A stretch of 64,000 nt of DNA from Campylobacterales bacterium (GTDB lineage Bacteria > Campylobacterota > Campylobacteria > Campylobacterales > Nitratiruptoraceae), in contig JAMONM010000098.1 in NCBI GenBank assembly GCA_027065825.1, positions 1 to 64,000 of the forward strand, given 5' to 3'. Of the stretch, positions 1-64,000 are shown piece by piece. The notes under the pieces are model-generated. The model searched no databases. It saw only the letters and a list, made by a program, of their open reading frames with translations, and was not told the origin of the DNA. The translations under genes and the position numbers were made by a program. Within the stretch, counting starts at the first letter, position 1. The number at the start of each line of letters is the position of its first letter.

Positions 1-101
1 ACCAGAACTCTCTTGTTCGGATGAAGCCTGTCCACAATTTTTTCAATTACTGTAGTCTTACCGCTGTTTGAAGGGCCCGTAAAGGCTACCGCCACTCTCA
101 T
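1..101 (-). CDS. Partial P-loop NTPase, MobB-like (molybdopterin-guanine dinucleotide biosynthesis adaptor), N-terminus only
   Basis: Reverse-strand translation MRVAVAFTGPSNSGKTTVIEKIVDRLHPNKRVLV with Walker A GPSNSGKTT; runs off the window edge. Confidence 0.6.
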   Translation of the reverse strand, partial: MRVAVAFTGPSNSGKTTVIEKIVDRLHPNKRVL

Positions 102-217
102 TTTAAACCTTTGATTGCGTAACTCTATACGGAAGAGATTTTACCAAATATTAGATAAAAGGTAGTTAAGCTCATTTTGTGTATAATTTTGGCTAAAACC
201 TAAAGAGGAAACAGCTT

Positions 218-709
218 ATGAAAAGCAGATTTTTACTGGCTCTATTTACTCTTTTTGCCCTATCTTTTTCGGGATGCGGACAAAAGAGCGGATTTTCGTT
301 CTTTAGCGAAGACAGACCCTACGAGAGGGCGATAGGATATACGAAAAAAGGGGAAATAATAGTCTCTATGGAGAATAAGGCTTTTTTGATCGCCACATAC
401 TTAAACCCTATTTACGAAAAGTACAACGACGGCGAATATTTTTTTGTCAGAGTCTATATAGACAACGATTTTTCGAAAGAGAACATGAGCGGATTGCACA
501 ATCCCAAGTATCATCTTCTTTTAAACGGGAATGAACCTCTGGAGATAAAAAGATTGAGCATGGAAGATCCGCTCGTAAAAGAGATGCCGATGGTCAAACC
601 CTGGTACAAGATATATTTAGTGAAATTTCCAAAAGAGTCCAAAAAACTAAATCTGGTACTCAAAAGCGATGATTACGGTCAAACGACTCTAACTTTTTCA
701 GCTCCTTGA
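218..709 (+). CDS. Putative lipoprotein, hypothetical
   Basis: Signal peptide with lipobox-like LSFSGC; no recognised domain; RBS gaggaaac upstream. Confidence 0.6.
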   Translation: MKSRFLLALFTLFALSFSGCGQKSGFSFFSEDRPYERAIGYTKKGEIIVSMENKAFLIATYLNPIYEKYNDGEYFFVRVYIDNDFSKENMSGLHNPKYHLLLNGNEPLEIKRLSMEDPLVKEMPMVKPWYKIYLVKFPKESKKLNLVLKSDDYGQTTLTFSAP

Positions 710-2312
710 GAGCCGAGCCCTCTTTGTTTAAGATACGAAGATATACTATATAGTTTGCCAAAACCTTTTTGGCGTATTTTCTAGATTCGGGATACGAGAC
801 CAGCTCCATTCCCAAATATGGCTGATGCGGTCCCTGTTTGAATATTCCGCTTCGTATCACCTCTCTTTTTGTAAATCCTATGCCCCCGTTGTATGCGTAT
901 GCGATCAGCATAGGATGCAGTAGTTTTTTGTTTAGAAACTTCAGATGGGTTTTCGCGAAATCTACGGCTGTTTGAGGATCGAACATCATATCCAGATCGA
1001 AGGGGGACAAACCCTTGTCCTTTGCGATGGCTTTTGCCAAAAATGGCATAAACTGCATCGGTCCCAGAGCGAAGGATCTGGATACGGAAGGGGGAATGAA
1101 TCTGCTCTCTTGTCTGGCTATGGCGTAGATGAGGGCTTTGGTTTTTTCGTCGTTTTTTTCCAGAAGCTTTTCGTAAGGCGTTATAAAAGGGTGGTTTTTG
1201 TATTTGAGATCCCTTTCCAATAAAAAGGCGTAAAAAGGGAGAGTCTTTTCGTGTCTTAATCTATTTAGCCACTCTTTCAATCGTTTTTTTTCGGAGATCT
1301 CATTTAATATTTTACTCCATAAAAACGGGTCTTCGGTGTTGAAATCGATATCCTCTTTTTTCAGCTTTGCGGTAAAAGTAGGAGGCGGTTGTTTTGAAGA
1401 GCGTACTAAATAGAGCCCTTCGTTTAATTTTTCGATTACGATTTTTTGATTGCACTCTTTTTCAGCCAAAAGAGTGTAAATGTTTATATCCCACGAAGAG
1501 CAAAGATTGTGTAGATGGCTCTTTTCGCCTAACCTATAGAGCCAAAAGGCGGCTTTGTCTATATCGAATCTATAATAGGAGCTCTTTAAGGAACGCTCTA
1601 AAAACTTTTTTGCCGTTTCGTACTTTTTGTATCTGATCGCGTTCATAGCCAGTAAAAAAGAGGTTTTGTGATCGAGATTTTTAGGATCTATCTCGAAAAA
1701 GGAGAAATGCAGCTTTTTTAATTTCGGATTGGTTACGGCGATATTTACGAAACTTTTAAAACCCTTGAGGTTTTTTAGACTATCAACCAACTCTTTCGGA
1801 AGCGTTTGGTTGAACGTCTCCTCTCTGATTCGGTCTGAAACAGAATTGAACGTTTTAATGAACTCTTTGGGTCTGGTTATCAGCTTTTCGTAAATATATG
1901 GCCCTTTGAGCAATAGGTAGTATCTATGCAACTTTTCAAAAGGGGTTAGTCTATTTATAACGTAATCTTTTTCTAAAGGGGAGAGGCTCATAAATCTATA
2001 TGGGGTGAGCCAGGTCGCGATACAGGAGGAGCTAGTGGTTTTAAAATCGGGCTTATGTCTTAGACATCTGGCCGCCTCTTTGATCTCTGGACGATCGCTT
2101 TTTGCGGCGTAGGAGTAAAAGATCTTTCTGGTTACGCGTTCTACCATATAAAAAGCTTCATCAGCCTGCGCCGGAGCGATTTTTTGATTGAGAAAGCGCC
2201 ACAGATAGTAATCTTTTACGGTGCCCGAGGGTTTGTCGCGTAGCCATTCGATGGATATCTCTTTGGCTACTATTAGCAGCGGCAACAGCAGCAAAAATAG
2301 TTTCGCTCTCAT
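660..2312 (-). CDS. Soluble lytic murein transglycosylase (SLT family)
   Basis: C-terminal SLT motifs: ALIYAIARQESRF, SFALGPMQFMPFLAK, AYNGG. Confidence 0.88.
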   Translation of the reverse strand: MRAKLFLLLLPLLIVAKEISIEWLRDKPSGTVKDYYLWRFLNQKIAPAQADEAFYMVERVTRKIFYSYAAKSDRPEIKEAARCLRHKPDFKTTSSSCIATWLTPYRFMSLSPLEKDYVINRLTPFEKLHRYYLLLKGPYIYEKLITRPKEFIKTFNSVSDRIREETFNQTLPKELVDSLKNLKGFKSFVNIAVTNPKLKKLHFSFFEIDPKNLDHKTSFLLAMNAIRYKKYETAKKFLERSLKSSYYRFDIDKAAFWLYRLGEKSHLHNLCSSWDINIYTLLAEKECNQKIVIEKLNEGLYLVRSSKQPPPTFTAKLKKEDIDFNTEDPFLWSKILNEISEKKRLKEWLNRLRHEKTLPFYAFLLERDLKYKNHPFITPYEKLLEKNDEKTKALIYAIARQESRFIPPSVSRSFALGPMQFMPFLAKAIAKDKGLSPFDLDMMFDPQTAVDFAKTHLKFLNKKLLHPMLIAYAYNGGIGFTKREVIRSGIFKQGPHQPYLGMELVSYPESRKYAKKVLANYIVYLRILNKEGSALKELKKLESFDRNHRF

Positions 2313-2602
2313 AGAGAATAGGCCATCTTTATCAAGAGTTTCACCAAAAACAGATCAATAAACTGCAGTGCCAAAATTACGATCACCGGCGCCAGATCCA
2401 CGCCCCAAAAAACCGTCGGAATGTATCTTCTGATATAGGCGTATACCGGTTCCGTGAGCCGATATAGCGTTTGAACTATGGGGTTGTAGGGATCGGGTCT
2501 GATCCAAGTTATCAAAGCCGCTATTATAACTATCCATATATATACGGTTATTGCCGTATGGAGTATCGAGGCGATAGCCTCAAGAAGCGTAGATAGAATC
2601 AT
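2309..2602 (-). CDS. YggT family membrane protein
   Basis: Two hydrophobic segments with ITWIRPDPYNPIVQTLYRLTEPVYAYIRRYIP, typical of YggT. Confidence 0.85.
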   Translation of the reverse strand: MILSTLLEAIASILHTAITVYIWIVIIAALITWIRPDPYNPIVQTLYRLTEPVYAYIRRYIPTVFWGVDLAPVIVILALQFIDLFLVKLLIKMAYSL

Positions 2603-3897
2603 TTTAACACCTCTTTTATAAATTTTTTCAGATGCGGATACAACAAAGAGATTTCCGGACCGTGTTCTTCGCCGGTTAACAGAATTCTTAAAGGTTTGAA
2701 AAACCTTTTTCCTTTTAATCCGCTTCTGTTTATCAGATCTTTTTTGAGCTCTTCGAAATTATCCGGCAGATCGCGGGCTAAAATCGCGCTTTTTAGCTGC
2801 GTGATCTCTTTTTGGTATTCGGGATGTTCTCTTTCGCCGTTGAATAGTTTCTCGATCTTTTGCGAAATCTCGTTAAGTGTACTGGCCTCTTCCAGATATA
2901 TTTTAGCAAGTTCTCCGATCTCTTCATCCTCATATTCAAGCAGTTCGGCCAACTTTTTGGGTGATGTACGCTTTAGATGCTCCCTGTTTATGTATCTAAG
3001 TCTTTCCAGATCGAATTTTGCGGGAGCTTTAGAGATTTTTTTCAGATCGAACCACTCTATCGCCTCATGAAGGGTAAAAATTTCGGTTGGAGTCGTGTTC
3101 CCAAGAGCTATTAGATAGTTTGCTATCGCCTGGGGTAAAAAGCCGTTTTCTAGTAGCCATTTTACGCTGGAGGCGTTCTCCCGTTTGCTCATTTTTTTTC
3201 CATCTCTGTTTAGGATAATGGGCAGGTGGCAATACTCTATCTCCTTGTTATAACCGAGAAGATTTCGGATATAGATCTGTTTGGGCGTATTTGAGAGATG
3301 ATCTTCGCCTCTGATTACGATGGAGATATCATGGAGCATATCGTCTATGGCGCACGCGAAATTGTAGGTACTCGTTCCGTCGGCTCTAAGTATAACGAAA
3401 GAGTCCACCTCTTTGGGTTCGAAGCTCATATCCCCTTTTATTATGTCTGAGAATTTGATCGTATGAGAGGGCTTTTTTACTCTTATTACAAATGGTTCGT
3501 TCCTTTTAGCGGCTTCCTCTATCGTTATCTGTTCGCATTTTCCGCTATACCTGTAAGGAATTTTGAGCTCCTTGGCGCGTTCCCTCTCTTTTTGAAGCTC
3601 CTGCGGAGTGCAAAAACAGACGAAAGCCTTTTTCTCTTCTAAAAGTTTGTAGGCAAAGTTTTGGTGAAAAGTTAAATTTTGACTTTGATATATCGTATCC
3701 TCCCACTCTATGGAGAATTTGGCGAGTATATCCATTATTTCGCGATCTTTTCCCTCAACGTTTCTTTCTTTGTCGGTGTCCTCTATTCGCAGGAGGAATC
3801 TCTCGTTTTTCTGTTTGGCTACGATATAGTTGAAAATTGCCACTCTCAGATTACCGATATGCATATCTCCCGTAGGGCTGGGTGCGAATCTTAACAT
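2599..3897 (-). CDS. gltX: Glutamyl-tRNA synthetase (GluRS)
   Basis: Class I HIGH motif (APSPTGDMHIGNLRVA) and KMSKR; RGEDHLSNTPKQ. Confidence 0.92.
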   Translation of the reverse strand: MLRFAPSPTGDMHIGNLRVAIFNYIVAKQKNERFLLRIEDTDKERNVEGKDREIMDILAKFSIEWEDTIYQSQNLTFHQNFAYKLLEEKKAFVCFCTPQELQKERERAKELKIPYRYSGKCEQITIEEAAKRNEPFVIRVKKPSHTIKFSDIIKGDMSFEPKEVDSFVILRADGTSTYNFACAIDDMLHDISIVIRGEDHLSNTPKQIYIRNLLGYNKEIEYCHLPIILNRDGKKMSKRENASSVKWLLENGFLPQAIANYLIALGNTTPTEIFTLHEAIEWFDLKKISKAPAKFDLERLRYINREHLKRTSPKKLAELLEYEDEEIGELAKIYLEEASTLNEISQKIEKLFNGEREHPEYQKEITQLKSAILARDLPDNFEELKKDLINRSGLKGKRFFKPLRILLTGEEHGPEISLLYPHLKKFIKEVLK

Positions 3898-3990
3898 GAA
3901 CTCTCCTGACCTTTGTGTGGCATATGGATGCCGAATGTGGGTGATTTTATCTAAAATTTGGTATATTTAGCATAAAAAACCGGAGTTGCT

Positions 3991-4815
3991 TTGAGAGCTT
4001 TGAAAAGAAGGGTAGTTTCAAACATAATTTCCAGGGGTTTCGGCAAATTCGCAAGCCATAGGTTTCACCCGCTTTTGCAAAAGATAATAAACAGATCCTA
4101 TGCCAGATTGATGAAGGTGGATCTGAGCGAATTCGAAAGCGCGGAAAAGTACGACACCCTGAACGAGCTTTTCGTAAGAGAGCTTAAAAAAAGAAGAGAG
4201 ATTGATCTAAACGAGAGTGCCGTAATTTCGCCCACAGACTCTTTGGTTACCGAATCTTCCTATGCCGTAGAGGGCAGGGCGATGCAGATAAAAGGGATGG
4301 AGTACTCTTTAAGCGAGCTTTTAAGGGAAATAGATCCTAAAAATCTAAACAGAGTCTCAAAAGGCGGCTATATCAATCTCTATCTCTCTCCGCGAGACTA
4401 CCACAGATATCATGTTCCGTGCGATATGTACGTGAAAAAGGCCGTACATATTCCGGGCAGACTCTATCCTGTAAATTTGAGATATCTCAAAAAGAGAATC
4501 AATCTTTTCGTGGAAAACGAAAGAGTTGTCCTGGAATGCGAGACCATGCAGGGGATACTCTTTTATATAGTTTTAGTGGGCGCGTTGAACGTTGGGCAGA
4601 TGAGGTTGGTCTTTGAAAGCAGAATCGAGACCAACAGGCCCGGGGAGATCTCGGTATACGAATACGGCGATCTTATGATGAGAAAGGGCGAACTGCTGGG
4701 GTATTTCAAAATGGGATCGACGGTTGTTATGATATTTGAAAACGGACGGATAAGACTAGCCGCAAAAAGGGGCGAGAAAGTAAAATACGGCCAAAAAATA
4801 GCCGAAATTATATGA
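3991..4815 (+). CDS. psd: Phosphatidylserine decarboxylase
   Basis: SPRDYHRYHVP and FxMGSTVVMIFE processing-site region (GSTV); TTG start. Confidence 0.9.
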   Translation: MRALKRRVVSNIISRGFGKFASHRFHPLLQKIINRSYARLMKVDLSEFESAEKYDTLNELFVRELKKRREIDLNESAVISPTDSLVTESSYAVEGRAMQIKGMEYSLSELLREIDPKNLNRVSKGGYINLYLSPRDYHRYHVPCDMYVKKAVHIPGRLYPVNLRYLKKRINLFVENERVVLECETMQGILFYIVLVGALNVGQMRLVFESRIETNRPGEISVYEYGDLMMRKGELLGYFKMGSTVVMIFENGRIRLAAKRGEKVKYGQKIAEII

Positions 4816-4826
4816 AGGAGAGACCA

Positions 4827-5096
4827 ATGAGTAATAACGAAGATGTTTTGATCGTCGAAGCGGAGATTTTGCCCAACGGTGTAGGCGGATGGGTTATAAA
4901 AGCGGTTAATACGGAAACGAATGAGGAGCGCTACTGCGAGACAATAGAGGAGTACAACGCCTTTTTAAACGAAGCGGTCTACTCTACGGCCAAGGAGAGT
5001 TTTCAGGCGGTTTGGAACGAATCTCCCCGGGCGACGCCGGAGATGATCGCGGACGTTAGAAGCAAACTTATGAAGTTTTACAACGAGATGGAGTAG
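4827..5096 (+). CDS. Conserved small hypothetical protein
   Basis: ORF with RBS gaaggagag before ATG at 4827; overlaps no other CDS; no recognised domain. Confidence 0.6.
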   Translation: MSNNEDVLIVEAEILPNGVGGWVIKAVNTETNEERYCETIEEYNAFLNEAVYSTAKESFQAVWNESPRATPEMIADVRSKLMKFYNEME

Positions 5097-5097
5097 A

Positions 5098-5616
5098 TTA
5101 TTCCTCTCCCCAAGGAAGACCGCTCTTTTTCCATCCGAAAATGAAGCCGTCTTCTACGTTGTAGACGTTTTTATAGCCGTTCTTGGCAAGAAGATTCGCC
5201 GCGTACCGGCTGCGTGCGCCGCTTCTGCAAATTACTACTATTGCGGTGGGTTTAAATGATTTTACGGCTTTTTTGACGCTGTTTAGGAACTCTTCGTTCT
5301 CCTGAGGAACGATGTCGTACGTTTTGTGCGCGTCGAAAGCTCTCCCTTTTTTGAGCTCATATTTCGCCAATGCTATTCTCGAATCGATCTTTTTGGGCTT
5401 GTAGTGATAAAAGAATATCGGAATGTTTACCGCTCCTACAGGATGTCCCGCGTACAGAAACTCTCCCGGGGTTCTAACGTCTATTACGAGAGCACCTTTT
5501 TTTTGCATGGAGTATGCCTCTTGAGAGTCTATATCCTCTTCGTAATAGATCTCCTGACCAAATAGCGTGGACAATAGCCCAAAGAGGATCGCGGTGCCGA
5601 CTATAACCCTTTTCAA
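5098..5616 (-). CDS. Rhodanese-like domain protein, exported
   Basis: Rhodanese signature VIDVRTPGEF and active-site loop CRSGARSRYAA; TTG start at 5616 with GGAG upstream and signal peptide LKRVIVGTAILFGLLSTLFG. The longer 5098..5922 ORF extends into the intergenic region. Confidence 0.8.
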   Translation of the reverse strand: MKRVIVGTAILFGLLSTLFGQEIYYEEDIDSQEAYSMQKKGALVIDVRTPGEFLYAGHPVGAVNIPIFFYHYKPKKIDSRIALAKYELKKGRAFDAHKTYDIVPQENEEFLNSVKKAVKSFKPTAIVVICRSGARSRYAANLLAKNGYKNVYNVEDGFIFGWKKSGLPWGEE

Positions 5617-5713
5617 TGTTGACTCCTTTATGAAAATTAGTTTTGAAAAAGTACAAAAAAGGGACTTAAAATCGCCTTGATAATAAATGAAAAGAGGATC
5701 TTTTATAGTGATA

Positions 5714-5730
5714 TTGATAATGATTATCAA
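5714..5730. promoter_or_regulatory. Fur box candidate, perfect 8-1-8 inverted repeat TTGATAATGATTATCAA
   Basis: Matches GATAATGATAATCATTATC-like Fur consensus; upstream of porin-feoA-feoB; a second degenerate site (CATTATCGTTATTATTA) follows near 5751-5767. Confidence 0.8.
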
Positions 5731-5819
5731 AATTAAGAATAGAGTAAGCTCATTATCGTTATTATTACAGCGAAAAGAGTGAAACTTTTCAGCTACCAAA
5801 ATAGCAAAAAGGATTACGG

Positions 5820-7007
5820 ATGCGACTCTTTTTAATATTGGCCGTATTTTTAGGAGCCTTTTTAAAGGGAGAGACCTCTTTGAGGAACAGACTGGGCGAA
5901 AACGCTCCTTTGGAACATACAAAAAGCGAGCTGAGGTTCGGATACAAGAGCGTTAGCGAGGGAGATGCGACCAAGAGGGCGTTTGCGGTGGGAGGTCACC
6001 TTCACTTTTATACGAAGCGGTTTATGAACGTTTCGGGAGTACTTAGCATATATAGCGTGGCCGATTTCGGTCTAAATCCGGATTTCGAATCGAGAGACCA
6101 GGATCTGTTGGGAGCGTCAAAAAGAGGCGGTTCGATGGTAAGCGAGGCCTTTTTAAGATACAGCGGAGGAAAAAGCGTATTGATGGTAGGCAGGATGATG
6201 GTTGATACGCCACATATGGACAGTGACGACATTATGATGGTGCCAAACTTTTTCGAAGGACTCTGTTTCAAAAAAGAGCTGGGTGAAGATTACAGGTTGA
6301 CGCTGGCAAAATTCGACAAAATGGCCGGATGGGAAAACGGGGCTGAGGCCTTTAGTTTTGTAGATATCTCAAAGGTAGCGGGACTTGAGGGAAAAAGCGG
6401 GGGAGTCGCTTTCGCCGCGATGGAGAAGCTCGTTGGAGAGACTCTGTTTGAGGTCTGGTTTTATCGTTTTTTCGATATAGCTGACGATCTGTACGTAAAA
6501 TTTTCAAAAACTTTTTTTACCGAAACCTTCGTACTGGATGCGGCGTTCCAGTTCGACAGGGCGTGGAGCGGGAAGGATAGTTATTTATATGACATACAAA
6601 GCGCCACAGCCGGAGTACTGCTGGAATTGTTCGTAAAAGATGTTAAAATTATGGCTGCCTACAACGAAGAGTTCGGAAGTAGCGCCAGTATGTTCAGTTT
6701 GGGCGGAGGACCCTTTTTTACCTCTATGGAGTATGAGACGATAGACGCTGTTTCTGCGCCGGCCGTTGCTTACAATTTAGGAGTGGAGTTTGAAATGGGC
6801 GATTACGCCTCTTTGGGGTATCTTATAGGAGAGTTTAAGGCAAAAGATGATAATGATTATCATAGTATAGAGCGGGATATCTATATCCAGAGCGATATCG
6901 GCGATAGTTTTTCGTTACAAGCCGTTTTTAGCAGTGTCGACTTTAGGCACGATCAAAACTCTATAAGTTCGTTCAGGCTTATACTAAAAAGAAGCTTTAG
7001 GAGATAG
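5820..7007 (+). CDS. Outer-membrane porin-like protein (Opr/OprD-like family of Campylobacterota)
   Basis: Signal peptide, alternating beta-barrel pattern, VGRMMVDTPHMDSDDIMMVPNFFEG; first gene ahead of feoAB. Confidence 0.7.
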   Translation: MRLFLILAVFLGAFLKGETSLRNRLGENAPLEHTKSELRFGYKSVSEGDATKRAFAVGGHLHFYTKRFMNVSGVLSIYSVADFGLNPDFESRDQDLLGASKRGGSMVSEAFLRYSGGKSVLMVGRMMVDTPHMDSDDIMMVPNFFEGLCFKKELGEDYRLTLAKFDKMAGWENGAEAFSFVDISKVAGLEGKSGGVAFAAMEKLVGETLFEVWFYRFFDIADDLYVKFSKTFFTETFVLDAAFQFDRAWSGKDSYLYDIQSATAGVLLELFVKDVKIMAAYNEEFGSSASMFSLGGGPFFTSMEYETIDAVSAPAVAYNLGVEFEMGDYASLGYLIGEFKAKDDNDYHSIERDIYIQSDIGDSFSLQAVFSSVDFRHDQNSISSFRLILKRSFRR

Positions 7008-7008
7008 T

Positions 7009-7236
7009 ATGAAGAGCGTTTTGGATATGAAGATTTCCGAAACAGCGAGAATCAAAAGAATAACGGCCCAAGAGCCTGTCAAAGGCAGACTTACCGCGAT
7101 GGGGATAGCCAAAGGTAACCTCATAAAGCTTTTGGACCACACTCTGAAAAAGCAGACGTGGGAAGTGGAAGTGGAAGGTACCAGAGTGGCTTTGAGAAAA
7201 GAGGAGGCGGCCTCAATAATGGTGGAGGAGATATAA
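7009..7236 (+). CDS. feoA: Ferrous iron transport protein A
   Basis: FeoA SH3-like domain (RLTAMGIAKGNLIKLL...); immediately upstream of feoB. Confidence 0.88.
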   Translation: MKSVLDMKISETARIKRITAQEPVKGRLTAMGIAKGNLIKLLDHTLKKQTWEVEVEGTRVALRKEEAASIMVEEI

Positions 7237-7240
7237 AAAC

Positions 7241-9337
7241 ATGAAAAAGATAAAGGTGGCCATGGTAGGCCAGCCTAACGTGGGAAAATCCTCTATAATC
7301 AATTCAATAAGTGACGCGAGACTCCACGTAGGAAACTTTGCCGGTGTGACGGTAGAGAAAAAAGAGGTTTTGATAAAAAGGGGAGATAAAGAGATAGATA
7401 TCGTCGATCTGCCGGGGATCTATTCTCTTAATGCGTATACGCCCGAGGAGCAGGTAGCGAAAAGATATCTTATAGAAGAGGATTACGACATATTGGTTAA
7501 CGTGGTCGACGCCAACGTTTTGCAAAGAAATCTGATCTTTACCATGCAGCTGCTGGATATGGGCAAAAAGATGATTTTGGTCGTCAATATGATTGACGAG
7601 CTCGAAAAGGCTGGCGGAAAGATCGATGACAAACGACTCTCAGAACTTTTGGGAATTCCCGTTGTACTGGCCTCCGCGAAAGAGAAGAGGGGAGTCGAGA
7701 ATATAGTCGAAAAGATTTTGGAGCTTTACGATGCGCCAAAACCGAAACGTAAAATTTACTATAACGAAAAGATCGAGTATGAGATAGAAAAGCTAAAAAA
7801 GATTCTGTTAAAGTCGCCGCATTTTCATGATCCCGAACTGGCGCGATTTTACGTTATCAGGCTGTTGGAAAAGGATGAGGATATATACAAAATCGTCCAC
7901 GATCTGCCCATATTTTTGGAATTGCACGAGGTTCTTGGAGAGAGTATCAAAAGATTGAAACTGGAGTTTGACGAAGATAGCGTATCCGATATTTTGGCGG
8001 ACGAGAGAAACTCTCTCGCTAAAAGTATCGTGATGCAGTCCATGATAATGCCTCAGAAAGAGACGCTGACCGACAGGATAGATAAAATTTTAATTCATCC
8101 GGTTTTCGGGCTGCCCATTTTTCTGTTTTTTATGTGGACTCTTTTTCAGCTGACTTTTCAGGTTGGCTCTATACCGATGGAGTATATAGACCAGGTCTTT
8201 ACGAATTTTGGCGACTGGCTCAAAAATATTCTGCCTCAAGGCGATCTAAACTCCGTTATAACTGAGGGCGTAGTTCCGGCTGTAGGCGCGATTGTGATGT
8301 TTTTGCCCAACATTTTGATCCTCTTTTTGGGAATCAATCTGCTGGAACAGACCGGTTATATGGCCAGAGCCGCCTTTTTGCTGGACGGTTTTTTGAAAAA
8401 GTTCGGTTTGCAGGGCAAGGCGTTTATCCCGCTGGTTAGCGGATTTGGATGTACCGTTCCGGCTTATATGGCGGCAAGAACGTTGAAAAATCCCAAAGAC
8501 AGACTCATAACGATGCTGGTTTTGGGATTTATGAACTGTTCGGCCAGACTACCGGTATACGTACTACTAATAGCCGCTTTTTTTCCTGCGCACAACGCCG
8601 GCAACGTTCTGTTTGTGATCTATATCGGCGGCGCGCTGCTGGGACTTTTAGTGGCAAAAATATTAAGAGAGCTACTCTTTAAGGGCGAGCCCGAACCTTT
8701 TGTAATGGAGATGCCTCCTTATAGATTCCCTTCGCTGAAAGCTCTGGCTATGGAGCTGTGGATAAAGGCGAAAATTTTTATAAAAAAGGCCGGAACCTTT
8801 ATCGCGGCCGCGGCGATGATCGTTTGGTTTTTGAGCTCCTATCCGAAAAATCCGGAGCTTTTGGCCGAATACGAAGCAAGAATCGAAGCCGCGGTGAGCG
8901 AGAGTCAGAAAAAGGCCCTTTACAACGAGCTGGCGGCCAAAGAGTTGGAGAGCAGTTATCTGGGGAAGATAGGCAAGTTTATAGAACCTGTTTTCGAACC
9001 TCTCGGATTCGATTGGAGACTCAGCGTGGCAACCATTAGCGGTCTGGCCGCCAAGGAGGTGATAGTTTCCACTTTGGCGACTCTATATGCTGTCGGCGAA
9101 GCGGACGAAACCAGCAGTACGCTCAGGGCGAAACTCGCTCAGAGCGTCGATTTTAAAACCGCCGTGGCATTAATTGTTATAATAATGATTTATTCGCCCT
9201 GTGTGGCCGCCATGAGTACTTTTTACGCGGAGATTCCCCAATGGGCGTGGAGAGGGTTTTATACCGTATATCCGAATGTACTCGCGTGGTTGGCCGCTTT
9301 TACCGTATATAAAATATTGGAGTTTGTCGGATTGTAG
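7241..9337 (+). CDS. feoB: Ferrous iron transport protein B
   Basis: GTPase GQPNVGKSS, DLPGIYSL, NxxD; FeoB membrane core GFGCTVPAYMAARTL. Confidence 0.97.
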   Translation: MKKIKVAMVGQPNVGKSSIINSISDARLHVGNFAGVTVEKKEVLIKRGDKEIDIVDLPGIYSLNAYTPEEQVAKRYLIEEDYDILVNVVDANVLQRNLIFTMQLLDMGKKMILVVNMIDELEKAGGKIDDKRLSELLGIPVVLASAKEKRGVENIVEKILELYDAPKPKRKIYYNEKIEYEIEKLKKILLKSPHFHDPELARFYVIRLLEKDEDIYKIVHDLPIFLELHEVLGESIKRLKLEFDEDSVSDILADERNSLAKSIVMQSMIMPQKETLTDRIDKILIHPVFGLPIFLFFMWTLFQLTFQVGSIPMEYIDQVFTNFGDWLKNILPQGDLNSVITEGVVPAVGAIVMFLPNILILFLGINLLEQTGYMARAAFLLDGFLKKFGLQGKAFIPLVSGFGCTVPAYMAARTLKNPKDRLITMLVLGFMNCSARLPVYVLLIAAFFPAHNAGNVLFVIYIGGALLGLLVAKILRELLFKGEPEPFVMEMPPYRFPSLKALAMELWIKAKIFIKKAGTFIAAAAMIVWFLSSYPKNPELLAEYEARIEAAVSESQKKALYNELAAKELESSYLGKIGKFIEPVFEPLGFDWRLSVATISGLAAKEVIVSTLATLYAVGEADETSSTLRAKLAQSVDFKTAVALIVIIMIYSPCVAAMSTFYAEIPQWAWRGFYTVYPNVLAWLAAFTVYKILEFVGL

Positions 9338-9339
9338 CT

Positions 9340-10116
9340 ATGAAAAAGCTGTTTTTGATCTTTTTGGTATCGATCTTTCTCGGTTGCGCAAAAAATCCTT
9401 ATACGGGAAGAAACCAGCTGATCTTGATATCCCCAAAGCAGGAGATAGCTATGGGGTTTTCGGCCAAGAACGAGGTTTTAAAAAAGAACAGGCTCTCCAA
9501 GAATAAAAAGTTAAACGCCAGATTGAAGCGCGTGGCTTCGAAAATCGCGGCAGCCGCCGAGAAGAGATTCGCCCCGGGTTACAAATGGGAGTTTTTTTTG
9601 CTGGATTCTCCCCAAATCAACGCCTTTTGTCTGCCCGGCGGAAAGATTTTCGTGTATGAGGGATTGATCAAATCGGTAAAAAACGACGACGAATTGGCCG
9701 GAGTTATAGGTCACGAAGTGGCTCACGCCATTTTACGCCACGGCAGCGAGAGAGTATCCATGGCCATGGTGGGGGATATGACCAGAGAGCTTCTTAGGGC
9801 CGGTGCCGTATTGAGTTCAAACGAGTGGTCTCCACTTTACGATCTGGCGTACGGATTGGGATCGACCTACGGAATACTCTATCCTTACAGCAGGAAGTTT
9901 GAATACGAAGCGGATCAGATGGGACTCTATCTGGCGTACGAGGCGTGTTACGATCCAACAAAGGCTATAGAGTTTTGGCAAAGGGACAAAAAGAGCAAAA
10001 AGGTTGCGGAGTTTTTTTCCACTCACCCCTCGGACGCCAAAAGAGCGGCCGCGCTTAGGGAGTATGTCAAGAGGCTCAGAGGGATAAAGCGAGAGTGTCC
10101 GTCTAATCTCAATTAA
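9340..10116 (+). CDS. M48 family metallopeptidase lipoprotein (LoiP/YggG-like)
   Basis: Lipobox FLGC, zinc motif HEVAH, EYEADQMG. Confidence 0.9.
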   Translation: MKKLFLIFLVSIFLGCAKNPYTGRNQLILISPKQEIAMGFSAKNEVLKKNRLSKNKKLNARLKRVASKIAAAAEKRFAPGYKWEFFLLDSPQINAFCLPGGKIFVYEGLIKSVKNDDELAGVIGHEVAHAILRHGSERVSMAMVGDMTRELLRAGAVLSSNEWSPLYDLAYGLGSTYGILYPYSRKFEYEADQMGLYLAYEACYDPTKAIEFWQRDKKSKKVAEFFSTHPSDAKRAAALREYVKRLRGIKRECPSNLN

Positions 10117-10168
10117 ATCATAATTTCGATATAATCGCACTCTGTGAAAGTTTTTAGGAGTTACCGTT

Positions 10169-10597
10169 ATGGAGTGTGAATTTCCCGTAGAAAATTGCGA
10201 CAGCCAAGAGATTCAAAAGATCTTTTCAAAAGTAAAAACAATCGCCGTAGTGGGTCTTTCTCCCAATCCGGACAAAGATAGCCACAAAGTCGCCTCCTAC
10301 CTTAAAAGCGTCGGGTATAAAATAGTTCCTATATATCCAAGAGGCGAGGAGATTTTGGGGGAGAAGGTTTATAAAAGCCTCGAAGATATTCCGTTTAAAG
10401 TCGATATGGTGGATATATTCAGAAAACCGGCGGCGGTTACGGCCGTGGTAGAGGCGGCCATTAGACGCGGGGACGTCTCTGTGGTTTGGATGCAAAAGGG
10501 GATTGTAAACAACGAAGCTGCGACTACCGCGAAAAAAGCCGGTATGGCGGTGGTACAGGATAGGTGTACCATGATAGAGCATAAGAGGCTTTTTTAG
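10169..10597 (+). CDS. CoA-binding protein (YccU-like)
   Basis: VGLSPNPDKDSHKVASYLKSVGYKIVPIYPRGEEILGEKVYKSLEDIP. Confidence 0.88.
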   Translation: MECEFPVENCDSQEIQKIFSKVKTIAVVGLSPNPDKDSHKVASYLKSVGYKIVPIYPRGEEILGEKVYKSLEDIPFKVDMVDIFRKPAAVTAVVEAAIRRGDVSVVWMQKGIVNNEAATTAKKAGMAVVQDRCTMIEHKRLF

Positions 10598-10607
10598 GCT
10601 TTCGACT

Positions 10608-11816
10608 ATGATTGAGCTTTCAAAAATCAAAGAGGCGCGAGAGAGAATAGCCAAAGTCGCGCCGGTTACCCCTTTTGCATATGCGCCAAGACTCAGCTCG
10701 AGACACAATGCGAAAATCTATCTGAAAAAGGAAAATCTTCAAACCACCGGAGCCTTCAAAATAAGAGGCGCTTTTAACAAGATAGCCTCTCTTTCCCCAA
10801 GTGAAAGGGAAAAAGGAGTGGTTGCGGCTAGTGCGGGCAATCATGCCCAGGGCGTGGCGTTTAGTTCCAGATATTTTAATATTCCGGCGACCATAGTGAT
10901 GCCGGAAAACACCCCTTTGACGAAGATCAACGGCGTAAAAGCCTACGGCGCTGAGGTTGTATTGCACGGCTCCAACTATGACGAGGCGTACGCCTTCGCT
11001 CTCGATTACGCAAAAGAGAGGTCCAAAGTATTCGTGCACCCTTTTGCCGATTACGATGTAATGGCCGGCCAGGGAACTATAGCTCTGGAGATTTTCGAGG
11101 AAATTCCGACTCTAGATACCGTGGTGGTTCCCATCGGCGGCGGCGGTTTGATCGCTGGAATGGCCAGTGCGATCAAACAGATTTCTCCGGATACTAAAGT
11201 CGTCGGCGTTACTGCCGCAGGAGCTCCGGCCATGAGAAACTCTTTTTATCTGGGGAGGCCCGTAGACTCGGTGGACGTAAGAACTATAGCCGACGGTATT
11301 GCGGTTAGAGATACGTCGAAAACAACACTCGATATAATTTTGGAAACTGTCGATGAGATAGTAGAGGTGGACGACGAGGAGATTGCGGATGCCATTTTGT
11401 TTTTGCTGGAGACCCAGAAACTGGTTGTAGAGGGAGCCGGAGCCGTAGGGGTTGCCGCTTTGATGTACGACAAGCTGGAGGTGGAAAACAAAAGCATAGC
11501 CATCGTGCTAAGCGGCGGCAATATCGATGTTACAATGCTTTCGGTGATAATAGAGAAGGGTCTTATTAAATCGTATAGAAAGATGAAACTGGTGGTTACT
11601 TTGATAGACAAACCGGGATCGTTGATGAAACTGACCGAAATCTTGGCCTCTGTCGGTGCGAATATAGTTCAGATAGGCTATGACAGAACTTCGGCCTCTT
11701 TGGCATATGGGGATGCGAACGTCTCCATAGCTTTAGAAACGAAAGGAAAAGAGCATCAAGAAGAGATAAGAACTCTCCTGCTAAAAAGCGGTTTTAGATT
11801 CCACGAGGAGTCTTGA
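10608..11816 (+). CDS. ilvA: Threonine ammonia-lyase
   Basis: PLP lysine motif GAFKIRGA, GGGGLIAG, C-terminal ACT domain. Confidence 0.92.
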   Translation: MIELSKIKEARERIAKVAPVTPFAYAPRLSSRHNAKIYLKKENLQTTGAFKIRGAFNKIASLSPSEREKGVVAASAGNHAQGVAFSSRYFNIPATIVMPENTPLTKINGVKAYGAEVVLHGSNYDEAYAFALDYAKERSKVFVHPFADYDVMAGQGTIALEIFEEIPTLDTVVVPIGGGGLIAGMASAIKQISPDTKVVGVTAAGAPAMRNSFYLGRPVDSVDVRTIADGIAVRDTSKTTLDIILETVDEIVEVDDEEIADAILFLLETQKLVVEGAGAVGVAALMYDKLEVENKSIAIVLSGGNIDVTMLSVIIEKGLIKSYRKMKLVVTLIDKPGSLMKLTEILASVGANIVQIGYDRTSASLAYGDANVSIALETKGKEHQEEIRTLLLKSGFRFHEES

Positions 11817-12721
11817 TGATAGCGATAGATATCGGTTCCAACTCCCTGCGCGCCATACGGTTCGATTGCGAAAAGATGAAAAAATTAGACGAGTTCGAAG
11901 CCATAGTTTCCACCGCTGAGGCCATAGAGAGCGGCGGCACGATTTTGCCGAAAACGGTGTCAAAGATCGAAAAAGCCCTAGAGGAGTTACTGCAAAGATT
12001 CGGACAGGAACCGGTAGTCGCCGTAGCCACAGCGGCTTTTAGAAAAGCGAAAAACGGTCCTCTTGTAGCCGAGTATCTGCAAGATAGATTCAAAATAGAT
12101 ATAGAGATAATTGATCCGGAAAGAGAGGGGATTTACGCCTCCGTTGCCGCCGAAACGATGCTGGAAAGTTTGGGTATGCACGGCGACAAATTCCTCCTGG
12201 CGGATATAGGCGGAGGCTCTACCGAGTTGGTTTTAAAACATCGAGACGACTATCTGATAGAGAGTTTCGATTTCGGTATCGTCACCCTTTCGCATAGATA
12301 CGGCTTCGATCAAAGCTCGCTAAAAAACGCTTTAGCGAAGGAGTTAGGCCGGATAAAAGAGTTTCTATACGGAGCGTACGAGCTCTTTTCGAAACCTAAA
12401 AGATTTGTGGCTTCAGGCGGCACTCCTACTACGGTGGCGGCATTGAAGCTGGGTATGGATTACGGCGGTTACGATGGAGAAAAGGTAAACGGCTGTTCCA
12501 TCTTTCCCAAAGATATAGACGAGGCTTTCAAAAAACTTGCGTCGCTAGGTGCGAAAGAGAGGGCGAAACTGGTGGGAGAGGGCAGAGAGGAGTATATTTT
12601 AACCGGCCTATTGTTGTTAAAAGGGCTCATGAGGGCGGCCGGATACGACGAGATAATAGCGTGCGACTACGGAGTTAGAGAGGGCGTTGCTATAAGCGAA
12701 TGTAAAAAAAATCAAAAATAG
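11813..12721 (+). CDS. Ppx/GppA family phosphatase
   Basis: AIDIGSNSLRA, LADIGGGSTEL, SGGTPTT; 4-bp overlap with ilvA. Confidence 0.9.
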   Translation: MMIAIDIGSNSLRAIRFDCEKMKKLDEFEAIVSTAEAIESGGTILPKTVSKIEKALEELLQRFGQEPVVAVATAAFRKAKNGPLVAEYLQDRFKIDIEIIDPEREGIYASVAAETMLESLGMHGDKFLLADIGGGSTELVLKHRDDYLIESFDFGIVTLSHRYGFDQSSLKNALAKELGRIKEFLYGAYELFSKPKRFVASGGTPTTVAALKLGMDYGGYDGEKVNGCSIFPKDIDEAFKKLASLGAKERAKLVGEGREEYILTGLLLLKGLMRAAGYDEIIACDYGVREGVAISECKKNQK

Positions 12722-12802
12722 CCGTTAATAAAGTTTTAAAAAGCTTATTTTGGATAAAATGAGATAAAATTTATCTGATTTAATTCCCCCTTAGGAGAGA
12801 AG

Positions 12803-14497
12803 ATGCAACAGATGACCGGCGCCAGAATGGTTGTTGAGGCGATGAAACGAGAGAACGTAGAGGTTGTTTTCGGTTATCCCGGCGGCGCGATAATGAACGT
12901 GTACGACGAAATTTACAAACACCGCTATTTTCAACATATTCTAACCAGACACGAGCAGGCCGCCGTCCATGCGGCCGACGGTTATGCCAGAGCCACGGGA
13001 AAAGTGGGCGTCGCTTTTGTGACCTCTGGTCCAGGTTTTACCAATGCGGTTACAGGTCTTGCCACCGCCTATATGGACTCGATACCTATTGTGGTCATCA
13101 GCGGTCAGGTTCCGATGAGCATGATTGGAACGGACGCCTTTCAGGAGATCGATGCCGTGGGCATTAGCAGGCCCTGTACAAAGCACAACTTTTTGGTAAA
13201 GGACGTCAAAGAGCTACCCTTTATACTCAAAGAGGCTTTCTATCTAGCCAAAAGCGGAAGACCGGGTCCGGTTCACGTGGATATTCCCAAAGACGTAACG
13301 GCCCAGATCGGGGAGTTCGACTATCCCCAGGAGATGAGACTGGAGACGTACAAACCGACCTACAAGGGCAATATGAGACAGATCAAAAAGGCCGTAGAGG
13401 CTATCGCAAAAGCCAAAAAGCCGGTTTTCTATCTGGGCGGAGGGATTGTCAGAAGCGGAGCGTACGAGCTGGTTAGAGAGTTCGTCTCTTTTACTCAGAT
13501 TCCGGCAGTAGAGACTTTGATGGCCAGAGGCGTTTTGAGATATGACGATCCCATGTTGCTGGGAATGGTGGGAATGCACGGAACCTATGCGGCGAACATG
13601 GCCATGAGCGAAGCGGATCTGTTGATAGCTCTTGGGCCTAGATTCGACGACAGGGTTACCGGTAAACTATCGGAATTCGCCAAGTACGCCGAAATTATTC
13701 ATGTGGATATAGATCCGAGTAGTATCGGTAAACTGGTTCATGTGGACTATCCCATAGTGGGCGATCTGAAAAACGTTTTGAAAGAGATGATTCCTCTGGC
13801 CAAAGAGAAGGTAGACAGCGCCAGATACGAAAACTGGAGAGAGATCCTAAAAAGATACCAGGAGCTACATCCTCTCTCGTACGAGGATAGCGGCGAGGTT
13901 TTGAAACCGGAATGGGTAATACAAAGAGTCGGCGAAAAATTAAAAGGTAGAGCCAGAATCTCTACGGACGTGGGTCAACATCAGATGTGGACCGCTCAAT
14001 TTTATCCGTTTACTCGTCCCGAGGAGTTTATCACCAGCGGTGGACTGGGTACCATGGGTTTCGGTTTTCCGGCCGCTATGGGCGTCAAACGTGGGGTTCC
14101 CGACGAGATTGCTATAAATTTCAGCGGCGACGGTTCCATATTGATGAATATACAGGAGCTTATTACCGCCGTGGAGTATCGTCTACCGGTTATAAACATT
14201 GTCTTGAACAATCATTATCTGGGAATGGTCAGACAGTGGCAGACGTTCTTTTACGATAAAAGATATGCGGAAACCGATCTTTCTATGCAGCCGGATTTCG
14301 TCAAGGTTGCCGAGAGCTTCGGCGGCATAGGTTACAGGGTGGAGACGAAGGAGGAGTTTGACAGGGCTCTCGAAGAGGCCATCAGCAAAAACGTGGTGGC
14401 GATCATAGACGTGATAGTCGACAGATACGAGAACGTATTGCCGATGGTGCCGGCAGGCGGAAGCCTTTATAATATGCTTTTAGAGTACAAGGACTGA
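12803..14497 (+). CDS. ilvB: Acetolactate synthase large subunit
   Basis: ThDP enzyme: FGYPGGAIMNVYD, GDGSILMNIQELITAVEYRLPV. Confidence 0.96.
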   Translation: MQQMTGARMVVEAMKRENVEVVFGYPGGAIMNVYDEIYKHRYFQHILTRHEQAAVHAADGYARATGKVGVAFVTSGPGFTNAVTGLATAYMDSIPIVVISGQVPMSMIGTDAFQEIDAVGISRPCTKHNFLVKDVKELPFILKEAFYLAKSGRPGPVHVDIPKDVTAQIGEFDYPQEMRLETYKPTYKGNMRQIKKAVEAIAKAKKPVFYLGGGIVRSGAYELVREFVSFTQIPAVETLMARGVLRYDDPMLLGMVGMHGTYAANMAMSEADLLIALGPRFDDRVTGKLSEFAKYAEIIHVDIDPSSIGKLVHVDYPIVGDLKNVLKEMIPLAKEKVDSARYENWREILKRYQELHPLSYEDSGEVLKPEWVIQRVGEKLKGRARISTDVGQHQMWTAQFYPFTRPEEFITSGGLGTMGFGFPAAMGVKRGVPDEIAINFSGDGSILMNIQELITAVEYRLPVINIVLNNHYLGMVRQWQTFFYDKRYAETDLSMQPDFVKVAESFGGIGYRVETKEEFDRALEEAISKNVVAIIDVIVDRYENVLPMVPAGGSLYNMLLEYKD

Positions 14498-14499
14498 AA

Positions 14500-14967
14500 A
14501 TGAGTGAAAGAAGAGTAATATCGGTAATAGTCTCCAACGAACACGGAGTGTTGACGAGGATAACCGGTCTTTTCGCCGCTAGAGGTTACAATATTGAGAC
14601 TTTGACGGTTGCTCCCATTCCTGATAGCAAATACTCAAGGCTTACGATAGTTACCAGCGGCAGTCCTAGAGTTATAGAGCAGATTATCAAACAGCTTCAT
14701 AAACTGATTCCGGTTTACAAGGTAATAGAGCACGAAGAGCTGATCGAAAAAGAGATGGTATTGGCAAAAATTCCTCTGGGCGAAAGGCTAGCCGACGTGG
14801 AAGCCCTATGCAAAGCCTATAACGGCAGTATAGTCAACGTGGGCAAAGACGGAATTATAGTCATGGTGGCCGACGAACCCAAAAGGGTCAAAAACTTTGT
14901 CCACGCGCTTTCAACTTTCGCCCCCAAGGAGATTATCAGAGGGGGCGTGGTGGCCATAGAGAGATAG
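14500..14967 (+). CDS. ilvH: Acetolactate synthase small subunit
   Basis: ACT domain: [36 protein letters not shown]. Confidence 0.95.
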
Positions 14968-14969
14968 TT

Positions 14970-15923
14970 ATGAAACTATCGGAAATAGCGAAAAAAGCCG
15001 GACTGGAACTAATAGGAGACGATAAAGAGATTAAATCCCTAAACTCTCTTGATAGGGCCGGCGATTTTGAATTGAGTTTTCTCGAAAATTCGCGTTTTTT
15101 GCCTCTTTTAAAGAGAAGTTCCGCCGCGGCGGTGATTCTAAAAAGGGAGTTTTTGGATTATCTGCCAAGGAGCTCTTCGGCTCTTGTTAGCGAGGAGCCC
15201 TATTTGAGTCTTGCCGAAGTATCTTCATATTTTGCCAAAGATCCGTTTAGGACAGAGGGAGATGCTCCGGTAATCGCGAAGGGGTCCGTTATAGCCGAGA
15301 ACGTATATTTGGGTTTTGGAACCAAAATAGGCAAAAACGTCAAAATTATGCCCGGAACCGTTATCGGCGACGATGTGGAAATAGGCGACGATACGTTGAT
15401 TTATCCCAACGTTACCGTCTATAGCGGCTGCAAAATAGGTAAAAGGTGCGTTATCCATTCCGGAACCGTTATAGGAAGCGACGGCTACGGGTTCGCTCAT
15501 ACTAAAGATGGACGCCACGTAAAGATTTACCAAAACGGTATAGTCGTAATCGAAGATGATGTTGAGATCGGGGCCAACTGTACTATAGACAGGGCCGTAT
15601 TCGAAGCCACCGTTATTCGTTCGGGAACGAAGCTTGACAATCTGATACAGATCGGACACAATTGCGAAATAGGAGAAAACGTTTTGATGGCTTCTCAGGT
15701 CGGTATATCAGGATCTACCAAAATCGGAAAAAACGTGGTTATGGGAGGTCAAAGCGCTACGGCCGGACATCTCGAAATAGGCGACTTCGCCACAGTTGCA
15801 GCCAGAGGAGGAGTAACCAAATCCATTCCCGGCGGCAAGACCTATGCCGGATTTCCGCTTAGGCCTCACAAAGAGTGGTTGAAACTGCAGGCTATCCTTT
15901 CGAGGCTTTTAAAAAAAGAGTAA
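14970..15923 (+). CDS. lpxD: UDP-3-O-(3-hydroxyacyl)glucosamine N-acyltransferase
   Basis: Left-handed beta-helix hexapeptide repeats, [25 protein letters not shown]. Confidence 0.94.
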
Positions 15924-15966
15924 AATAATGTGATATACTACTAAAAAGCCAAAGAAGGAGGCGTTT

Positions 15967-16260
15967 ATGGCAAAGAGCAACAGCGAGATAAAGATATTCA
16001 ACCTTTACGGAACCAAAGAGGGAGTGGTCAGCGTAGCCCACGTTACCGAGCCTTACGGTCCAGACAGCGAACCGGTTGTAAGCATCGGGATTTCGCTTAG
16101 CGGAAACGCGAAAGAGCCTGAATGGAAAGTTCATATCCCTTACGAAAATATCGACGATCTGATAGAGGCCCTGGAACTGGCCAAGGCGGAATTCGGTAAA
16201 GACTATATACCAACCCAGGTAAAGCCTGACGTTGACGAGGGAATAGTCGGCGGCGAATAG
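15967..16260 (+). CDS. Conserved hypothetical protein
   Basis: ORF with RBS aaggaggcg; no recognised domain. Confidence 0.6.
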   Translation: MAKSNSEIKIFNLYGTKEGVVSVAHVTEPYGPDSEPVVSIGISLSGNAKEPEWKVHIPYENIDDLIEALELAKAEFGKDYIPTQVKPDVDEGIVGGE

Positions 16261-16279
16261 AGCCGCCGAAGCGCTCGTT

Positions 16280-17446
16280 TTATGATTTTGAAGCCGCAAA
16301 CTCGGCTATACGTTCAATACCCTTTTTTATCGTCTCCATATCGGTAGCGAAACTGAATCTAAAATATCCCTCCATACCGAATCCTATCCCCGGTACCACG
16401 GCTACCTGCGCCTTTTCCAGCAGCTCTTTTGCGAACTTCATGGAATCTTTTTCAATTTTAGAGTGGTTTACGAATAGATAGAAGGCTCCCTGCGGCTTGA
16501 GTACGCTGATTCCCTCTATTTCATTGAAGAGTCTCACCGCTTCGTCCCGCCGTTTTTTAAACTCCTCTCGCATTTTTACTATATCTTGGTCTATAGAGCC
16601 GTCAAGTCCGGCGATTGCGGCTTTTTGAGTAATGGAGCATACGTTGGAGGTGCTTTGGCTTTGAAGCTTTTTCATGGCTTTTATCAGATCGGTATCGCTG
16701 CACGCCAGATATCCGAAACGCCAGCCGGTCATAGCCGCCGACTTGCTCAGACCGTTTATGGTAACTGTTCTTTTATACATATCTTCGCTCAAAGAGGCCG
16801 GAGAGACGAACTCTCCTTCGTAGGTGAGCTTTTCGTACATTTCGTCGCTGGCTACCAGTATGCCGGTCTCTTTTAAAACCTCCGCCAGAGCCTCCAGTTC
16901 ATCTTTGGAGTATACCGCACCTGTTGGATTTGAAGGGGTTGTTAAAATCAGCATTTTTGTTTTTGGAGTGATGGCCTCTTTGAGCTCTTTGGGGCCTATT
17001 TTAAATCCGCTGCTCTCGTCTGTGGGAATGAATACCGGTTTTCCGCCGCTGTATTTGACCAGTTCGGGATAGGTTACCCAATAAGGCGCCGGAATGATTA
17101 CTTCGTCTCCCTCGTCAATAACCGCCTGAAAGAGATTGAAAAGCGACTGTTTCGCTCCGTTGCTGACGATAATCTGCTGAGGTTTATAGGATATTTTGTT
17201 CTCTTTTTGGAGTTTTTTGGCTATTACCTCCAAGAGCTCAGGAATTCCCTCTACGGCAGTATATTTCGTAAACCCCTCCTCGATTGCTTTGATGGCGGCC
17301 TTTTTAATAGGATCGGGCGTGTCGAAATCAGGTTCTCCTGCCGAAAATCCCAGTACGTCCTTTCCCTGGGCCCTAAGTTCTCTGGCCAGCGAAGTGATGG
17401 CTATAGTCAAAGATTCCGAAAGTCTCTCTATCCGAGTTGAAAGCAT
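16280..17446 (-). CDS. aspC: Pyridoxal phosphate aminotransferase (aspartate aminotransferase family)
   Basis: Class I/II aminotransferase: GEPDFDTPDPIKKAA, TTPSNPTGAVYS, NGLSKSAAMTGWRFGY. Confidence 0.92.
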   Translation of the reverse strand: MLSTRIERLSESLTIAITSLARELRAQGKDVLGFSAGEPDFDTPDPIKKAAIKAIEEGFTKYTAVEGIPELLEVIAKKLQKENKISYKPQQIIVSNGAKQSLFNLFQAVIDEGDEVIIPAPYWVTYPELVKYSGGKPVFIPTDESSGFKIGPKELKEAITPKTKMLILTTPSNPTGAVYSKDELEALAEVLKETGILVASDEMYEKLTYEGEFVSPASLSEDMYKRTVTINGLSKSAAMTGWRFGYLACSDTDLIKAMKKLQSQSTSNVCSITQKAAIAGLDGSIDQDIVKMREEFKKRRDEAVRLFNEIEGISVLKPQGAFYLFVNHSKIEKDSMKFAKELLEKAQVAVVPGIGFGMEGYFRFSFATDMETIKKGIERIAEFAASKS

Positions 17447-17486
17447 ATTCTGCCCTTTCTTTGATTTTTGAAATTATAGCCTAATT

Positions 17487-18197
17487 TCACCCTTTCATCG
17501 ATTTGATGAAGGCCTCGTAAATGTGTTCTAGCTCCTCTTCCTCTTTTAGAAGGTCCTTGTTGCCCGTTGCGATCGCATGTTCCAAAATAGCTACACGTTT
17601 TATTAGATATTCGAACATCTCTTTGTCTATATCGGGAAGCTTGTTATGACTGAGCATCGATTTATCGAAACCTTTTTTTATCACCCTTGCCGGAATTCCC
17701 ACGGCGGTAGAGTCGTCAGGAACGTCCTTGACTACTACCGAATTGGCTCCGATTCGAACGTTTTTGCCGAGGGTTATGTTGCCTAATATCTTCGCGCCGG
17801 CGCCTATTACGGTTCCGCTTTTGATCGTTGGGTGTCTTTTTCCTTTATGCAGACTCACTCCGCCGAGAGTGACTTGCTGATATATCAGAACGTCGTCGCC
17901 TATTTGGGCGGTCTCGCCTATAACGACTCCTATGCCGTGATCTATAAAGACTCGTCTGCCGATAGTGGCGGCCGGATGGATATCGATACCGGTAAATATC
18001 TGATTGATTCCCATGATCATTCTCGCAAAAACTTTAAAGCCCTTTTTATAAAGACGATTGGCGATTCTATACCAAAAAAGGGCCCAGACTCCGGGATAGT
18101 TGGTAAACAGTTCCAGTCTCGATCTGATGGCCGGGTCGCGTTCAAAAGCTATATTGAAATCCTCTTTTATTATCTCCCACAACGAGACGTTGTTCAT
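17487..18197 (-). CDS. cysE: Serine O-acetyltransferase
   Basis: [42 protein letters not shown]. Confidence 0.94.
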
Positions 18198-20041
18198 TCG
18201 CTATCCTTTTTGGGTGACATTTTCAAATAGCTGTTTTCGTTCAAAATCAGAGCCAGAAGTTCGAAAATTCTCTCTTTCTCCTCCTCGTCGATCAGATGGG
18301 AGTTGGCCAGATTGCTTTTTAAATTGCTCTGTAGCTCATTTAGATCGTAGTCGAGATCGTATAATATATCGAGAATACTTTGCGCCTCTACGATTCTTTC
18401 GAGCCTGTAGTCGCCGTTTTCGTCAAACTCTACCGTAACTTCGGTAGGATGCGTAAACAGATTGTGTTTCATTCCGAGAATCTCCTGATAGGCTCCCACG
18501 AGGAAAAAGGCCAGAAAATACTCTTCGTTTTTTAGATCGATATCGTGCAGATAGAGAGGATAGTCTATGTTGAAATCTATCTCCCCGTCGCTGTCGCAAG
18601 TTATATCCCACAAAGAGGCGCTTCTGGTCGGTCTGACATCTAGGTTGTTAAGGGGCATAACCGGAAACCTCTGTTTAAGCCCCCAAAAATCCGGCAGACT
18701 CTGGAAAAGAGAGAAGTTTAGCAGATATCTCTCCTGGACTCTGTCTTGAATTCTTTTCAATTCGTACGATTTTGAATTTTTTAGTAGCTCTATCGCCTTT
18801 TTTATGATCAAATGGACCAAAATTTCAGTGTTGCTTCTATCTTGCAGATCTATATAACCCAGATCGAAGAGGGTCAACAAAGACTCCATGTGGTCCAAGC
18901 TATCATGCAGATACTCGATAGCGTTTTTTCTGTTTATGGTTTTGTACAGATCGTATAGTTCCTCTATAAGGGGAGGATTCGTTTTTTTGAGTTTTAGACC
19001 CCTTTCGGTATATTCCTGGCTGAAAAGCTCAAGCACCGGAGCTATCAGTACCGCATGGGGAGCCGCGATGTAGCGTCCGGACTCCGTGAATATATCCGGC
19101 TGTATAACTCCTTTTTGTTCGGCTATCTCCTTTAACAAAAACACCACGTCGTTGGTGAACTCTGTTATCGTATAGTTTGCGGCGTGAAAGTTTTCGTGCT
19201 GGGAGTATTCTATTGCCAGTCCGCCGCCTAAATTTATCGCGCCTAGATTTTCGGCACCCATTTTTCTCAGTTCCGCATAGATGTTGCCAGCTTCTCTGAG
19301 CGCTCTTTTTACCGGGGCTATTTCGCTGATCTGACTGCCTATATGAAAATGTATCATTTTGAATTTCTGTAAAAGATCGTTCTTTTTGAGCAGTTCAACC
19401 GCCTCTAGCAGTTCTGTGGAGGTTAAACCGAATTTCGAGTTGATACCGCCGCTTTTTGCCCATATTCCGATACCCGAACTGTGTAGTCTGATTCTAAGTC
19501 CGATATCGGGTATAGGTTCTCCCAGCTCTTTTGCCACCTCCAGGATCGTTTCGAGTTCGTTTAAACCCTCTATCGTAAGCGTGATATCAAATCCCATTTT
19601 TGCGGCGATGAAGCCCAGATTTATCATCCCTTTGTCTTTGAACCCGTTGACGGTAATAGGTGCTTTTTTATGGTTGTAGGCCATTGCTATTATCAACTCG
19701 GCTTTACTGCCGGCTTCGAGTCCGTAGTTGTACTCTTTTCCTATTTCCACCAAGGAGGTGATGAAGTTTGGAAACTGGTTGACCTTTAAAGGAAAAACAG
19801 CGTTGAAACTGCCTTGATAATCGAAACTCTTCATGGCTCTTTTGAACTCTTTGTAGAGAGTGCCGATCTGTTTTTGTATCAGATGCGGAAATCTTATCAG
19901 CAGCGGACCCCTAATTCCCGTTTGTCTAACCTTTTTAGTGATTTCGAGCAAAGATGGTTTTGAACGGTAGTTTACCTTTACTACTCCATCTTCGACAATG
20001 AAGTTGTTCTGACTCCAAATTTTTATACCGTAATCGAACAT
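18194..20041 (-). CDS. speA: Biosynthetic arginine decarboxylase
   Basis: [36 protein letters not shown]; full-length group IV decarboxylase. Confidence 0.94.
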
Positions 20042-20042
20042 T

Positions 20043-21278
20043 TCACTCTCCGAGCATAGCGATAAAACGATCTATCTCCACGGTTTTTTCTCTTTTGTCT
20101 GTTAGATCTTTAACCCAGACTTTGCCGCTGGAGAGTTCCTCTTCTCCTATTATGAGGGCGTATCTGCACATCGCTTTGTCCGCGGCTTTTAAATGGGCTT
20201 TGAGGGATTTCGTTCTGTATGCGCTTTCGGTTTTCGTCAATTTTTTTAACTTTAACGACACCTCGAAGGCGAAATCGAGAGCTTCCGGTATCATTGCTCC
20301 AACATAGACTCCCTCTCTGGCCCTATCTGGTTCTCTCATCAGTTCCAAAACCCTCTCTATACCTATCGCAAAACCTATGGCCGGGGTAGGTCTGCCGCCC
20401 ATAAATTCGACGAGATTGTCGAATCTGCCTCCGCCAGCGATGGCGTTTTGCGCTCCAAGGCCTCGACTGACAAACTCAAAGGCGCTCTTGGTATAGTAGT
20501 CCAGCCCTCTGACCAGATACGGATCGACTATAAATTCGATGCCGCTGTTTTGCAAAAGTCGGCGCAGTTTTTCAAAATCATCTTTGCAGTTTTCGCACAG
20601 ATGCTCATGTATATGCGGCGCTTTTTTATAAATATCGTTGCAGTGCGGATTTTTGCAATCGAGGACCCTGATGGGATTTGTATCTTTTCTTCTTAGGCAG
20701 TCTTCGCACAAATTTTCCACGTGAGCGTCGAGAAAGTTTACCAGATTGTTTTTGTAATTGGGCAGGCACTCTCTACATCCTAAAGAGTTGAGCCTGATTT
20801 CATATTCGATGCCGAGATTATCGAAAATGTCTCCGATCATCGAAATCATCGTCGCGTCCTCGTATACACTGGGCTCGTTAAATGTTTCGCATCCGAACTG
20901 ATGAAACTCTCTGAGTCTACCTTTTTGAGGTCTTTCGTATCTGAACATCGGTCCATGATAGTAGAATCTGTAAACACCCTCTTGTCTATCCAGTTTATGC
21001 TCTATAAAACTTCTGACGACGCCGGCCGTTCCTTCAGGTCTGAGACAGACGTCGTTGCCGCCTTTGTCCCGAAATCTATACATCTCTTTGCCGACTATAT
21101 CGCTGCTTTCGCCAACGCTGCGCAAAAATAGAGCCGTCTCCTCGAGAATAGGCGTCTCAATGTATTTAAAACCGTATTTTTCGGCCGTTTTTGAAGCCAC
21201 CTCCAAAAAGTGAATAAATCTGTCGCTTTGGGGAGGTAGAATATCTTTCATTCCTCTTAGCGCTTTTATTGCGGCCAT
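20043..21278 (-). CDS. hisS: Histidyl-tRNA synthetase
   Basis: ALRGMKDILP, motif 2 RYERPQKGRLREFHQFGCE, RGLDYYTKSAFEF. Confidence 0.95.
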   Translation of the reverse strand: MAAIKALRGMKDILPPQSDRFIHFLEVASKTAEKYGFKYIETPILEETALFLRSVGESSDIVGKEMYRFRDKGGNDVCLRPEGTAGVVRSFIEHKLDRQEGVYRFYYHGPMFRYERPQKGRLREFHQFGCETFNEPSVYEDATMISMIGDIFDNLGIEYEIRLNSLGCRECLPNYKNNLVNFLDAHVENLCEDCLRRKDTNPIRVLDCKNPHCNDIYKKAPHIHEHLCENCKDDFEKLRRLLQNSGIEFIVDPYLVRGLDYYTKSAFEFVSRGLGAQNAIAGGGRFDNLVEFMGGRPTPAIGFAIGIERVLELMREPDRAREGVYVGAMIPEALDFAFEVSLKLKKLTKTESAYRTKSLKAHLKAADKAMCRYALIIGEEELSSGKVWVKDLTDKREKTVEIDRFIAMLGE

Positions 21279-21859
21279 TTGGAATCCTTTGTAATAAAGT
21301 TGTATATCTTTTCGTTGAGCGCCTCTTTGGATTGGGAGGCATCAAGAACGATATGTTCGATACCGCAGATTTTGAGCGTATGTTCCATGATTTCTTGTAC
21401 TCGTATCAGAAATTCGCTCCCTTTGGATTCTATATTGTCAAGCTTTTGAACCGGAAGTCTCCTGTCGAGTTCTCTTGGCGATAGTTTCAGCAACACTGCC
21501 CTGTCGGGCAGTGTTTTTTCAAGGGAGGTCATATTCAGGTCGATCAGTTTTTTTATCGGTAGACCCGTTTTTACATGTGCGTATGCAATTCCGGAGATAA
21601 ATCCCCTGTCGCTGATCACCGTTTTTTGGTTGTTTTTTAGTATGATTTCGTTTAGGTGCTGATTTCTATCTGCCAAAAAAAGAAACATTTCCGCTATCGG
21701 CGCTATTTCACCGCCGTGCAATACCAGCTCCCTGATAGCCTCTCCCAGTTTGGTTCCGCCAGGCTCTTTCGTAAATACGGCATCTGGAAGTCTGCTTTGC
21801 AGCATTTTCATCTGAGTACTTTTGCCGGCTCTGTCTATTCCCTCTAAAATAACATACAT
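21266..21859 (-). CDS. tmk: dTMP kinase
   Basis: ILEGIDRAGKSTQ Walker A, TKEPGGTKLGEAIREL. Confidence 0.93.
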   Translation of the reverse strand: MYVILEGIDRAGKSTQMKMLQSRLPDAVFTKEPGGTKLGEAIRELVLHGGEIAPIAEMFLFLADRNQHLNEIILKNNQKTVISDRGFISGIAYAHVKTGLPIKKLIDLNMTSLEKTLPDRAVLLKLSPRELDRRLPVQKLDNIESKGSEFLIRVQEIMEHTLKICGIEHIVLDASQSKEALNEKIYNFITKDSKWPQ

Positions 21860-22330
21860 TCAGCTCTCTTTTATCGCCGAGACTATCGCGCTAGGAATCA
21901 GATGGGATACGTCCCCTCCGTAGCGAAGAATGGTTCTAACTACCGAAGAACTTATAAAGGCGTTTTTCAGACTCGGCATCAGATAGATAGTCTCGATATC
22001 GCTTTTTAGTGATCTGTTGGCGTATCCCATCTGCAGCTCGTATTCGAAATCGCTGACTGCCCGCAGGCCTCTTATAATCACGTTGGCCCCCTCCTTGTTG
22101 CACAGATCGACCAGCAGGGAGTCAAAGGCGCTGACTCTGACGTTGTTCATGGAGGCGGTGGCTTTTTGCACCATTTCCACTCTTTTGTCCAGGTCGAACA
22201 TCGGCCTTTTCTCTTGGGAGAGGGCGACGGCGACTATAACTTCGTCAAACAGCCTGGCGGCTCTGCGGATAATGTCCAGGTGACCGTTTGTTATCGGATC
22301 GAACGTTCCTGGATAAAGTACTCTTTTCAT
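21860..22330 (-). CDS. coaD: Phosphopantetheine adenylyltransferase
   Basis: MKRVLYPGTFDPITNGHLDIIRRA, ISSSVVR; start chosen at ATG 22330 rather than the extended ORF. Confidence 0.95.
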   Translation of the reverse strand: MKRVLYPGTFDPITNGHLDIIRRAARLFDEVIVAVALSQEKRPMFDLDKRVEMVQKATASMNNVRVSAFDSLLVDLCNKEGANVIIRGLRAVSDFEYELQMGYANRSLKSDIETIYLMPSLKNAFISSSVVRTILRYGGDVSHLIPSAIVSAIKES

Positions 22331-22851
22331 GAACCCTTCCATCTTTTGTATAGATCGTTTTCGATTCCGACCAGATCCATCCATCTGCCTACGATAAAAT
22401 TTTCCATTTCTTCGAGGTTTTTGGGGCCACTATAGTACCCCAAAACCGGAGGTGCAATTATAACATTTAAGCGGGATAGTTTTAACATATTCTCCAAAGC
22501 CAGCGGACTAAACGGAATCTCTCTGGGAGCCAGCAGCAACGTTTTTTTCTCCTTGATAGCCACCGCAGCGGCTCTGGTGACAAGATCATCCGCGATACCC
22601 ACGGCGATTTTGGCTAGAGTGTTCATGGAGCAGGGTGCTATGAACAGAATATCCAGGCCGAAACTGCCGCTGGCCGGTCCGTGCCAGATCTCCTCGGCGT
22701 CGAAAAACTTTTTTAGTCCCTCTTTTTCAAATACGGTTTTGGCGTTTCGCGTCAAAATTAAATATTTTTGGATACTGCTAGGAAGCTCTCTATAGAGCCT
22801 GATACCCAGATGTGCACCGCTGGCACCGGTTACGGCTACGGCGACTCTCAT
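22327..22851 (-). CDS. ubiX: Flavin prenyltransferase UbiX
   Basis: VAVTGASGAHLGIRLYREL, IAPCSMNTLAKIAVGIADDLVTRAA. Confidence 0.93.
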   Translation of the reverse strand: MRVAVAVTGASGAHLGIRLYRELPSSIQKYLILTRNAKTVFEKEGLKKFFDAEEIWHGPASGSFGLDILFIAPCSMNTLAKIAVGIADDLVTRAAAVAIKEKKTLLLAPREIPFSPLALENMLKLSRLNVIIAPPVLGYYSGPKNLEEMENFIVGRWMDLVGIENDLYKRWKGS

Positions 22852-22909
22852 CTTTTTCCTTTTTGCGGTAATATAATAATAAAAGGAATAATATCATAAA
22901 AGGATCGTC

Positions 22910-23566
22910 GTGAGGATACTGCTTTTGGAAGATGATGAAATCCTTGGCGAGAGTCTAAAAGACCTCCTCGAAGGCGAGGGGTTTGAGGTAGAGTGGGTCA
23001 AGGAGTCGCAAAGAGCGCTTGACGTGACCTTCTTGAAAAGATTTTCTCTCTGGATTTTCGATGTCAAAGTTCCGGGAATGGACGGATTTGAGCTGTTAAA
23101 GAGCCTAAGAGCGGCGGGAGACAGAACTCCGGCCATATTCGTCACCGCCCTGACCGATATAGATTCGATCGCAAAAGGGTTCGAATCGGGCGCCGAGGAG
23201 TATATAAAAAAGCCGTTCGATTTTGACGAACTCTTGATCAGAATCAAAGCCCTGTTGAAAAGATCGTACCTCAGCGGAGCCGATGAGATCGAATTTGCCG
23301 ATTTAAAGTTCGATCCCTTGGCGGAAAAGCTCTACAAAAACGGTGAGCCGCTTCATCTGCCCCCTTTGCAGATGAGACTTTTGAAGCTCTTTATGAAAAA
23401 CTGCTGCAAAGTTCTGTCAAAGGAGGAGATAATTTGGGAGATCTCCGGAGGTGAAGAGATAAGTCCGGATGCTTTGAGGGTACATATCAACAGACTCAGA
23501 AAGATCGGATTGCCGATAAAAAATATCAGAAAAGTCGGTTATATATTGGAGCGGGCGGATGAATAA
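22910..23566 (+). CDS. OmpR-family response regulator
   Basis: Receiver MRILLLEDDEILGESL, FVTALTD, KPFDFDEL; C-terminal winged-helix DALRVHINRLRKI...VGYIL. Confidence 0.92.
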   Translation: MRILLLEDDEILGESLKDLLEGEGFEVEWVKESQRALDVTFLKRFSLWIFDVKVPGMDGFELLKSLRAAGDRTPAIFVTALTDIDSIAKGFESGAEEYIKKPFDFDELLIRIKALLKRSYLSGADEIEFADLKFDPLAEKLYKNGEPLHLPPLQMRLLKLFMKNCCKVLSKEEIIWEISGGEEISPDALRVHINRLRKIGLPIKNIRKVGYILERADE

Positions 23567-24623
23567 GAGCGCGAAAACGGCTTTTTGGAAATTTTTCCTT
23601 ATCTATTTTCTATCCGTTGCATTATTGATAGTAGCGGCCGGATTTTTTTATTATAAAGAGCAGTTCAACACTCTGTTGGCAAAAGAGCAGTTTTCTTTGA
23701 TTTGGTACGCTAGAATGTTGAAGATGACGGATTTCAGATATGAAAAAGAGGGTTATTCGTACTCTTTATTGAAAAATTATCCGGGAGAGTTCGATCCTAA
23801 AAATCTGAAAATCGACGAATGCTGTATACAAAAGATAGTGCCAAACAGAAAAGCCGAGGGCTTTATTCTGGTAAAAAAGAGCGTAGAGGGGTTCAAAGAG
23901 TCCATAAATAGCTTAAAAAATATGGTTTTCCTCGTCGAGGCTATACTACTGGCGATCTTCGGCGCGATAAGCTTCTTTTTGGCCAGAAGCTCCATTAAAG
24001 GTTTGCAGGAGAATATAGAGAGACTCGATCTGTTTATAAAAGATCTGATACATGACATAAATACGCCATCCACTTCGATACTGTTAAACGTAAAACTTTT
24101 GAAAAGGTATAAAGAGTGCAAAGAGAGAAGAGAACTCGCAAGAATAGAAAAGAGCGCCAAAGAGCTGGGAAGACTCTACGAAAATCTCAACGTTCTGCTT
24201 CAGAGGGACGCTTTGAAAAAGGAACTGATAGATCCTTGTAAAATTCTGGCGGAGATTTTGGAGATAGTTGAGGGAAGGTATGGAGGAGAGAGAGTAAAAA
24301 CGGAGTGCGAGGGGTTTTTGATAGAGTCGCAACCCGGAGCTTTGAGACAGATACTGCTAAATCTGTTGGATAACGCTTTTAAACACGGCGATTTGGGAGC
24401 CAAAGTCAAAATCTGGAGCAGGGATAGAAAGATTTTCATAAAAAACGAGGGGGCCGTTATTGAAAACCCCTCAAAGATTTTCGATCTGCACTATACAGAA
24501 AGCGCCAAAGGAAGCGGTATAGGTTTGCACATTACTAAAACGCTCTGCGACGCTCTTGGAATAAAGATCGAAGTGGAATCCAAAAAGAATTTCGGCACGG
24601 TTTTTTCGCTGGATTTCAATTAA
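23559..24623 (+). CDS. Sensor histidine kinase
   Basis: H-box DLIHDINTPSTS, N-box NLLDNAFKHGD, G-box GSGIGLHITK; TM segments; 8-bp overlap with response regulator. Confidence 0.92.
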   Translation: MNKSAKTAFWKFFLIYFLSVALLIVAAGFFYYKEQFNTLLAKEQFSLIWYARMLKMTDFRYEKEGYSYSLLKNYPGEFDPKNLKIDECCIQKIVPNRKAEGFILVKKSVEGFKESINSLKNMVFLVEAILLAIFGAISFFLARSSIKGLQENIERLDLFIKDLIHDINTPSTSILLNVKLLKRYKECKERRELARIEKSAKELGRLYENLNVLLQRDALKKELIDPCKILAEILEIVEGRYGGERVKTECEGFLIESQPGALRQILLNLLDNAFKHGDLGAKVKIWSRDRKIFIKNEGAVIENPSKIFDLHYTESAKGSGIGLHITKTLCDALGIKIEVESKKNFGTVFSLDFN

Positions 24624-24636
24624 CGTTTCGTTAACG
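24620..24636. promoter_or_regulatory. Direct repeat TTAACG-n5-TTAACG with 11-bp periodicity, candidate OmpR-type response regulator operator
   Basis: TTAACGTTTCGTTAACG read directly; also contains inverted repeat TTAACG-TTT-CGTTAA; lies between the two-component genes and the PqqD operon. Confidence 0.4.
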
Positions 24637-24670
24637 ATTCCCTGTTAGAATTTCCTCAAAAGGAGAGGCG

Positions 24671-24907
24671 ATGAGACTGGAAAACCTGGCTATAAACAAA
24701 AACGGTTTTGCTTTTGACCCCACTACCGGTGAGACGTTCACCCTAAACGAAACGGCCATAAAGATCGTAGAACTGATGGTCAAAGGGGAGAGTGAAAAGA
24801 GTATAGCCCAAAAACTCTCTGAAGAGTTTGAGGTCTCTTCACAAGAGGCATTTAACGATGTGCTCGATTTCAAAGAGAGATTGAAACTGTACGGATTGAT
24901 ATCATGA
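24671..24907 (+). CDS. PqqD-family protein (RiPP recognition element-like)
   Basis: 78 aa; LNETAIKIVELMVKGESEKSIAQKLSEEFEVSSQEAFNDVLDFKERLKLYGLI matches the PqqD-like winged-helix pattern. Confidence 0.85.
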   Translation: MRLENLAINKNGFAFDPTTGETFTLNETAIKIVELMVKGESEKSIAQKLSEEFEVSSQEAFNDVLDFKERLKLYGLIS

Positions 24908-25935
24908 TAGTGGCGGTTAGCGGAATCAACGATACAGATAATCCGGGACCAGGGATAGGTATCGCAAGGAGCCTCAAAGAGGCTGACGGTAACATAAAAA
25001 CGGTTGGACTGAGTTACGACATTCAAGATCCCGGCAACTATATGGATTTTCTAATAGACAAAAGCTATATACTCACATATCCCACTCAGGGATGGGAACC
25101 GATAATGAACAGACTCTTGCATATCAAGGATAGTTTCGGACTGGATTTCATAATCCCGGCTCTTGATGCCGAACTGCCTCAGTATATAAAATACCAAAAA
25201 GAGCTGGAGGATTTCGGGATAAAAACTCTTTTGCCCTCTATGGAGCAGTTTGAACTAAGAAGCAAAGAGCATCTCCAAAGCGTCAGCGAGACTTTGGGAA
25301 TAACCTATCCAAAGACCGTTAAAGTCTTCAATACCGACCAGTTAAAAGAGGCTCTAAAAGAGATCGGTTTTCCCTGCGTGGTAAAGGGGAATTACTACAA
25401 AGCCTATATAGTAAAATCGATGCCGGAGGCTCTTTACTATTTTAGCGAGATCTCCAACGAATGGGGCTTTCCCATACTGGTTCAGGAGGTTGTATACGGA
25501 GAGGAGCTAAACGTGGTGGGCGCCGCCGACAAAGAGGGAGAATCGTTAGGTCTTGTGGCCATCAAAAAGATGACCACCACCCATCTTGGAAAAATCTGGA
25601 ACGGTGTGACGATCAAGCATCAAAAACTGCTGGAAGTGGCCGCCGATTTCGTGAGAAACTACAGATGGAGAGGGCCTTTTGAGCTCGAATGTATAGTCAA
25701 AGATGATGAGATAACTCTAATAGAGATAAACCCCAGATTTCCTGCATGGGTCTATTTCGCCACGGGCGTCGGAATAAATTTGCCCTATAGAGTACTTAAA
25801 AGCGCCTACGGAGATGACGTGGACAGAAGAAGCGATTATGAAAGCGGCAAGGTGATGATACGATACACCTACGAGTTGATAACCGATATAAAAAAAGTGA
25901 GCGCCTTTGCTACCAAAGGAGAGAGTGATGAGTAA
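24904..25935 (+). CDS. ATP-grasp domain ligase
   Basis: CPSase-L-like ATP-grasp: FPCVVKGNYYKAYIV, VQEVVYGEELNVVGA, PFELECIVKDDEITLIEINPRFPAW; ATGA overlap with upstream PqqD gene. Confidence 0.85.
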   Translation: MIVAVSGINDTDNPGPGIGIARSLKEADGNIKTVGLSYDIQDPGNYMDFLIDKSYILTYPTQGWEPIMNRLLHIKDSFGLDFIIPALDAELPQYIKYQKELEDFGIKTLLPSMEQFELRSKEHLQSVSETLGITYPKTVKVFNTDQLKEALKEIGFPCVVKGNYYKAYIVKSMPEALYYFSEISNEWGFPILVQEVVYGEELNVVGAADKEGESLGLVAIKKMTTTHLGKIWNGVTIKHQKLLEVAADFVRNYRWRGPFELECIVKDDEITLIEINPRFPAWVYFATGVGINLPYRVLKSAYGDDVDRRSDYESGKVMIRYTYELITDIKKVSAFATKGESDE

Positions 25936-27277
25936 AAAAGAGTATGAAAAACCGGTCATTATCAGAGTCGAAAGCGGCTTTTCAAAAGCAGGCGTACCGT
26001 TACCCAAACAGCGTGTGAGAAAAAGCATAGGCGGCGTATCTATTAACGAATTGGTAAATAAGTACGGTTCGCCCCTTTTCGTATTTGAGGAAAAGAGCAT
26101 AAGAGAGAGATACAAAAGAGCCTACGAAGCCTTTTCTACCAGATATCCTAACGTGGAATTCGGATGGAGTTATAAAACGAACTATTTAAAGGCAATTTGC
26201 GCCGTTTTCCATCAGGAGGGGGCTATCGCGGAGGTGGTGAGCGAGTTTGAGTACCAAAAGGCGCGGGAGCTCGGCATTGAGGGCAAAGACATCATTTACA
26301 ACGGACCTTACAAACCTTACGACTCTCTTATGAGGGCGGTAAAAGAGGGGGCGAAGATACATATCGATACGTTTGAGGAGATCAACGATCTTGAGCGAAT
26401 CGCGAAAGAGCTTAAAAAAGAGGTCCCCGTAGCCATACGACTAAATATGGATACCGGCGTATATCCTCAGTGGAGCCGTTTTGGTTTCAATATCGAAAGC
26501 GGCCAGGCGATGGACGCCGTCAAACGGATAGAAGCCGGCGGAGTGCTCAGATTGAACGGTTTGCACGCGCATATTGGAACGTTTATGCTCGATCCTCACG
26601 CCTATTACGTGGAGACGTCCAAAATGGTGCAATTTATGAATAGCGTGGAAACGAAAAGCGGATTTTCCATAGAGTATATAGACGTAGGCGGCGGATTCGC
26701 CTCGAAAAATCGTCTCAAAGGGATATATCAGCCTCCGGAAATAGTCGTTCCTTCGATAGACGATTACGCCGAGGCGATTACTTCGGCCATTTATGAAAAT
26801 ATACACGGCAACAGATATCCGAAACTCTATCTCGAAACCGGCAGGCATCTTATCGACGAGGCCGGTTATTTAGTGACCTCCGTGGTAGCCAGCAAAACTT
26901 TGCCCGACTCGAGACGTAGCTATATCGTTGATGCGGGAGTCAATCTGCTCTATACCTATTTTTGGTACAAGTTTAACATTGAGCTAACCGAAGAAAAGAG
27001 CGGAATCAGCGAACCCTCCGTAATAAACGGTCCTCTTTGTATGAATATAGACGTTATAGAGGACTCGATTTTGCTGCCGAGGCTAAAACGCGGCGATATG
27101 CTGGTTATATCTCCGGTAGGAGCCTATAACGTAACTCAATGGATGCAGTTTATCAGATACAGACCGAGGGTTTTGATGGTCATGGAGGACGGAAGCGTGG
27201 AGATCATAAGAGAGAGCGAAGATCTGAGCGATATAGAAAGAAGAGAAAAACTGCCCAAAAAGCTTGAAATAAGGTAG
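25928..27277 (+). CDS. Diaminopimelate/ornithine decarboxylase-like PLP enzyme (fold type III) with N-terminal YxxP tail
   Basis: YGSPLFVFEEKSIRERY, PLP lysine FGWSYKTNYLKAI, LHAHIGTF, DVGGGF, YLETGRHL, GPLCMNIDVIE; start at 25928 (RBS aaaggagag). Confidence 0.85.
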   Translation: MSKKEYEKPVIIRVESGFSKAGVPLPKQRVRKSIGGVSINELVNKYGSPLFVFEEKSIRERYKRAYEAFSTRYPNVEFGWSYKTNYLKAICAVFHQEGAIAEVVSEFEYQKARELGIEGKDIIYNGPYKPYDSLMRAVKEGAKIHIDTFEEINDLERIAKELKKEVPVAIRLNMDTGVYPQWSRFGFNIESGQAMDAVKRIEAGGVLRLNGLHAHIGTFMLDPHAYYVETSKMVQFMNSVETKSGFSIEYIDVGGGFASKNRLKGIYQPPEIVVPSIDDYAEAITSAIYENIHGNRYPKLYLETGRHLIDEAGYLVTSVVASKTLPDSRRSYIVDAGVNLLYTYFWYKFNIELTEEKSGISEPSVINGPLCMNIDVIEDSILLPRLKRGDMLVISPVGAYNVTQWMQFIRYRPRVLMVMEDGSVEIIRESEDLSDIERREKLPKKLEIR

Positions 27278-27280
27278 CTA

Positions 27281-29362
27281 GTGAAAATAGTATCGGCAAA
27301 AAAAGAGCTAAAAAGATATCTCAACTCGACCCTTTCTGCCTACGCCGAGGTTCTGTTTATTCAAAACAGAGCCATAGGGGCCGTTATTTTAGCCGTTACT
27401 TTCGTCGATTTGGGCATTGGATTGGGGGCTTTGATAGGTATTGTCAGCGCTCTTGCATTTGCGGCGTTTGTGAGAATGGACCCGCAGTTTCTTGAGAGCG
27501 GCTTTTATATCTATAATCCTCTTTTGGTGGGAATGAGCGTAGGTTTTTTGTTTAAAATTTCGCTGTTGACGATATTTTTGGCAATAGTTGCCTCGATTTT
27601 GGCTTTTTTGATCACTATCGTTATGAATTCTCTATTGTCCTCTTACGGCGTACCGATACTCTCTTTGCCTTTTGCCACCGTCAGTTCGGTACTGTATCTG
27701 GCCTCATTAAACTATTCCAATCTATTTTACGAATCTTTGAACAACCACGCGTTTTTGACTGTAGGGGAGATGTGTTTGCCGTTGTGGATCTCCTCTTTTT
27801 TCAAGTCGATGGGAACCATATTTTTTCTTCCCAGCGTATGGGTGGGCGCCATCTTTTTTTCGCTTTTGCTTTTGCACTCGAGGATTGCCGCAGTTTTGGC
27901 CTTAGGAGGGTACTATTTCGGTGTTTGGATCCACTCTCTTTTGAGCGGTTCTTACGTAAATTCCCTGCTGAACCCATATGCGTTTAACTATATTTTGGTT
28001 GCGGCGGCTCTGGGCGGAATCTTTTTGGTTCCTGGGATCAGAAGTTATCTGCTTTCGGCGCTGGGAGTTGCCGTATCCGTCGTTTTGGTAGACGCCACGG
28101 CGATTTTTTGGACCCTTTATAAAATACCCGTTTTTACGCTTCCCTTTAATTTGAGCGTTATAACCTTTTTGTTTGTTTTGAGACTGTTAAAATACAGAGA
28201 GTTCGCCTACGTAATCAAAAGGACTCCCGAGAATACTCTGAGCTACTACCTATTGAGTCTGTTTAGATTCAAAAGCCACGAGAGCGCCGTGTTTTTGCCG
28301 TTTTCGGGCAAATGGAGCGTCTATCAGGGATTTGACGACGTATGGACTCATCAGGGTAGATGGAGATACGCTTACGATTTTGTTATCAGAGACGAAAACG
28401 GTAGCAGCTACGCCTTCGATGGTAGTAGACTCGAAGACTATTACGCGTATAAAAAGCCCGTTCTCTCTCCTGTAAGCGGCTACGTCGTAGAGACTCTCTC
28501 CTCTTTGCCCGACAATCCCATAGGAGAGGTGGACAATATAAACAATTGGGGCAACTACGTTATAATCTACTCTACGGCCGGCTTTTACGTAGAGGTTTCG
28601 CATCTTTCTCAAAATTCGCTGAAAGTGAAAAAGGGCGATTTCGTCGAGGCCGGTCAGATAATCGGTCTGTGCGGCAATAGCGGTTATTCACCCGAACCCC
28701 ATATCCATATTCAGGTGCAGGAGGGTCCGCATTTAGGCAGCAAAACCATGCCTTTTAATTTCGTTGCCTATACGCAGAAGGAGGAGATAAAATTTTACGA
28801 CAGGCCCGAAAAAGGCGAATCGATCTCCAGCTTTAGCTCGGATAAATCTTTGGATTCCAGATTGAGTTTCGTTTTGGACAGCGTTTACGAGTTTGAGGTA
28901 TTTAAGGATATGGCCAAAATCGACTCCTTTAGCCTCGAAGTTAAAATGGACAGGTTCAGCGGCAGATTCTTTTTCGAAGACGAAAGAGGAAACAGACTCT
29001 TTTTCGCAAAAGAGTACGGAGTCTTCTATTTTTACGATTATGTGGGAGATGACGAGAGCTATCTAAAGAGAATTTTTATGGCTGTTCCCAGAATCGCCCT
29101 AAGCGGTAGCAGAAGGGTTGTATGGAGAGATTTCCTAACCCCTAGGATCGTACATAGCGGTTTGAAAAGGGCTCTTTATATGTTTTTGGCCTCTTTTTGC
29201 TACAAGCCCTTTTTATACGGAGGGGTTTGGGAAAAAGAGGGTAACCTCATTAGAGGCGAAATCAGAGGTGACAAGATATTTAAAAGCGAAACGGTCATAG
29301 ACGAAGTAAACGGATTCGCTTCTATACGACTGGATGAAATTTTAATCAGGAGGAAAAAATGA
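27281..29362 (+). CDS. Urea transporter-family membrane domain fused to M23/LytM peptidase-like domain
   Basis: N-terminal ~300 aa hydrophobic, UT-like (YNPLLVGMSVGFLF, LSLPFATVSSVLYL, VFTLPFNLSVITFLFVL); C-terminal M23 features THQGRWRYAYDF, GNYVIIYSTAGFYVEVSHLSQNSLKVKKGDFVEAGQIIGLCGNSGYSPEPHIHIQV; GTG start. Confidence 0.8.
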   Translation: MKIVSAKKELKRYLNSTLSAYAEVLFIQNRAIGAVILAVTFVDLGIGLGALIGIVSALAFAAFVRMDPQFLESGFYIYNPLLVGMSVGFLFKISLLTIFLAIVASILAFLITIVMNSLLSSYGVPILSLPFATVSSVLYLASLNYSNLFYESLNNHAFLTVGEMCLPLWISSFFKSMGTIFFLPSVWVGAIFFSLLLLHSRIAAVLALGGYYFGVWIHSLLSGSYVNSLLNPYAFNYILVAAALGGIFLVPGIRSYLLSALGVAVSVVLVDATAIFWTLYKIPVFTLPFNLSVITFLFVLRLLKYREFAYVIKRTPENTLSYYLLSLFRFKSHESAVFLPFSGKWSVYQGFDDVWTHQGRWRYAYDFVIRDENGSSYAFDGSRLEDYYAYKKPVLSPVSGYVVETLSSLPDNPIGEVDNINNWGNYVIIYSTAGFYVEVSHLSQNSLKVKKGDFVEAGQIIGLCGNSGYSPEPHIHIQVQEGPHLGSKTMPFNFVAYTQKEEIKFYDRPEKGESISSFSSDKSLDSRLSFVLDSVYEFEVFKDMAKIDSFSLEVKMDRFSGRFFFEDERGNRLFFAKEYGVFYFYDYVGDDESYLKRIFMAVPRIALSGSRRVVWRDFLTPRIVHSGLKRALYMFLASFCYKPFLYGGVWEKEGNLIRGEIRGDKIFKSETVIDEVNGFASIRLDEILIRRKK

Positions 29363-30264
29363 AAAAAACGTTGATAGTTTCTGCGGCACTTGCCCTTTCG
29401 TTGAGTGCGGGCGATATAGACGTGGCGGTTCCTTTTGGCGGTTATATCGATTACGGTTCGGACGGAGCCAAAGATAGCGCTTATTACGGCGGATTGTACG
29501 TGGAAGGAACCAATGGCGTGCATAAAATAAAACTGCAGTACAGCTATTTGGATATAGATTACAGATTTTCGGACAGCATCGCTCAGAACGATTACACGAT
29601 CGCGTATGAAAACGGATCCTTTAAAGAGCTCCTCGTCGGCGGCGGTTTTCACTATATAGATAGTGACGACTATCTAACTGACGGAGGAAAGATTCTCTTT
29701 TTGAGGCTGCAAAAATTTTCTGTATACGATTTCGATACCGGTTTGGATATTTATTACTCGAAATATTCCAATTTTGACCCTTCGCTGAACGTTTGGCAGT
29801 TTTCTCCCTCGATCGGAAAATTCATAAAAGGGTGCAGATACGGCAATTTTTATCTAAACGCCACATACAACTATATAACTTTCAAAAGCTCCAGAGTTAC
29901 GCAAACCGTTGTAGCAAACTCCCGAATGCCTGTTGTCTCTAATAGACACACCATAACCGTATATGAGGAATATTCCAGCGATAACCACTCTCTAGAGCTT
30001 AGCGCCACCAACTACTACGGCAAATTTACCACCAAAGGATATGTCTGGTTCGGTAAACAGGCGTTTGCGGTCAGAGACGGAGGATTTACGGTTTACAATC
30101 TCAACGAAGTACATAAAGGCGGGGCCGGATTATCGGTAAATTACGACTTCTCATCCAATATGGGGGTCGGTTGTTCGTTGACGTACGAGAAATTTACGGA
30201 TACGGAAACCGGCGGCGATACTTCCATGATGGTAGCCGGAGTTTCTCTCAATTATATGTTTTAG
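29359..30264 (+). CDS. Outer-membrane beta-barrel protein, hypothetical
   Basis: Signal peptide MKKTLIVSAALALSLSAGD; alternating Tyr-rich strands; C-terminal phenylalanine (VAGVSLNYMF); ATGA overlap with upstream gene. Confidence 0.7.
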   Translation: MKKTLIVSAALALSLSAGDIDVAVPFGGYIDYGSDGAKDSAYYGGLYVEGTNGVHKIKLQYSYLDIDYRFSDSIAQNDYTIAYENGSFKELLVGGGFHYIDSDDYLTDGGKILFLRLQKFSVYDFDTGLDIYYSKYSNFDPSLNVWQFSPSIGKFIKGCRYGNFYLNATYNYITFKSSRVTQTVVANSRMPVVSNRHTITVYEEYSSDNHSLELSATNYYGKFTTKGYVWFGKQAFAVRDGGFTVYNLNEVHKGGAGLSVNYDFSSNMGVGCSLTYEKFTDTETGGDTSMMVAGVSLNYMF

Positions 30265-30272
30265 GAGCCTAT

Positions 30273-30887
30273 ATGAGATTTGTTGTGTTTATGATTATCT
30301 CGCTCTTTTCGGCGTTTGCCTACGAGGATTTCGTTAAAAGAGCCTATTACGACTCCTACAACTACGAAAAGATGGGAGATTACGAAGATGCGATAAAATC
30401 ATTGATGCCTGTTTTGGAAAAGTATCCCAAAAGCTATACTCCCAATTTGAGACTCGGATGGCTATATTATCTTTCGGGGAAATATAAAAACGCCCTTTAC
30501 CACTATCAAAAGGCCGTTGTCGCGATTAAAAGCGCGGTGCTTCCCCGACTGGGAATAGCTTATATTTATCTGTTGCAATCCAGATTCAAAGAGGCCCTTT
30601 CGATCTGTAACGATATATTAACTACCGACTACTACAACTATTACGCTAATCTCTACGCCGCAAAAGCTTTGTTGGGAAAAGGCGACCTGGATAATTGCGA
30701 AGCCATCTCGCTGAAAATGTTGGCTCTTTATCCGACTGATGTGAAATTCCTGGAGGTTTTGGGGGAGTTATATATAAAAAGAGGCAGAATCGAAGAGGCC
30801 AAAAAGGTTTTTGAGGATATTTTGATTTTGGATCCGAAAAACCTGAAGGCTTACGATTTTTTTCAAAATCGTATCAAATCAAAATGA
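30273..30887 (+). CDS. Tetratricopeptide repeat protein, exported
   Basis: Signal peptide MRFVVFMIISLFSAFA; TPR-like repeats GDYEDAIKSLMPVLEKYPKSYTPNLRLGWLYYLSGKYKNALYHYQKAV, GRIEEAKKVFEDILILDP; ATG at 30273 preferred over the 30171 ORF start. Confidence 0.8.
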   Translation: MRFVVFMIISLFSAFAYEDFVKRAYYDSYNYEKMGDYEDAIKSLMPVLEKYPKSYTPNLRLGWLYYLSGKYKNALYHYQKAVVAIKSAVLPRLGIAYIYLLQSRFKEALSICNDILTTDYYNYYANLYAAKALLGKGDLDNCEAISLKMLALYPTDVKFLEVLGELYIKRGRIEEAKKVFEDILILDPKNLKAYDFFQNRIKSK

Positions 30888-30898
30888 AAGGATAGAGC

Positions 30899-31342
30899 AT
30901 GAGTATGAAAAAGACGATTTTGTTGATTTCGGCGGCTGTTACGTTGGCTACGGCGGCCGGAGACGGGAGAGCGCTTTTTGAGCAGAAGTGTCTGCAGTGC
31001 CATATGGACAAAAAACCTTCGCCCCTGCAAAAGATGCGGATGAAGGCTCCGCCTATTTTCGGCGTGATGTTCCACGTAAAAGAGGTTTACAAAGATAAAA
31101 AGAGCGCGGTGGATTTTATCGTGGACTACATTATGGAGCCATCCAAAGAGAAAGCGGTCTGCATGCCAAGAAGTATTAAACGTTTCGGCCTGATGCCGTC
31201 GATGAAGGAGAACGTAACCAAAGAGGAGGCATACAAGATAGCCGAATATATCTACGACAACTTTCCCCCTAAAGGGTTCGTGCATCCGCCTATGAACAAG
31301 GGCTCTAAAGACTCGGCTTCGAAAAACGGGAGAGTTGAGTAA
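30899..31342 (+). CDS. c-type cytochrome
   Basis: Signal peptide and heme motif CLQCH; axial Met candidates downstream. Confidence 0.8.
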   Translation: MSMKKTILLISAAVTLATAAGDGRALFEQKCLQCHMDKKPSPLQKMRMKAPPIFGVMFHVKEVYKDKKSAVDFIVDYIMEPSKEKAVCMPRSIKRFGLMPSMKENVTKEEAYKIAEYIYDNFPPKGFVHPPMNKGSKDSASKNGRVE

Positions 31343-31346
31343 TAAT

Positions 31347-31421
31347 TGGAGCGGGAGACGGGATTCGAACCCGCGACCCTCACCTTGGCAAGGTGATGCT
31401 CTACCCCTGAGCTACTCCCGC
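31347..31421 (-). tRNA. tRNA-Gly (GCC)
   Basis: Reverse complement GCGGGAGTAGCTCAGGGGTAGAGCATCACCTTGCCAAGGTGAGGGTCGCGGGTTCGAATCCCGTCTCCCGCTCCA: full cloverleaf with encoded CCA. Confidence 0.95.
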
Positions 31422-31423
31422 TC

Positions 31424-31510
31424 TGGTACCGAGGGAGGGACTCGAACCCTCACGGGCAAAAGCCCACGAGATTTTGAGTCTCGCGTGTCTACCAGTTTCA
31501 CCACCTCGGC
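31424..31510 (-). tRNA. tRNA-Leu (CAA)
   Basis: Reverse complement GCCGAGGTGGTGAAACTGGTAGACACGCGAGACTCAAAATCTCG... with long variable arm, GGGTTCGAGTCCC and encoded CCA. Confidence 0.93.
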
Positions 31511-31559
31511 TACGGGATTGAAATTGTATAAAAGATTTTCTTAAAGGCTATTTAAGAGG

Positions 31560-31577
31560 TTCGGCCCGAAGGCCGAA
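31560..31577 (-). terminator. Hairpin downstream of hup
   Basis: TTCGGCC-CGAA-GGCCGAA. Confidence 0.55.
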
Positions 31578-31585
31578 AAGTGGAG

Positions 31586-31867
31586 TTATTTGGATTTGGC
31601 TACCGCTTCTTTGAGCTTTTTACCGACTCTAAATTTTACGACTTTCGTAGCCGGAACTTTTACGACTTTGTTAGTACCGGGAACTTTAGCCTCTCTGGCG
31701 GCTCTTTTTGCTGTTGTGAATGTACCAAAACCTATAAATGCAACTTCGTCACCCTTTTTCAACGCTTCGGTTATAGTCTCCAAAGCCGCATCTATAACCT
31801 TTTGGGTGTCTTTTTTGGAAAGACCCGTCTTTTCAGCGACGGCGTTGACAAAATCGGCTTTTTTCAT
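31586..31867 (-). CDS. hup: HU-family DNA-binding protein
   Basis: MKKADFVNAVAEKTGLSKKDTQKVIDAALETITEALKKGDEVAFIGFGTF. Confidence 0.95.
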   Translation of the reverse strand: MKKADFVNAVAEKTGLSKKDTQKVIDAALETITEALKKGDEVAFIGFGTFTTAKRAAREAKVPGTNKVVKVPATKVVKFRVGKKLKEAVAKSK

Positions 31868-32157
31868 TGCGCATCCTTTTAATGAAAATTTTTTACAGAA
31901 TAATTGTACAGATTTTTTTTAAAAAATTCAAGGAAAGTTCGTTAAAAACTGTACAAAAACAGTGTAGTTACGGCTAAAATAACTAATCCAAAGGTTTAAA
32001 AAAAGTCCGATTGCGCTTTATCGCCCATATTTTACACTATCCCTTAATTTGGCTATTTGTTTGCGAGGCAAATTTTGCTTTAGGCTTGTAGCTTTAAGCG
32101 AAAAAATTAAATTTCGGAACCTATCGGATTGATAAAGTTACCGCCTCTGTTGTATAA

Positions 32158-34320
32158 TTGCACTTGATCTTTAAAAAAGGAGTCCACATCGCTAAAAAGG
32201 TCTCTTTCGTAATTCTTGCCGTCTTTCTTCTATATCTGGAGGTTTCGACCATTCTTTTTGATTCCGGGCTGGTAGGTAGATTCGGATACGGTTTTGCCGC
32301 AATGAACAGGGAGCTTTTTGGTTATTTGTCCTTTTTATATCTTTTTTTGTTGATATATCCTTTATATAAGTTTATGTTTCATCCCAAAAATAGCGGATCG
32401 GTCTGGGAAAAGGGAGTGGCGTATGCGCTAGCGTTTTTTTCGCTCCTTTTACTGCAGGCGTTGATTATTGAATCGGATCTATCGGGCAAAGCCGCACAAC
32501 TCGTAATTGAGACCTTAAAGCCGTATTTGGGCAGCGCGGGCGTATGGTTTTTTTGGTTTTTAATCAGCGCCGTGGCCGCCGTTTTGCTCTATGAGCGAAA
32601 AGAAGAAATTTCGCAAATTAAGTCCTATAAAGAGACCGCAAGGAAGAATATACGAAAACAGCCCATAAAAGACCGATCGGCTAAAAGAGCGGTTTCTCGA
32701 ACGAAAAACGTAAAAGAGGATCGATCAACAAGTAGCGCTCCGCCGGAAAAAAAAGAAGAGCCCCCCTCTGAGGAGACGGAAGGAGCAGAGACGTCAGATG
32801 GCGAAAAGGAGCAAAATCGCCCCTCGTTGATCACCGAAATAAGCGGAACAAAAATTGTAAACGAACTGGAAGAGAACAAAAAACTCTTAGATAGTGTCGA
32901 AAGGGGGGGAATGGAGAAGCCGGATAATTTTATGCTTCCTTCTGTAGATTTTCTAAAGAGACCCCCAAATAAAAAGAGCGGCGTAAATGAGGCCGAAATA
33001 GACAAAAAGATAAAAGAGTTGATGGAAAAACTCTCCAAGTTCAAAATAGAAGGCGACGTGGTTAGAACCTATACCGGTCCTGTGGTGACCACTTTCGAAT
33101 TTAAACCGGCCCCTCATATAAAGGTATCGAAAATCCAAAATCTCCAAGACGATCTGGCGATGGCTCTGAAAGCAAAAACCATCAGAATACAGGCTCCGGT
33201 TCCCGGAAAGGACGTGGTGGGAATAGAGATACCCAACAAAGAGATTGAGACGATCTATCTGCGCGAGATACTGGAAAGCGATATATTCAAGGAAGCCTCG
33301 TCTCCTTTGACTATAGCTTTGGGCAAGGATATAGTTGGCAAGCCTTTCGTTACCGATTTGAAAAAACTGCCCCATCTGCTGATAGCCGGTACAACCGGCA
33401 GCGGAAAAAGCGTAGGAATAAATTCGATAATCGTAAGTCTGCTTTATAGAAACTCGCCGGAAAATCTAAAGCTGATGCTGATCGATCCGAAAATGCTGGA
33501 GTTTTCCATATATGACGAGATACCACATCTTTTAACGCCGGTTATAACGAAATCCAAACAGGCTATTACCGCTTTGAACAATATGGTTTCGGAGATGGAA
33601 AGACGCTATCAGTTGATGAGCAAAACGAAAACGAAAAATATAGAAGGTTACAATAAAAAAGCGAAAAAGGAGGGTTTTGAGCCACTGCCGTATATAGTGG
33701 TAACCATCGACGAACTCGCCGATTTGATGATGACTAGCGGAAAGGAGGTGGAGTATTCTATAGCCAGACTGGCTCAGATGGCCAGGGCCAGCGGCATACA
33801 TCTGATAGTCGCGACGCAAAGGCCCAGCGTAGACGTGGTTACCGGTCTGATTAAAGCCAATCTCCCCAGCAGAATAAGTTTCAAGGTGGGCCAGCGGATC
33901 GATTCAAAGGTTATTTTGGACAGTTTTGGCGCCGAATCTCTACTCGGCAGGGGAGATATGCTCTTTACCCCTCCAGGGGTCAGCGGGCTGATTAGACTGC
34001 ACGCTCCCTGGATAAGCGAATCGGAGATAGAAAAGATCGTAGAGTTTCTCAAATCGCAAAGAGAACCCGAATATGACGATAGATTTTTAAAGGAGGAGAG
34101 CGGTTCGTCTTTGGAGGGAGAAGGGGATTCTGCCGAGTTGGACGAGCTGTTCGAAGAGGCGAGAGAGATCGTATTAAAGGAGAGAAAAAGTTCGATAAGC
34201 TATTTGCAGAGGAGATTGCAAATAGGCTACAACAGGGCCGCGAGAATAGTGGAACAGTTGGAGATGATGGGCGTTTTATCTCCGCCCAACTCCAAAGGCA
34301 ACAGAGAGATACTGGTCTAA
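32158..34320 (+). CDS. ftsK: DNA translocase FtsK/SpoIIIE
   Basis: N-terminal TM segments; LIAGTTGSGKSVGINSIIVSLLYR; IVTIDELADLMMTSGKEVE; C-terminal gamma winged helix. Start codon uncertain (TTG 32158 or non-canonical ATC 32188). Confidence 0.94.
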   Translation: MHLIFKKGVHIAKKVSFVILAVFLLYLEVSTILFDSGLVGRFGYGFAAMNRELFGYLSFLYLFLLIYPLYKFMFHPKNSGSVWEKGVAYALAFFSLLLLQALIIESDLSGKAAQLVIETLKPYLGSAGVWFFWFLISAVAAVLLYERKEEISQIKSYKETARKNIRKQPIKDRSAKRAVSRTKNVKEDRSTSSAPPEKKEEPPSEETEGAETSDGEKEQNRPSLITEISGTKIVNELEENKKLLDSVERGGMEKPDNFMLPSVDFLKRPPNKKSGVNEAEIDKKIKELMEKLSKFKIEGDVVRTYTGPVVTTFEFKPAPHIKVSKIQNLQDDLAMALKAKTIRIQAPVPGKDVVGIEIPNKEIETIYLREILESDIFKEASSPLTIALGKDIVGKPFVTDLKKLPHLLIAGTTGSGKSVGINSIIVSLLYRNSPENLKLMLIDPKMLEFSIYDEIPHLLTPVITKSKQAITALNNMVSEMERRYQLMSKTKTKNIEGYNKKAKKEGFEPLPYIVVTIDELADLMMTSGKEVEYSIARLAQMARASGIHLIVATQRPSVDVVTGLIKANLPSRISFKVGQRIDSKVILDSFGAESLLGRGDMLFTPPGVSGLIRLHAPWISESEIEKIVEFLKSQREPEYDDRFLKEESGSSLEGEGDSAELDELFEEAREIVLKERKSSISYLQRRLQIGYNRAARIVEQLEMMGVLSPPNSKGNREILV

Positions 34321-34324
34321 ACCT

Positions 34325-35575
34325 ATGGAAACCGCTTTTGCCGTCGATCTTTTTTTGGCTCTTTTGCTGGGATTTATGATCGGAATGCAAAGAGAGATCC
34401 AAAACGCCTATGAAAAGAGTTTTGATTTCGGAGGTGCCAGAACCTTTGCGCTGATCTCGTTGATAGGGTATCTGGGTGCCTATTTTCAGCAAAATATAGA
34501 CTATCTTTTCGCTGTTTTGCTGGGTGCTACGATATTGTTTATCGCTTCGATTCACAAAAAGAGCGTCGAATTGACCAAAGATATAGGAACGACTACCGAA
34601 TTTGCGGCTATAGCTACGCTTTTTGTAGGCGCCTGCGTTCATCTGCTTTCCAGACAGAGCGCGGTTTTTTTGGCCGTTATGATCCTCTTTGTGCTGGTTT
34701 TGAAGGGAAAACTGAAAAACCTAAAAGGTAAGATTTCCAAACAGGACATCGACGCGGCTGTACTTTTTGCGTTGATGAGTTTGGTGATCCTGCCTATTCT
34801 GCCGAACAGAGCCGTAGATCCTCTAGGAGTGCTCAATCTGCATAAAATATGGCTTATGGTGGTGTTGATCAGCGGAATCTCTTTTTTCGGATACCTTTCC
34901 GTTAAACTTGTAGGGGCGAAAAAGGGTCTTTTGCTGACCGGATTTTTCGGCGGACTGGTCTCCTCTACCGCCGTATCGATCACCATGTCGAAAAGGGCTT
35001 CGCTGGATACCGAGGCGAGAGCGCTTTACGCAATAGCTATCGGAATAGCCTGTAGTACCATGTTTTTGAGGGTCGTGGCGGAGGTGTTCGTAGTTAACCA
35101 GGATCTTTTGGAGTATCTGCTGTGGCCTTTTGTATCCGCTACGCTTTCGGGTTATCTGCTGTTGTTGCTCTTTTATCTAAAGACCAGAGGCGACAGCGGC
35201 GATACCGCGCTGGAGTTGCAAAACCCTTTGGAACTTGGAGAGGCGCTTAAAATCGGAGTCGCCTTTGGCGCCGTTTTTGCGTTGATTACGCTCTCAAACA
35301 GATTTTTCGGCGATACTGGAGTGTATGCCGTTTCACTGCTTTCGGGTATTACCGACGTAGACGCAATTACGCTTACATTGGCCGATCTTAGCGAAAAAGA
35401 GACTATAGAGCCTCATAGCGCGGCTATCGGAATAGTTTTGGCTTCGGTAGCCAACTCCATCGCGAAGCTGGCACTGGTTTTTTATTTCGGAGGATATGCT
35501 TTGGGACGTTATCTTTTGCTGTTTTTCGGCGTATCCTTGTCGGCTATGGGAATAGCCTTTTTTTTCACATTGTAA
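34325..35575 (+). CDS. MgtC/SapB and DUF4010 domain membrane protein
   Basis: GFMIGMQREIQ, GARTFALISLIGYLGAYF; C-terminal multi-TM DUF4010-like region (GFFGGLVSSTAVSITMSKRA). Confidence 0.85.
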   Translation: METAFAVDLFLALLLGFMIGMQREIQNAYEKSFDFGGARTFALISLIGYLGAYFQQNIDYLFAVLLGATILFIASIHKKSVELTKDIGTTTEFAAIATLFVGACVHLLSRQSAVFLAVMILFVLVLKGKLKNLKGKISKQDIDAAVLFALMSLVILPILPNRAVDPLGVLNLHKIWLMVVLISGISFFGYLSVKLVGAKKGLLLTGFFGGLVSSTAVSITMSKRASLDTEARALYAIAIGIACSTMFLRVVAEVFVVNQDLLEYLLWPFVSATLSGYLLLLLFYLKTRGDSGDTALELQNPLELGEALKIGVAFGAVFALITLSNRFFGDTGVYAVSLLSGITDVDAITLTLADLSEKETIEPHSAAIGIVLASVANSIAKLALVFYFGGYALGRYLLLFFGVSLSAMGIAFFFTL

Positions 35576-35692
35576 CGAAACAACACACTCCAAAATCAAG
35601 ATGTTACGGTTTGAAACATAAAAAGAAACATATAGTAATAAATTAGATAAAATTTGATGATATAAAACCACACATAAACAAAGGAGCGTTTA

Positions 35693-38275
35693 ATGAGCTT
35701 TATCGAAGAGTACAAAAAAGAGGCCCAGGAGAGAGCGGAACTGGGAATACCTCCGAAACCTCTTAGCGCCAAGCAGGTTGCGGAGGTTATCGAGCTTTTA
35801 AAACAGGTTCCGATAGTCGAAGAAGAGTTTTTGATGGATCTTCTGGTAAACAGGGTACCGCCCGGCGTGGATGACGCAGCGTACGTAAAAGCCGCGTTTT
35901 TGAGAGATATAGTAAGAGGCAAGGCGAAAACGGCTGCGATCACCCCAAAGCATGCCGTAGAGATTTTGGGCACCATGTTGGGAGGATATAACGTCAATCC
36001 TCTGATAGAGGCTCTGAGTCACGAGGACGAGGAGGTGGCCAAAGCGGCGGCCGAGGCGCTGAAAAAGACGCTGCTGGTATATGACGCTTTCAATGACGTT
36101 GTAGAGCTTTCAAAAAGCAACAGATTCGCCAAAGAGGTTTTGGAATCTTGGGCCAATGCCGAGTGGTTCCTAAACAGAGAGCCTTTGGCCGAGTCAATTA
36201 AAGTGGTCGTGTTCAAGGTACCGGGTGAGACAAATACAGACGATCTCTCTCCTGCCAGCGAGGCATGGAGCAGGAGCGACATTCCGCTTCACGCTCTGTC
36301 TATGCTCAAGGCCAAAATGCCTGATGCCCAAGAGACCATCAAAAAGCTAAAAGAGAGTACCGGACTGCCGGTGGCTTTTGTGGGCGACGTGGTAGGTACG
36401 GGAAGTTCCAGAAAATCGGGTATCAACTCGGTACAGTGGTGGATAGGAGAAGACATTCCCCACGTTCCCAACAAAAGAACCGGCGGCGTTATCATAGGCG
36501 GTATTATCGCTCCTATATTTTTCAATACGGCCGAAGACTCGGGAGCGCTGCCTATTGAAGCTCCCGTGGACGCTCTGGAGACCGGAGACGTTATCGAGAT
36601 AAGACCTTACGAGGGTAAAATCCTCAAAAACGGCGAAGTAGTAAGCGAATTCGAATTGAAACCGAATACTCTTCCGGACGAGGTGAGGGCCGGAGGTAGA
36701 ATTCCGCTTATCATCGGCAGGGGATTGACCAGAAGAGCTAGAGCCGTTTTGGGAATGTCCGAAGAGAACATTTTCGCAAGACCAAAACAGCCAGAAGGCA
36801 AAGAGGGGGTCGGATATACCCTTGCGCAGAAGATGGTAGGTAAAGCCTGCGGTATGGAAGGCGTAAGACCGGGAATGTACGTAGAACCAGAGACAAAAAC
36901 GGTCGGTTCGCAGGATACTACTGGCGCAATGACCAGAGACGAGATCAAAGAGCTCGCGGCGTTGAGTTTCGGTGCGGATTTCGTTTTGCAAAGCTTCTGT
37001 CATACGGCCGCGTATCCTAAACCGGCGGATATAGAGCTTCAACACACTCTACCGGAGTTTATAACCTCCAGGGGCGGCGTTAGCCTAAGACCCGGAGACG
37101 GCGTTATCCACTCATGGCTTAATAGAATGGTCTTGCCGGATACAGTAGGGACTGGTGCCGACTCGCATACCAGATTCCCTATAGGTATATCTTTCCCGGC
37201 CGGTTCCGGATTGGTGGCTTTTGCGGCAGTTACCGGCAGTATGCCGCTGAATATGCCGGAATCGGTATTGGTTAGATTCTCTGGCGAGCTTCAGCCGGGA
37301 ATAACTTTGAGAGATCTGGTAAACGCAATTCCGTATTTTGCCATTAAACAGGGCCTTCTGACGGTTGAGAAGAAGAACAAGAAAAACATTTTCGCAGGAA
37401 GAGTTTTGGAGATAGAGGGACTTCCTTTCCTCAAGGTGGAGCAGGCCTTCGAACTTAGCGACGCATCAGCCGAGAGAAGCGCCGCTGCCTGTACCGTCGC
37501 TCTCGACGAGGAGCCGGTAATAGAGTATCTGCAATCGAACATTAAATTGATTGAAAAGATGATAGATGCCGGCTACGAGGATAAAAGGACCCTTGAAAGA
37601 AGAATGGAGGCTATGAAGGAGTGGCTCAAGGATCCTAAGCTTATGAAAGCGGATAAAAACGCAGAATACGCCGCAGTAATAGAGATAGACCTCAACGAAG
37701 TTAAAGAGCCGATCGTGGCGTGTCCAAACGATCCGGACGATGTTGCGACGCTGAGCGAGGTTCTCGCCGATCCGAACAGACCGCACAACATTGACGAGGT
37801 ATTCGTTGGAAGCTGTATGACCAACATCGGGCACTATAGAGCTCTCGGAGAGATTCTAAAAGGAGAGGGACAGGTTCCTGTGAGACTGTGGGTTGTTCCT
37901 CCTACAAAGATGGACGAAGAGGAGCTGATCGAAGAGGGATACTACTCCGTTTTCGGAGCGGCCGGAGCCAGAACAGAAATCCCTGGATGTAGTCTCTGTA
38001 TGGGTAACCAAGCAAGAGTAAGGGACAACGCCGTGGTATTCTCCACGTCTACCAGAAATTTCGACAACAGAATGGGTAAAGGGGCCCAGGTGTATCTAGG
38101 AAGTGCCGAGCTGGCCGCCGTTACCGCTTTGTTGGGAAGAATCCCTACAAAAGAGGAGTATGTGGAAATAGTGACCAAAAAACTCTCCGGCAAAGAGGAC
38201 AAGGTTTATACATATCTGAACTTCCACGAAATGAACGAGCAGCTCCTGGAGGAGATGGTTCACAAATACGTATAG
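35693..38275 (+). CDS. acnB: Bifunctional aconitate hydratase 2 / 2-methylisocitrate dehydratase
   Basis: AcnB domain order; [65 protein letters not shown]. Confidence 0.96.
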
Positions 38276-38282
38276 TTTGTTG

Positions 38283-38302
38283 CGGTAGGGTTCTCCCTAC
38301 CG
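38283..38302. terminator. Bidirectional terminator candidate between convergent acnB and lolA
   Basis: Perfect stem CGGTAGGG-TTCT-CCCTACCG. Confidence 0.6.
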
Positions 38303-38824
38303 TACCTCTACCAGGTCAAAGGATTTTTCATATTTAGGTATGAAAATTTTCCGATCGCTTTTTTGGGGCTTTATATTTATAAACTCTATTACAACCGGTT
38401 TTTCGAATTTGTCAGTAAAAGTTATCTTAGTCGGCAGATCTCTTTTATCCACCCATATGGTATACTCGGTATCCTCATAATGGGCTCTGTATATCCCCTT
38501 ATCGATCTTTTTTGCATTTTTTAGAATCTGAATAAGGTTTTTGCCCGAATCTCTTTTAGAGACGGTTACCTGTTCTATACGAGGCTCTACCACGACCGTT
38601 TTGCCAGAGGAGACGTAAATCTTTTTGAGAATCGGTTTTTTGTATATCCATAATATATTCAAGGGTTCTCTGTTTAGGTAGATCTCTCCCCTGTAGGAGA
38701 TCTCCTGTCCCACTTTTTGAACGAACTCTCCGTGAAAATCGTGCAGTTCCAAAGCGATTAGATTTATGCTCGCAAAGAAAGCAGCAACCAATTTTTTGAT
38801 CATATCTTCTCCTTTTTTGCCCAA
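38297..38824 (-). CDS. lolA: Outer-membrane lipoprotein carrier protein LolA
   Basis: LolA-like periplasmic protein: YRGEIYLNREPLNILWIYKKP..., TKITFTDKFEKPVVIEFINI. Confidence 0.75.
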   Translation of the reverse strand: MGKKGEDMIKKLVAAFFASINLIALELHDFHGEFVQKVGQEISYRGEIYLNREPLNILWIYKKPILKKIYVSSGKTVVVEPRIEQVTVSKRDSGKNLIQILKNAKKIDKGIYRAHYEDTEYTIWVDKRDLPTKITFTDKFEKPVVIEFINIKPQKSDRKIFIPKYEKSFDLVEVR

Positions 38825-38908
38825 CGCGCTAATTTTAGCGAAAATAAAAAAAAGTTAAAATTATGATAAAATTGCATACTAAAAAATTTATCGAAAAGGC
38901 GTATCGAT

Positions 38909-41515
38909 ATGATAAAAACCCTCGTTCAGAAAATAGTCGGCACCAAAAACGACAGAGAACTGAAAAGATATAAAAAACGGGTGGCCAAAATAAACGCATT
39001 GGAACCAAAATATGAAAAATATAGCGACGAAGAGCTGCAAAAAGCCTTTTTAGAGTTAAAAGAGCGCGTTAAAAGCGGCGAAGCCGGTATGGATGAAGTT
39101 TTAGAAGACTCGTTCGCTATTACCAGAGAGGCCTCAAAAAGAGTTCTCGGCATGAGACATTATGACGTTCAGCTTATAGGCGGAATGGTGCTCCACGAAG
39201 GAAAAATAGCCGAGATGAAAACAGGCGAAGGAAAGACTCTGGTGGCGACGCTGGCGGTTGCGTTAAACGCTATGAGCGGCGAGGGGGTACACGTGGTTAC
39301 CGTAAACGACTATCTTGCCAAAAGAGACGCTACCGATATGGGCAAGTTGTACAATTTTTTGGGATACAGCGTCGGATGCATAACTTCGGATATCGACGAC
39401 GACAGAGAGAGAAAGAAGCAGTATCAGGCCGATATTACATACGGTACCAATAACGAGTTCGGTTTTGACTATCTCAGAGACAATATGAAATACTCTCTGG
39501 ATGAGATGGTTCAAAGGGGCCATAACTACGCCATAGTGGACGAAGTGGATTCCATTTTGATAGACGAGGCCAGAACCCCGCTGATTATCTCGGGCCCAAC
39601 AAACCGTAAACTGGATAACTATATTAGAGCCGACAAAATCGCTAAACAGATGATAAAAGACGAAGATTTCACGGTAGATGAGAAAAACAGGGTCATCTTG
39701 ATTACCGAAAAAGGGATAGAGAAGGCCGAAAAGCTTTTTGGAGTAGAGAATCTGTACGATCTCGAAAACGCAATTTTGGCCCATCATCTGGATCAAGCGC
39801 TAAAGGCGAACTATCTTTTTGAAAAAGATGTGGATTACGTCGTTAAAAACGGTGAGGTAGTTATCGTCGACGAGTTTACGGGCAGACTGAGCGAGGGTAG
39901 GAGATTCAGCGAAGGTTTGCATCAGGCTCTAGAGGCGAAAGAGGGGGTTGAGATAAAAGAGGAGTCCCAGACTCTGGCCGACATCACTTTTCAGAACTAC
40001 TTTAGAATGTATAAAAAGTTGGCCGGGATGACCGGTACCGCTCAGACCGAAGCAACGGAATTCTCTCAAATATACGGTTTGGAGGTGATATCCATCCCTA
40101 CCAATCGTCCCGTAATCAGAAAGGATAGAGACGATCTGATATACAAAACCGAAAAAGAGAAGTACGAAGCCGTGGTAAAAAAGATAAAAGAGCTTCACAA
40201 AAAAGGGCAGCCGGTACTGGTTGGGACAACCTCCATAGAAAAGAACGAGCTTTTGCACGAACTTTTAAAAAGAGAGAAAATTCCCCATTCGGTACTAAAC
40301 GCCAAGCATCACGAACAGGAGGCGCAAATCATCGCCAAGGCCGGTAAAAAAGGTGCCGTAACCGTTGCTACGAATATGGCCGGAAGGGGTGTCGATATCA
40401 AAATTGACGACGAGGTACGAGAGCTGGGAGGTCTGTTTATTCTAGGGACAGAACGTCACGAATCAAGACGTATAGACAATCAGCTCAGAGGACGAGCCGG
40501 TAGGCAGGGAGATCCCGGAGAGAGTCAGTTCTTTTTGAGTCTGGAAGACAATCTTTTGAGAATCTTCGGCGGCGATAGAATTAAATCTATTATGGATAGA
40601 CTGGGGGTCGAAGAGGGAGAACATATCGAATCCAAGATGGTTACAAGAGCCGTAGAGAAGGCTCAAAAAAAGGTCGAGTCGATGCATTTCGAGTCGAGAA
40701 AGCATATTCTCGAATATGACGACGTGGCAAATGAACAGAGAAAGACTATCTATAAATTTAGATTCGAGCTCCTAAATCCGGATTTTGATATCGACGCCAA
40801 GATAAAAGAGAATAGAATAGAGTATATTCAAGAGCTCCTCGATGAGTGCGGCATATTCCCCGAAGCTCCGAAAGAGGATTACGATCTGGAGAAGCTCGCG
40901 GCCAAAATCAAAGAGGAGCTAAAGAGCGAAATTGATATAAATGAGCTGAAAGATCTCGATTACGATCAGTTAAAGGAGTATCTGATAAAGAGGCTAGAAA
41001 AAGAGTACGAAGACAAAATGAGCGTGGTAGACGATAACCAAAGAAGAGAGATAGAAAGAATTTTGTATCTGCAGATACTCGATAACGGCTGGAGAGAGCA
41101 TCTTTATCAGATGGATATTCTAAAAACGGGAATAGGTCTTAGGGGTTACAATCAAAAAGATCCTCTCGTGGAGTACAAAAAGGAGAGCTATTCGCTCTTT
41201 ATGGAGCTGGTTAGGAACATCAAAAAAGAGATTATCAAAACCCTCCATACCATTCAGCTAAGAGAGGAGCGAGAGGAGGAGATCCAAAGACTCGAAGCCG
41301 AGCTTAAAAAGATGGAAGAGGAGATAAAACAGCAGGCCGTTTTACAGCATGGCGAGAGTGAAGCGCAAAAAAAACCGGAAATTGGCGGAAAAAAACCGAA
41401 AAGAAACGAACCATGCCCATGCGGCAGCGGGAAAAAATATAAACACTGTTGCGGCAGGAGCGGTCCTAAAAAAGGCGTTTTGGCTTCGGCCGCCGGAGTA
41501 GATTCTGCGAGATGA
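38909..41515 (+). CDS. secA: Preprotein translocase subunit SecA
   Basis: [40 protein letters not shown]-terminal zinc motif [14 protein letters not shown]. Confidence 0.97.
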
Positions 41516-42723
41516 TCGACAAAAAATTTGTTCTTTTTGTCGTAAAGAGATATCTACGCTTTGACAAGGAACAGCCCTTTATCTTTCTTTCTGCTCTTTT
41601 GGCCTTTTTGGGCATTAGCGTCGGAGTGGCCGTTTTGATCGTCGCCATGGCGATCATGAACGGCTTTGACAAAGAGTTCGAAAGAAAGCTTTTCGTGATG
41701 AACTATCCTTTGACCATATATCCGAAACTGCGAGATTCTGTTGACGAAAATCTATTAAATAGACTCTCGAAACGGTTTGAAGATTTGAAATTCAGCCCTT
41801 ACATAAGCGCTCAGGCAATAGTGAAAAACGGCGATTTAATGGAAGGCGCGATGCTTTTTGGAGTCGATTTTGAAAAAGAGCTGCAAATAAATTCGGTTTT
41901 GGCTCAGGCCGTGGGACAAAGCGCTGAAATCCCCCAAAAATATGGCGCCATAGTCGGCAAAGAGATGTATGACAGACTCTATCTCCAAAAAGGCGAGAAG
42001 GCTACCTTTATTTTTACAAAACTTGATCCGGCCGGTCTTGGAATGTCTCCTTTGATCAAAAGATTTACGATAGAGGGTTTTTTCAGATCAGGTTTGCAGG
42101 CGTATGATAGAACCTACGTCTACGTTCCCATAGATTCGTTGAGAAAGGTTTTGAATATACCGCAAGGCGTATTTGGCGGAATTCACGTATATAGTGACTC
42201 TCCCAAAGAGGCAATAGAGGATATCAGGGACTTTTTGCCTCCAGAAGTTGGAGTTGTTGGATGGTGGCAGCAAAACGGTAATTTTTTCGCCGCGTTGCAG
42301 ATGGAAAAGAGGGCTCTGTTTATAGTATTGATGTTGATAATCCTGATCGCTTCGCTGAATATCGTAAGCTCTTTGCTGATGACTGTTATGAACAGGCGAA
42401 AAGAGATAGCGCTCTTGTTGGCTTTGGGCGCTTCGAAAAAGGAGATCGGTACGATCTTTTTCTATCTCGGTTCAATTATAGGTGGGTTCGGCATAGTTAC
42501 GGGAGCCCTAGGGGGACTGCTTGGAATATGGGTTTTAGGCAGTTTCGATATAATTGAACTTCCTGCCGACGTATACGGTACCAGCAGACTTCCGTTGGAG
42601 CTGTCGCTGTACGACTTCGCTTCGATTTTGGTAGGCGCAGCGCTCATATCGCTTATCTCTTCTTACTATCCCGCTAGAAAAGCGACCGAAACTCAGGTTA
42701 TAGAGGTGCTCAGAAACGAATAG
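41512..42723 (+). CDS. ABC transporter permease, LolC/LolE family
   Basis: LolCE topology: [29 protein letters not shown]; FtsX-like C-terminus [30 protein letters not shown]. Confidence 0.88.
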
Positions 42724-45270
42724 TTACTCAAATAGCCTGTTTATAAATCTAAAAGGCGCTACGATCGTTCTTTTGATGATATTTAGCGGAGCTTTTATCG
42801 CTTCTTGCGGGAGCCTGGCTCTAATATCGGGTTTTATCATGTCTCCGGTTATCTCTATCTGGGTCGATATGCTGCCCTCTTCGCCCAACAGTATATAGCC
42901 TGCCAGCGGGATTTTGTTGATAACCTGGGAGATTCGTTTTAAAGTTTTGAGAGTCAGCACCATATCGACTCTGTTATTGCCGGTATCTATCGTCCCGTAT
43001 CCTGTAATATCGAGACTTTTGCCGTCGAATTTTAGGGCTTTGATTATCAAAAGTGAATCTTTTAATTCAAAATCGATTACACCTTTTACTATTTTGTACC
43101 CTTTAGTATTGTATCCGGGATCCGCGAAAGTTATCAAAGAGGGGATCGTGTTCAAAAAGGCCATTATATTGTTAAGCAGCGCCAGATCCTTTAAGACCGC
43201 ATTCTCGAGATATATCTGACCAGAAATTTCATTTAGCGAACCGGTGGCTACCAGAGAATAGCTGCCTCCTTCTATTCCTTCGATTTTTAAAAAATTTTGA
43301 ACGAACAGGTCGTTTAAATTTTCGGCTTTTATATTAAAGCCTTTTGCTCTTCCGGCTGCGGAAATTTTGGATTTATCGTAACGCGACTCTATCTCGAAAA
43401 ACTCTCCTTCGAAAACCGCTCTGGCCTCCTCCGAGAGTATCGTATGGCCTTTTATCTCGAAATCGCAGTTTGCGGTATGTATTAGAACTCTTTTGTTGAA
43501 ACTTTTAGGAGATTGCGATTTTAGATCGGGTAGTTTTATGTAATAGTCTTTGACGTTGATATTTATTTCGCCGTCCACAAAAGCGCTTATAGAGTCGCTT
43601 TCGATTTTTGCTCCAGTTTCGTCGGTTCTTATTGCCACTTTGAAATTTTTTATATTTTCGCCTCTTCTAAAGAGTGGAGAGTTTTTTAGCTCGATGTCGG
43701 CCTCTATGTGGAAGTCTGTAAAATTTTTGGTGTTTACAATGGCGCTTCCTCTTTGTAGATCTAAAGCGGCTAGGATTTTCGAGTATTTGGCCAGGTGGGG
43801 CAAAGAGGCTATTTTGATTGTTATATTTTCCTCGTCGATTTCCATTTTGCTTTTTAGATTATGCAGTATAACGAGCGCCATATCCTCAGAGTCGAAATCT
43901 ATCTCTACGTGTTCTGAGAGGTTTTTGGTTTCAAAGAGCTTTGTTTCGTCGAACTTGAACTCGATGCGGCTTTTTTCAAGATATATATCGGCTTTTTTCC
44001 TATGTAGGTCTACGATTCCGCTTGCAAACCCATTCAGTATCGGATCTATCGATATTTCTGAGGGCTCTATTTTCAAAAGGGTATCTTTTAGTTTAACGAT
44101 TACTCTTTGTGTTCCGATCGGTATACTAAAGAGAGAAAATCTCGACTCTTTCGCTTTGAAGACGCCTTCGGTTTTTATATGGCCGCTTTTTAAACCGATA
44201 GTCAGTTTTAAAACCCCTTCGCTCGATCCGCTTTGCTGTCTCAAAGGCAAGGGAATCGAATAGGCTTTTAACAAAGCGGCAATCCTTTCGTCCACTTTGG
44301 TTTCCGCCCTGATAACTATTTCGATATATGGATCTTTGCCGTTTAGACGGTGGATTTTAACGTAGCTGCCGTTTAGAGGAATATTTTGGTATTGCGGTTT
44401 TTTTAACTTGAACGACAGAACCTCTTTGAAGTAGCTCAAATCTATCTGCGATGCCGTAACATAGGGGAGTTTGGGATTGAATCTTATTTTTGCGTTAACG
44501 GCTTTTGCCGAACCTTCGAATTTTTTGGGATCGAATTTCGGGTCCGAAATGTTGATAGAGCCTCTAAACTCTTCTAAACGGTAGCTTTTCGCGACTATCT
44601 TTTCGTAAATCCAGCTCTTTATTTTGCTGTTTATAGGGAATTTGTCCGTTATTTTTTTCAGCGATTCGGCGCTGAATGGTTCGGAGTCCATAAAAAAGGA
44701 CAAAATCTCTTTTTTCAGTTTTAGTCTGCATCTTCCTTTTACTCCTTCGATTTCGTATTCGCCCACAAAGGTTCCGGATTTGGTTGAGGGGTCGAAATAG
44801 GCTCTGCCTTTTAAAAGTAGTTTCTCTTTTTTTAGAAATATTTCGGGAATTTCCGCTATCAAAACCGGCTTTTTTAGCTTCGCTCTGGCCGCTAATTGAT
44901 ATCTGTCCGTATCTATATAATAGATTCCGTCTCTGTATAGAAAAGTAACATTATAGTCCGTGTAACTGATTTTTCCGATCTCTATAGACTGAAAATATTT
45001 AGGTATGTAGTTTAATAGAACCATGTAGCTTTTTACGTCCGATTTCAGGTTTTTGTTTCTGGTTTTTTTGATATGAACTTTTTTTGCTTTTAATATGATT
45101 TTTTTATCGAGTTTTAGGTAGAATTTTTCGACCACTATTTTAGGCAGTGTCAGACGATCTATCGAAATACCGTTGACTGCCATCAGATAGACCATACCCA
45201 GCAGCAGGAGAAAAGCTATAAGAGCGCTTAAAACTATTTTGTGGATCGCTGAAGCAGTTTTGATGATCAT
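42724..45270 (-). CDS. AsmA-like / YhdP-type (DUF3971) large periplasmic protein
   Basis: Single N-terminal TM, long beta-rich region, C-terminal LDITGYGTIDTGNNRVDMVLTLKTLKRISQVINKIPLAGYILLGEEGSISTQIEITGDMIKPDI. Confidence 0.75.
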   Translation of the reverse strand: MIIKTASAIHKIVLSALIAFLLLLGMVYLMAVNGISIDRLTLPKIVVEKFYLKLDKKIILKAKKVHIKKTRNKNLKSDVKSYMVLLNYIPKYFQSIEIGKISYTDYNVTFLYRDGIYYIDTDRYQLAARAKLKKPVLIAEIPEIFLKKEKLLLKGRAYFDPSTKSGTFVGEYEIEGVKGRCRLKLKKEILSFFMDSEPFSAESLKKITDKFPINSKIKSWIYEKIVAKSYRLEEFRGSINISDPKFDPKKFEGSAKAVNAKIRFNPKLPYVTASQIDLSYFKEVLSFKLKKPQYQNIPLNGSYVKIHRLNGKDPYIEIVIRAETKVDERIAALLKAYSIPLPLRQQSGSSEGVLKLTIGLKSGHIKTEGVFKAKESRFSLFSIPIGTQRVIVKLKDTLLKIEPSEISIDPILNGFASGIVDLHRKKADIYLEKSRIEFKFDETKLFETKNLSEHVEIDFDSEDMALVILHNLKSKMEIDEENITIKIASLPHLAKYSKILAALDLQRGSAIVNTKNFTDFHIEADIELKNSPLFRRGENIKNFKVAIRTDETGAKIESDSISAFVDGEININVKDYYIKLPDLKSQSPKSFNKRVLIHTANCDFEIKGHTILSEEARAVFEGEFFEIESRYDKSKISAAGRAKGFNIKAENLNDLFVQNFLKIEGIEGGSYSLVATGSLNEISGQIYLENAVLKDLALLNNIMAFLNTIPSLITFADPGYNTKGYKIVKGVIDFELKDSLLIIKALKFDGKSLDITGYGTIDTGNNRVDMVLTLKTLKRISQVINKIPLAGYILLGEEGSISTQIEITGDMIKPDIRARLPQEAIKAPLNIIKRTIVAPFRFINRLFE

Positions 45271-46159
45271 TATGATTCTTTCATACTATCTGGCCGCTCC
45301 GGTCTACTCAACGAAAGTAGTGTATATTCCAAAAGGAAGTATAACAAAGATTATATCATACCTAGAATCCAAAAATTTTGAAGTTACTCCTATAGATAGA
45401 TATTTAGTAAGATTTTTCGGACATCCGCAATCCGGTTGGATAGATATCGGCGCCCAAAGACTCTCAAGAGCCGATTTTTTATACAGATTGACAAAAGCAA
45501 AAGCTCCCGTGCGCGATATAACTTTGATTCCGGGAGAGACGGCCGAGATTTTTTTGGAGGAGATTTCCAAAAAACTGGGGCTGGATTTAAAAAAACTTCG
45601 TAGATTTTACGATGAGCTCTCCCCCTATCCGGATGGAGTGATTTTTGCGGAAACGTACCATATTCCCATCGGAATGGATGAGAGACATCTGATATATTAT
45701 CTGGTAAGCGATTCGCTAAAGAGGCATAAAAGACTCTCTTTAAAGTTTTTTAAAAACTATGATCAAAAAAAGTGGTTTGAAAAGTATATAACGATCGCTT
45801 CCATTATAGAGAAAGAGGCGGCCAACGCGGAGGAGATGCCGTTGATTTCTGCGGTTATCTACAACAGACTCAGACTCGGTATGCCTTTGCAGATGGACGG
45901 ATCTTTGAATTACGGCAAATATTCTCATCAAAAGATAACCCCCAAAAGAATAAGAGAGGATACCAGCAGATTCAATACCTATAAGTATAAGGGACTGCCG
46001 CCCTATCCGGTCTGCGCTGTTAGCGTCGAGGCGGTCAAAGCGGCAATATTTCCGGCCAAAGTCTCATATTTGTATTTCGTCAAGTCGAAAAAAGGGACCC
46101 ATATTTTTAGCGATACATACAAAACCCATCTTCGAAATATAAAATCTGTGAAAAAATGA
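45239..46159 (+). CDS. mltG: Endolytic murein transglycosylase MltG (YceG-like)
   Basis: ASIIEKEAANAEEMPLISAVIYNRLRLGMPLQMDGSLNYG; PPYPVCAVSVEAVKAAIFP; YFVKSKKGTHIFSDTYKTH. Start ambiguous (TTG 45239 or ATG 45263). Confidence 0.9.
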   Translation: MWIAEAVLMIIMILSYYLAAPVYSTKVVYIPKGSITKIISYLESKNFEVTPIDRYLVRFFGHPQSGWIDIGAQRLSRADFLYRLTKAKAPVRDITLIPGETAEIFLEEISKKLGLDLKKLRRFYDELSPYPDGVIFAETYHIPIGMDERHLIYYLVSDSLKRHKRLSLKFFKNYDQKKWFEKYITIASIIEKEAANAEEMPLISAVIYNRLRLGMPLQMDGSLNYGKYSHQKITPKRIREDTSRFNTYKYKGLPPYPVCAVSVEAVKAAIFPAKVSYLYFVKSKKGTHIFSDTYKTHLRNIKSVKK

Positions 46160-46268
46160 AACAGATTTCTCATCTGGTTAAACAACTTTTTACAATTGAT
46201 AAAAATTAAACCAACAAATTGTTACCATTAGAATACTTAATAATCAATCTTAGAAAAAGGAGAGGTAA

Positions 46269-48485
46269 ATGGCAAACCCGAAAATTGTCTGGACGAAGAT
46301 AGACGAGGCGCCGGCTTTGGCCACATATTCACTGTTGCCTATAGTAAAGGCTTTCGTAAAGGATGCCGGAGTTGATATCGAATTGAGGGATATCTCTTTG
46401 GCCGGCAGAATAATCGCGGAATTTTCCGACAAACTTCCCGAAGATAAAAAGCAAGCGGACGAGCTGGCCTATATGGGCGAGCTGGTTTTGAAGCCCGAGG
46501 CCAATATCGTAAAGTTGCCGAATATTTCCGCTTCTATTCCTCAGCTAGTCGCGGCTATAAAAGAGCTTCAGTCTCAGGGATACGATATACCCGATTTTCC
46601 GGAAGAGCCTAAAACTGCCGAAGAGGTGAAGCTCAGAGAGAGATTTTCAAAGCTCCTTGGTAGTGCGGTTAACCCCGTTTTGAGACAGGGTAACTCCGAT
46701 AGAAGGCTGTCCGAAGCGGTAAAAGCTTATGCTAAAAAACATCCTCATAAAATGAGAGAGGTAACTCCGGATAGCAAATCCTACGTGGCTCATATGGAAA
46801 AGTGCGATTTCTATCAGAGCGAGCAGTCTTTCATTGCTCCTAAAGATATGAAGATCAAAATGGTTTTCGAGGGTAACGACGGTAAAGTGGAAGAGCTAAA
46901 AGAGGTTGCGCTGCTAAAGGGAGAAGTGTTCAGTGCCGCCGCCCTTAGCAGAAAAGAGCTCAAAGAGTTCTATCAAAAGGTTATAGATGACGCAAAAGAG
47001 AAGGATATCCTCTTTTCTCTGCACGTAAAAGCCACGATGATGAAAGTTTCGGATCCGGTCTATATCGGCGACGCTATCAGAGTATACTACAAAGAGCTTT
47101 TCGATAAATTCGGAAAGGAGCTGGAAGAGATCGGTTTCGATCCGAACAACGGTCTTGTGGATCTTGAAAACAAGATGTCCAAACTGCCAGAAGGCGTTCA
47201 AAACGAGATCAAAGAGTGCATCAACGAGATTTACAAAAAGCAGCCCAGAATGTATATGGTCGACAGCGATGCCGGAATTACCAACCTGCACGCTCCAAAC
47301 GACGTTATCATCGACGCATCAATTCCTGCGGTGATCAAAAACGGACTAAAAGGATGGGGACCTAGCGGCGAAGTTGAAGACTGCGTCATTACAGTTCCCG
47401 ACAGAACTTATGCCAGAATGTACAAGCAGATAGTCAGCGACATCGTTAAAAACGGACAATTCGATCCGGCAAAAGTGGGTACTGTTCAAAATATCGGACT
47501 TATGGCTAAAAAAGCTGAAGAGTACGGAAGCCACGACAAAACATTCTTCCCTCCGAGCGACGGCGTTATCAAAGTTATAGACGAGGAGGGCAATACGCTT
47601 CTTTGCCACTCGGTATCTCAAGGGGATATCTACAGAGGATACTCCGCAAAAGACGACGCAATCGTGGACTGGGTGAAACTGGGAGTCAGAAGAGCCAAAG
47701 AGAGCGGCTATCCGATCGTGTTCTGGCTCGATAGCAACAGAGCTCATGACGCCAACCTTATCAAAAAGGTTCTAGATACTCTCAAAGAGATCGATCTAGA
47801 AGGAGTGGAGTTCCATATTATGGCTCCCGAACAGGCTATGAAATTCACTCTCAAGAGATTTAGAGCCGGTCTTGGAACAATAGCCGTAACCGGAAACGTT
47901 CTGAGAGACTATCTGACAGACCTTTTCCCTATCATCGAGGTTGGAACCAGCGCCAGAACTCTCTCTATAGTGCCTCTGCTTAACGGCGGCGGTGTTTTTG
48001 AGACCGGCGCCGGCGGTTCGGCTCCCAAGCACGTGGAGCAGTTCCTAAAAGAGGGCCATCTCAGATGGGATAGCCTCGGGGAGTTCATGGCGCTTGTTGA
48101 GTCTTTCAAGCTCGCGAACAGACAGGGCGCCAGCGACAAGGCCGTAACAATTGCCGAAGCTCTGGATAGAGCCGTGGGACAATATCTGGACAAGGATATG
48201 ACTCCAAAAAGAAAGGTGGGCGAACTGGATAACAGAGGAAGCCACTACTATCTGGCCAGATTCTGGGCCGAAGAGCTGGCGAAATGCGGAGATTCCGAAC
48301 TTGAGGCCAAGTTTGCTCCTGTGGCTAAAAAACTTCAGGAAAACGAAGAGAAGATTCTCGAAGAGATCAGAGCCGCCGAAGGAAAACCTGTCGATATCGG
48401 CGGATATTTCCATCCTGATGACGAAAAAGCGGAAAAAGCGATGAGACCCAGCAAAACCCTAAACGAAATCATAGACAGCATTTAA
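46269..48485 (+). CDS. icd: Isocitrate dehydrogenase, NADP-dependent, monomeric type
   Basis: 738 aa monomeric IDH: VWTKIDEAPALATYSLLPIVKAF, HLKV-like AKKHPHKMREV, FWLDSNRAHDANLIKKV. Confidence 0.95.
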   Translation: MANPKIVWTKIDEAPALATYSLLPIVKAFVKDAGVDIELRDISLAGRIIAEFSDKLPEDKKQADELAYMGELVLKPEANIVKLPNISASIPQLVAAIKELQSQGYDIPDFPEEPKTAEEVKLRERFSKLLGSAVNPVLRQGNSDRRLSEAVKAYAKKHPHKMREVTPDSKSYVAHMEKCDFYQSEQSFIAPKDMKIKMVFEGNDGKVEELKEVALLKGEVFSAAALSRKELKEFYQKVIDDAKEKDILFSLHVKATMMKVSDPVYIGDAIRVYYKELFDKFGKELEEIGFDPNNGLVDLENKMSKLPEGVQNEIKECINEIYKKQPRMYMVDSDAGITNLHAPNDVIIDASIPAVIKNGLKGWGPSGEVEDCVITVPDRTYARMYKQIVSDIVKNGQFDPAKVGTVQNIGLMAKKAEEYGSHDKTFFPPSDGVIKVIDEEGNTLLCHSVSQGDIYRGYSAKDDAIVDWVKLGVRRAKESGYPIVFWLDSNRAHDANLIKKVLDTLKEIDLEGVEFHIMAPEQAMKFTLKRFRAGLGTIAVTGNVLRDYLTDLFPIIEVGTSARTLSIVPLLNGGGVFETGAGGSAPKHVEQFLKEGHLRWDSLGEFMALVESFKLANRQGASDKAVTIAEALDRAVGQYLDKDMTPKRKVGELDNRGSHYYLARFWAEELAKCGDSELEAKFAPVAKKLQENEEKILEEIRAAEGKPVDIGGYFHPDDEKAEKAMRPSKTLNEIIDSI

Positions 48486-48489
48486 AACT

Positions 48490-48513
48490 TTTCGAAGGCC
48501 TTGCGCCTTCGAA
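48490..48513. other. Intercistronic hairpin between icd and mdh
   Basis: Perfect 10-bp stem TTTCGAAGGC-CTTG-GCCTTCGAAA without a downstream T tract. Confidence 0.6.
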
Positions 48514-48528
48514 ATCAAAGGAGAGTTA

Positions 48529-49488
48529 ATGGCGAAAAGTTCAAAAGTTTCAATAGTAGGAGCGGGAGGTAATGTCGGAAGTATAGTAGCCTACTCCGTA
48601 GCGATGCAGGGATTGGCACACGAAGTTATTTTGGTCGATAGAGATCACGATAGAGCAGAAGGTAAGGCTCTGGATATGAATCAGGCCGCCGCAGCCTTGA
48701 GATCGCATTCTATAGTAAGAGCGGCCAGAGATTACAAAGACATAGAAGGAAGCAAAGTCGTCGTTATTACGGCAGGTTTTCCGAGAAAACCGGGGATGAG
48801 CAGAGACGATCTGCTGTTTGCCAACGCAGATATCGTAAGCGAAGTGGTGGAAAATATTGTAAAACACGCTCCGGACTCAATAATAATCGTGGTAACCAAT
48901 CCGCTGGATACAATGACTTACGTAGCGCTTAAAAAGAGCGGATTCCCAAAACATAGAGTTATAGGAATGGCTGGAATTTTAGACGGAGCGCGAATGACCC
49001 ATTTTATTCATGAAAAGCTCGGGTTCGGAGCGGGCCAAATCAGAGCTACCGTCATAGGGGGACATGGGGATTATATGGTTCCACTACCCAGATACTCCAC
49101 AGTTGCAGGCATTCCTATAACTGACCTGCTCACTCCGGGAGAACTGCAAGAGGTCATAGAGGCCACCAAAAACGGCGGAGCGCAGATCGTTAAGCTGATG
49201 GGAACCAGCGCCTATTTCGCTCCCGGAAAAGCTACGGCGATTATGGTAGAGGCTATTTTGAAAGACTCCAAAAAGATATATCCTTGTTCGACCCTACTAG
49301 AAGGCGAATACGGAGTAGAAGGAATCCCAAACGGAGTTCCGGTAACTCTCGGAGAAAAGGGCGTAGAGGAGATTATAGAACTTCAGCTGACCCCGAAAGA
49401 GAGAGAGCTTTTCGACAGAAGCGTGGCCTCGGTTAAAGAACTGATCGACGTTCTTGAGGCTCAGAACTATTTCGGGGAGAAGAGATGA
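48529..49488 (+). CDS. mdh: Malate dehydrogenase
   Basis: VSIVGAGGNVGSIVAYSVAMQ, TAGFPRKPGMSRDDLLFAN, GGHGDYMVPLPRYSTVAGIPI. Confidence 0.95.
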   Translation: MAKSSKVSIVGAGGNVGSIVAYSVAMQGLAHEVILVDRDHDRAEGKALDMNQAAAALRSHSIVRAARDYKDIEGSKVVVITAGFPRKPGMSRDDLLFANADIVSEVVENIVKHAPDSIIIVVTNPLDTMTYVALKKSGFPKHRVIGMAGILDGARMTHFIHEKLGFGAGQIRATVIGGHGDYMVPLPRYSTVAGIPITDLLTPGELQEVIEATKNGGAQIVKLMGTSAYFAPGKATAIMVEAILKDSKKIYPCSTLLEGEYGVEGIPNGVPVTLGEKGVEEIIELQLTPKERELFDRSVASVKELIDVLEAQNYFGEKR

Positions 49489-50345
49489 GGATAGTCAAGT
49501 ACGATGATATCGTCAACGCCGTCAAGGAGATGATCGTCTACTCCACCACCCATTTGAGCGATGATATGCTGCAGGCCCTAAAAAAAGCATATGCCGAGGA
49601 AAAGAGCGAAGTGAGTAAAGCGGTTTTGGCCCAGTTGCTGGAAAACGCCGAGATCGCTGCCAACGAATCCAAACCGCTTTGCCAGGACACGGGCTTGGCG
49701 ATCTTTTTTGTCAAGATCGGCGAAGAGGTTAAAATCGAAGGCGGAACTATAAAAAGAGCCATCTACGAGGGAACCGAAAAGGGTTACAAAGAGGGTTATC
49801 TCAGAGCCTCTACCTGCGACTGCTTTACCAGAGCCAATTTAAAGGATAAAGCTGGCTACAATCTACCTCCAATAATATATTTCGATATCGTAGAGGGTGA
49901 CAAAATAGAGATAGAATACGCCGCTAAAGGGGGAGGCAGCGAAAACGTCAGCAGAGCGACCGTTCTGGCTCCCGCTCAAGGCAAAGAAGGTATAAAAGAG
50001 TTTGTCAAAAAAGTAATCAGCGACGCCGGTCCCAATCCCTGTCCGCCGCTAGTAGTAGGAGTTGGTATAGGAGGCAGTTTCGATATGGCTGCGGTTATGA
50101 GCAAACATGCGCTGTTTAGGGATATCGGCAGCGTAAATCCCGATCCTGAAATGGCCTCTTTCGAAGAGGAGCTAAAAGAGGAGCTCAACAGACTCGGAAT
50201 AGGGGCAATGGGAATGGGCGGTACTCAAACGGTGCTGGCTGTGCATATTGAGACGTTTGAGGATAGAATGTGTCATATCGCCTCTTTGCCGGTCTCTGTT
50301 AACGTTCAGTGTCACAGTTCCCGACACTCTCATATAACGATATAG
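49485..50345 (+). CDS. Fumarate hydratase class I, alpha subunit
   Basis: PLCQDTGLAIFFVKIG, STCDCFTRANLKDKAGYNLPP, KGGGSENVSRATVL. Confidence 0.93.
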   Translation: MRIVKYDDIVNAVKEMIVYSTTHLSDDMLQALKKAYAEEKSEVSKAVLAQLLENAEIAANESKPLCQDTGLAIFFVKIGEEVKIEGGTIKRAIYEGTEKGYKEGYLRASTCDCFTRANLKDKAGYNLPPIIYFDIVEGDKIEIEYAAKGGGSENVSRATVLAPAQGKEGIKEFVKKVISDAGPNPCPPLVVGVGIGGSFDMAAVMSKHALFRDIGSVNPDPEMASFEEELKEELNRLGIGAMGMGGTQTVLAVHIETFEDRMCHIASLPVSVNVQCHSSRHSHITI

Positions 50346-50353
50346 GATTGGTC

Positions 50354-50908
50354 ATGGCAACATATAGGTTGAAAACGCCTTTGAGCGAAGAGGATGTGGT
50401 CAAACTGAAAGCCGGAGATATCGTCTATCTCTCCGGAACCATATATACTGCTCGAGACGCGGCCCATAAAAGATTGGTGGAACTGATACAAAAGGGCGAA
50501 AAGCTTCCTTTTGAGCTAAAAGGAGCCGTAATATACTTTGTGGGTCCTACTCCTCCCAAACCCGGCGAAGCCATAGGAAGCGCCGGACCGACTACGAGCT
50601 ATAGAATGGATAGCTACTCTCCTTTGCTGATAGAGCACGGTTTAAAGGGAATGATAGGCAAAGGAAAAAGAAACGATGCGGTAAAAGAGGCCTGCAAGCG
50701 GTTCAAAGCCGTCTATTTCGGAGCCACCGGCGGAGCCGGGGCTCTCCTTTCGGAGAGAATAAAAAGCGCCAAGGTTATCGCGTACGAAGAGCTCGGTCCG
50801 GAAGCAGTCAGAGAACTTGTGGTGGATCAGTTTCCTGTGGTGGTTGTAAACGACACCTACGGAAACGATCTTTACGAAGAGGGCAGGAAACTTTGGGAAC
50901 AAAAATAA
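50354..50908 (+). CDS. Fumarate hydratase class I, beta subunit
   Basis: LKAGDIVYLSGTIYTARDAAHKRL, GPTPPKPGEAIGSAGPTTSYRMD; ATG at 50354. Confidence 0.92.
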   Translation: MATYRLKTPLSEEDVVKLKAGDIVYLSGTIYTARDAAHKRLVELIQKGEKLPFELKGAVIYFVGPTPPKPGEAIGSAGPTTSYRMDSYSPLLIEHGLKGMIGKGKRNDAVKEACKRFKAVYFGATGGAGALLSERIKSAKVIAYEELGPEAVRELVVDQFPVVVVNDTYGNDLYEEGRKLWEQK

Positions 50909-50920
50909 AAGGAGAGATTT

Positions 50921-52093
50921 ATGAACATTCATGAGTATCAGGCCAAGGAGATCTTTAGAGAGTACGGAGTGCCGGTTCCAAGAGGCGGCGTTGCGTTCAC
51001 TGGCCCCGAGGCCAAAAGAGTGGCCCAGGAGCTTGGAGGATCCCTTTGGGTCGTAAAGGCTCAGATACACGCCGGCGGTAGAGGAAAGGCCGGCGGGGTG
51101 AAACTGGCAAGAAGCCTCGAAGAGGTCGAAAAGATAGCCGAAGAGCTTATAGGCATGACCCTTGTAACTCATCAGACCGGCCCAGAAGGCAAAAAGGTGG
51201 AAAAGGTTTACGTTGAGGAAGGCGCCGATATACAAAAAGAGTACTATCTCGGAATGGTTCTGGATAGAGCTACGGAGATGCCGGTAATGATGGCCTCTAC
51301 CGAAGGCGGTATGGAGATAGAGGAAGTTGCCGCCAAAAGTCCCGAAAAGATAATCAAGGTAGCGATAGATCCTACGATAGGATTTCAGGGCTTTCACGGC
51401 AGAAAGCTGGCATTTGGTCTGGGACTGGCCAAGGAGGAGATGAAACCTTTTATCAAATTCGCCGAAGCCCTTTATAAAGTATATATGGACAAAGACGCCA
51501 ATATGATAGAGATCAACCCGTTGATTAAAACAGGATCCGGCGAATTTCTGGCCCTAGACGCTAAAATGGGTTTTGATGATAACGCCCTGTACAGACATCC
51601 CGACATCAGCGAGATGAGAGATCTCAGCGAAGAGGATCCCGTGGAGATAGAGGCCGCGAAATACGGTCTGAGCTATGTCAATCTCGACGGCAATGTGGGG
51701 TGTATGGTAAACGGTGCCGGACTTGCCATGGCGACTATGGACATCATCAAGCACGAAGGCGGCGAACCCGCTAACTTTTTGGACGTTGGCGGCGGAGCCA
51801 ACCCGGATACTGTGGCGAAAGGTTTTGAACTGATTCTTCAAGATGAGAACGTCAAGAGTATTTTCGTAAACATATTCGGCGGAATCGTCAGATGCGACAG
51901 AATAGCCAACGGAATTTTACAGGCCACCGAAAAGGTCGACGTTAACGTTCCGGTAATCGTCAGACTCGACGGAACAAACGCCCAAGAGGCTGCAAAGATT
52001 TTGGAAAACGCTAATATCAAAAACATAATTCCGGCAACAGATCTATCCGACGGTGCCAAAAAAGCTGTTGCGGCTGCAAAAGGAGAGCTATAA
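50921..52093 (+). CDS. sucC: Succinyl-CoA synthetase beta subunit
   Basis: [54 protein letters not shown]. Confidence 0.97.
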
Positions 52094-52965
52094 TGAGTAT
52101 ACTGGTTAACAAGGATACAAAGGTTATAGTACAGGGGTTCACCGGAAAAGAGGGGACTTTCCACTCAGAGCAGTGTATCGCCTACGGAACGCAGATTGTG
52201 GGTGGCGTTACTCCTGGCAAAGGCGGACAGACTCATCTGGACAGACCGGTTTTTAATACGGTAAAAGAGGCCGTAGAGGCTACAGGAGCGACGGTAAGTA
52301 TGATTTTCGTTCCGCCCGCTTTTACCGCTGATGCTGTAATGGAGGCGGCAGACGCCGGAATAGAACTGGCGGTGATCATTACCGAGGGAGCTCCCGTTAG
52401 AGATATGATGTACGCCAAAATGTACGCTACAAAAAAGGGTATGAAAACGATAGGACCAAACTGCCCGGGAGTCATAACCGCACAAGAGTGCAAAATCGGC
52501 ATTATGCCAGGATTTATATTCAAAAAAGGACCGGTCGGCCTTATCAGTAAGTCCGGAACTCTCACGTACGAAGCGAGCAATCAGGTGGTAAAAGAGGGTC
52601 TTGGCATCTCTACAGCGGTAGGAATCGGAGGCGATCCCATCATAGGCCTGAGCTACAAACAGCTCCTGCCGATGTTCGAGGCCGATCCTGAAACCAAAGC
52701 CATAGTAATGATAGGAGAGATAGGCGGAACGCTTGAGATTGAGGCCGCGGAATTTATAAAAAACAATATTACCAAACCGGTTATTGCCTTCATCGCAGGC
52801 CAGACGGCGCCCAAAGGTAAAAGAATGGGCCACGCCGGAGCTATCATCAGCGGCGGGCAGGGTACGGCTCAGGAAAAAATGGAGGCTCTCGAGAAAGCCG
52901 GAGTCTATGTGGTCAAAAGCCCGGCCGACATAGGCAAAAAGGTTGCGGAGGCTCTTGGCAAGTGA
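52093..52965 (+). CDS. sucD: Succinyl-CoA synthetase alpha subunit
   Basis: [50 protein letters not shown]. Confidence 0.97.
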
Positions 52966-53252
52966 AACGCAGTTTCGAGGTTCTAAACGTTAAGTGCGAA
53001 GGATGCGCCTCTACACTGAAAAGAGCTCTTGAAAAAGAGTTCGGCCGTGTGGAGGTAGACTTGACAAAAGAGCCCAGAATCGTAACAGTAGATATAAAAG
53101 AAGATAAAGATATAGATAAGTTAAAAACAATTTTAAGAAGTGTTGGCTATCCTCTAATTGAAGATGAGATGACTAAAGTCCAGTCGCTGGGTATGAAAAC
53201 CAAAAGTTTCATATCCTGCGCGGTTGGCAAATTTACTTTAAGTAAGGAGTGA
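52962..53252 (+). CDS. Heavy-metal-associated (HMA-like) domain protein
   Basis: 96 aa; [22 protein letters not shown]...[17 protein letters not shown]...[12 protein letters not shown]; overlaps sucD and oorD. Confidence 0.75.
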
Positions 53253-53254
53253 AA

Positions 53255-53593
53255 ATGGCGTTGTTGAAAGCTCCGGAGAATACTCCGGTTTGGGTTAACG
53301 AAAATAACTGCAAAGCGTGCGATCTGTGCGTCGCCTACTGTCCTGCCGGTGTTTTGGTCATGGTTCCCGAACCAAAGACCATTTTGGGGACTATGGTCAA
53401 AGTTGTCTATCCGGACAGCTGTATAGGATGCCAAGACTGCGAATTGGAGTGTCCTGATTTCGCTATCATGGTAGCCGACAGAAAAGAGTACAAGTTCTCC
53501 AAACTGTCCGAAGAGGCTAAAGAGAGAGCGGAAGCTATCAAGAAAAATCATTTCATGGCCAGAGAAGAAGATCTGGCAGTTCTAAGCGCATAA
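53255..53593 (+). CDS. oorD: 2-oxoglutarate:ferredoxin oxidoreductase delta subunit (4Fe-4S)
   Basis: Two ferredoxin clusters CKACDLCVAYCPAG and CIGCQDCELECPDFAI; ATG 53255. Confidence 0.92.
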   Translation: MALLKAPENTPVWVNENNCKACDLCVAYCPAGVLVMVPEPKTILGTMVKVVYPDSCIGCQDCELECPDFAIMVADRKEYKFSKLSEEAKERAEAIKKNHFMAREEDLAVLSA

Positions 53594-53602
53594 GGAGAGG
53601 CA

Positions 53603-54751
53603 ATGGCGAGAGAAGTAATTTCAAGCGGAAACGAGTTAGCGGCTTTGGCCGCGATAGATGCCGGATGTAAATTTTTCGGCGGTTACCCTATTACGCCTTC
53701 TAGCGAAGTGGCGCACGAATTGAGCGTACTTCTGCCTAGAGTCGGCGGTAAATTTATACAGATGGAAGATGAAATAGGCGGTATCTGCGTTGCTCTTGGA
53801 GCCAGTATGAGCGGCGTGAAGTCCATGACCAACACTTCCGGACCGGGAATGAGTCTAAAAGCCGAGCAGATAGGTTTGGGATTCATAGCCGAAGTTCCGC
53901 TGGTAATTACAAACGTAATGAGAGGCGGTCCCTCTACCGGTCTTCCTACCAGGGTACAGCAAGGAGATATTAACCAGTCCAAATCTCCTACACACGGCGA
54001 TTATAAATCAATAACTTTCTGTGCCGGCAATCTGAGCGAATGTTATACGGAAGTCGTCAGAGCTTTCAACGTGGCCGAAGAGCTCATGACTCCGGTAATA
54101 GTCCTATTGGACGAAACCATCGGACATATGGTCGGAAAAGCGGTTCTACCCGATCTCGAAGAGGTAAAAGCCAACCTCGTAGAGAGAGCCAAACCCGATC
54201 CGAACGTTCCTAAAAACGAATTTTTGCCATATGACGTTCCCGAGGACAAGCCGGCGGTAATACCGCCCTTTTTCCAGGGATACCATTTCCATATAACCGG
54301 TCTTCATCACGGACCTACCGGATTCCCGACTGAAGACGCGGTTTTGTGTCAAAATCTGATAGAGAGACTGCATAGAAAAATCAACAGCAGAAGAAAAGAT
54401 CTGTTGGACAGCTACGAAGAGTATCTGCTGGATGATGCGGAGTATCTGGTTCTCTGCTACGGTTCTGTAAGTCTGGCGGCCAGAGAAGCCATTGACAGAC
54501 TAAGAGCCGAAGGGAAAAAGATAGGCATGTTCAGACCTATCACCCTCTGGCCGAGCCCAGAGGAGAAGATAGCCGAGCTCGCTCAGAGATTCCCGGCAGA
54601 TAAGATATTGATGCCCGAGTTGAATATGGGTCAATATATCGACGAGGTCGAGAGAATTATGAAACAAAGACCTGTTTCTCTGAACAAAGCCAACGGTAGA
54701 CCGATCAGTCCGGCAGAAATAATTGCCAAACTAAAAGAGATGGGAATATAA
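53603..54751 (+). CDS. oorA: 2-oxoglutarate:ferredoxin oxidoreductase alpha subunit
   Basis: GCKFFGGYPITPSSEVAHELS, MTNTSGPGMSLKAEQIGLG. Confidence 0.95.
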   Translation: MAREVISSGNELAALAAIDAGCKFFGGYPITPSSEVAHELSVLLPRVGGKFIQMEDEIGGICVALGASMSGVKSMTNTSGPGMSLKAEQIGLGFIAEVPLVITNVMRGGPSTGLPTRVQQGDINQSKSPTHGDYKSITFCAGNLSECYTEVVRAFNVAEELMTPVIVLLDETIGHMVGKAVLPDLEEVKANLVERAKPDPNVPKNEFLPYDVPEDKPAVIPPFFQGYHFHITGLHHGPTGFPTEDAVLCQNLIERLHRKINSRRKDLLDSYEEYLLDDAEYLVLCYGSVSLAAREAIDRLRAEGKKIGMFRPITLWPSPEEKIAELAQRFPADKILMPELNMGQYIDEVERIMKQRPVSLNKANGRPISPAEIIAKLKEMGI

Positions 54752-54761
54752 GGAGTTAATA

Positions 54762-55616
54762 ATGGCATTCAATTACGACCAGTATCTTAGAACTGACAAA
54801 ATGCCGACACTTTGGTGTTGGGGGTGTGGGGACGGAATCATTCTGAAAGCTCTCATCAGAGCCATCGACAAGCTCGGATGGAGCATGGATGATGTGTGCG
54901 TAGTATCCGGAATCGGATGTAGCGGTAGATTCAGTTCGTATCTGGACTGCAATACCGTTCATACCACTCACGGTAGAACCGTTGCGTACGCTACCGGAAT
55001 AAAGCTGGCCAATCCGGACAAACACGTTATAGTCGTGGCCGGTGACGGCGACGGTCTGGCGATAGGAGGTAACCATACCATCCACGGGTGTAGAAGAAAC
55101 ATAGATATCAATTTTATTCTAATCAACAACTTTATCTACGGATTGACCAATTCTCAGGTAAGCCCAACCACTCCAAAAGGGATGTGGGCCGTTACTACAC
55201 AGTACGGAAACGTAGATCCAACTTTCGACGCCTGTGAATTGGCCAAAGGCGCCGGCGCCACTTTCATCGCCAGAGAGAGCGTAACGGATGCCAGAAAACT
55301 CGAAAAGATGTTCATCAAAGGTTTTGAACATAGAGGATTTAGCTTTTTCGACGTTTTCAGTAACTGCCACGTAAACCTGGGTAGAAAGAACAAAATGGGC
55401 GAGGCTATTCAGAACCAGGAGTGGATAGACTCCATCACCATGCCTCTTAAAAAGTGGGAAAAACTGAGCGACGAGGAGAAGAAGGCCTACTTCCCGACGG
55501 GAATACTCTATCACGACGATTCGCAGATGGAGTATTGCGACGCCTACGATCTGGTAATAGAGGCGGCTCAGAACAAGAAAAAGGTAGATATACCTATCGA
55601 AGTAAAATCAAGATAA
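54762..55616 (+). CDS. oorB: 2-oxoglutarate:ferredoxin oxidoreductase beta subunit
   Basis: ThDP: LWCWGCGDGIILKAL, VVSGIGCSGRFSSY, VVAGDGDGLAIGGNHTIH, INNFIYGLTNSQVSPTTP. Confidence 0.95.
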   Translation: MAFNYDQYLRTDKMPTLWCWGCGDGIILKALIRAIDKLGWSMDDVCVVSGIGCSGRFSSYLDCNTVHTTHGRTVAYATGIKLANPDKHVIVVAGDGDGLAIGGNHTIHGCRRNIDINFILINNFIYGLTNSQVSPTTPKGMWAVTTQYGNVDPTFDACELAKGAGATFIARESVTDARKLEKMFIKGFEHRGFSFFDVFSNCHVNLGRKNKMGEAIQNQEWIDSITMPLKKWEKLSDEEKKAYFPTGILYHDDSQMEYCDAYDLVIEAAQNKKKVDIPIEVKSR

Positions 55617-55625
55617 TAATTGCTT

Positions 55626-55648
55626 GAATCCCCCTTATGGGGGGACTC
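55626..55648. other. GC-rich hairpin in the oorB-oorC gap
   Basis: GAATCCCCC-TTAT-GGGGGGACTC, imperfect stem, read directly. Confidence 0.55.
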
Positions 55649-55697
55649 ATAGTGGTTATTCAAAGAAATAACAAAACAAACTCAAAGGAAGTTGACT

Positions 55698-56267
55698 ATG
55701 AGATATCAGTTGAGATTTACAGGTGTAGGCGGACAGGGTGTTTTGCTGGCTGGCGAAATTTTGGCGAGCGCTAAAATCAAATTGGGCGGCTACGGAGTAA
55801 AGGCCGCGACGTACACCTCTCAGGTTAGGGGAGGTCCAACCAAGGTCGACATTATTTTGGACGATAACGAGATACTCTATCCCTACGCGAACGAGGGAGA
55901 GATAGATTTTATGCTCTCGACTGCGCAGGTTAGTTACGATCAGTTCAAAAGCGGCGTAAAAGAGGGCGGCAGAATCGTTTTGGAGCCGAATCTGGTAACT
56001 CCTTCTGCCGATGATATAAACAAATGGGAGATTTATGAGATTCCTTTGATCTCTATCGCCAAAGAGGAGGTCGGAAACGTCGTTACACAGTCTGTCGTGG
56101 CTCTTGGAATAACGGTAGAGATGACCAAGTGTATCGACAGAGACGTGGTGTTTGAAACGATGATCTCCAAAGTTCCCGCCAAAGTGGTTGAACTGAACAA
56201 AAAGGCTTTTGAACTTGGCGAAAAGTATGCGAGAGAAGCTCTCGAAAAAGGTCCTCTAAAGGCCTGA
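55698..56267 (+). CDS. oorC: 2-oxoglutarate:ferredoxin oxidoreductase gamma subunit
   Basis: RFTGVGGQGVLLAGEILASAKI, TSQVRGGPTKVDI. Confidence 0.94.
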   Translation: MRYQLRFTGVGGQGVLLAGEILASAKIKLGGYGVKAATYTSQVRGGPTKVDIILDDNEILYPYANEGEIDFMLSTAQVSYDQFKSGVKEGGRIVLEPNLVTPSADDINKWEIYEIPLISIAKEEVGNVVTQSVVALGITVEMTKCIDRDVVFETMISKVPAKVVELNKKAFELGEKYAREALEKGPLKA

Positions 56268-56273
56268 CTTCTT

Positions 56274-56295
56274 GGGGGCTTCGCCCCCCTTTACT
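56274..56295 (+). terminator. Terminator candidate downstream of oorC
   Basis: GGGGGC-TTC-GCCCCCC then TTTACTTTC. Confidence 0.6.
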
Positions 56296-56323
56296 TTCAG
56301 TTTATTTTAAGCTATAATCTCAT

Positions 56324-56660
56324 TTGGCATAGCAGACGGCCGCTGCGAAAGCAGAGGAAAGTCCGAGCTGCAGTGAGGCGGGGTTCCACCTAACGGGTGG
56401 CCGGCGAAGCCCTACGGGGATAAGCCGAGGGAAAGTGCAACAGAGAGTAGACCGCCGATGGCAACGCACAGGCAAGGGTGAAAGGGTGAGGTAAGAGCTC
56501 ACCGCCTCTTTGGCGACAAAGAGGGCATTGTAAACCCAACCCGCAGCAAGTCAGACCTGGTTGATGCCTCACGTTTAGAGTCTGACGCAGGAGCTTCATG
56601 GTGACATGGAGCCACAGATAAATGGTCGTCCACGACAGAACTCGGCTTATGCTATGCCAA
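56324..56660 (+). ncRNA. rnpB: RNase P RNA (bacterial type A)
   Basis: P1 helix TTGGCATAGC...GCTATGCCAA; conserved GAGGAAAGTCCGAGCT, GGGATAAGCCGAGGGAAAGTGCAACAGAGAGTAGACCGCC, terminal CACGACAGAACTCGGCTTA. Confidence 0.95.
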
Positions 56661-56759
56661 CCTCTTTAAACTCTCTTTCATTCTACCGGTACCGCTTTTA
56701 AACAAAATTTATTAAATTTATTATATTATTTCTAAAAGCCCGAAAAAAAGGGAAAAGCG

Positions 56760-57683
56760 ATGGTAAAGTTCAACCATTTTTTCATTAAAGCTGTCAAAGA
56801 CGTTCTATCGTTCGAAACTATGAAACTGGCTTTGATGACCGGGATCCCTATTATGACGTTGTGGATAGGAGTCGGATGGCTTTTTTGGGAGCCGGTAACG
56901 GCTTTGACCTCGCAGGTTTTGACCTGGATACCTTTTTCGATCATAAAGGCTAACGGAGCTTTCGTTATCGCGTTTTTCCTCTGGTTTTTGGCCGTTATGG
57001 TCAGTTACTCTTTTATGGTCTCTTTTTTCAACGCCCTTTTTTACCGTTTTGTGGAGAAACCTCTTTTTGAATTCGTCAACGTGGTTTTGGTTTTGATTCT
57101 CTCGGTAGGTTGGTCTCTGGCTATTATTTTCAATTGGGAGTCGATTTATGCCCAGATCGGCAGACTTTTGGTGCTGCTGCCCTTTGATACCGTAGATCAG
57201 GCGATTTCGTATCTTTTGGCTATATATCTTTTTTACAATCTTTTCGTCATTACGCTCTATATAACGGTTTTCTTTTTTAGAGAGCCTTTTTTGCTCTCTT
57301 TAAAGGAGCTTCACTATCCGGATACGGTTTGCGAAAGTGCTTCGGGAGTTTCAGGAGTTTACGCTCTTTTGGTTAGAGACGGCGCCCTTTTTGCTCTTTT
57401 TATGGTGGCCGTGCTGCCTCTGCTCTTTATTCCCGTGGCCAACTTTTTGGCTATAGTGTTCCTATGGACCTGGCTTTACAAAGAGTCGGCATTTATGGGA
57501 GTTTGTTCGCTGTGTTGCGGAGATTACGAAAAAGAGTCCTATAAGGAGCACAGACTGGTTATATGGGTTGCCGCTTTTGTTGCCTCTTTGTTGAATTTTA
57601 TACCGGTTTTGGCTTTTTTGACTCCGTTTTTTGTTATGGCCCTCTATTTTCATTGGATTATGCACGAAAAGAGTAGAAGCTAA
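56760..57683 (+). CDS. EI24/CysZ-like integral membrane protein
   Basis: Multi-TM protein, FNHFFIKAVKDVLSFETMKLALMTGIPI; consistent with EI24-domain proteins. Confidence 0.7.
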   Translation: MVKFNHFFIKAVKDVLSFETMKLALMTGIPIMTLWIGVGWLFWEPVTALTSQVLTWIPFSIIKANGAFVIAFFLWFLAVMVSYSFMVSFFNALFYRFVEKPLFEFVNVVLVLILSVGWSLAIIFNWESIYAQIGRLLVLLPFDTVDQAISYLLAIYLFYNLFVITLYITVFFFREPFLLSLKELHYPDTVCESASGVSGVYALLVRDGALFALFMVAVLPLLFIPVANFLAIVFLWTWLYKESAFMGVCSLCCGDYEKESYKEHRLVIWVAAFVASLLNFIPVLAFLTPFFVMALYFHWIMHEKSRS

Positions 57684-58126
57684 TCCTCCGATTTTTCGCA
57701 ATCGGCACAAAGGCCGTACAGATTCATTTCGTGGGTTATGAGTTTGAAACCCTGTTTTTTTGCTATGTTCTCCTGGAGTTTTTCGAGTTCCTCTTCGTAA
57801 AACTCTATAATTTTGCCACATCCCAAACATATCATATGGTCGTGATGATGACCTCGGTTGAGTTCATATTTTTTCGCGTCGGTTCCGAACGATATGGAGT
57901 TTACCAATCCTTCGCTTTCCAAAAATGACAAAGCCCTGTATACGGTGGCTAGACCTATATTTTTGTTATATATCTTGGCTTTGGAGTATATCTCTTCGGG
58001 TGTCAGGTGCTCTTCGCTGTTGTATAGGGCCTTTAGAATATCTTCCCTTTGAGAAGAGTATTTTAGCCCTTTGGATTTTACGATGTTTTTTAATCTCTTT
58101 TGATAATCGCTAAAATCATAATTCAT
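57680..58126 (-). CDS. Fur-family transcriptional regulator
   Basis: YSSQREDILKALYNSEEHLTPEEIYSKAK, ATVYRALSFLESEGLV, RGHHHDHMICLGCGKIIEF, CADCEKSE zinc motifs. Confidence 0.93.
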   Translation of the reverse strand: MNYDFSDYQKRLKNIVKSKGLKYSSQREDILKALYNSEEHLTPEEIYSKAKIYNKNIGLATVYRALSFLESEGLVNSISFGTDAKKYELNRGHHHDHMICLGCGKIIEFYEEELEKLQENIAKKQGFKLITHEMNLYGLCADCEKSED

Positions 58127-58166
58127 GACACTCTCTTTGGATTATGTCTGTATCTGGTTTCTATGC

Positions 58167-58219
58167 TAGGTTTTGCCGCAAGAGTATTTGGTACGCTACC
58201 CTGTTTGCGGCTTTACCTA
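58167..58219. other. Nested imperfect inverted repeat upstream of fur-family gene
   Basis: TAGGT-TTT-GCCGCAA-(loop with GGTA-CGC-TACC)-TTGCGGC-TTT-ACCTA. Confidence 0.55.
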
Positions 58220-58379
58220 ATACGTTATGATACCAAAAAGGTTTTTTTTATATCTTAATAGGAAACTTTTTGCGTAAAATATTTCAAAAACGCTCCTGTT
58301 AACGGCCTCTAAATAGGCGATAATCTAAAAAGGGACGTTTTTATAGTAAAATACTCTACTTCAATTATACGGAGACCGA

Positions 58380-59168
58380 ATGAGACTGCCGATTTTGGTT
58401 GCTCTTTTTACCGCTTTGGCGTACGCTTCTGTACATAAGGCCAGGATAGAGCCGCTGGAGATATACGATATCAAGGCGGCCGCTGCCGGCAAAGTAGTTT
58501 ATAGTGACGTCCAAAGCGAAGGGAGAGAGGTCTATAAAAGGCTGATAGTTAAACTCGACACCTTCGAAGAGGAGCAGGAATTAAAAAGCGCTAAAAAGAG
58601 GCTCGAGAATTTAAAGCGAATATTGACTGTCAACGAAAAGAGTCTGGAGAATCTACGCGATCTGTATGAGATAAAACTTGACAATTACGAAAAAATCAAA
58701 AATCTGAAGACAAAATCGAAATTCGAAAAAGATGTCAGACTCAGCGACTATCTGGCGGCATATAACCAGTATTTAAACCAACAGGAAAAAATAGAGTCTT
58801 TAAAAAACCAGATTTTGGATCTAAAAAAGGGCATAGAGCTTTTAAAGGATAAAATAGCTAAAAAAAGGATAGTAGTCAGCGGTTATGTATACAAGATCTA
58901 TCTAAAAAAAGGCGATTTCGCTCCAATAGGAGCCAGATTGGCTCAGGTGGCGGACATATCCAAAGGGAAAGTGGTCGTCTATCTGGGCAGTGACGAGATT
59001 GAAAATCTCGATAAGAAGAGCATCTATATAGACGGCAAGAAAGTAGCCGGCGGTTTTAGCAAAATATATAAAATTTCGGATCCGGTTCATATCAGTTCGT
59101 ATAGAGCCGAAATAATCGTTCCGGCGCCGAAAAGATTTTCGAAAATCGTAACCGTGGAGATAAAATGA
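58380..59168 (+). CDS. HlyD-like periplasmic adaptor protein
   Basis: Signal peptide; coiled-coil flanked by lipoyl/barrel-like segments (IEPLEIYDIKAAAAGKVVYSDV; VSGYVYKIYLKKGDFAPIGARLAQVADISKGKVVVYLG). Confidence 0.7.
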   Translation: MRLPILVALFTALAYASVHKARIEPLEIYDIKAAAAGKVVYSDVQSEGREVYKRLIVKLDTFEEEQELKSAKKRLENLKRILTVNEKSLENLRDLYEIKLDNYEKIKNLKTKSKFEKDVRLSDYLAAYNQYLNQQEKIESLKNQILDLKKGIELLKDKIAKKRIVVSGYVYKIYLKKGDFAPIGARLAQVADISKGKVVVYLGSDEIENLDKKSIYIDGKKVAGGFSKIYKISDPVHISSYRAEIIVPAPKRFSKIVTVEIK

Positions 59169-60901
59169 AAAGAACTACATGTCCTCTCGATTGCTACGAC
59201 GCGTGTAGCATGTTTTTGGAAAACAAGTTAAAAGGCGATCCCGACCATCCGGTAACCAAGGGTCATCTCTGCTATAAAATGAACCATTATTTTAATTATC
59301 CGCAACTTGAAAACGCCTACTACAAAGGTGAAAAAATAGCTCTGACCAAGGCTCTCGATATTTTGGAAGAGAGGCTAAAAGGGAGCGATCCCAGCAGGGT
59401 TTTGCATTTTAGGGGCAGCGGAAATTTGGGCAAGATGCAGGCTGTAACCGATCTGTTTTTTGCCAGATACGGCGCGACTCTCACTCAAGGAAGCCTATGC
59501 GATGCGGCCGGACAACTCGGTATTGAAGAAGGAAGGGGTAAAAATCTGATTTTGCCTCTTGAGCAGATAAAAAAGAGCGAGTTGATTATAATCTGGGGCA
59601 GGAACGTAACGGATACCAATTCCCATATTCTCCCCTATCTGGACAAAAAGAGCGTAGTCGTTATCGATCCCGTAAAAACTCCGATAGCTAAACGTGCGGC
59701 TATGCATTTGCAGATAAAGCCCAGAACGGATCTGGAACTGGCCTGTATGCTGGCTAGATTTATCTATATGCAAGCCGGCGAAGATGAGGAGTTTTTGGAA
59801 AACAAAACTGAAGATTACGAATTTTTTGCCGATTTTATCAAAAGCTATAGAATGGTGCCCACAGTGGAAAAGATAGGTGTCGATATCCTGGACGTAGCCA
59901 CGCTGGCCGAACTGATGCAGAGTATGAAAACGGTGATATTGGTGGGCAACGGGGTTCAAAAATATTCGCACGGTACAGAGGTGGTGAGAATGATCGATTC
60001 CCTGGCCGCAATGTTGGGGCTATTCGGCAAAGAGGGATGCGGCGTCTCCTTTTTGGGCGATACTGCCGTGGGATACGAGGATCCCTTTAGAGTCGAATCA
60101 AAAAGGGTTAAAAAAGCCGCCGTTGATTTTTCGGAATTCGACACCCTATTCATACAGGGATCGAATCCAGCTGTAACTATGCCCTCCTCCCATAGAGCGG
60201 TGGAGGGTTTGAAAAAGGCCTTTACGATCGTGTTCGGCATTTATATGGACGAGACCGCGAAATTGGCAGATTTGGTAATTCCCGCGAAGAATTTTCTTCA
60301 AAAGAGCGATATAAGATTTAGCTACGGTCACGAGTATGTGGGACTTATGCCGAAATTATCAGATTCCAAAGAGAGAATCAGCGAGTATGAACTAACGAAG
60401 GAGCTTTTTGAAAGATTTGGCTACGAGGGATTAAAAAGCGAAGATGAGTATCTGCGGGAGTTTGTTTCTTGTCTCGTAAAAGAGGGGGATTACTACAAGA
60501 TCCCCTCTTTTGAGGAAAATCCCTATAGCGAGGAGTTCTATACAGATAGCGGACTTTTTTGTTTTGTAGATGATGTGGACGATGAGTTTGATGTCGATCG
60601 GGAGGGTTTTTATCTGATCACTCCCAAATGCAAAACGTCGCTCAACTCCCAGTTCAAGACGGATCCCTATCTGTACGTGCACCCCTCTACGCTTTTGCGG
60701 GACGGCGAAAGGGTAGTGGCTTATTCGGATTACGGCGAGGCGCAATTTGAGATTAGAGTCAGCGAAGACGTCCATAAAGAGGCTGTGATGGCTTATAGCG
60801 GCAATCCTCAGGTCAACAGACTCACGCCGCCCAAAACCGATAATTACGGCAACAACGCCGTTTTTCAGGAAGTAAAGATAAAAATTAAAAAAATCTCCTA
60901 A
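59165..60901 (+). CDS. Molybdopterin-dependent oxidoreductase
   Basis: N-terminal 4Fe-4S motif CPLDCYDAC...C, LHFRGSGNLGKMQ, LIIIWGRNVTDTNSH, C-terminal molydopterin dinucleotide-binding region. Confidence 0.85.
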   Translation: MKRTTCPLDCYDACSMFLENKLKGDPDHPVTKGHLCYKMNHYFNYPQLENAYYKGEKIALTKALDILEERLKGSDPSRVLHFRGSGNLGKMQAVTDLFFARYGATLTQGSLCDAAGQLGIEEGRGKNLILPLEQIKKSELIIIWGRNVTDTNSHILPYLDKKSVVVIDPVKTPIAKRAAMHLQIKPRTDLELACMLARFIYMQAGEDEEFLENKTEDYEFFADFIKSYRMVPTVEKIGVDILDVATLAELMQSMKTVILVGNGVQKYSHGTEVVRMIDSLAAMLGLFGKEGCGVSFLGDTAVGYEDPFRVESKRVKKAAVDFSEFDTLFIQGSNPAVTMPSSHRAVEGLKKAFTIVFGIYMDETAKLADLVIPAKNFLQKSDIRFSYGHEYVGLMPKLSDSKERISEYELTKELFERFGYEGLKSEDEYLREFVSCLVKEGDYYKIPSFEENPYSEEFYTDSGLFCFVDDVDDEFDVDREGFYLITPKCKTSLNSQFKTDPYLYVHPSTLLRDGERVVAYSDYGEAQFEIRVSEDVHKEAVMAYSGNPQVNRLTPPKTDNYGNNAVFQEVKIKIKKIS

Positions 60902-60911
60902 AGGCTTGTTC

Positions 60912-62093
60912 ATGAATTTAAAAGAGATGGATTTGGAATATGTTTTGCATACCTATTCCAGAAACTGGGTAAATTTCAAAAAAGGGAAAGATTCAATCCT
61001 ATACGACGAGGAGGGGAGGGATTATATCGATTTTACCAGCGGCATTGGCGTAGTAAGCGTAGGACACGGCAACGAACGTCTCGCGCGCGCCATATGCGAG
61101 CAGGCCAGAGATCTTATACATATCTCCAATCTCTATCTCATAGAGCCGCAGGCCAGGCTGGCGAAAGAGCTTGTAGAGCGATCAGGCTACGATATGAGGG
61201 TTTTTTTCGCCAACAGTGGAGCCGAGGCCAACGAGGGCGCTATAAAGATCGCCAGAAAATACGGCGAAGTGGACGGAGAGATAAAAAGATACAAAATCGT
61301 AACGCTAAAACACTCTTTTCACGGTAGAACCATTACGGCTCTAAAAGCTACGGGCCAGGAGGCGATGCATAACTATTTCGGTCCGTTTCCGGACGGTTTC
61401 GTATACGCCGATGAGATATCTGCCGTAGAGAATCTTTTGGATGAAAAGACGGTAGCGGTTATGATTGAGCTAATTCAAGGAGAGGGAGGAGTCGAACCCC
61501 AAAATATAGAATCGGTCCAAAAGTTGAGCGAAACCCTCAAAAAACTGGATATTCTCCTGATAGTAGACGAGGTTCAAACAGGCGTTTACAGAACGGGAGA
61601 GTTTCTGGCAAGTAATCTTTACGAAATAGTGCCGGATATAGTAACCTTGGCGAAGGGACTCGGAGGGGGCGTTCCCATAGGGGCGGTTATGACCGGCCTT
61701 AAAGATATTTTTTCTCCCGGAGACCACGGCAGTACCTTCGGCGGCAACTATCTCAGCAGCAGGGCGGCGTTGGAGGTGATCGATATACTCGATTCTTATA
61801 AAAACAGCGGTGCTTTGGATGGAACTATCTCCTATTTTAAGGAGAGTCTGGATCGTTTGGCCGCCGAATTTGAGGATCTGTTTGAAAAGTCGGTAGGAGT
61901 GGGACTTATGAGGGGATTGAGGCTAAAAGACGGCGATCTGTTGAATCGAATGGTTAACGCAGCGTTCGAAGAGGGTGTTTTGGTGCTAAAAGCCGGCAGG
62001 GGAACGTTGAGGTTTTTGCCGCCGTTGCTAATCTCCAAGGAGGAGATAGAGGAAGGAATGAATAGACTCAAAAGGGCGTTGAAAAGATTATGA
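60912..62093 (+). CDS. argD: Acetylornithine/succinyldiaminopimelate-type aminotransferase
   Basis: Class III aminotransferase: FANSGAEANEGAIKIARKY, LKHSFHGRT, LIVDEVQTGVYRTGEFLAS, GDHGSTFGGNYLSS; ATG at 60912. Confidence 0.85.
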   Translation: MNLKEMDLEYVLHTYSRNWVNFKKGKDSILYDEEGRDYIDFTSGIGVVSVGHGNERLARAICEQARDLIHISNLYLIEPQARLAKELVERSGYDMRVFFANSGAEANEGAIKIARKYGEVDGEIKRYKIVTLKHSFHGRTITALKATGQEAMHNYFGPFPDGFVYADEISAVENLLDEKTVAVMIELIQGEGGVEPQNIESVQKLSETLKKLDILLIVDEVQTGVYRTGEFLASNLYEIVPDIVTLAKGLGGGVPIGAVMTGLKDIFSPGDHGSTFGGNYLSSRAALEVIDILDSYKNSGALDGTISYFKESLDRLAAEFEDLFEKSVGVGLMRGLRLKDGDLLNRMVNAAFEEGVLVLKAGRGTLRFLPPLLISKEEIEEGMNRLKRALKRL

Positions 62094-63271
62094 GAGGTTT
62101 GTTGGTTTGCTTTATGTTAGCGGTTTCGGCTCTGGTGGCGGCTGAAGATTCGATTTTGTCCAAAATAAAACGGGAGAGCTTCGAATATGATCTGCAAAAG
62201 AGCGAAGTAGAGGCCAAAAAACTGCACGATAGCTGGATAAATCCCATAAATATGATTTACAGCGATACAAAGAGCGACCAATACGGTCTAAATCAAAAGA
62301 GCAAAAGTTTCAAAATAGTGGTCGATCAGCCGATATTCAAAAGCGGAGGTATATATTTTGCTATTAAATACGCCGACGCTACCAGAGAGTATACGAAACT
62401 CGCCGTCCAGGAGAACAAAAAGGCTCTGATTTTACAGGCCGTCGATCTGTTGTATTCATATAAAAAGAGCTCTTTGCAGATAAAAAAACAGAGACTTTTG
62501 ATAGAAAACTCCAGGATCGACGTAATTAGAAAAAAGGAGCAGTATCTGGCGGGATTGATTGACGGGAGCTTTTTGGATCAGGCGATACTGAACAAAAATA
62601 TGAACGAGATCGCGCTATTGGATCTGCAAAGTGCGTTGGAAGATATTAAAAAAGGGTTCGAGGATATCAGTGATCGCAATATCGAGGATCTGGAGCCTCC
62701 TAGATTCAAACTGATCGAACTAAACAGTTTTTTAAAAAGAAATATCGCCATACGCAGAGCCTCTCAAGAGGCGATGGCCAAAAAGTATTTCAGCAAAATG
62801 ACCGTTGCCAGATATCTGCCCTCTCTTTCGGTTACGGCCAGTTACAATTCCCAAGAGATTTCGGGCTCTTTCTTTATGCCTCCCGGTCGTGAGAGCTACA
62901 AGGAGTACGGATTTAAGATAACTATGCCCCTTTTCGATATAAACTCCTTTAGAAACGTGGAATCCACGAAGATCGATTATCTTAAAGCCGAGCTTGCGGT
63001 TATGGACTTTAAGCGCTCACAAAACAATCTATATAAAAACGTAATTAGAAAATTGAGGCTGCTGGATAAAAAGATTGAGCTGACAAGAGAGGATATAAAG
63101 CTATACCGCTCACTGCTTGAGGATACCAAGACGCTTTTTCTTGCAGGAGAAAAGACCGAATATGACGTGAAGACGCTGGAAAACTCTCTAAAGATTAAAA
63201 AAATCGATCTGAAGATATACGATATAGAAAAACAAAGAGCTATCGTACAGCTGTATAAAAAGGTGATGTGA
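62090..63271 (+). CDS. TolC-family outer-membrane efflux protein
   Basis: Signal peptide; duplicated coiled-coil/strand organisation, VARYLPSLSVTASYNSQ; ATGA overlap with argD. Confidence 0.8.
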   Translation: MRGLLVCFMLAVSALVAAEDSILSKIKRESFEYDLQKSEVEAKKLHDSWINPINMIYSDTKSDQYGLNQKSKSFKIVVDQPIFKSGGIYFAIKYADATREYTKLAVQENKKALILQAVDLLYSYKKSSLQIKKQRLLIENSRIDVIRKKEQYLAGLIDGSFLDQAILNKNMNEIALLDLQSALEDIKKGFEDISDRNIEDLEPPRFKLIELNSFLKRNIAIRRASQEAMAKKYFSKMTVARYLPSLSVTASYNSQEISGSFFMPPGRESYKEYGFKITMPLFDINSFRNVESTKIDYLKAELAVMDFKRSQNNLYKNVIRKLRLLDKKIELTREDIKLYRSLLEDTKTLFLAGEKTEYDVKTLENSLKIKKIDLKIYDIEKQRAIVQLYKKVM

Positions 63272-64000
63272 TGCGTTTTAGCCGCTATATGAGAGAGTGG
63301 CTCTACGGAGAGGGCGGATATTATAGAAATTTTGGGGAGATAGGCAAAAAGGGGGATTTTTATACGGCCGTCAGCGTATCTAAATTCTTCGGCGGAGCCA
63401 TCGCCAAACATCTGATCGATCTAATTGAAAAAGGAGAAGTCTCCGCCGATGCGTATATAATCGAAATCGGAGCTCACAAAGGCTATTTGCTGGCGGATAT
63501 GATACAGTTTATATATACCTTCGATCCCGAACTCTTAAAAAGTTTGAAATTCGCGATTGTAGAACCCTTTGAAGAGCTAAGGAAAATGCAGACTGGATAT
63601 TTCAAAGACTCTTTCGCAGATGAGGTGGAACTGATCCATTTTGAGAGTCTGAAGGATCTAGGTGTTCGCGAGGCTTTCTTGGTGGCCAACGAGATCTTTG
63701 ACGCATTCGAATGCGAACTCGTTTACGGCGACAAGATGGCGTATGTGGAGGGGGAGAGCGTTGTTTGGAAAAGTCTCGATCCGGCTATTTTGGAGGCCTC
63801 CAGGAAATATGTGGCTCAAAAAGGTGAGCTGGCCCAGGGTTATGAGAGGTTTGCCGAAGAGCTCTTTAGAGGTGTTGAAAAATGCAGATTCTTAACTTTC
63901 GACTACGGCGACAAAGAGCCCAGGGGAGATTTTTCCATCAGAGTCTATATCTCGCACAGAGTATACCCCTTTTTTGACGAAGAGCTCAAATTAAAAGAGG
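63271..64000 (+). CDS. SAM-dependent methyltransferase, MidA/NDUFAF7-like (C-terminus truncated by window)
   Basis: MRFSRYMREWLYGEGGYYRNFGEIGKKGDFYTAVSVSKFFG..., IIEIGAHKGYLLADM, ANEIFDAFECELV; open at window end. Confidence 0.75.
   Translation, partial: MRFSRYMREWLYGEGGYYRNFGEIGKKGDFYTAVSVSKFFGGAIAKHLIDLIEKGEVSADAYIIEIGAHKGYLLADMIQFIYTFDPELLKSLKFAIVEPFEELRKMQTGYFKDSFADEVELIHFESLKDLGVREAFLVANEIFDAFECELVYGDKMAYVEGESVVWKSLDPAILEASRKYVAQKGELAQGYERFAEELFRGVEKCRFLTFDYGDKEPRGDFSIRVYISHRVYPFFDEELKLKE

Follow-up and report, generated by a model that had tools for sequence, protein, structure and literature searches.

The window, the whole stretch of 64,000 nucleotides analyzed here, carries on its forward strand an operon in which the genes run in the order response regulator, histidine kinase, PqqD, ATP-grasp, decarboxylase, UT-M23, 301-aa protein and TPR. 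The response regulator and histidine kinase (22910..24623) stand directly upstream of a gene for a discrete PqqD/RRE protein of 78 aa (24671..24907), assigned from PF05402 and its structural model, which is followed by a gene for an ATP-grasp ligase (ATPgrasp_Ter/PRK12767-like; 24904..25935) that overlaps both of its neighbors. The next gene (25928..27277) encodes a PLP-dependent decarboxylase of the alanine-racemase fold, 449 aa long and nearest to FslC/FigC, then to LysA, D-ODC and BtrK; PqqD lies two genes upstream of it, with the ATP-grasp gene in between. The conserved gene after the decarboxylase encodes a urea-transporter domain fused to an M23 peptidase domain (UT-M23; 27281..29362), and the last two genes encode a 301-aa protein with a signal-peptide-like start and no family match (29359..30264), which by inference is perhaps an outer-membrane barrel, and a TPR protein (30273..30887). 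Many related Campylobacterota loci also have a response-regulator match close to the module. No description of the operon was found in the literature searched, nor did a literature search find one of the UT-M23 fusion, which stands behind the decarboxylase in two phyla (window 27281-29362; L130:9343-11547).

The open reading frame, start and sequence of the decarboxylase, its YxxP tail and the position of PqqD two genes upstream are all as an earlier note on this DNA described them. The gene starts with an ATG at 25928, with AGGAG at 25917-25921, and its start overlaps the stop codon of the ATP-grasp gene (TAA, 25933-25935); the N-terminus of the protein reads MSKKEYEKPVIIRVESGFSKAGVPLPKQRVRKSIGGV. 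Among the solved relatives that cover the N-terminal fold, FslC (7kh2) aligns to residues 32-428 of the decarboxylase and LysA (1tuf) to residues 34-444. Because these relatives align only from about residue 32, the decarboxylase has some 31 extra N-terminal residues (residues 1-31; 25928..26020) preceding the folded enzyme. The genome has a LysA of its own on another contig (G000:C74), which lacks the tail, starts directly with the fold and has the loop CESGD. The tail-less LysA and the alignment of the solved relatives together indicate that this enzyme is a distinct one and that its N-terminal extension is genuine.

The identity of that enzyme is not captured by either of the families compared with it. 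Against the LysA family TIGR01048 the decarboxylase scores 228.6 bits, where the cut-off is 297.9, and it has the active-site loop CMNID, shared by 158 of 169 relatives, in place of CESGD, so that it meets neither the score nor the loop expected of a LysA. Against the FslC family NF041039 (N-citrylornithine decarboxylase) it reaches 232 bits, also short of the cut-off of 500. The closest solved relative by both sequence and fold is nevertheless FslC/FigC (7kh2), at 31% identity.

The tail is present in all orthologs with a readable N-terminus, and its conservation is concentrated in two spots, outside which it is variable. The first is the motif Y6-x-x-P9-x-I11 (25943..25960), the presumed PqqD-binding sequence. 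In the 170 readable tails from related loci, Pro9 is invariant (170/170), residue 6 is Tyr in 151 and Phe in 19 and nothing else, and residue 11 is Ile, Leu or Val (153/12/5). The leader motif bound by RREs is [Y/W]xxPx[L/V/I/F/A], and the YxxPxI of the decarboxylase tail is the same motif (PMC13381572). The second spot, K20-x-G22 (25985..25993), follows the tail Tyr by about 14-15 residues in 166/169 tails, the Lys alone being kept in 168/169, and contains a possible acceptor lysine. The leader-like pattern proposed in the earlier note therefore stands in its Y-x-x-P-x-I part, whereas the downstream G-x-F is not conserved and Lys-x-Gly is conserved instead. The only tail in which Gln replaces the Lys of K-x-G, that of locus L229, offers a natural test of the acceptor-lysine idea.

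In an AlphaFold2 model of the decarboxylase built with 86 homologues, the mean pLDDT is 89, but that of the tail is 52 for residues 1-10 and 42 for residues 11-20, rising to 97 from residue 31. The low values over residues 1-20 suggest that the conserved segment is unfolded in the lone protein, and a tail that is conserved yet predicted to be unfolded is what a docking motif looks like.

The putative partner of this tail has the properties of an RRE. The PqqD protein scores 51.1 bits against PF05402 (cut-off 23.4), which places it in the family, and its AlphaFold2 model (pLDDT 93.9) has the winged helix-turn-helix fold that defines an RRE. The best PDB matches of the model are the RRE-leader complexes TbiB1 (5v1u) and TfuB1 (6jx3), followed by the PqqD structures 3g2b and 5sxy. 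A PF05402 search found it to be the single PqqD of the genome. In the RRE LppB, the Tyr of YxxP forms a hydrogen bond with D70 and the kink at the Pro is kept in place by N33; mutation of D70 or N33 weakened or almost abolished binding (PMC13381572). Alignment to TfuB1 matches Asn26 (codon 24746..24748) and Asp63 (codon 24857..24859) of the window's PqqD to N33 and D70 of LppB, with the same spacing of 37 residues. That Asn26 and Asp63 are the gripping residues is an inference from sequence homology, for which there are no binding data. Both are nearly invariant among the PqqD proteins; two proteins lack the Asn and have Ser (L037) or Gly (L047) in its place. At another related locus, L110, two PqqD genes of the same family as the one at 24671-24907 lie about 5.3 kb apart (842-1087 and 6388-6612).

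Residue 6 of the tail covaries with Asp63 of PqqD. Over 157 locus pairs, all 140 Tyr tails were paired with Asp63 and all 17 Phe tails with a PqqD that has another residue there (Tyr in 8, Ser in 7, Ala in 1 and His in 1). Loci L115 and L189 are examples with a Phe tail. Since Phe has no hydroxyl for Asp to bind, the switch from Tyr/Asp to Phe/non-Asp fits a structural contact. The columns tested as controls comprised 85 of PqqD, 450 of the decarboxylase and 350 of the ATP-grasp protein, and, the tail residue itself aside, Asp63 alone separates the Tyr and Phe classes, while 884 other columns do not. On a tree of the decarboxylase bodies each trait requires only two changes, both traits at the same places, and none of 180,000 characters simulated on that tree reproduced the pattern. 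A decarboxylase placed among the Phe clades, that of locus L131, has a Tyr tail, and its unlinked PqqD has Asp. There were only two independent joint changes, and a paired sign test cannot reach significance. The covariation, a pattern in aligned sequences, is decisive support for the putative contact between tail and PqqD, yet it comprises two joint changes only.

The genes for these proteins form a conserved module. The set of PqqD, ATP-grasp, tailed decarboxylase, UT-M23 and TPR is kept across Campylobacterota and Bacteroidota (Ignavibacteria included), and a scan of bacterial genomes recovered the same module with UT-M23 and TPR behind it mainly in Bacteroidota, whose culturable carriers include Pedobacter; a second search at phylum level matched the same genomes and gave no new data. 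Among 200 genomes of the order, 31 have a clear ortholog of the tailed decarboxylase, and the ATP-grasp gene is present in those 31 and in no others. Of the first 111 loci, all those with enough upstream contig have PqqD ahead of ATP-grasp, with the exception of the chimeric L059/L061 and of L131. In L131 the decarboxylase stands alone, unlinked from PqqD and ATP-grasp. It was considered as an ortholog without PqqD and rejected as such, as PqqD and ATP-grasp adjoin each other on another contig of that genome; the functional link among the three proteins has outlived their gene order there. The entry L059/L061 (JAKIUX010000061.1, a Hydrogenimonas MAG) comes from an apparently chimeric contig, in which a start resembling AccC continues in frame into foreign sequence, followed by a tailed decarboxylase of the Bacteroidota type; it was part of the first 16-row tail alignment and was left out of the covariation count.

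A search for other ligands of PqqD left the enzyme tail as the only sequence resembling a leader. No other credible YxxP-tagged protein or small peptide was seen in the loci scanned. Genome-wide, the codon pattern for Y-x-[K/R]-P-x-I gave 27 matches, similar to the counts for reversed-pattern controls, and no gene start with YxxPxI other than that of the decarboxylase was found with this pattern, which omits CGN codons for Arg and Leu or Val at the last position. A RiPP precursor peptide, with a leader and a core, would appear as a short ORF with the motif; the scanned loci yielded none, nor did the genome as far as the codon pattern reaches. The B2 protease and Asn-synthetase-like cyclase required of a lasso-peptide cluster were absent from a Pfam scan of nine operon genes.

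We consider it probable (roughly 0.7) that the tail is an RRE-docking tag for PqqD, and that the RRE holds the decarboxylase, probably near the ATP-grasp ligase, in a ligate-then-decarboxylate pathway that has no precursor peptide. PqqD would bind the YxxPxI of the tail in the same manner as a lasso or PQQ leader, with Asp63 taking the Tyr hydroxyl and Asn26 the Pro kink, and the PLP decarboxylase would thereby be kept in place, most likely next to the ATP-grasp ligase. The only basis for a contact between PqqD and ATP-grasp is gene order, including the overlap of their genes. An ATP-grasp ligase followed by an FslC/FigC-like decarboxylase suggests that an amino acid may first be ligated to another group and may then lose its carboxylate to the decarboxylase, in the manner of the FslC/FigC and BtrK pathways. 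From there the product would pass to the membrane and periplasmic proteins that the operon encodes, namely UT-M23, the possible outer-membrane protein and the TPR protein; the UT-M23 fusion and the TPR protein suggest that it reaches or acts on the envelope. The chemistry and the role in export are inferences, as is physical binding of the tail. The earlier proposal that the upstream PqqD binds the tail, either as a docking tag or as a substrate, is nonetheless supported by conservation, by the exact covariation and by the presence of a single PqqD, although binding data are lacking. Neither of the observations by which sequence analysis could have refuted it was made: the tail proved to be conserved among homologues, and the orthologs found all come from genomes in which PqqD is present or cannot be ruled out.

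Docking is favored over a substrate role, but the choice between them is undecided, and docking alone leaves the near-invariance of Lys-x-Gly beyond the motif unexplained. It is possible, though unlikely, that the tail is a RiPP-like substrate in cis, in which PqqD grips the YxxPxI leader, the ATP-grasp ligase loads an amino acid on Lys20 some 14 residues further on, and the enzyme's own active site decarboxylates it; a single polypeptide would then comprise the leader, a built-in carrier site (compare BtrI for BtrK) and the modifying enzyme. A Lys kept in nearly every tail at an almost fixed distance past the recognition motif, an ATP-grasp ligase that is always present, and the relatives BtrK and FigC, whose amino-acid substrates are bound to a carrier or some other group when decarboxylated, would all fit such a substrate, as would the lack of a precursor peptide nearby. 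This arrangement is harder to reconcile with the Gln in place of the Lys in L229 and with the variability of the remaining tail; moreover, it needs a release step that no gene obviously supplies, and it makes more assumptions than docking does. RREs are best known from RiPP clusters (PMC7470986), and a true precursor might be encoded elsewhere in the genome, with the tail mimicking its leader to regulate or recruit the enzyme. We regard this as very unlikely, given that no other YxxPxI start turned up in the scanned neighborhoods, that the codon pattern searched revealed none elsewhere in the genome, and that the exact covariation marks the tail itself as a principal ligand.

The same covariation bears on readings in which the tail has no relation to PqqD. 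Enzymes commonly have N-terminal arms that contribute to their own fold, and the occurrence of the tail in every ortholog where it could be read would suit a dimer arm, a lid or another structural or regulatory part of the decarboxylase. Residues 1-20 are modeled with low confidence, however, and no column of the decarboxylase covaries with tail residue 6 as Asp63 of PqqD does, which leaves this reading barely plausible. YxxP is a short motif that could resemble a lasso leader by chance, but it is conserved over about 170 sequences in two phyla and covaries with the position of the RRE for which Tyr binding is known; chance resemblance is in practice refuted by this conservation and covariation and is scarcely credible.

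If the docking reading is correct, the module would combine elements of several known systems. The discrete lasso RREs TfuB1/FusB1 (6jx3) and TbiB1 (5v1u) with their leader, and LppB with LppA (PMC13381572), share with this PqqD the RRE fold, the Asn and Asp that grip YxxP, and a YxxPx[I/L/V] ligand. The ligand of these RREs is a short precursor, whereas here the N-terminus of a metabolic enzyme of 449 aa is inferred to take that part, and the module, unlike lasso clusters, lacks the B2 protease, the cyclase and a precursor gene. The PqqD of PQQ biosynthesis likewise has PF05402 and the RRE fold in common with the window's protein, but it presents PqqA to the radical SAM enzyme PqqE, and neither was found in the module. 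BtrJ of butirosin biosynthesis is an ATP-grasp ligase. The BtrJ/BtrI/BtrK system resembles the module in pairing such a ligase with an alanine-racemase-fold decarboxylase that acts on a tethered amino acid (BtrK, PMC7857480). Butirosin biosynthesis uses an acyl carrier protein as the tether; no such protein was identified in the module, where an RRE stands instead. FslC/FigC decarboxylates an amino acid already joined to citrate, and BtrK, of the same clade, acts on a carrier protein (PMC7857480). As in FigC, the residue that follows the catalytic Cys of the decarboxylase is Met and not the acidic residue to which basic side chains bind (PMC7857480). The decarboxylase differs in that the ligase of its operon is an ATP-grasp protein and not an NIS synthetase, and in that FslC does not align to the YxxP tail.

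PqqD-like genes near ATP-grasp genes are now read as signs of RiPP clusters, and orphans are counted as cases in which the precursor was not found. In the present case a neighboring enzyme appears to supply the missing ligand with its N-terminus, so that an adaptor role for RREs in putting together non-RiPP pathways is probable; most likely, known RRE-leader recognition has been turned to assembling a non-RiPP enzyme pair. This suggests that the peptide-gripping RRE module also serves in the assembly of ordinary enzymes, and the present module, conserved across Bacteroidota and Campylobacterota, is one in which the idea can be tested. It also provides a rule for genome mining, in which YxxPx[ILV] starts on full-length neighbors are sought together with an Asp at the α3 position.

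The decarboxylase gene is not intact at every related locus. In a genome of the same genus (L036, G077:C1) several stops interrupt it, whereas PqqD and ATP-grasp are unbroken; the matches to the response regulator, the kinase and UT-M23 are likewise only partial in that genome. At L060 (G101:C1:204481-205732) the decarboxylase is split over two ORFs, which reflects a frameshift or decay.
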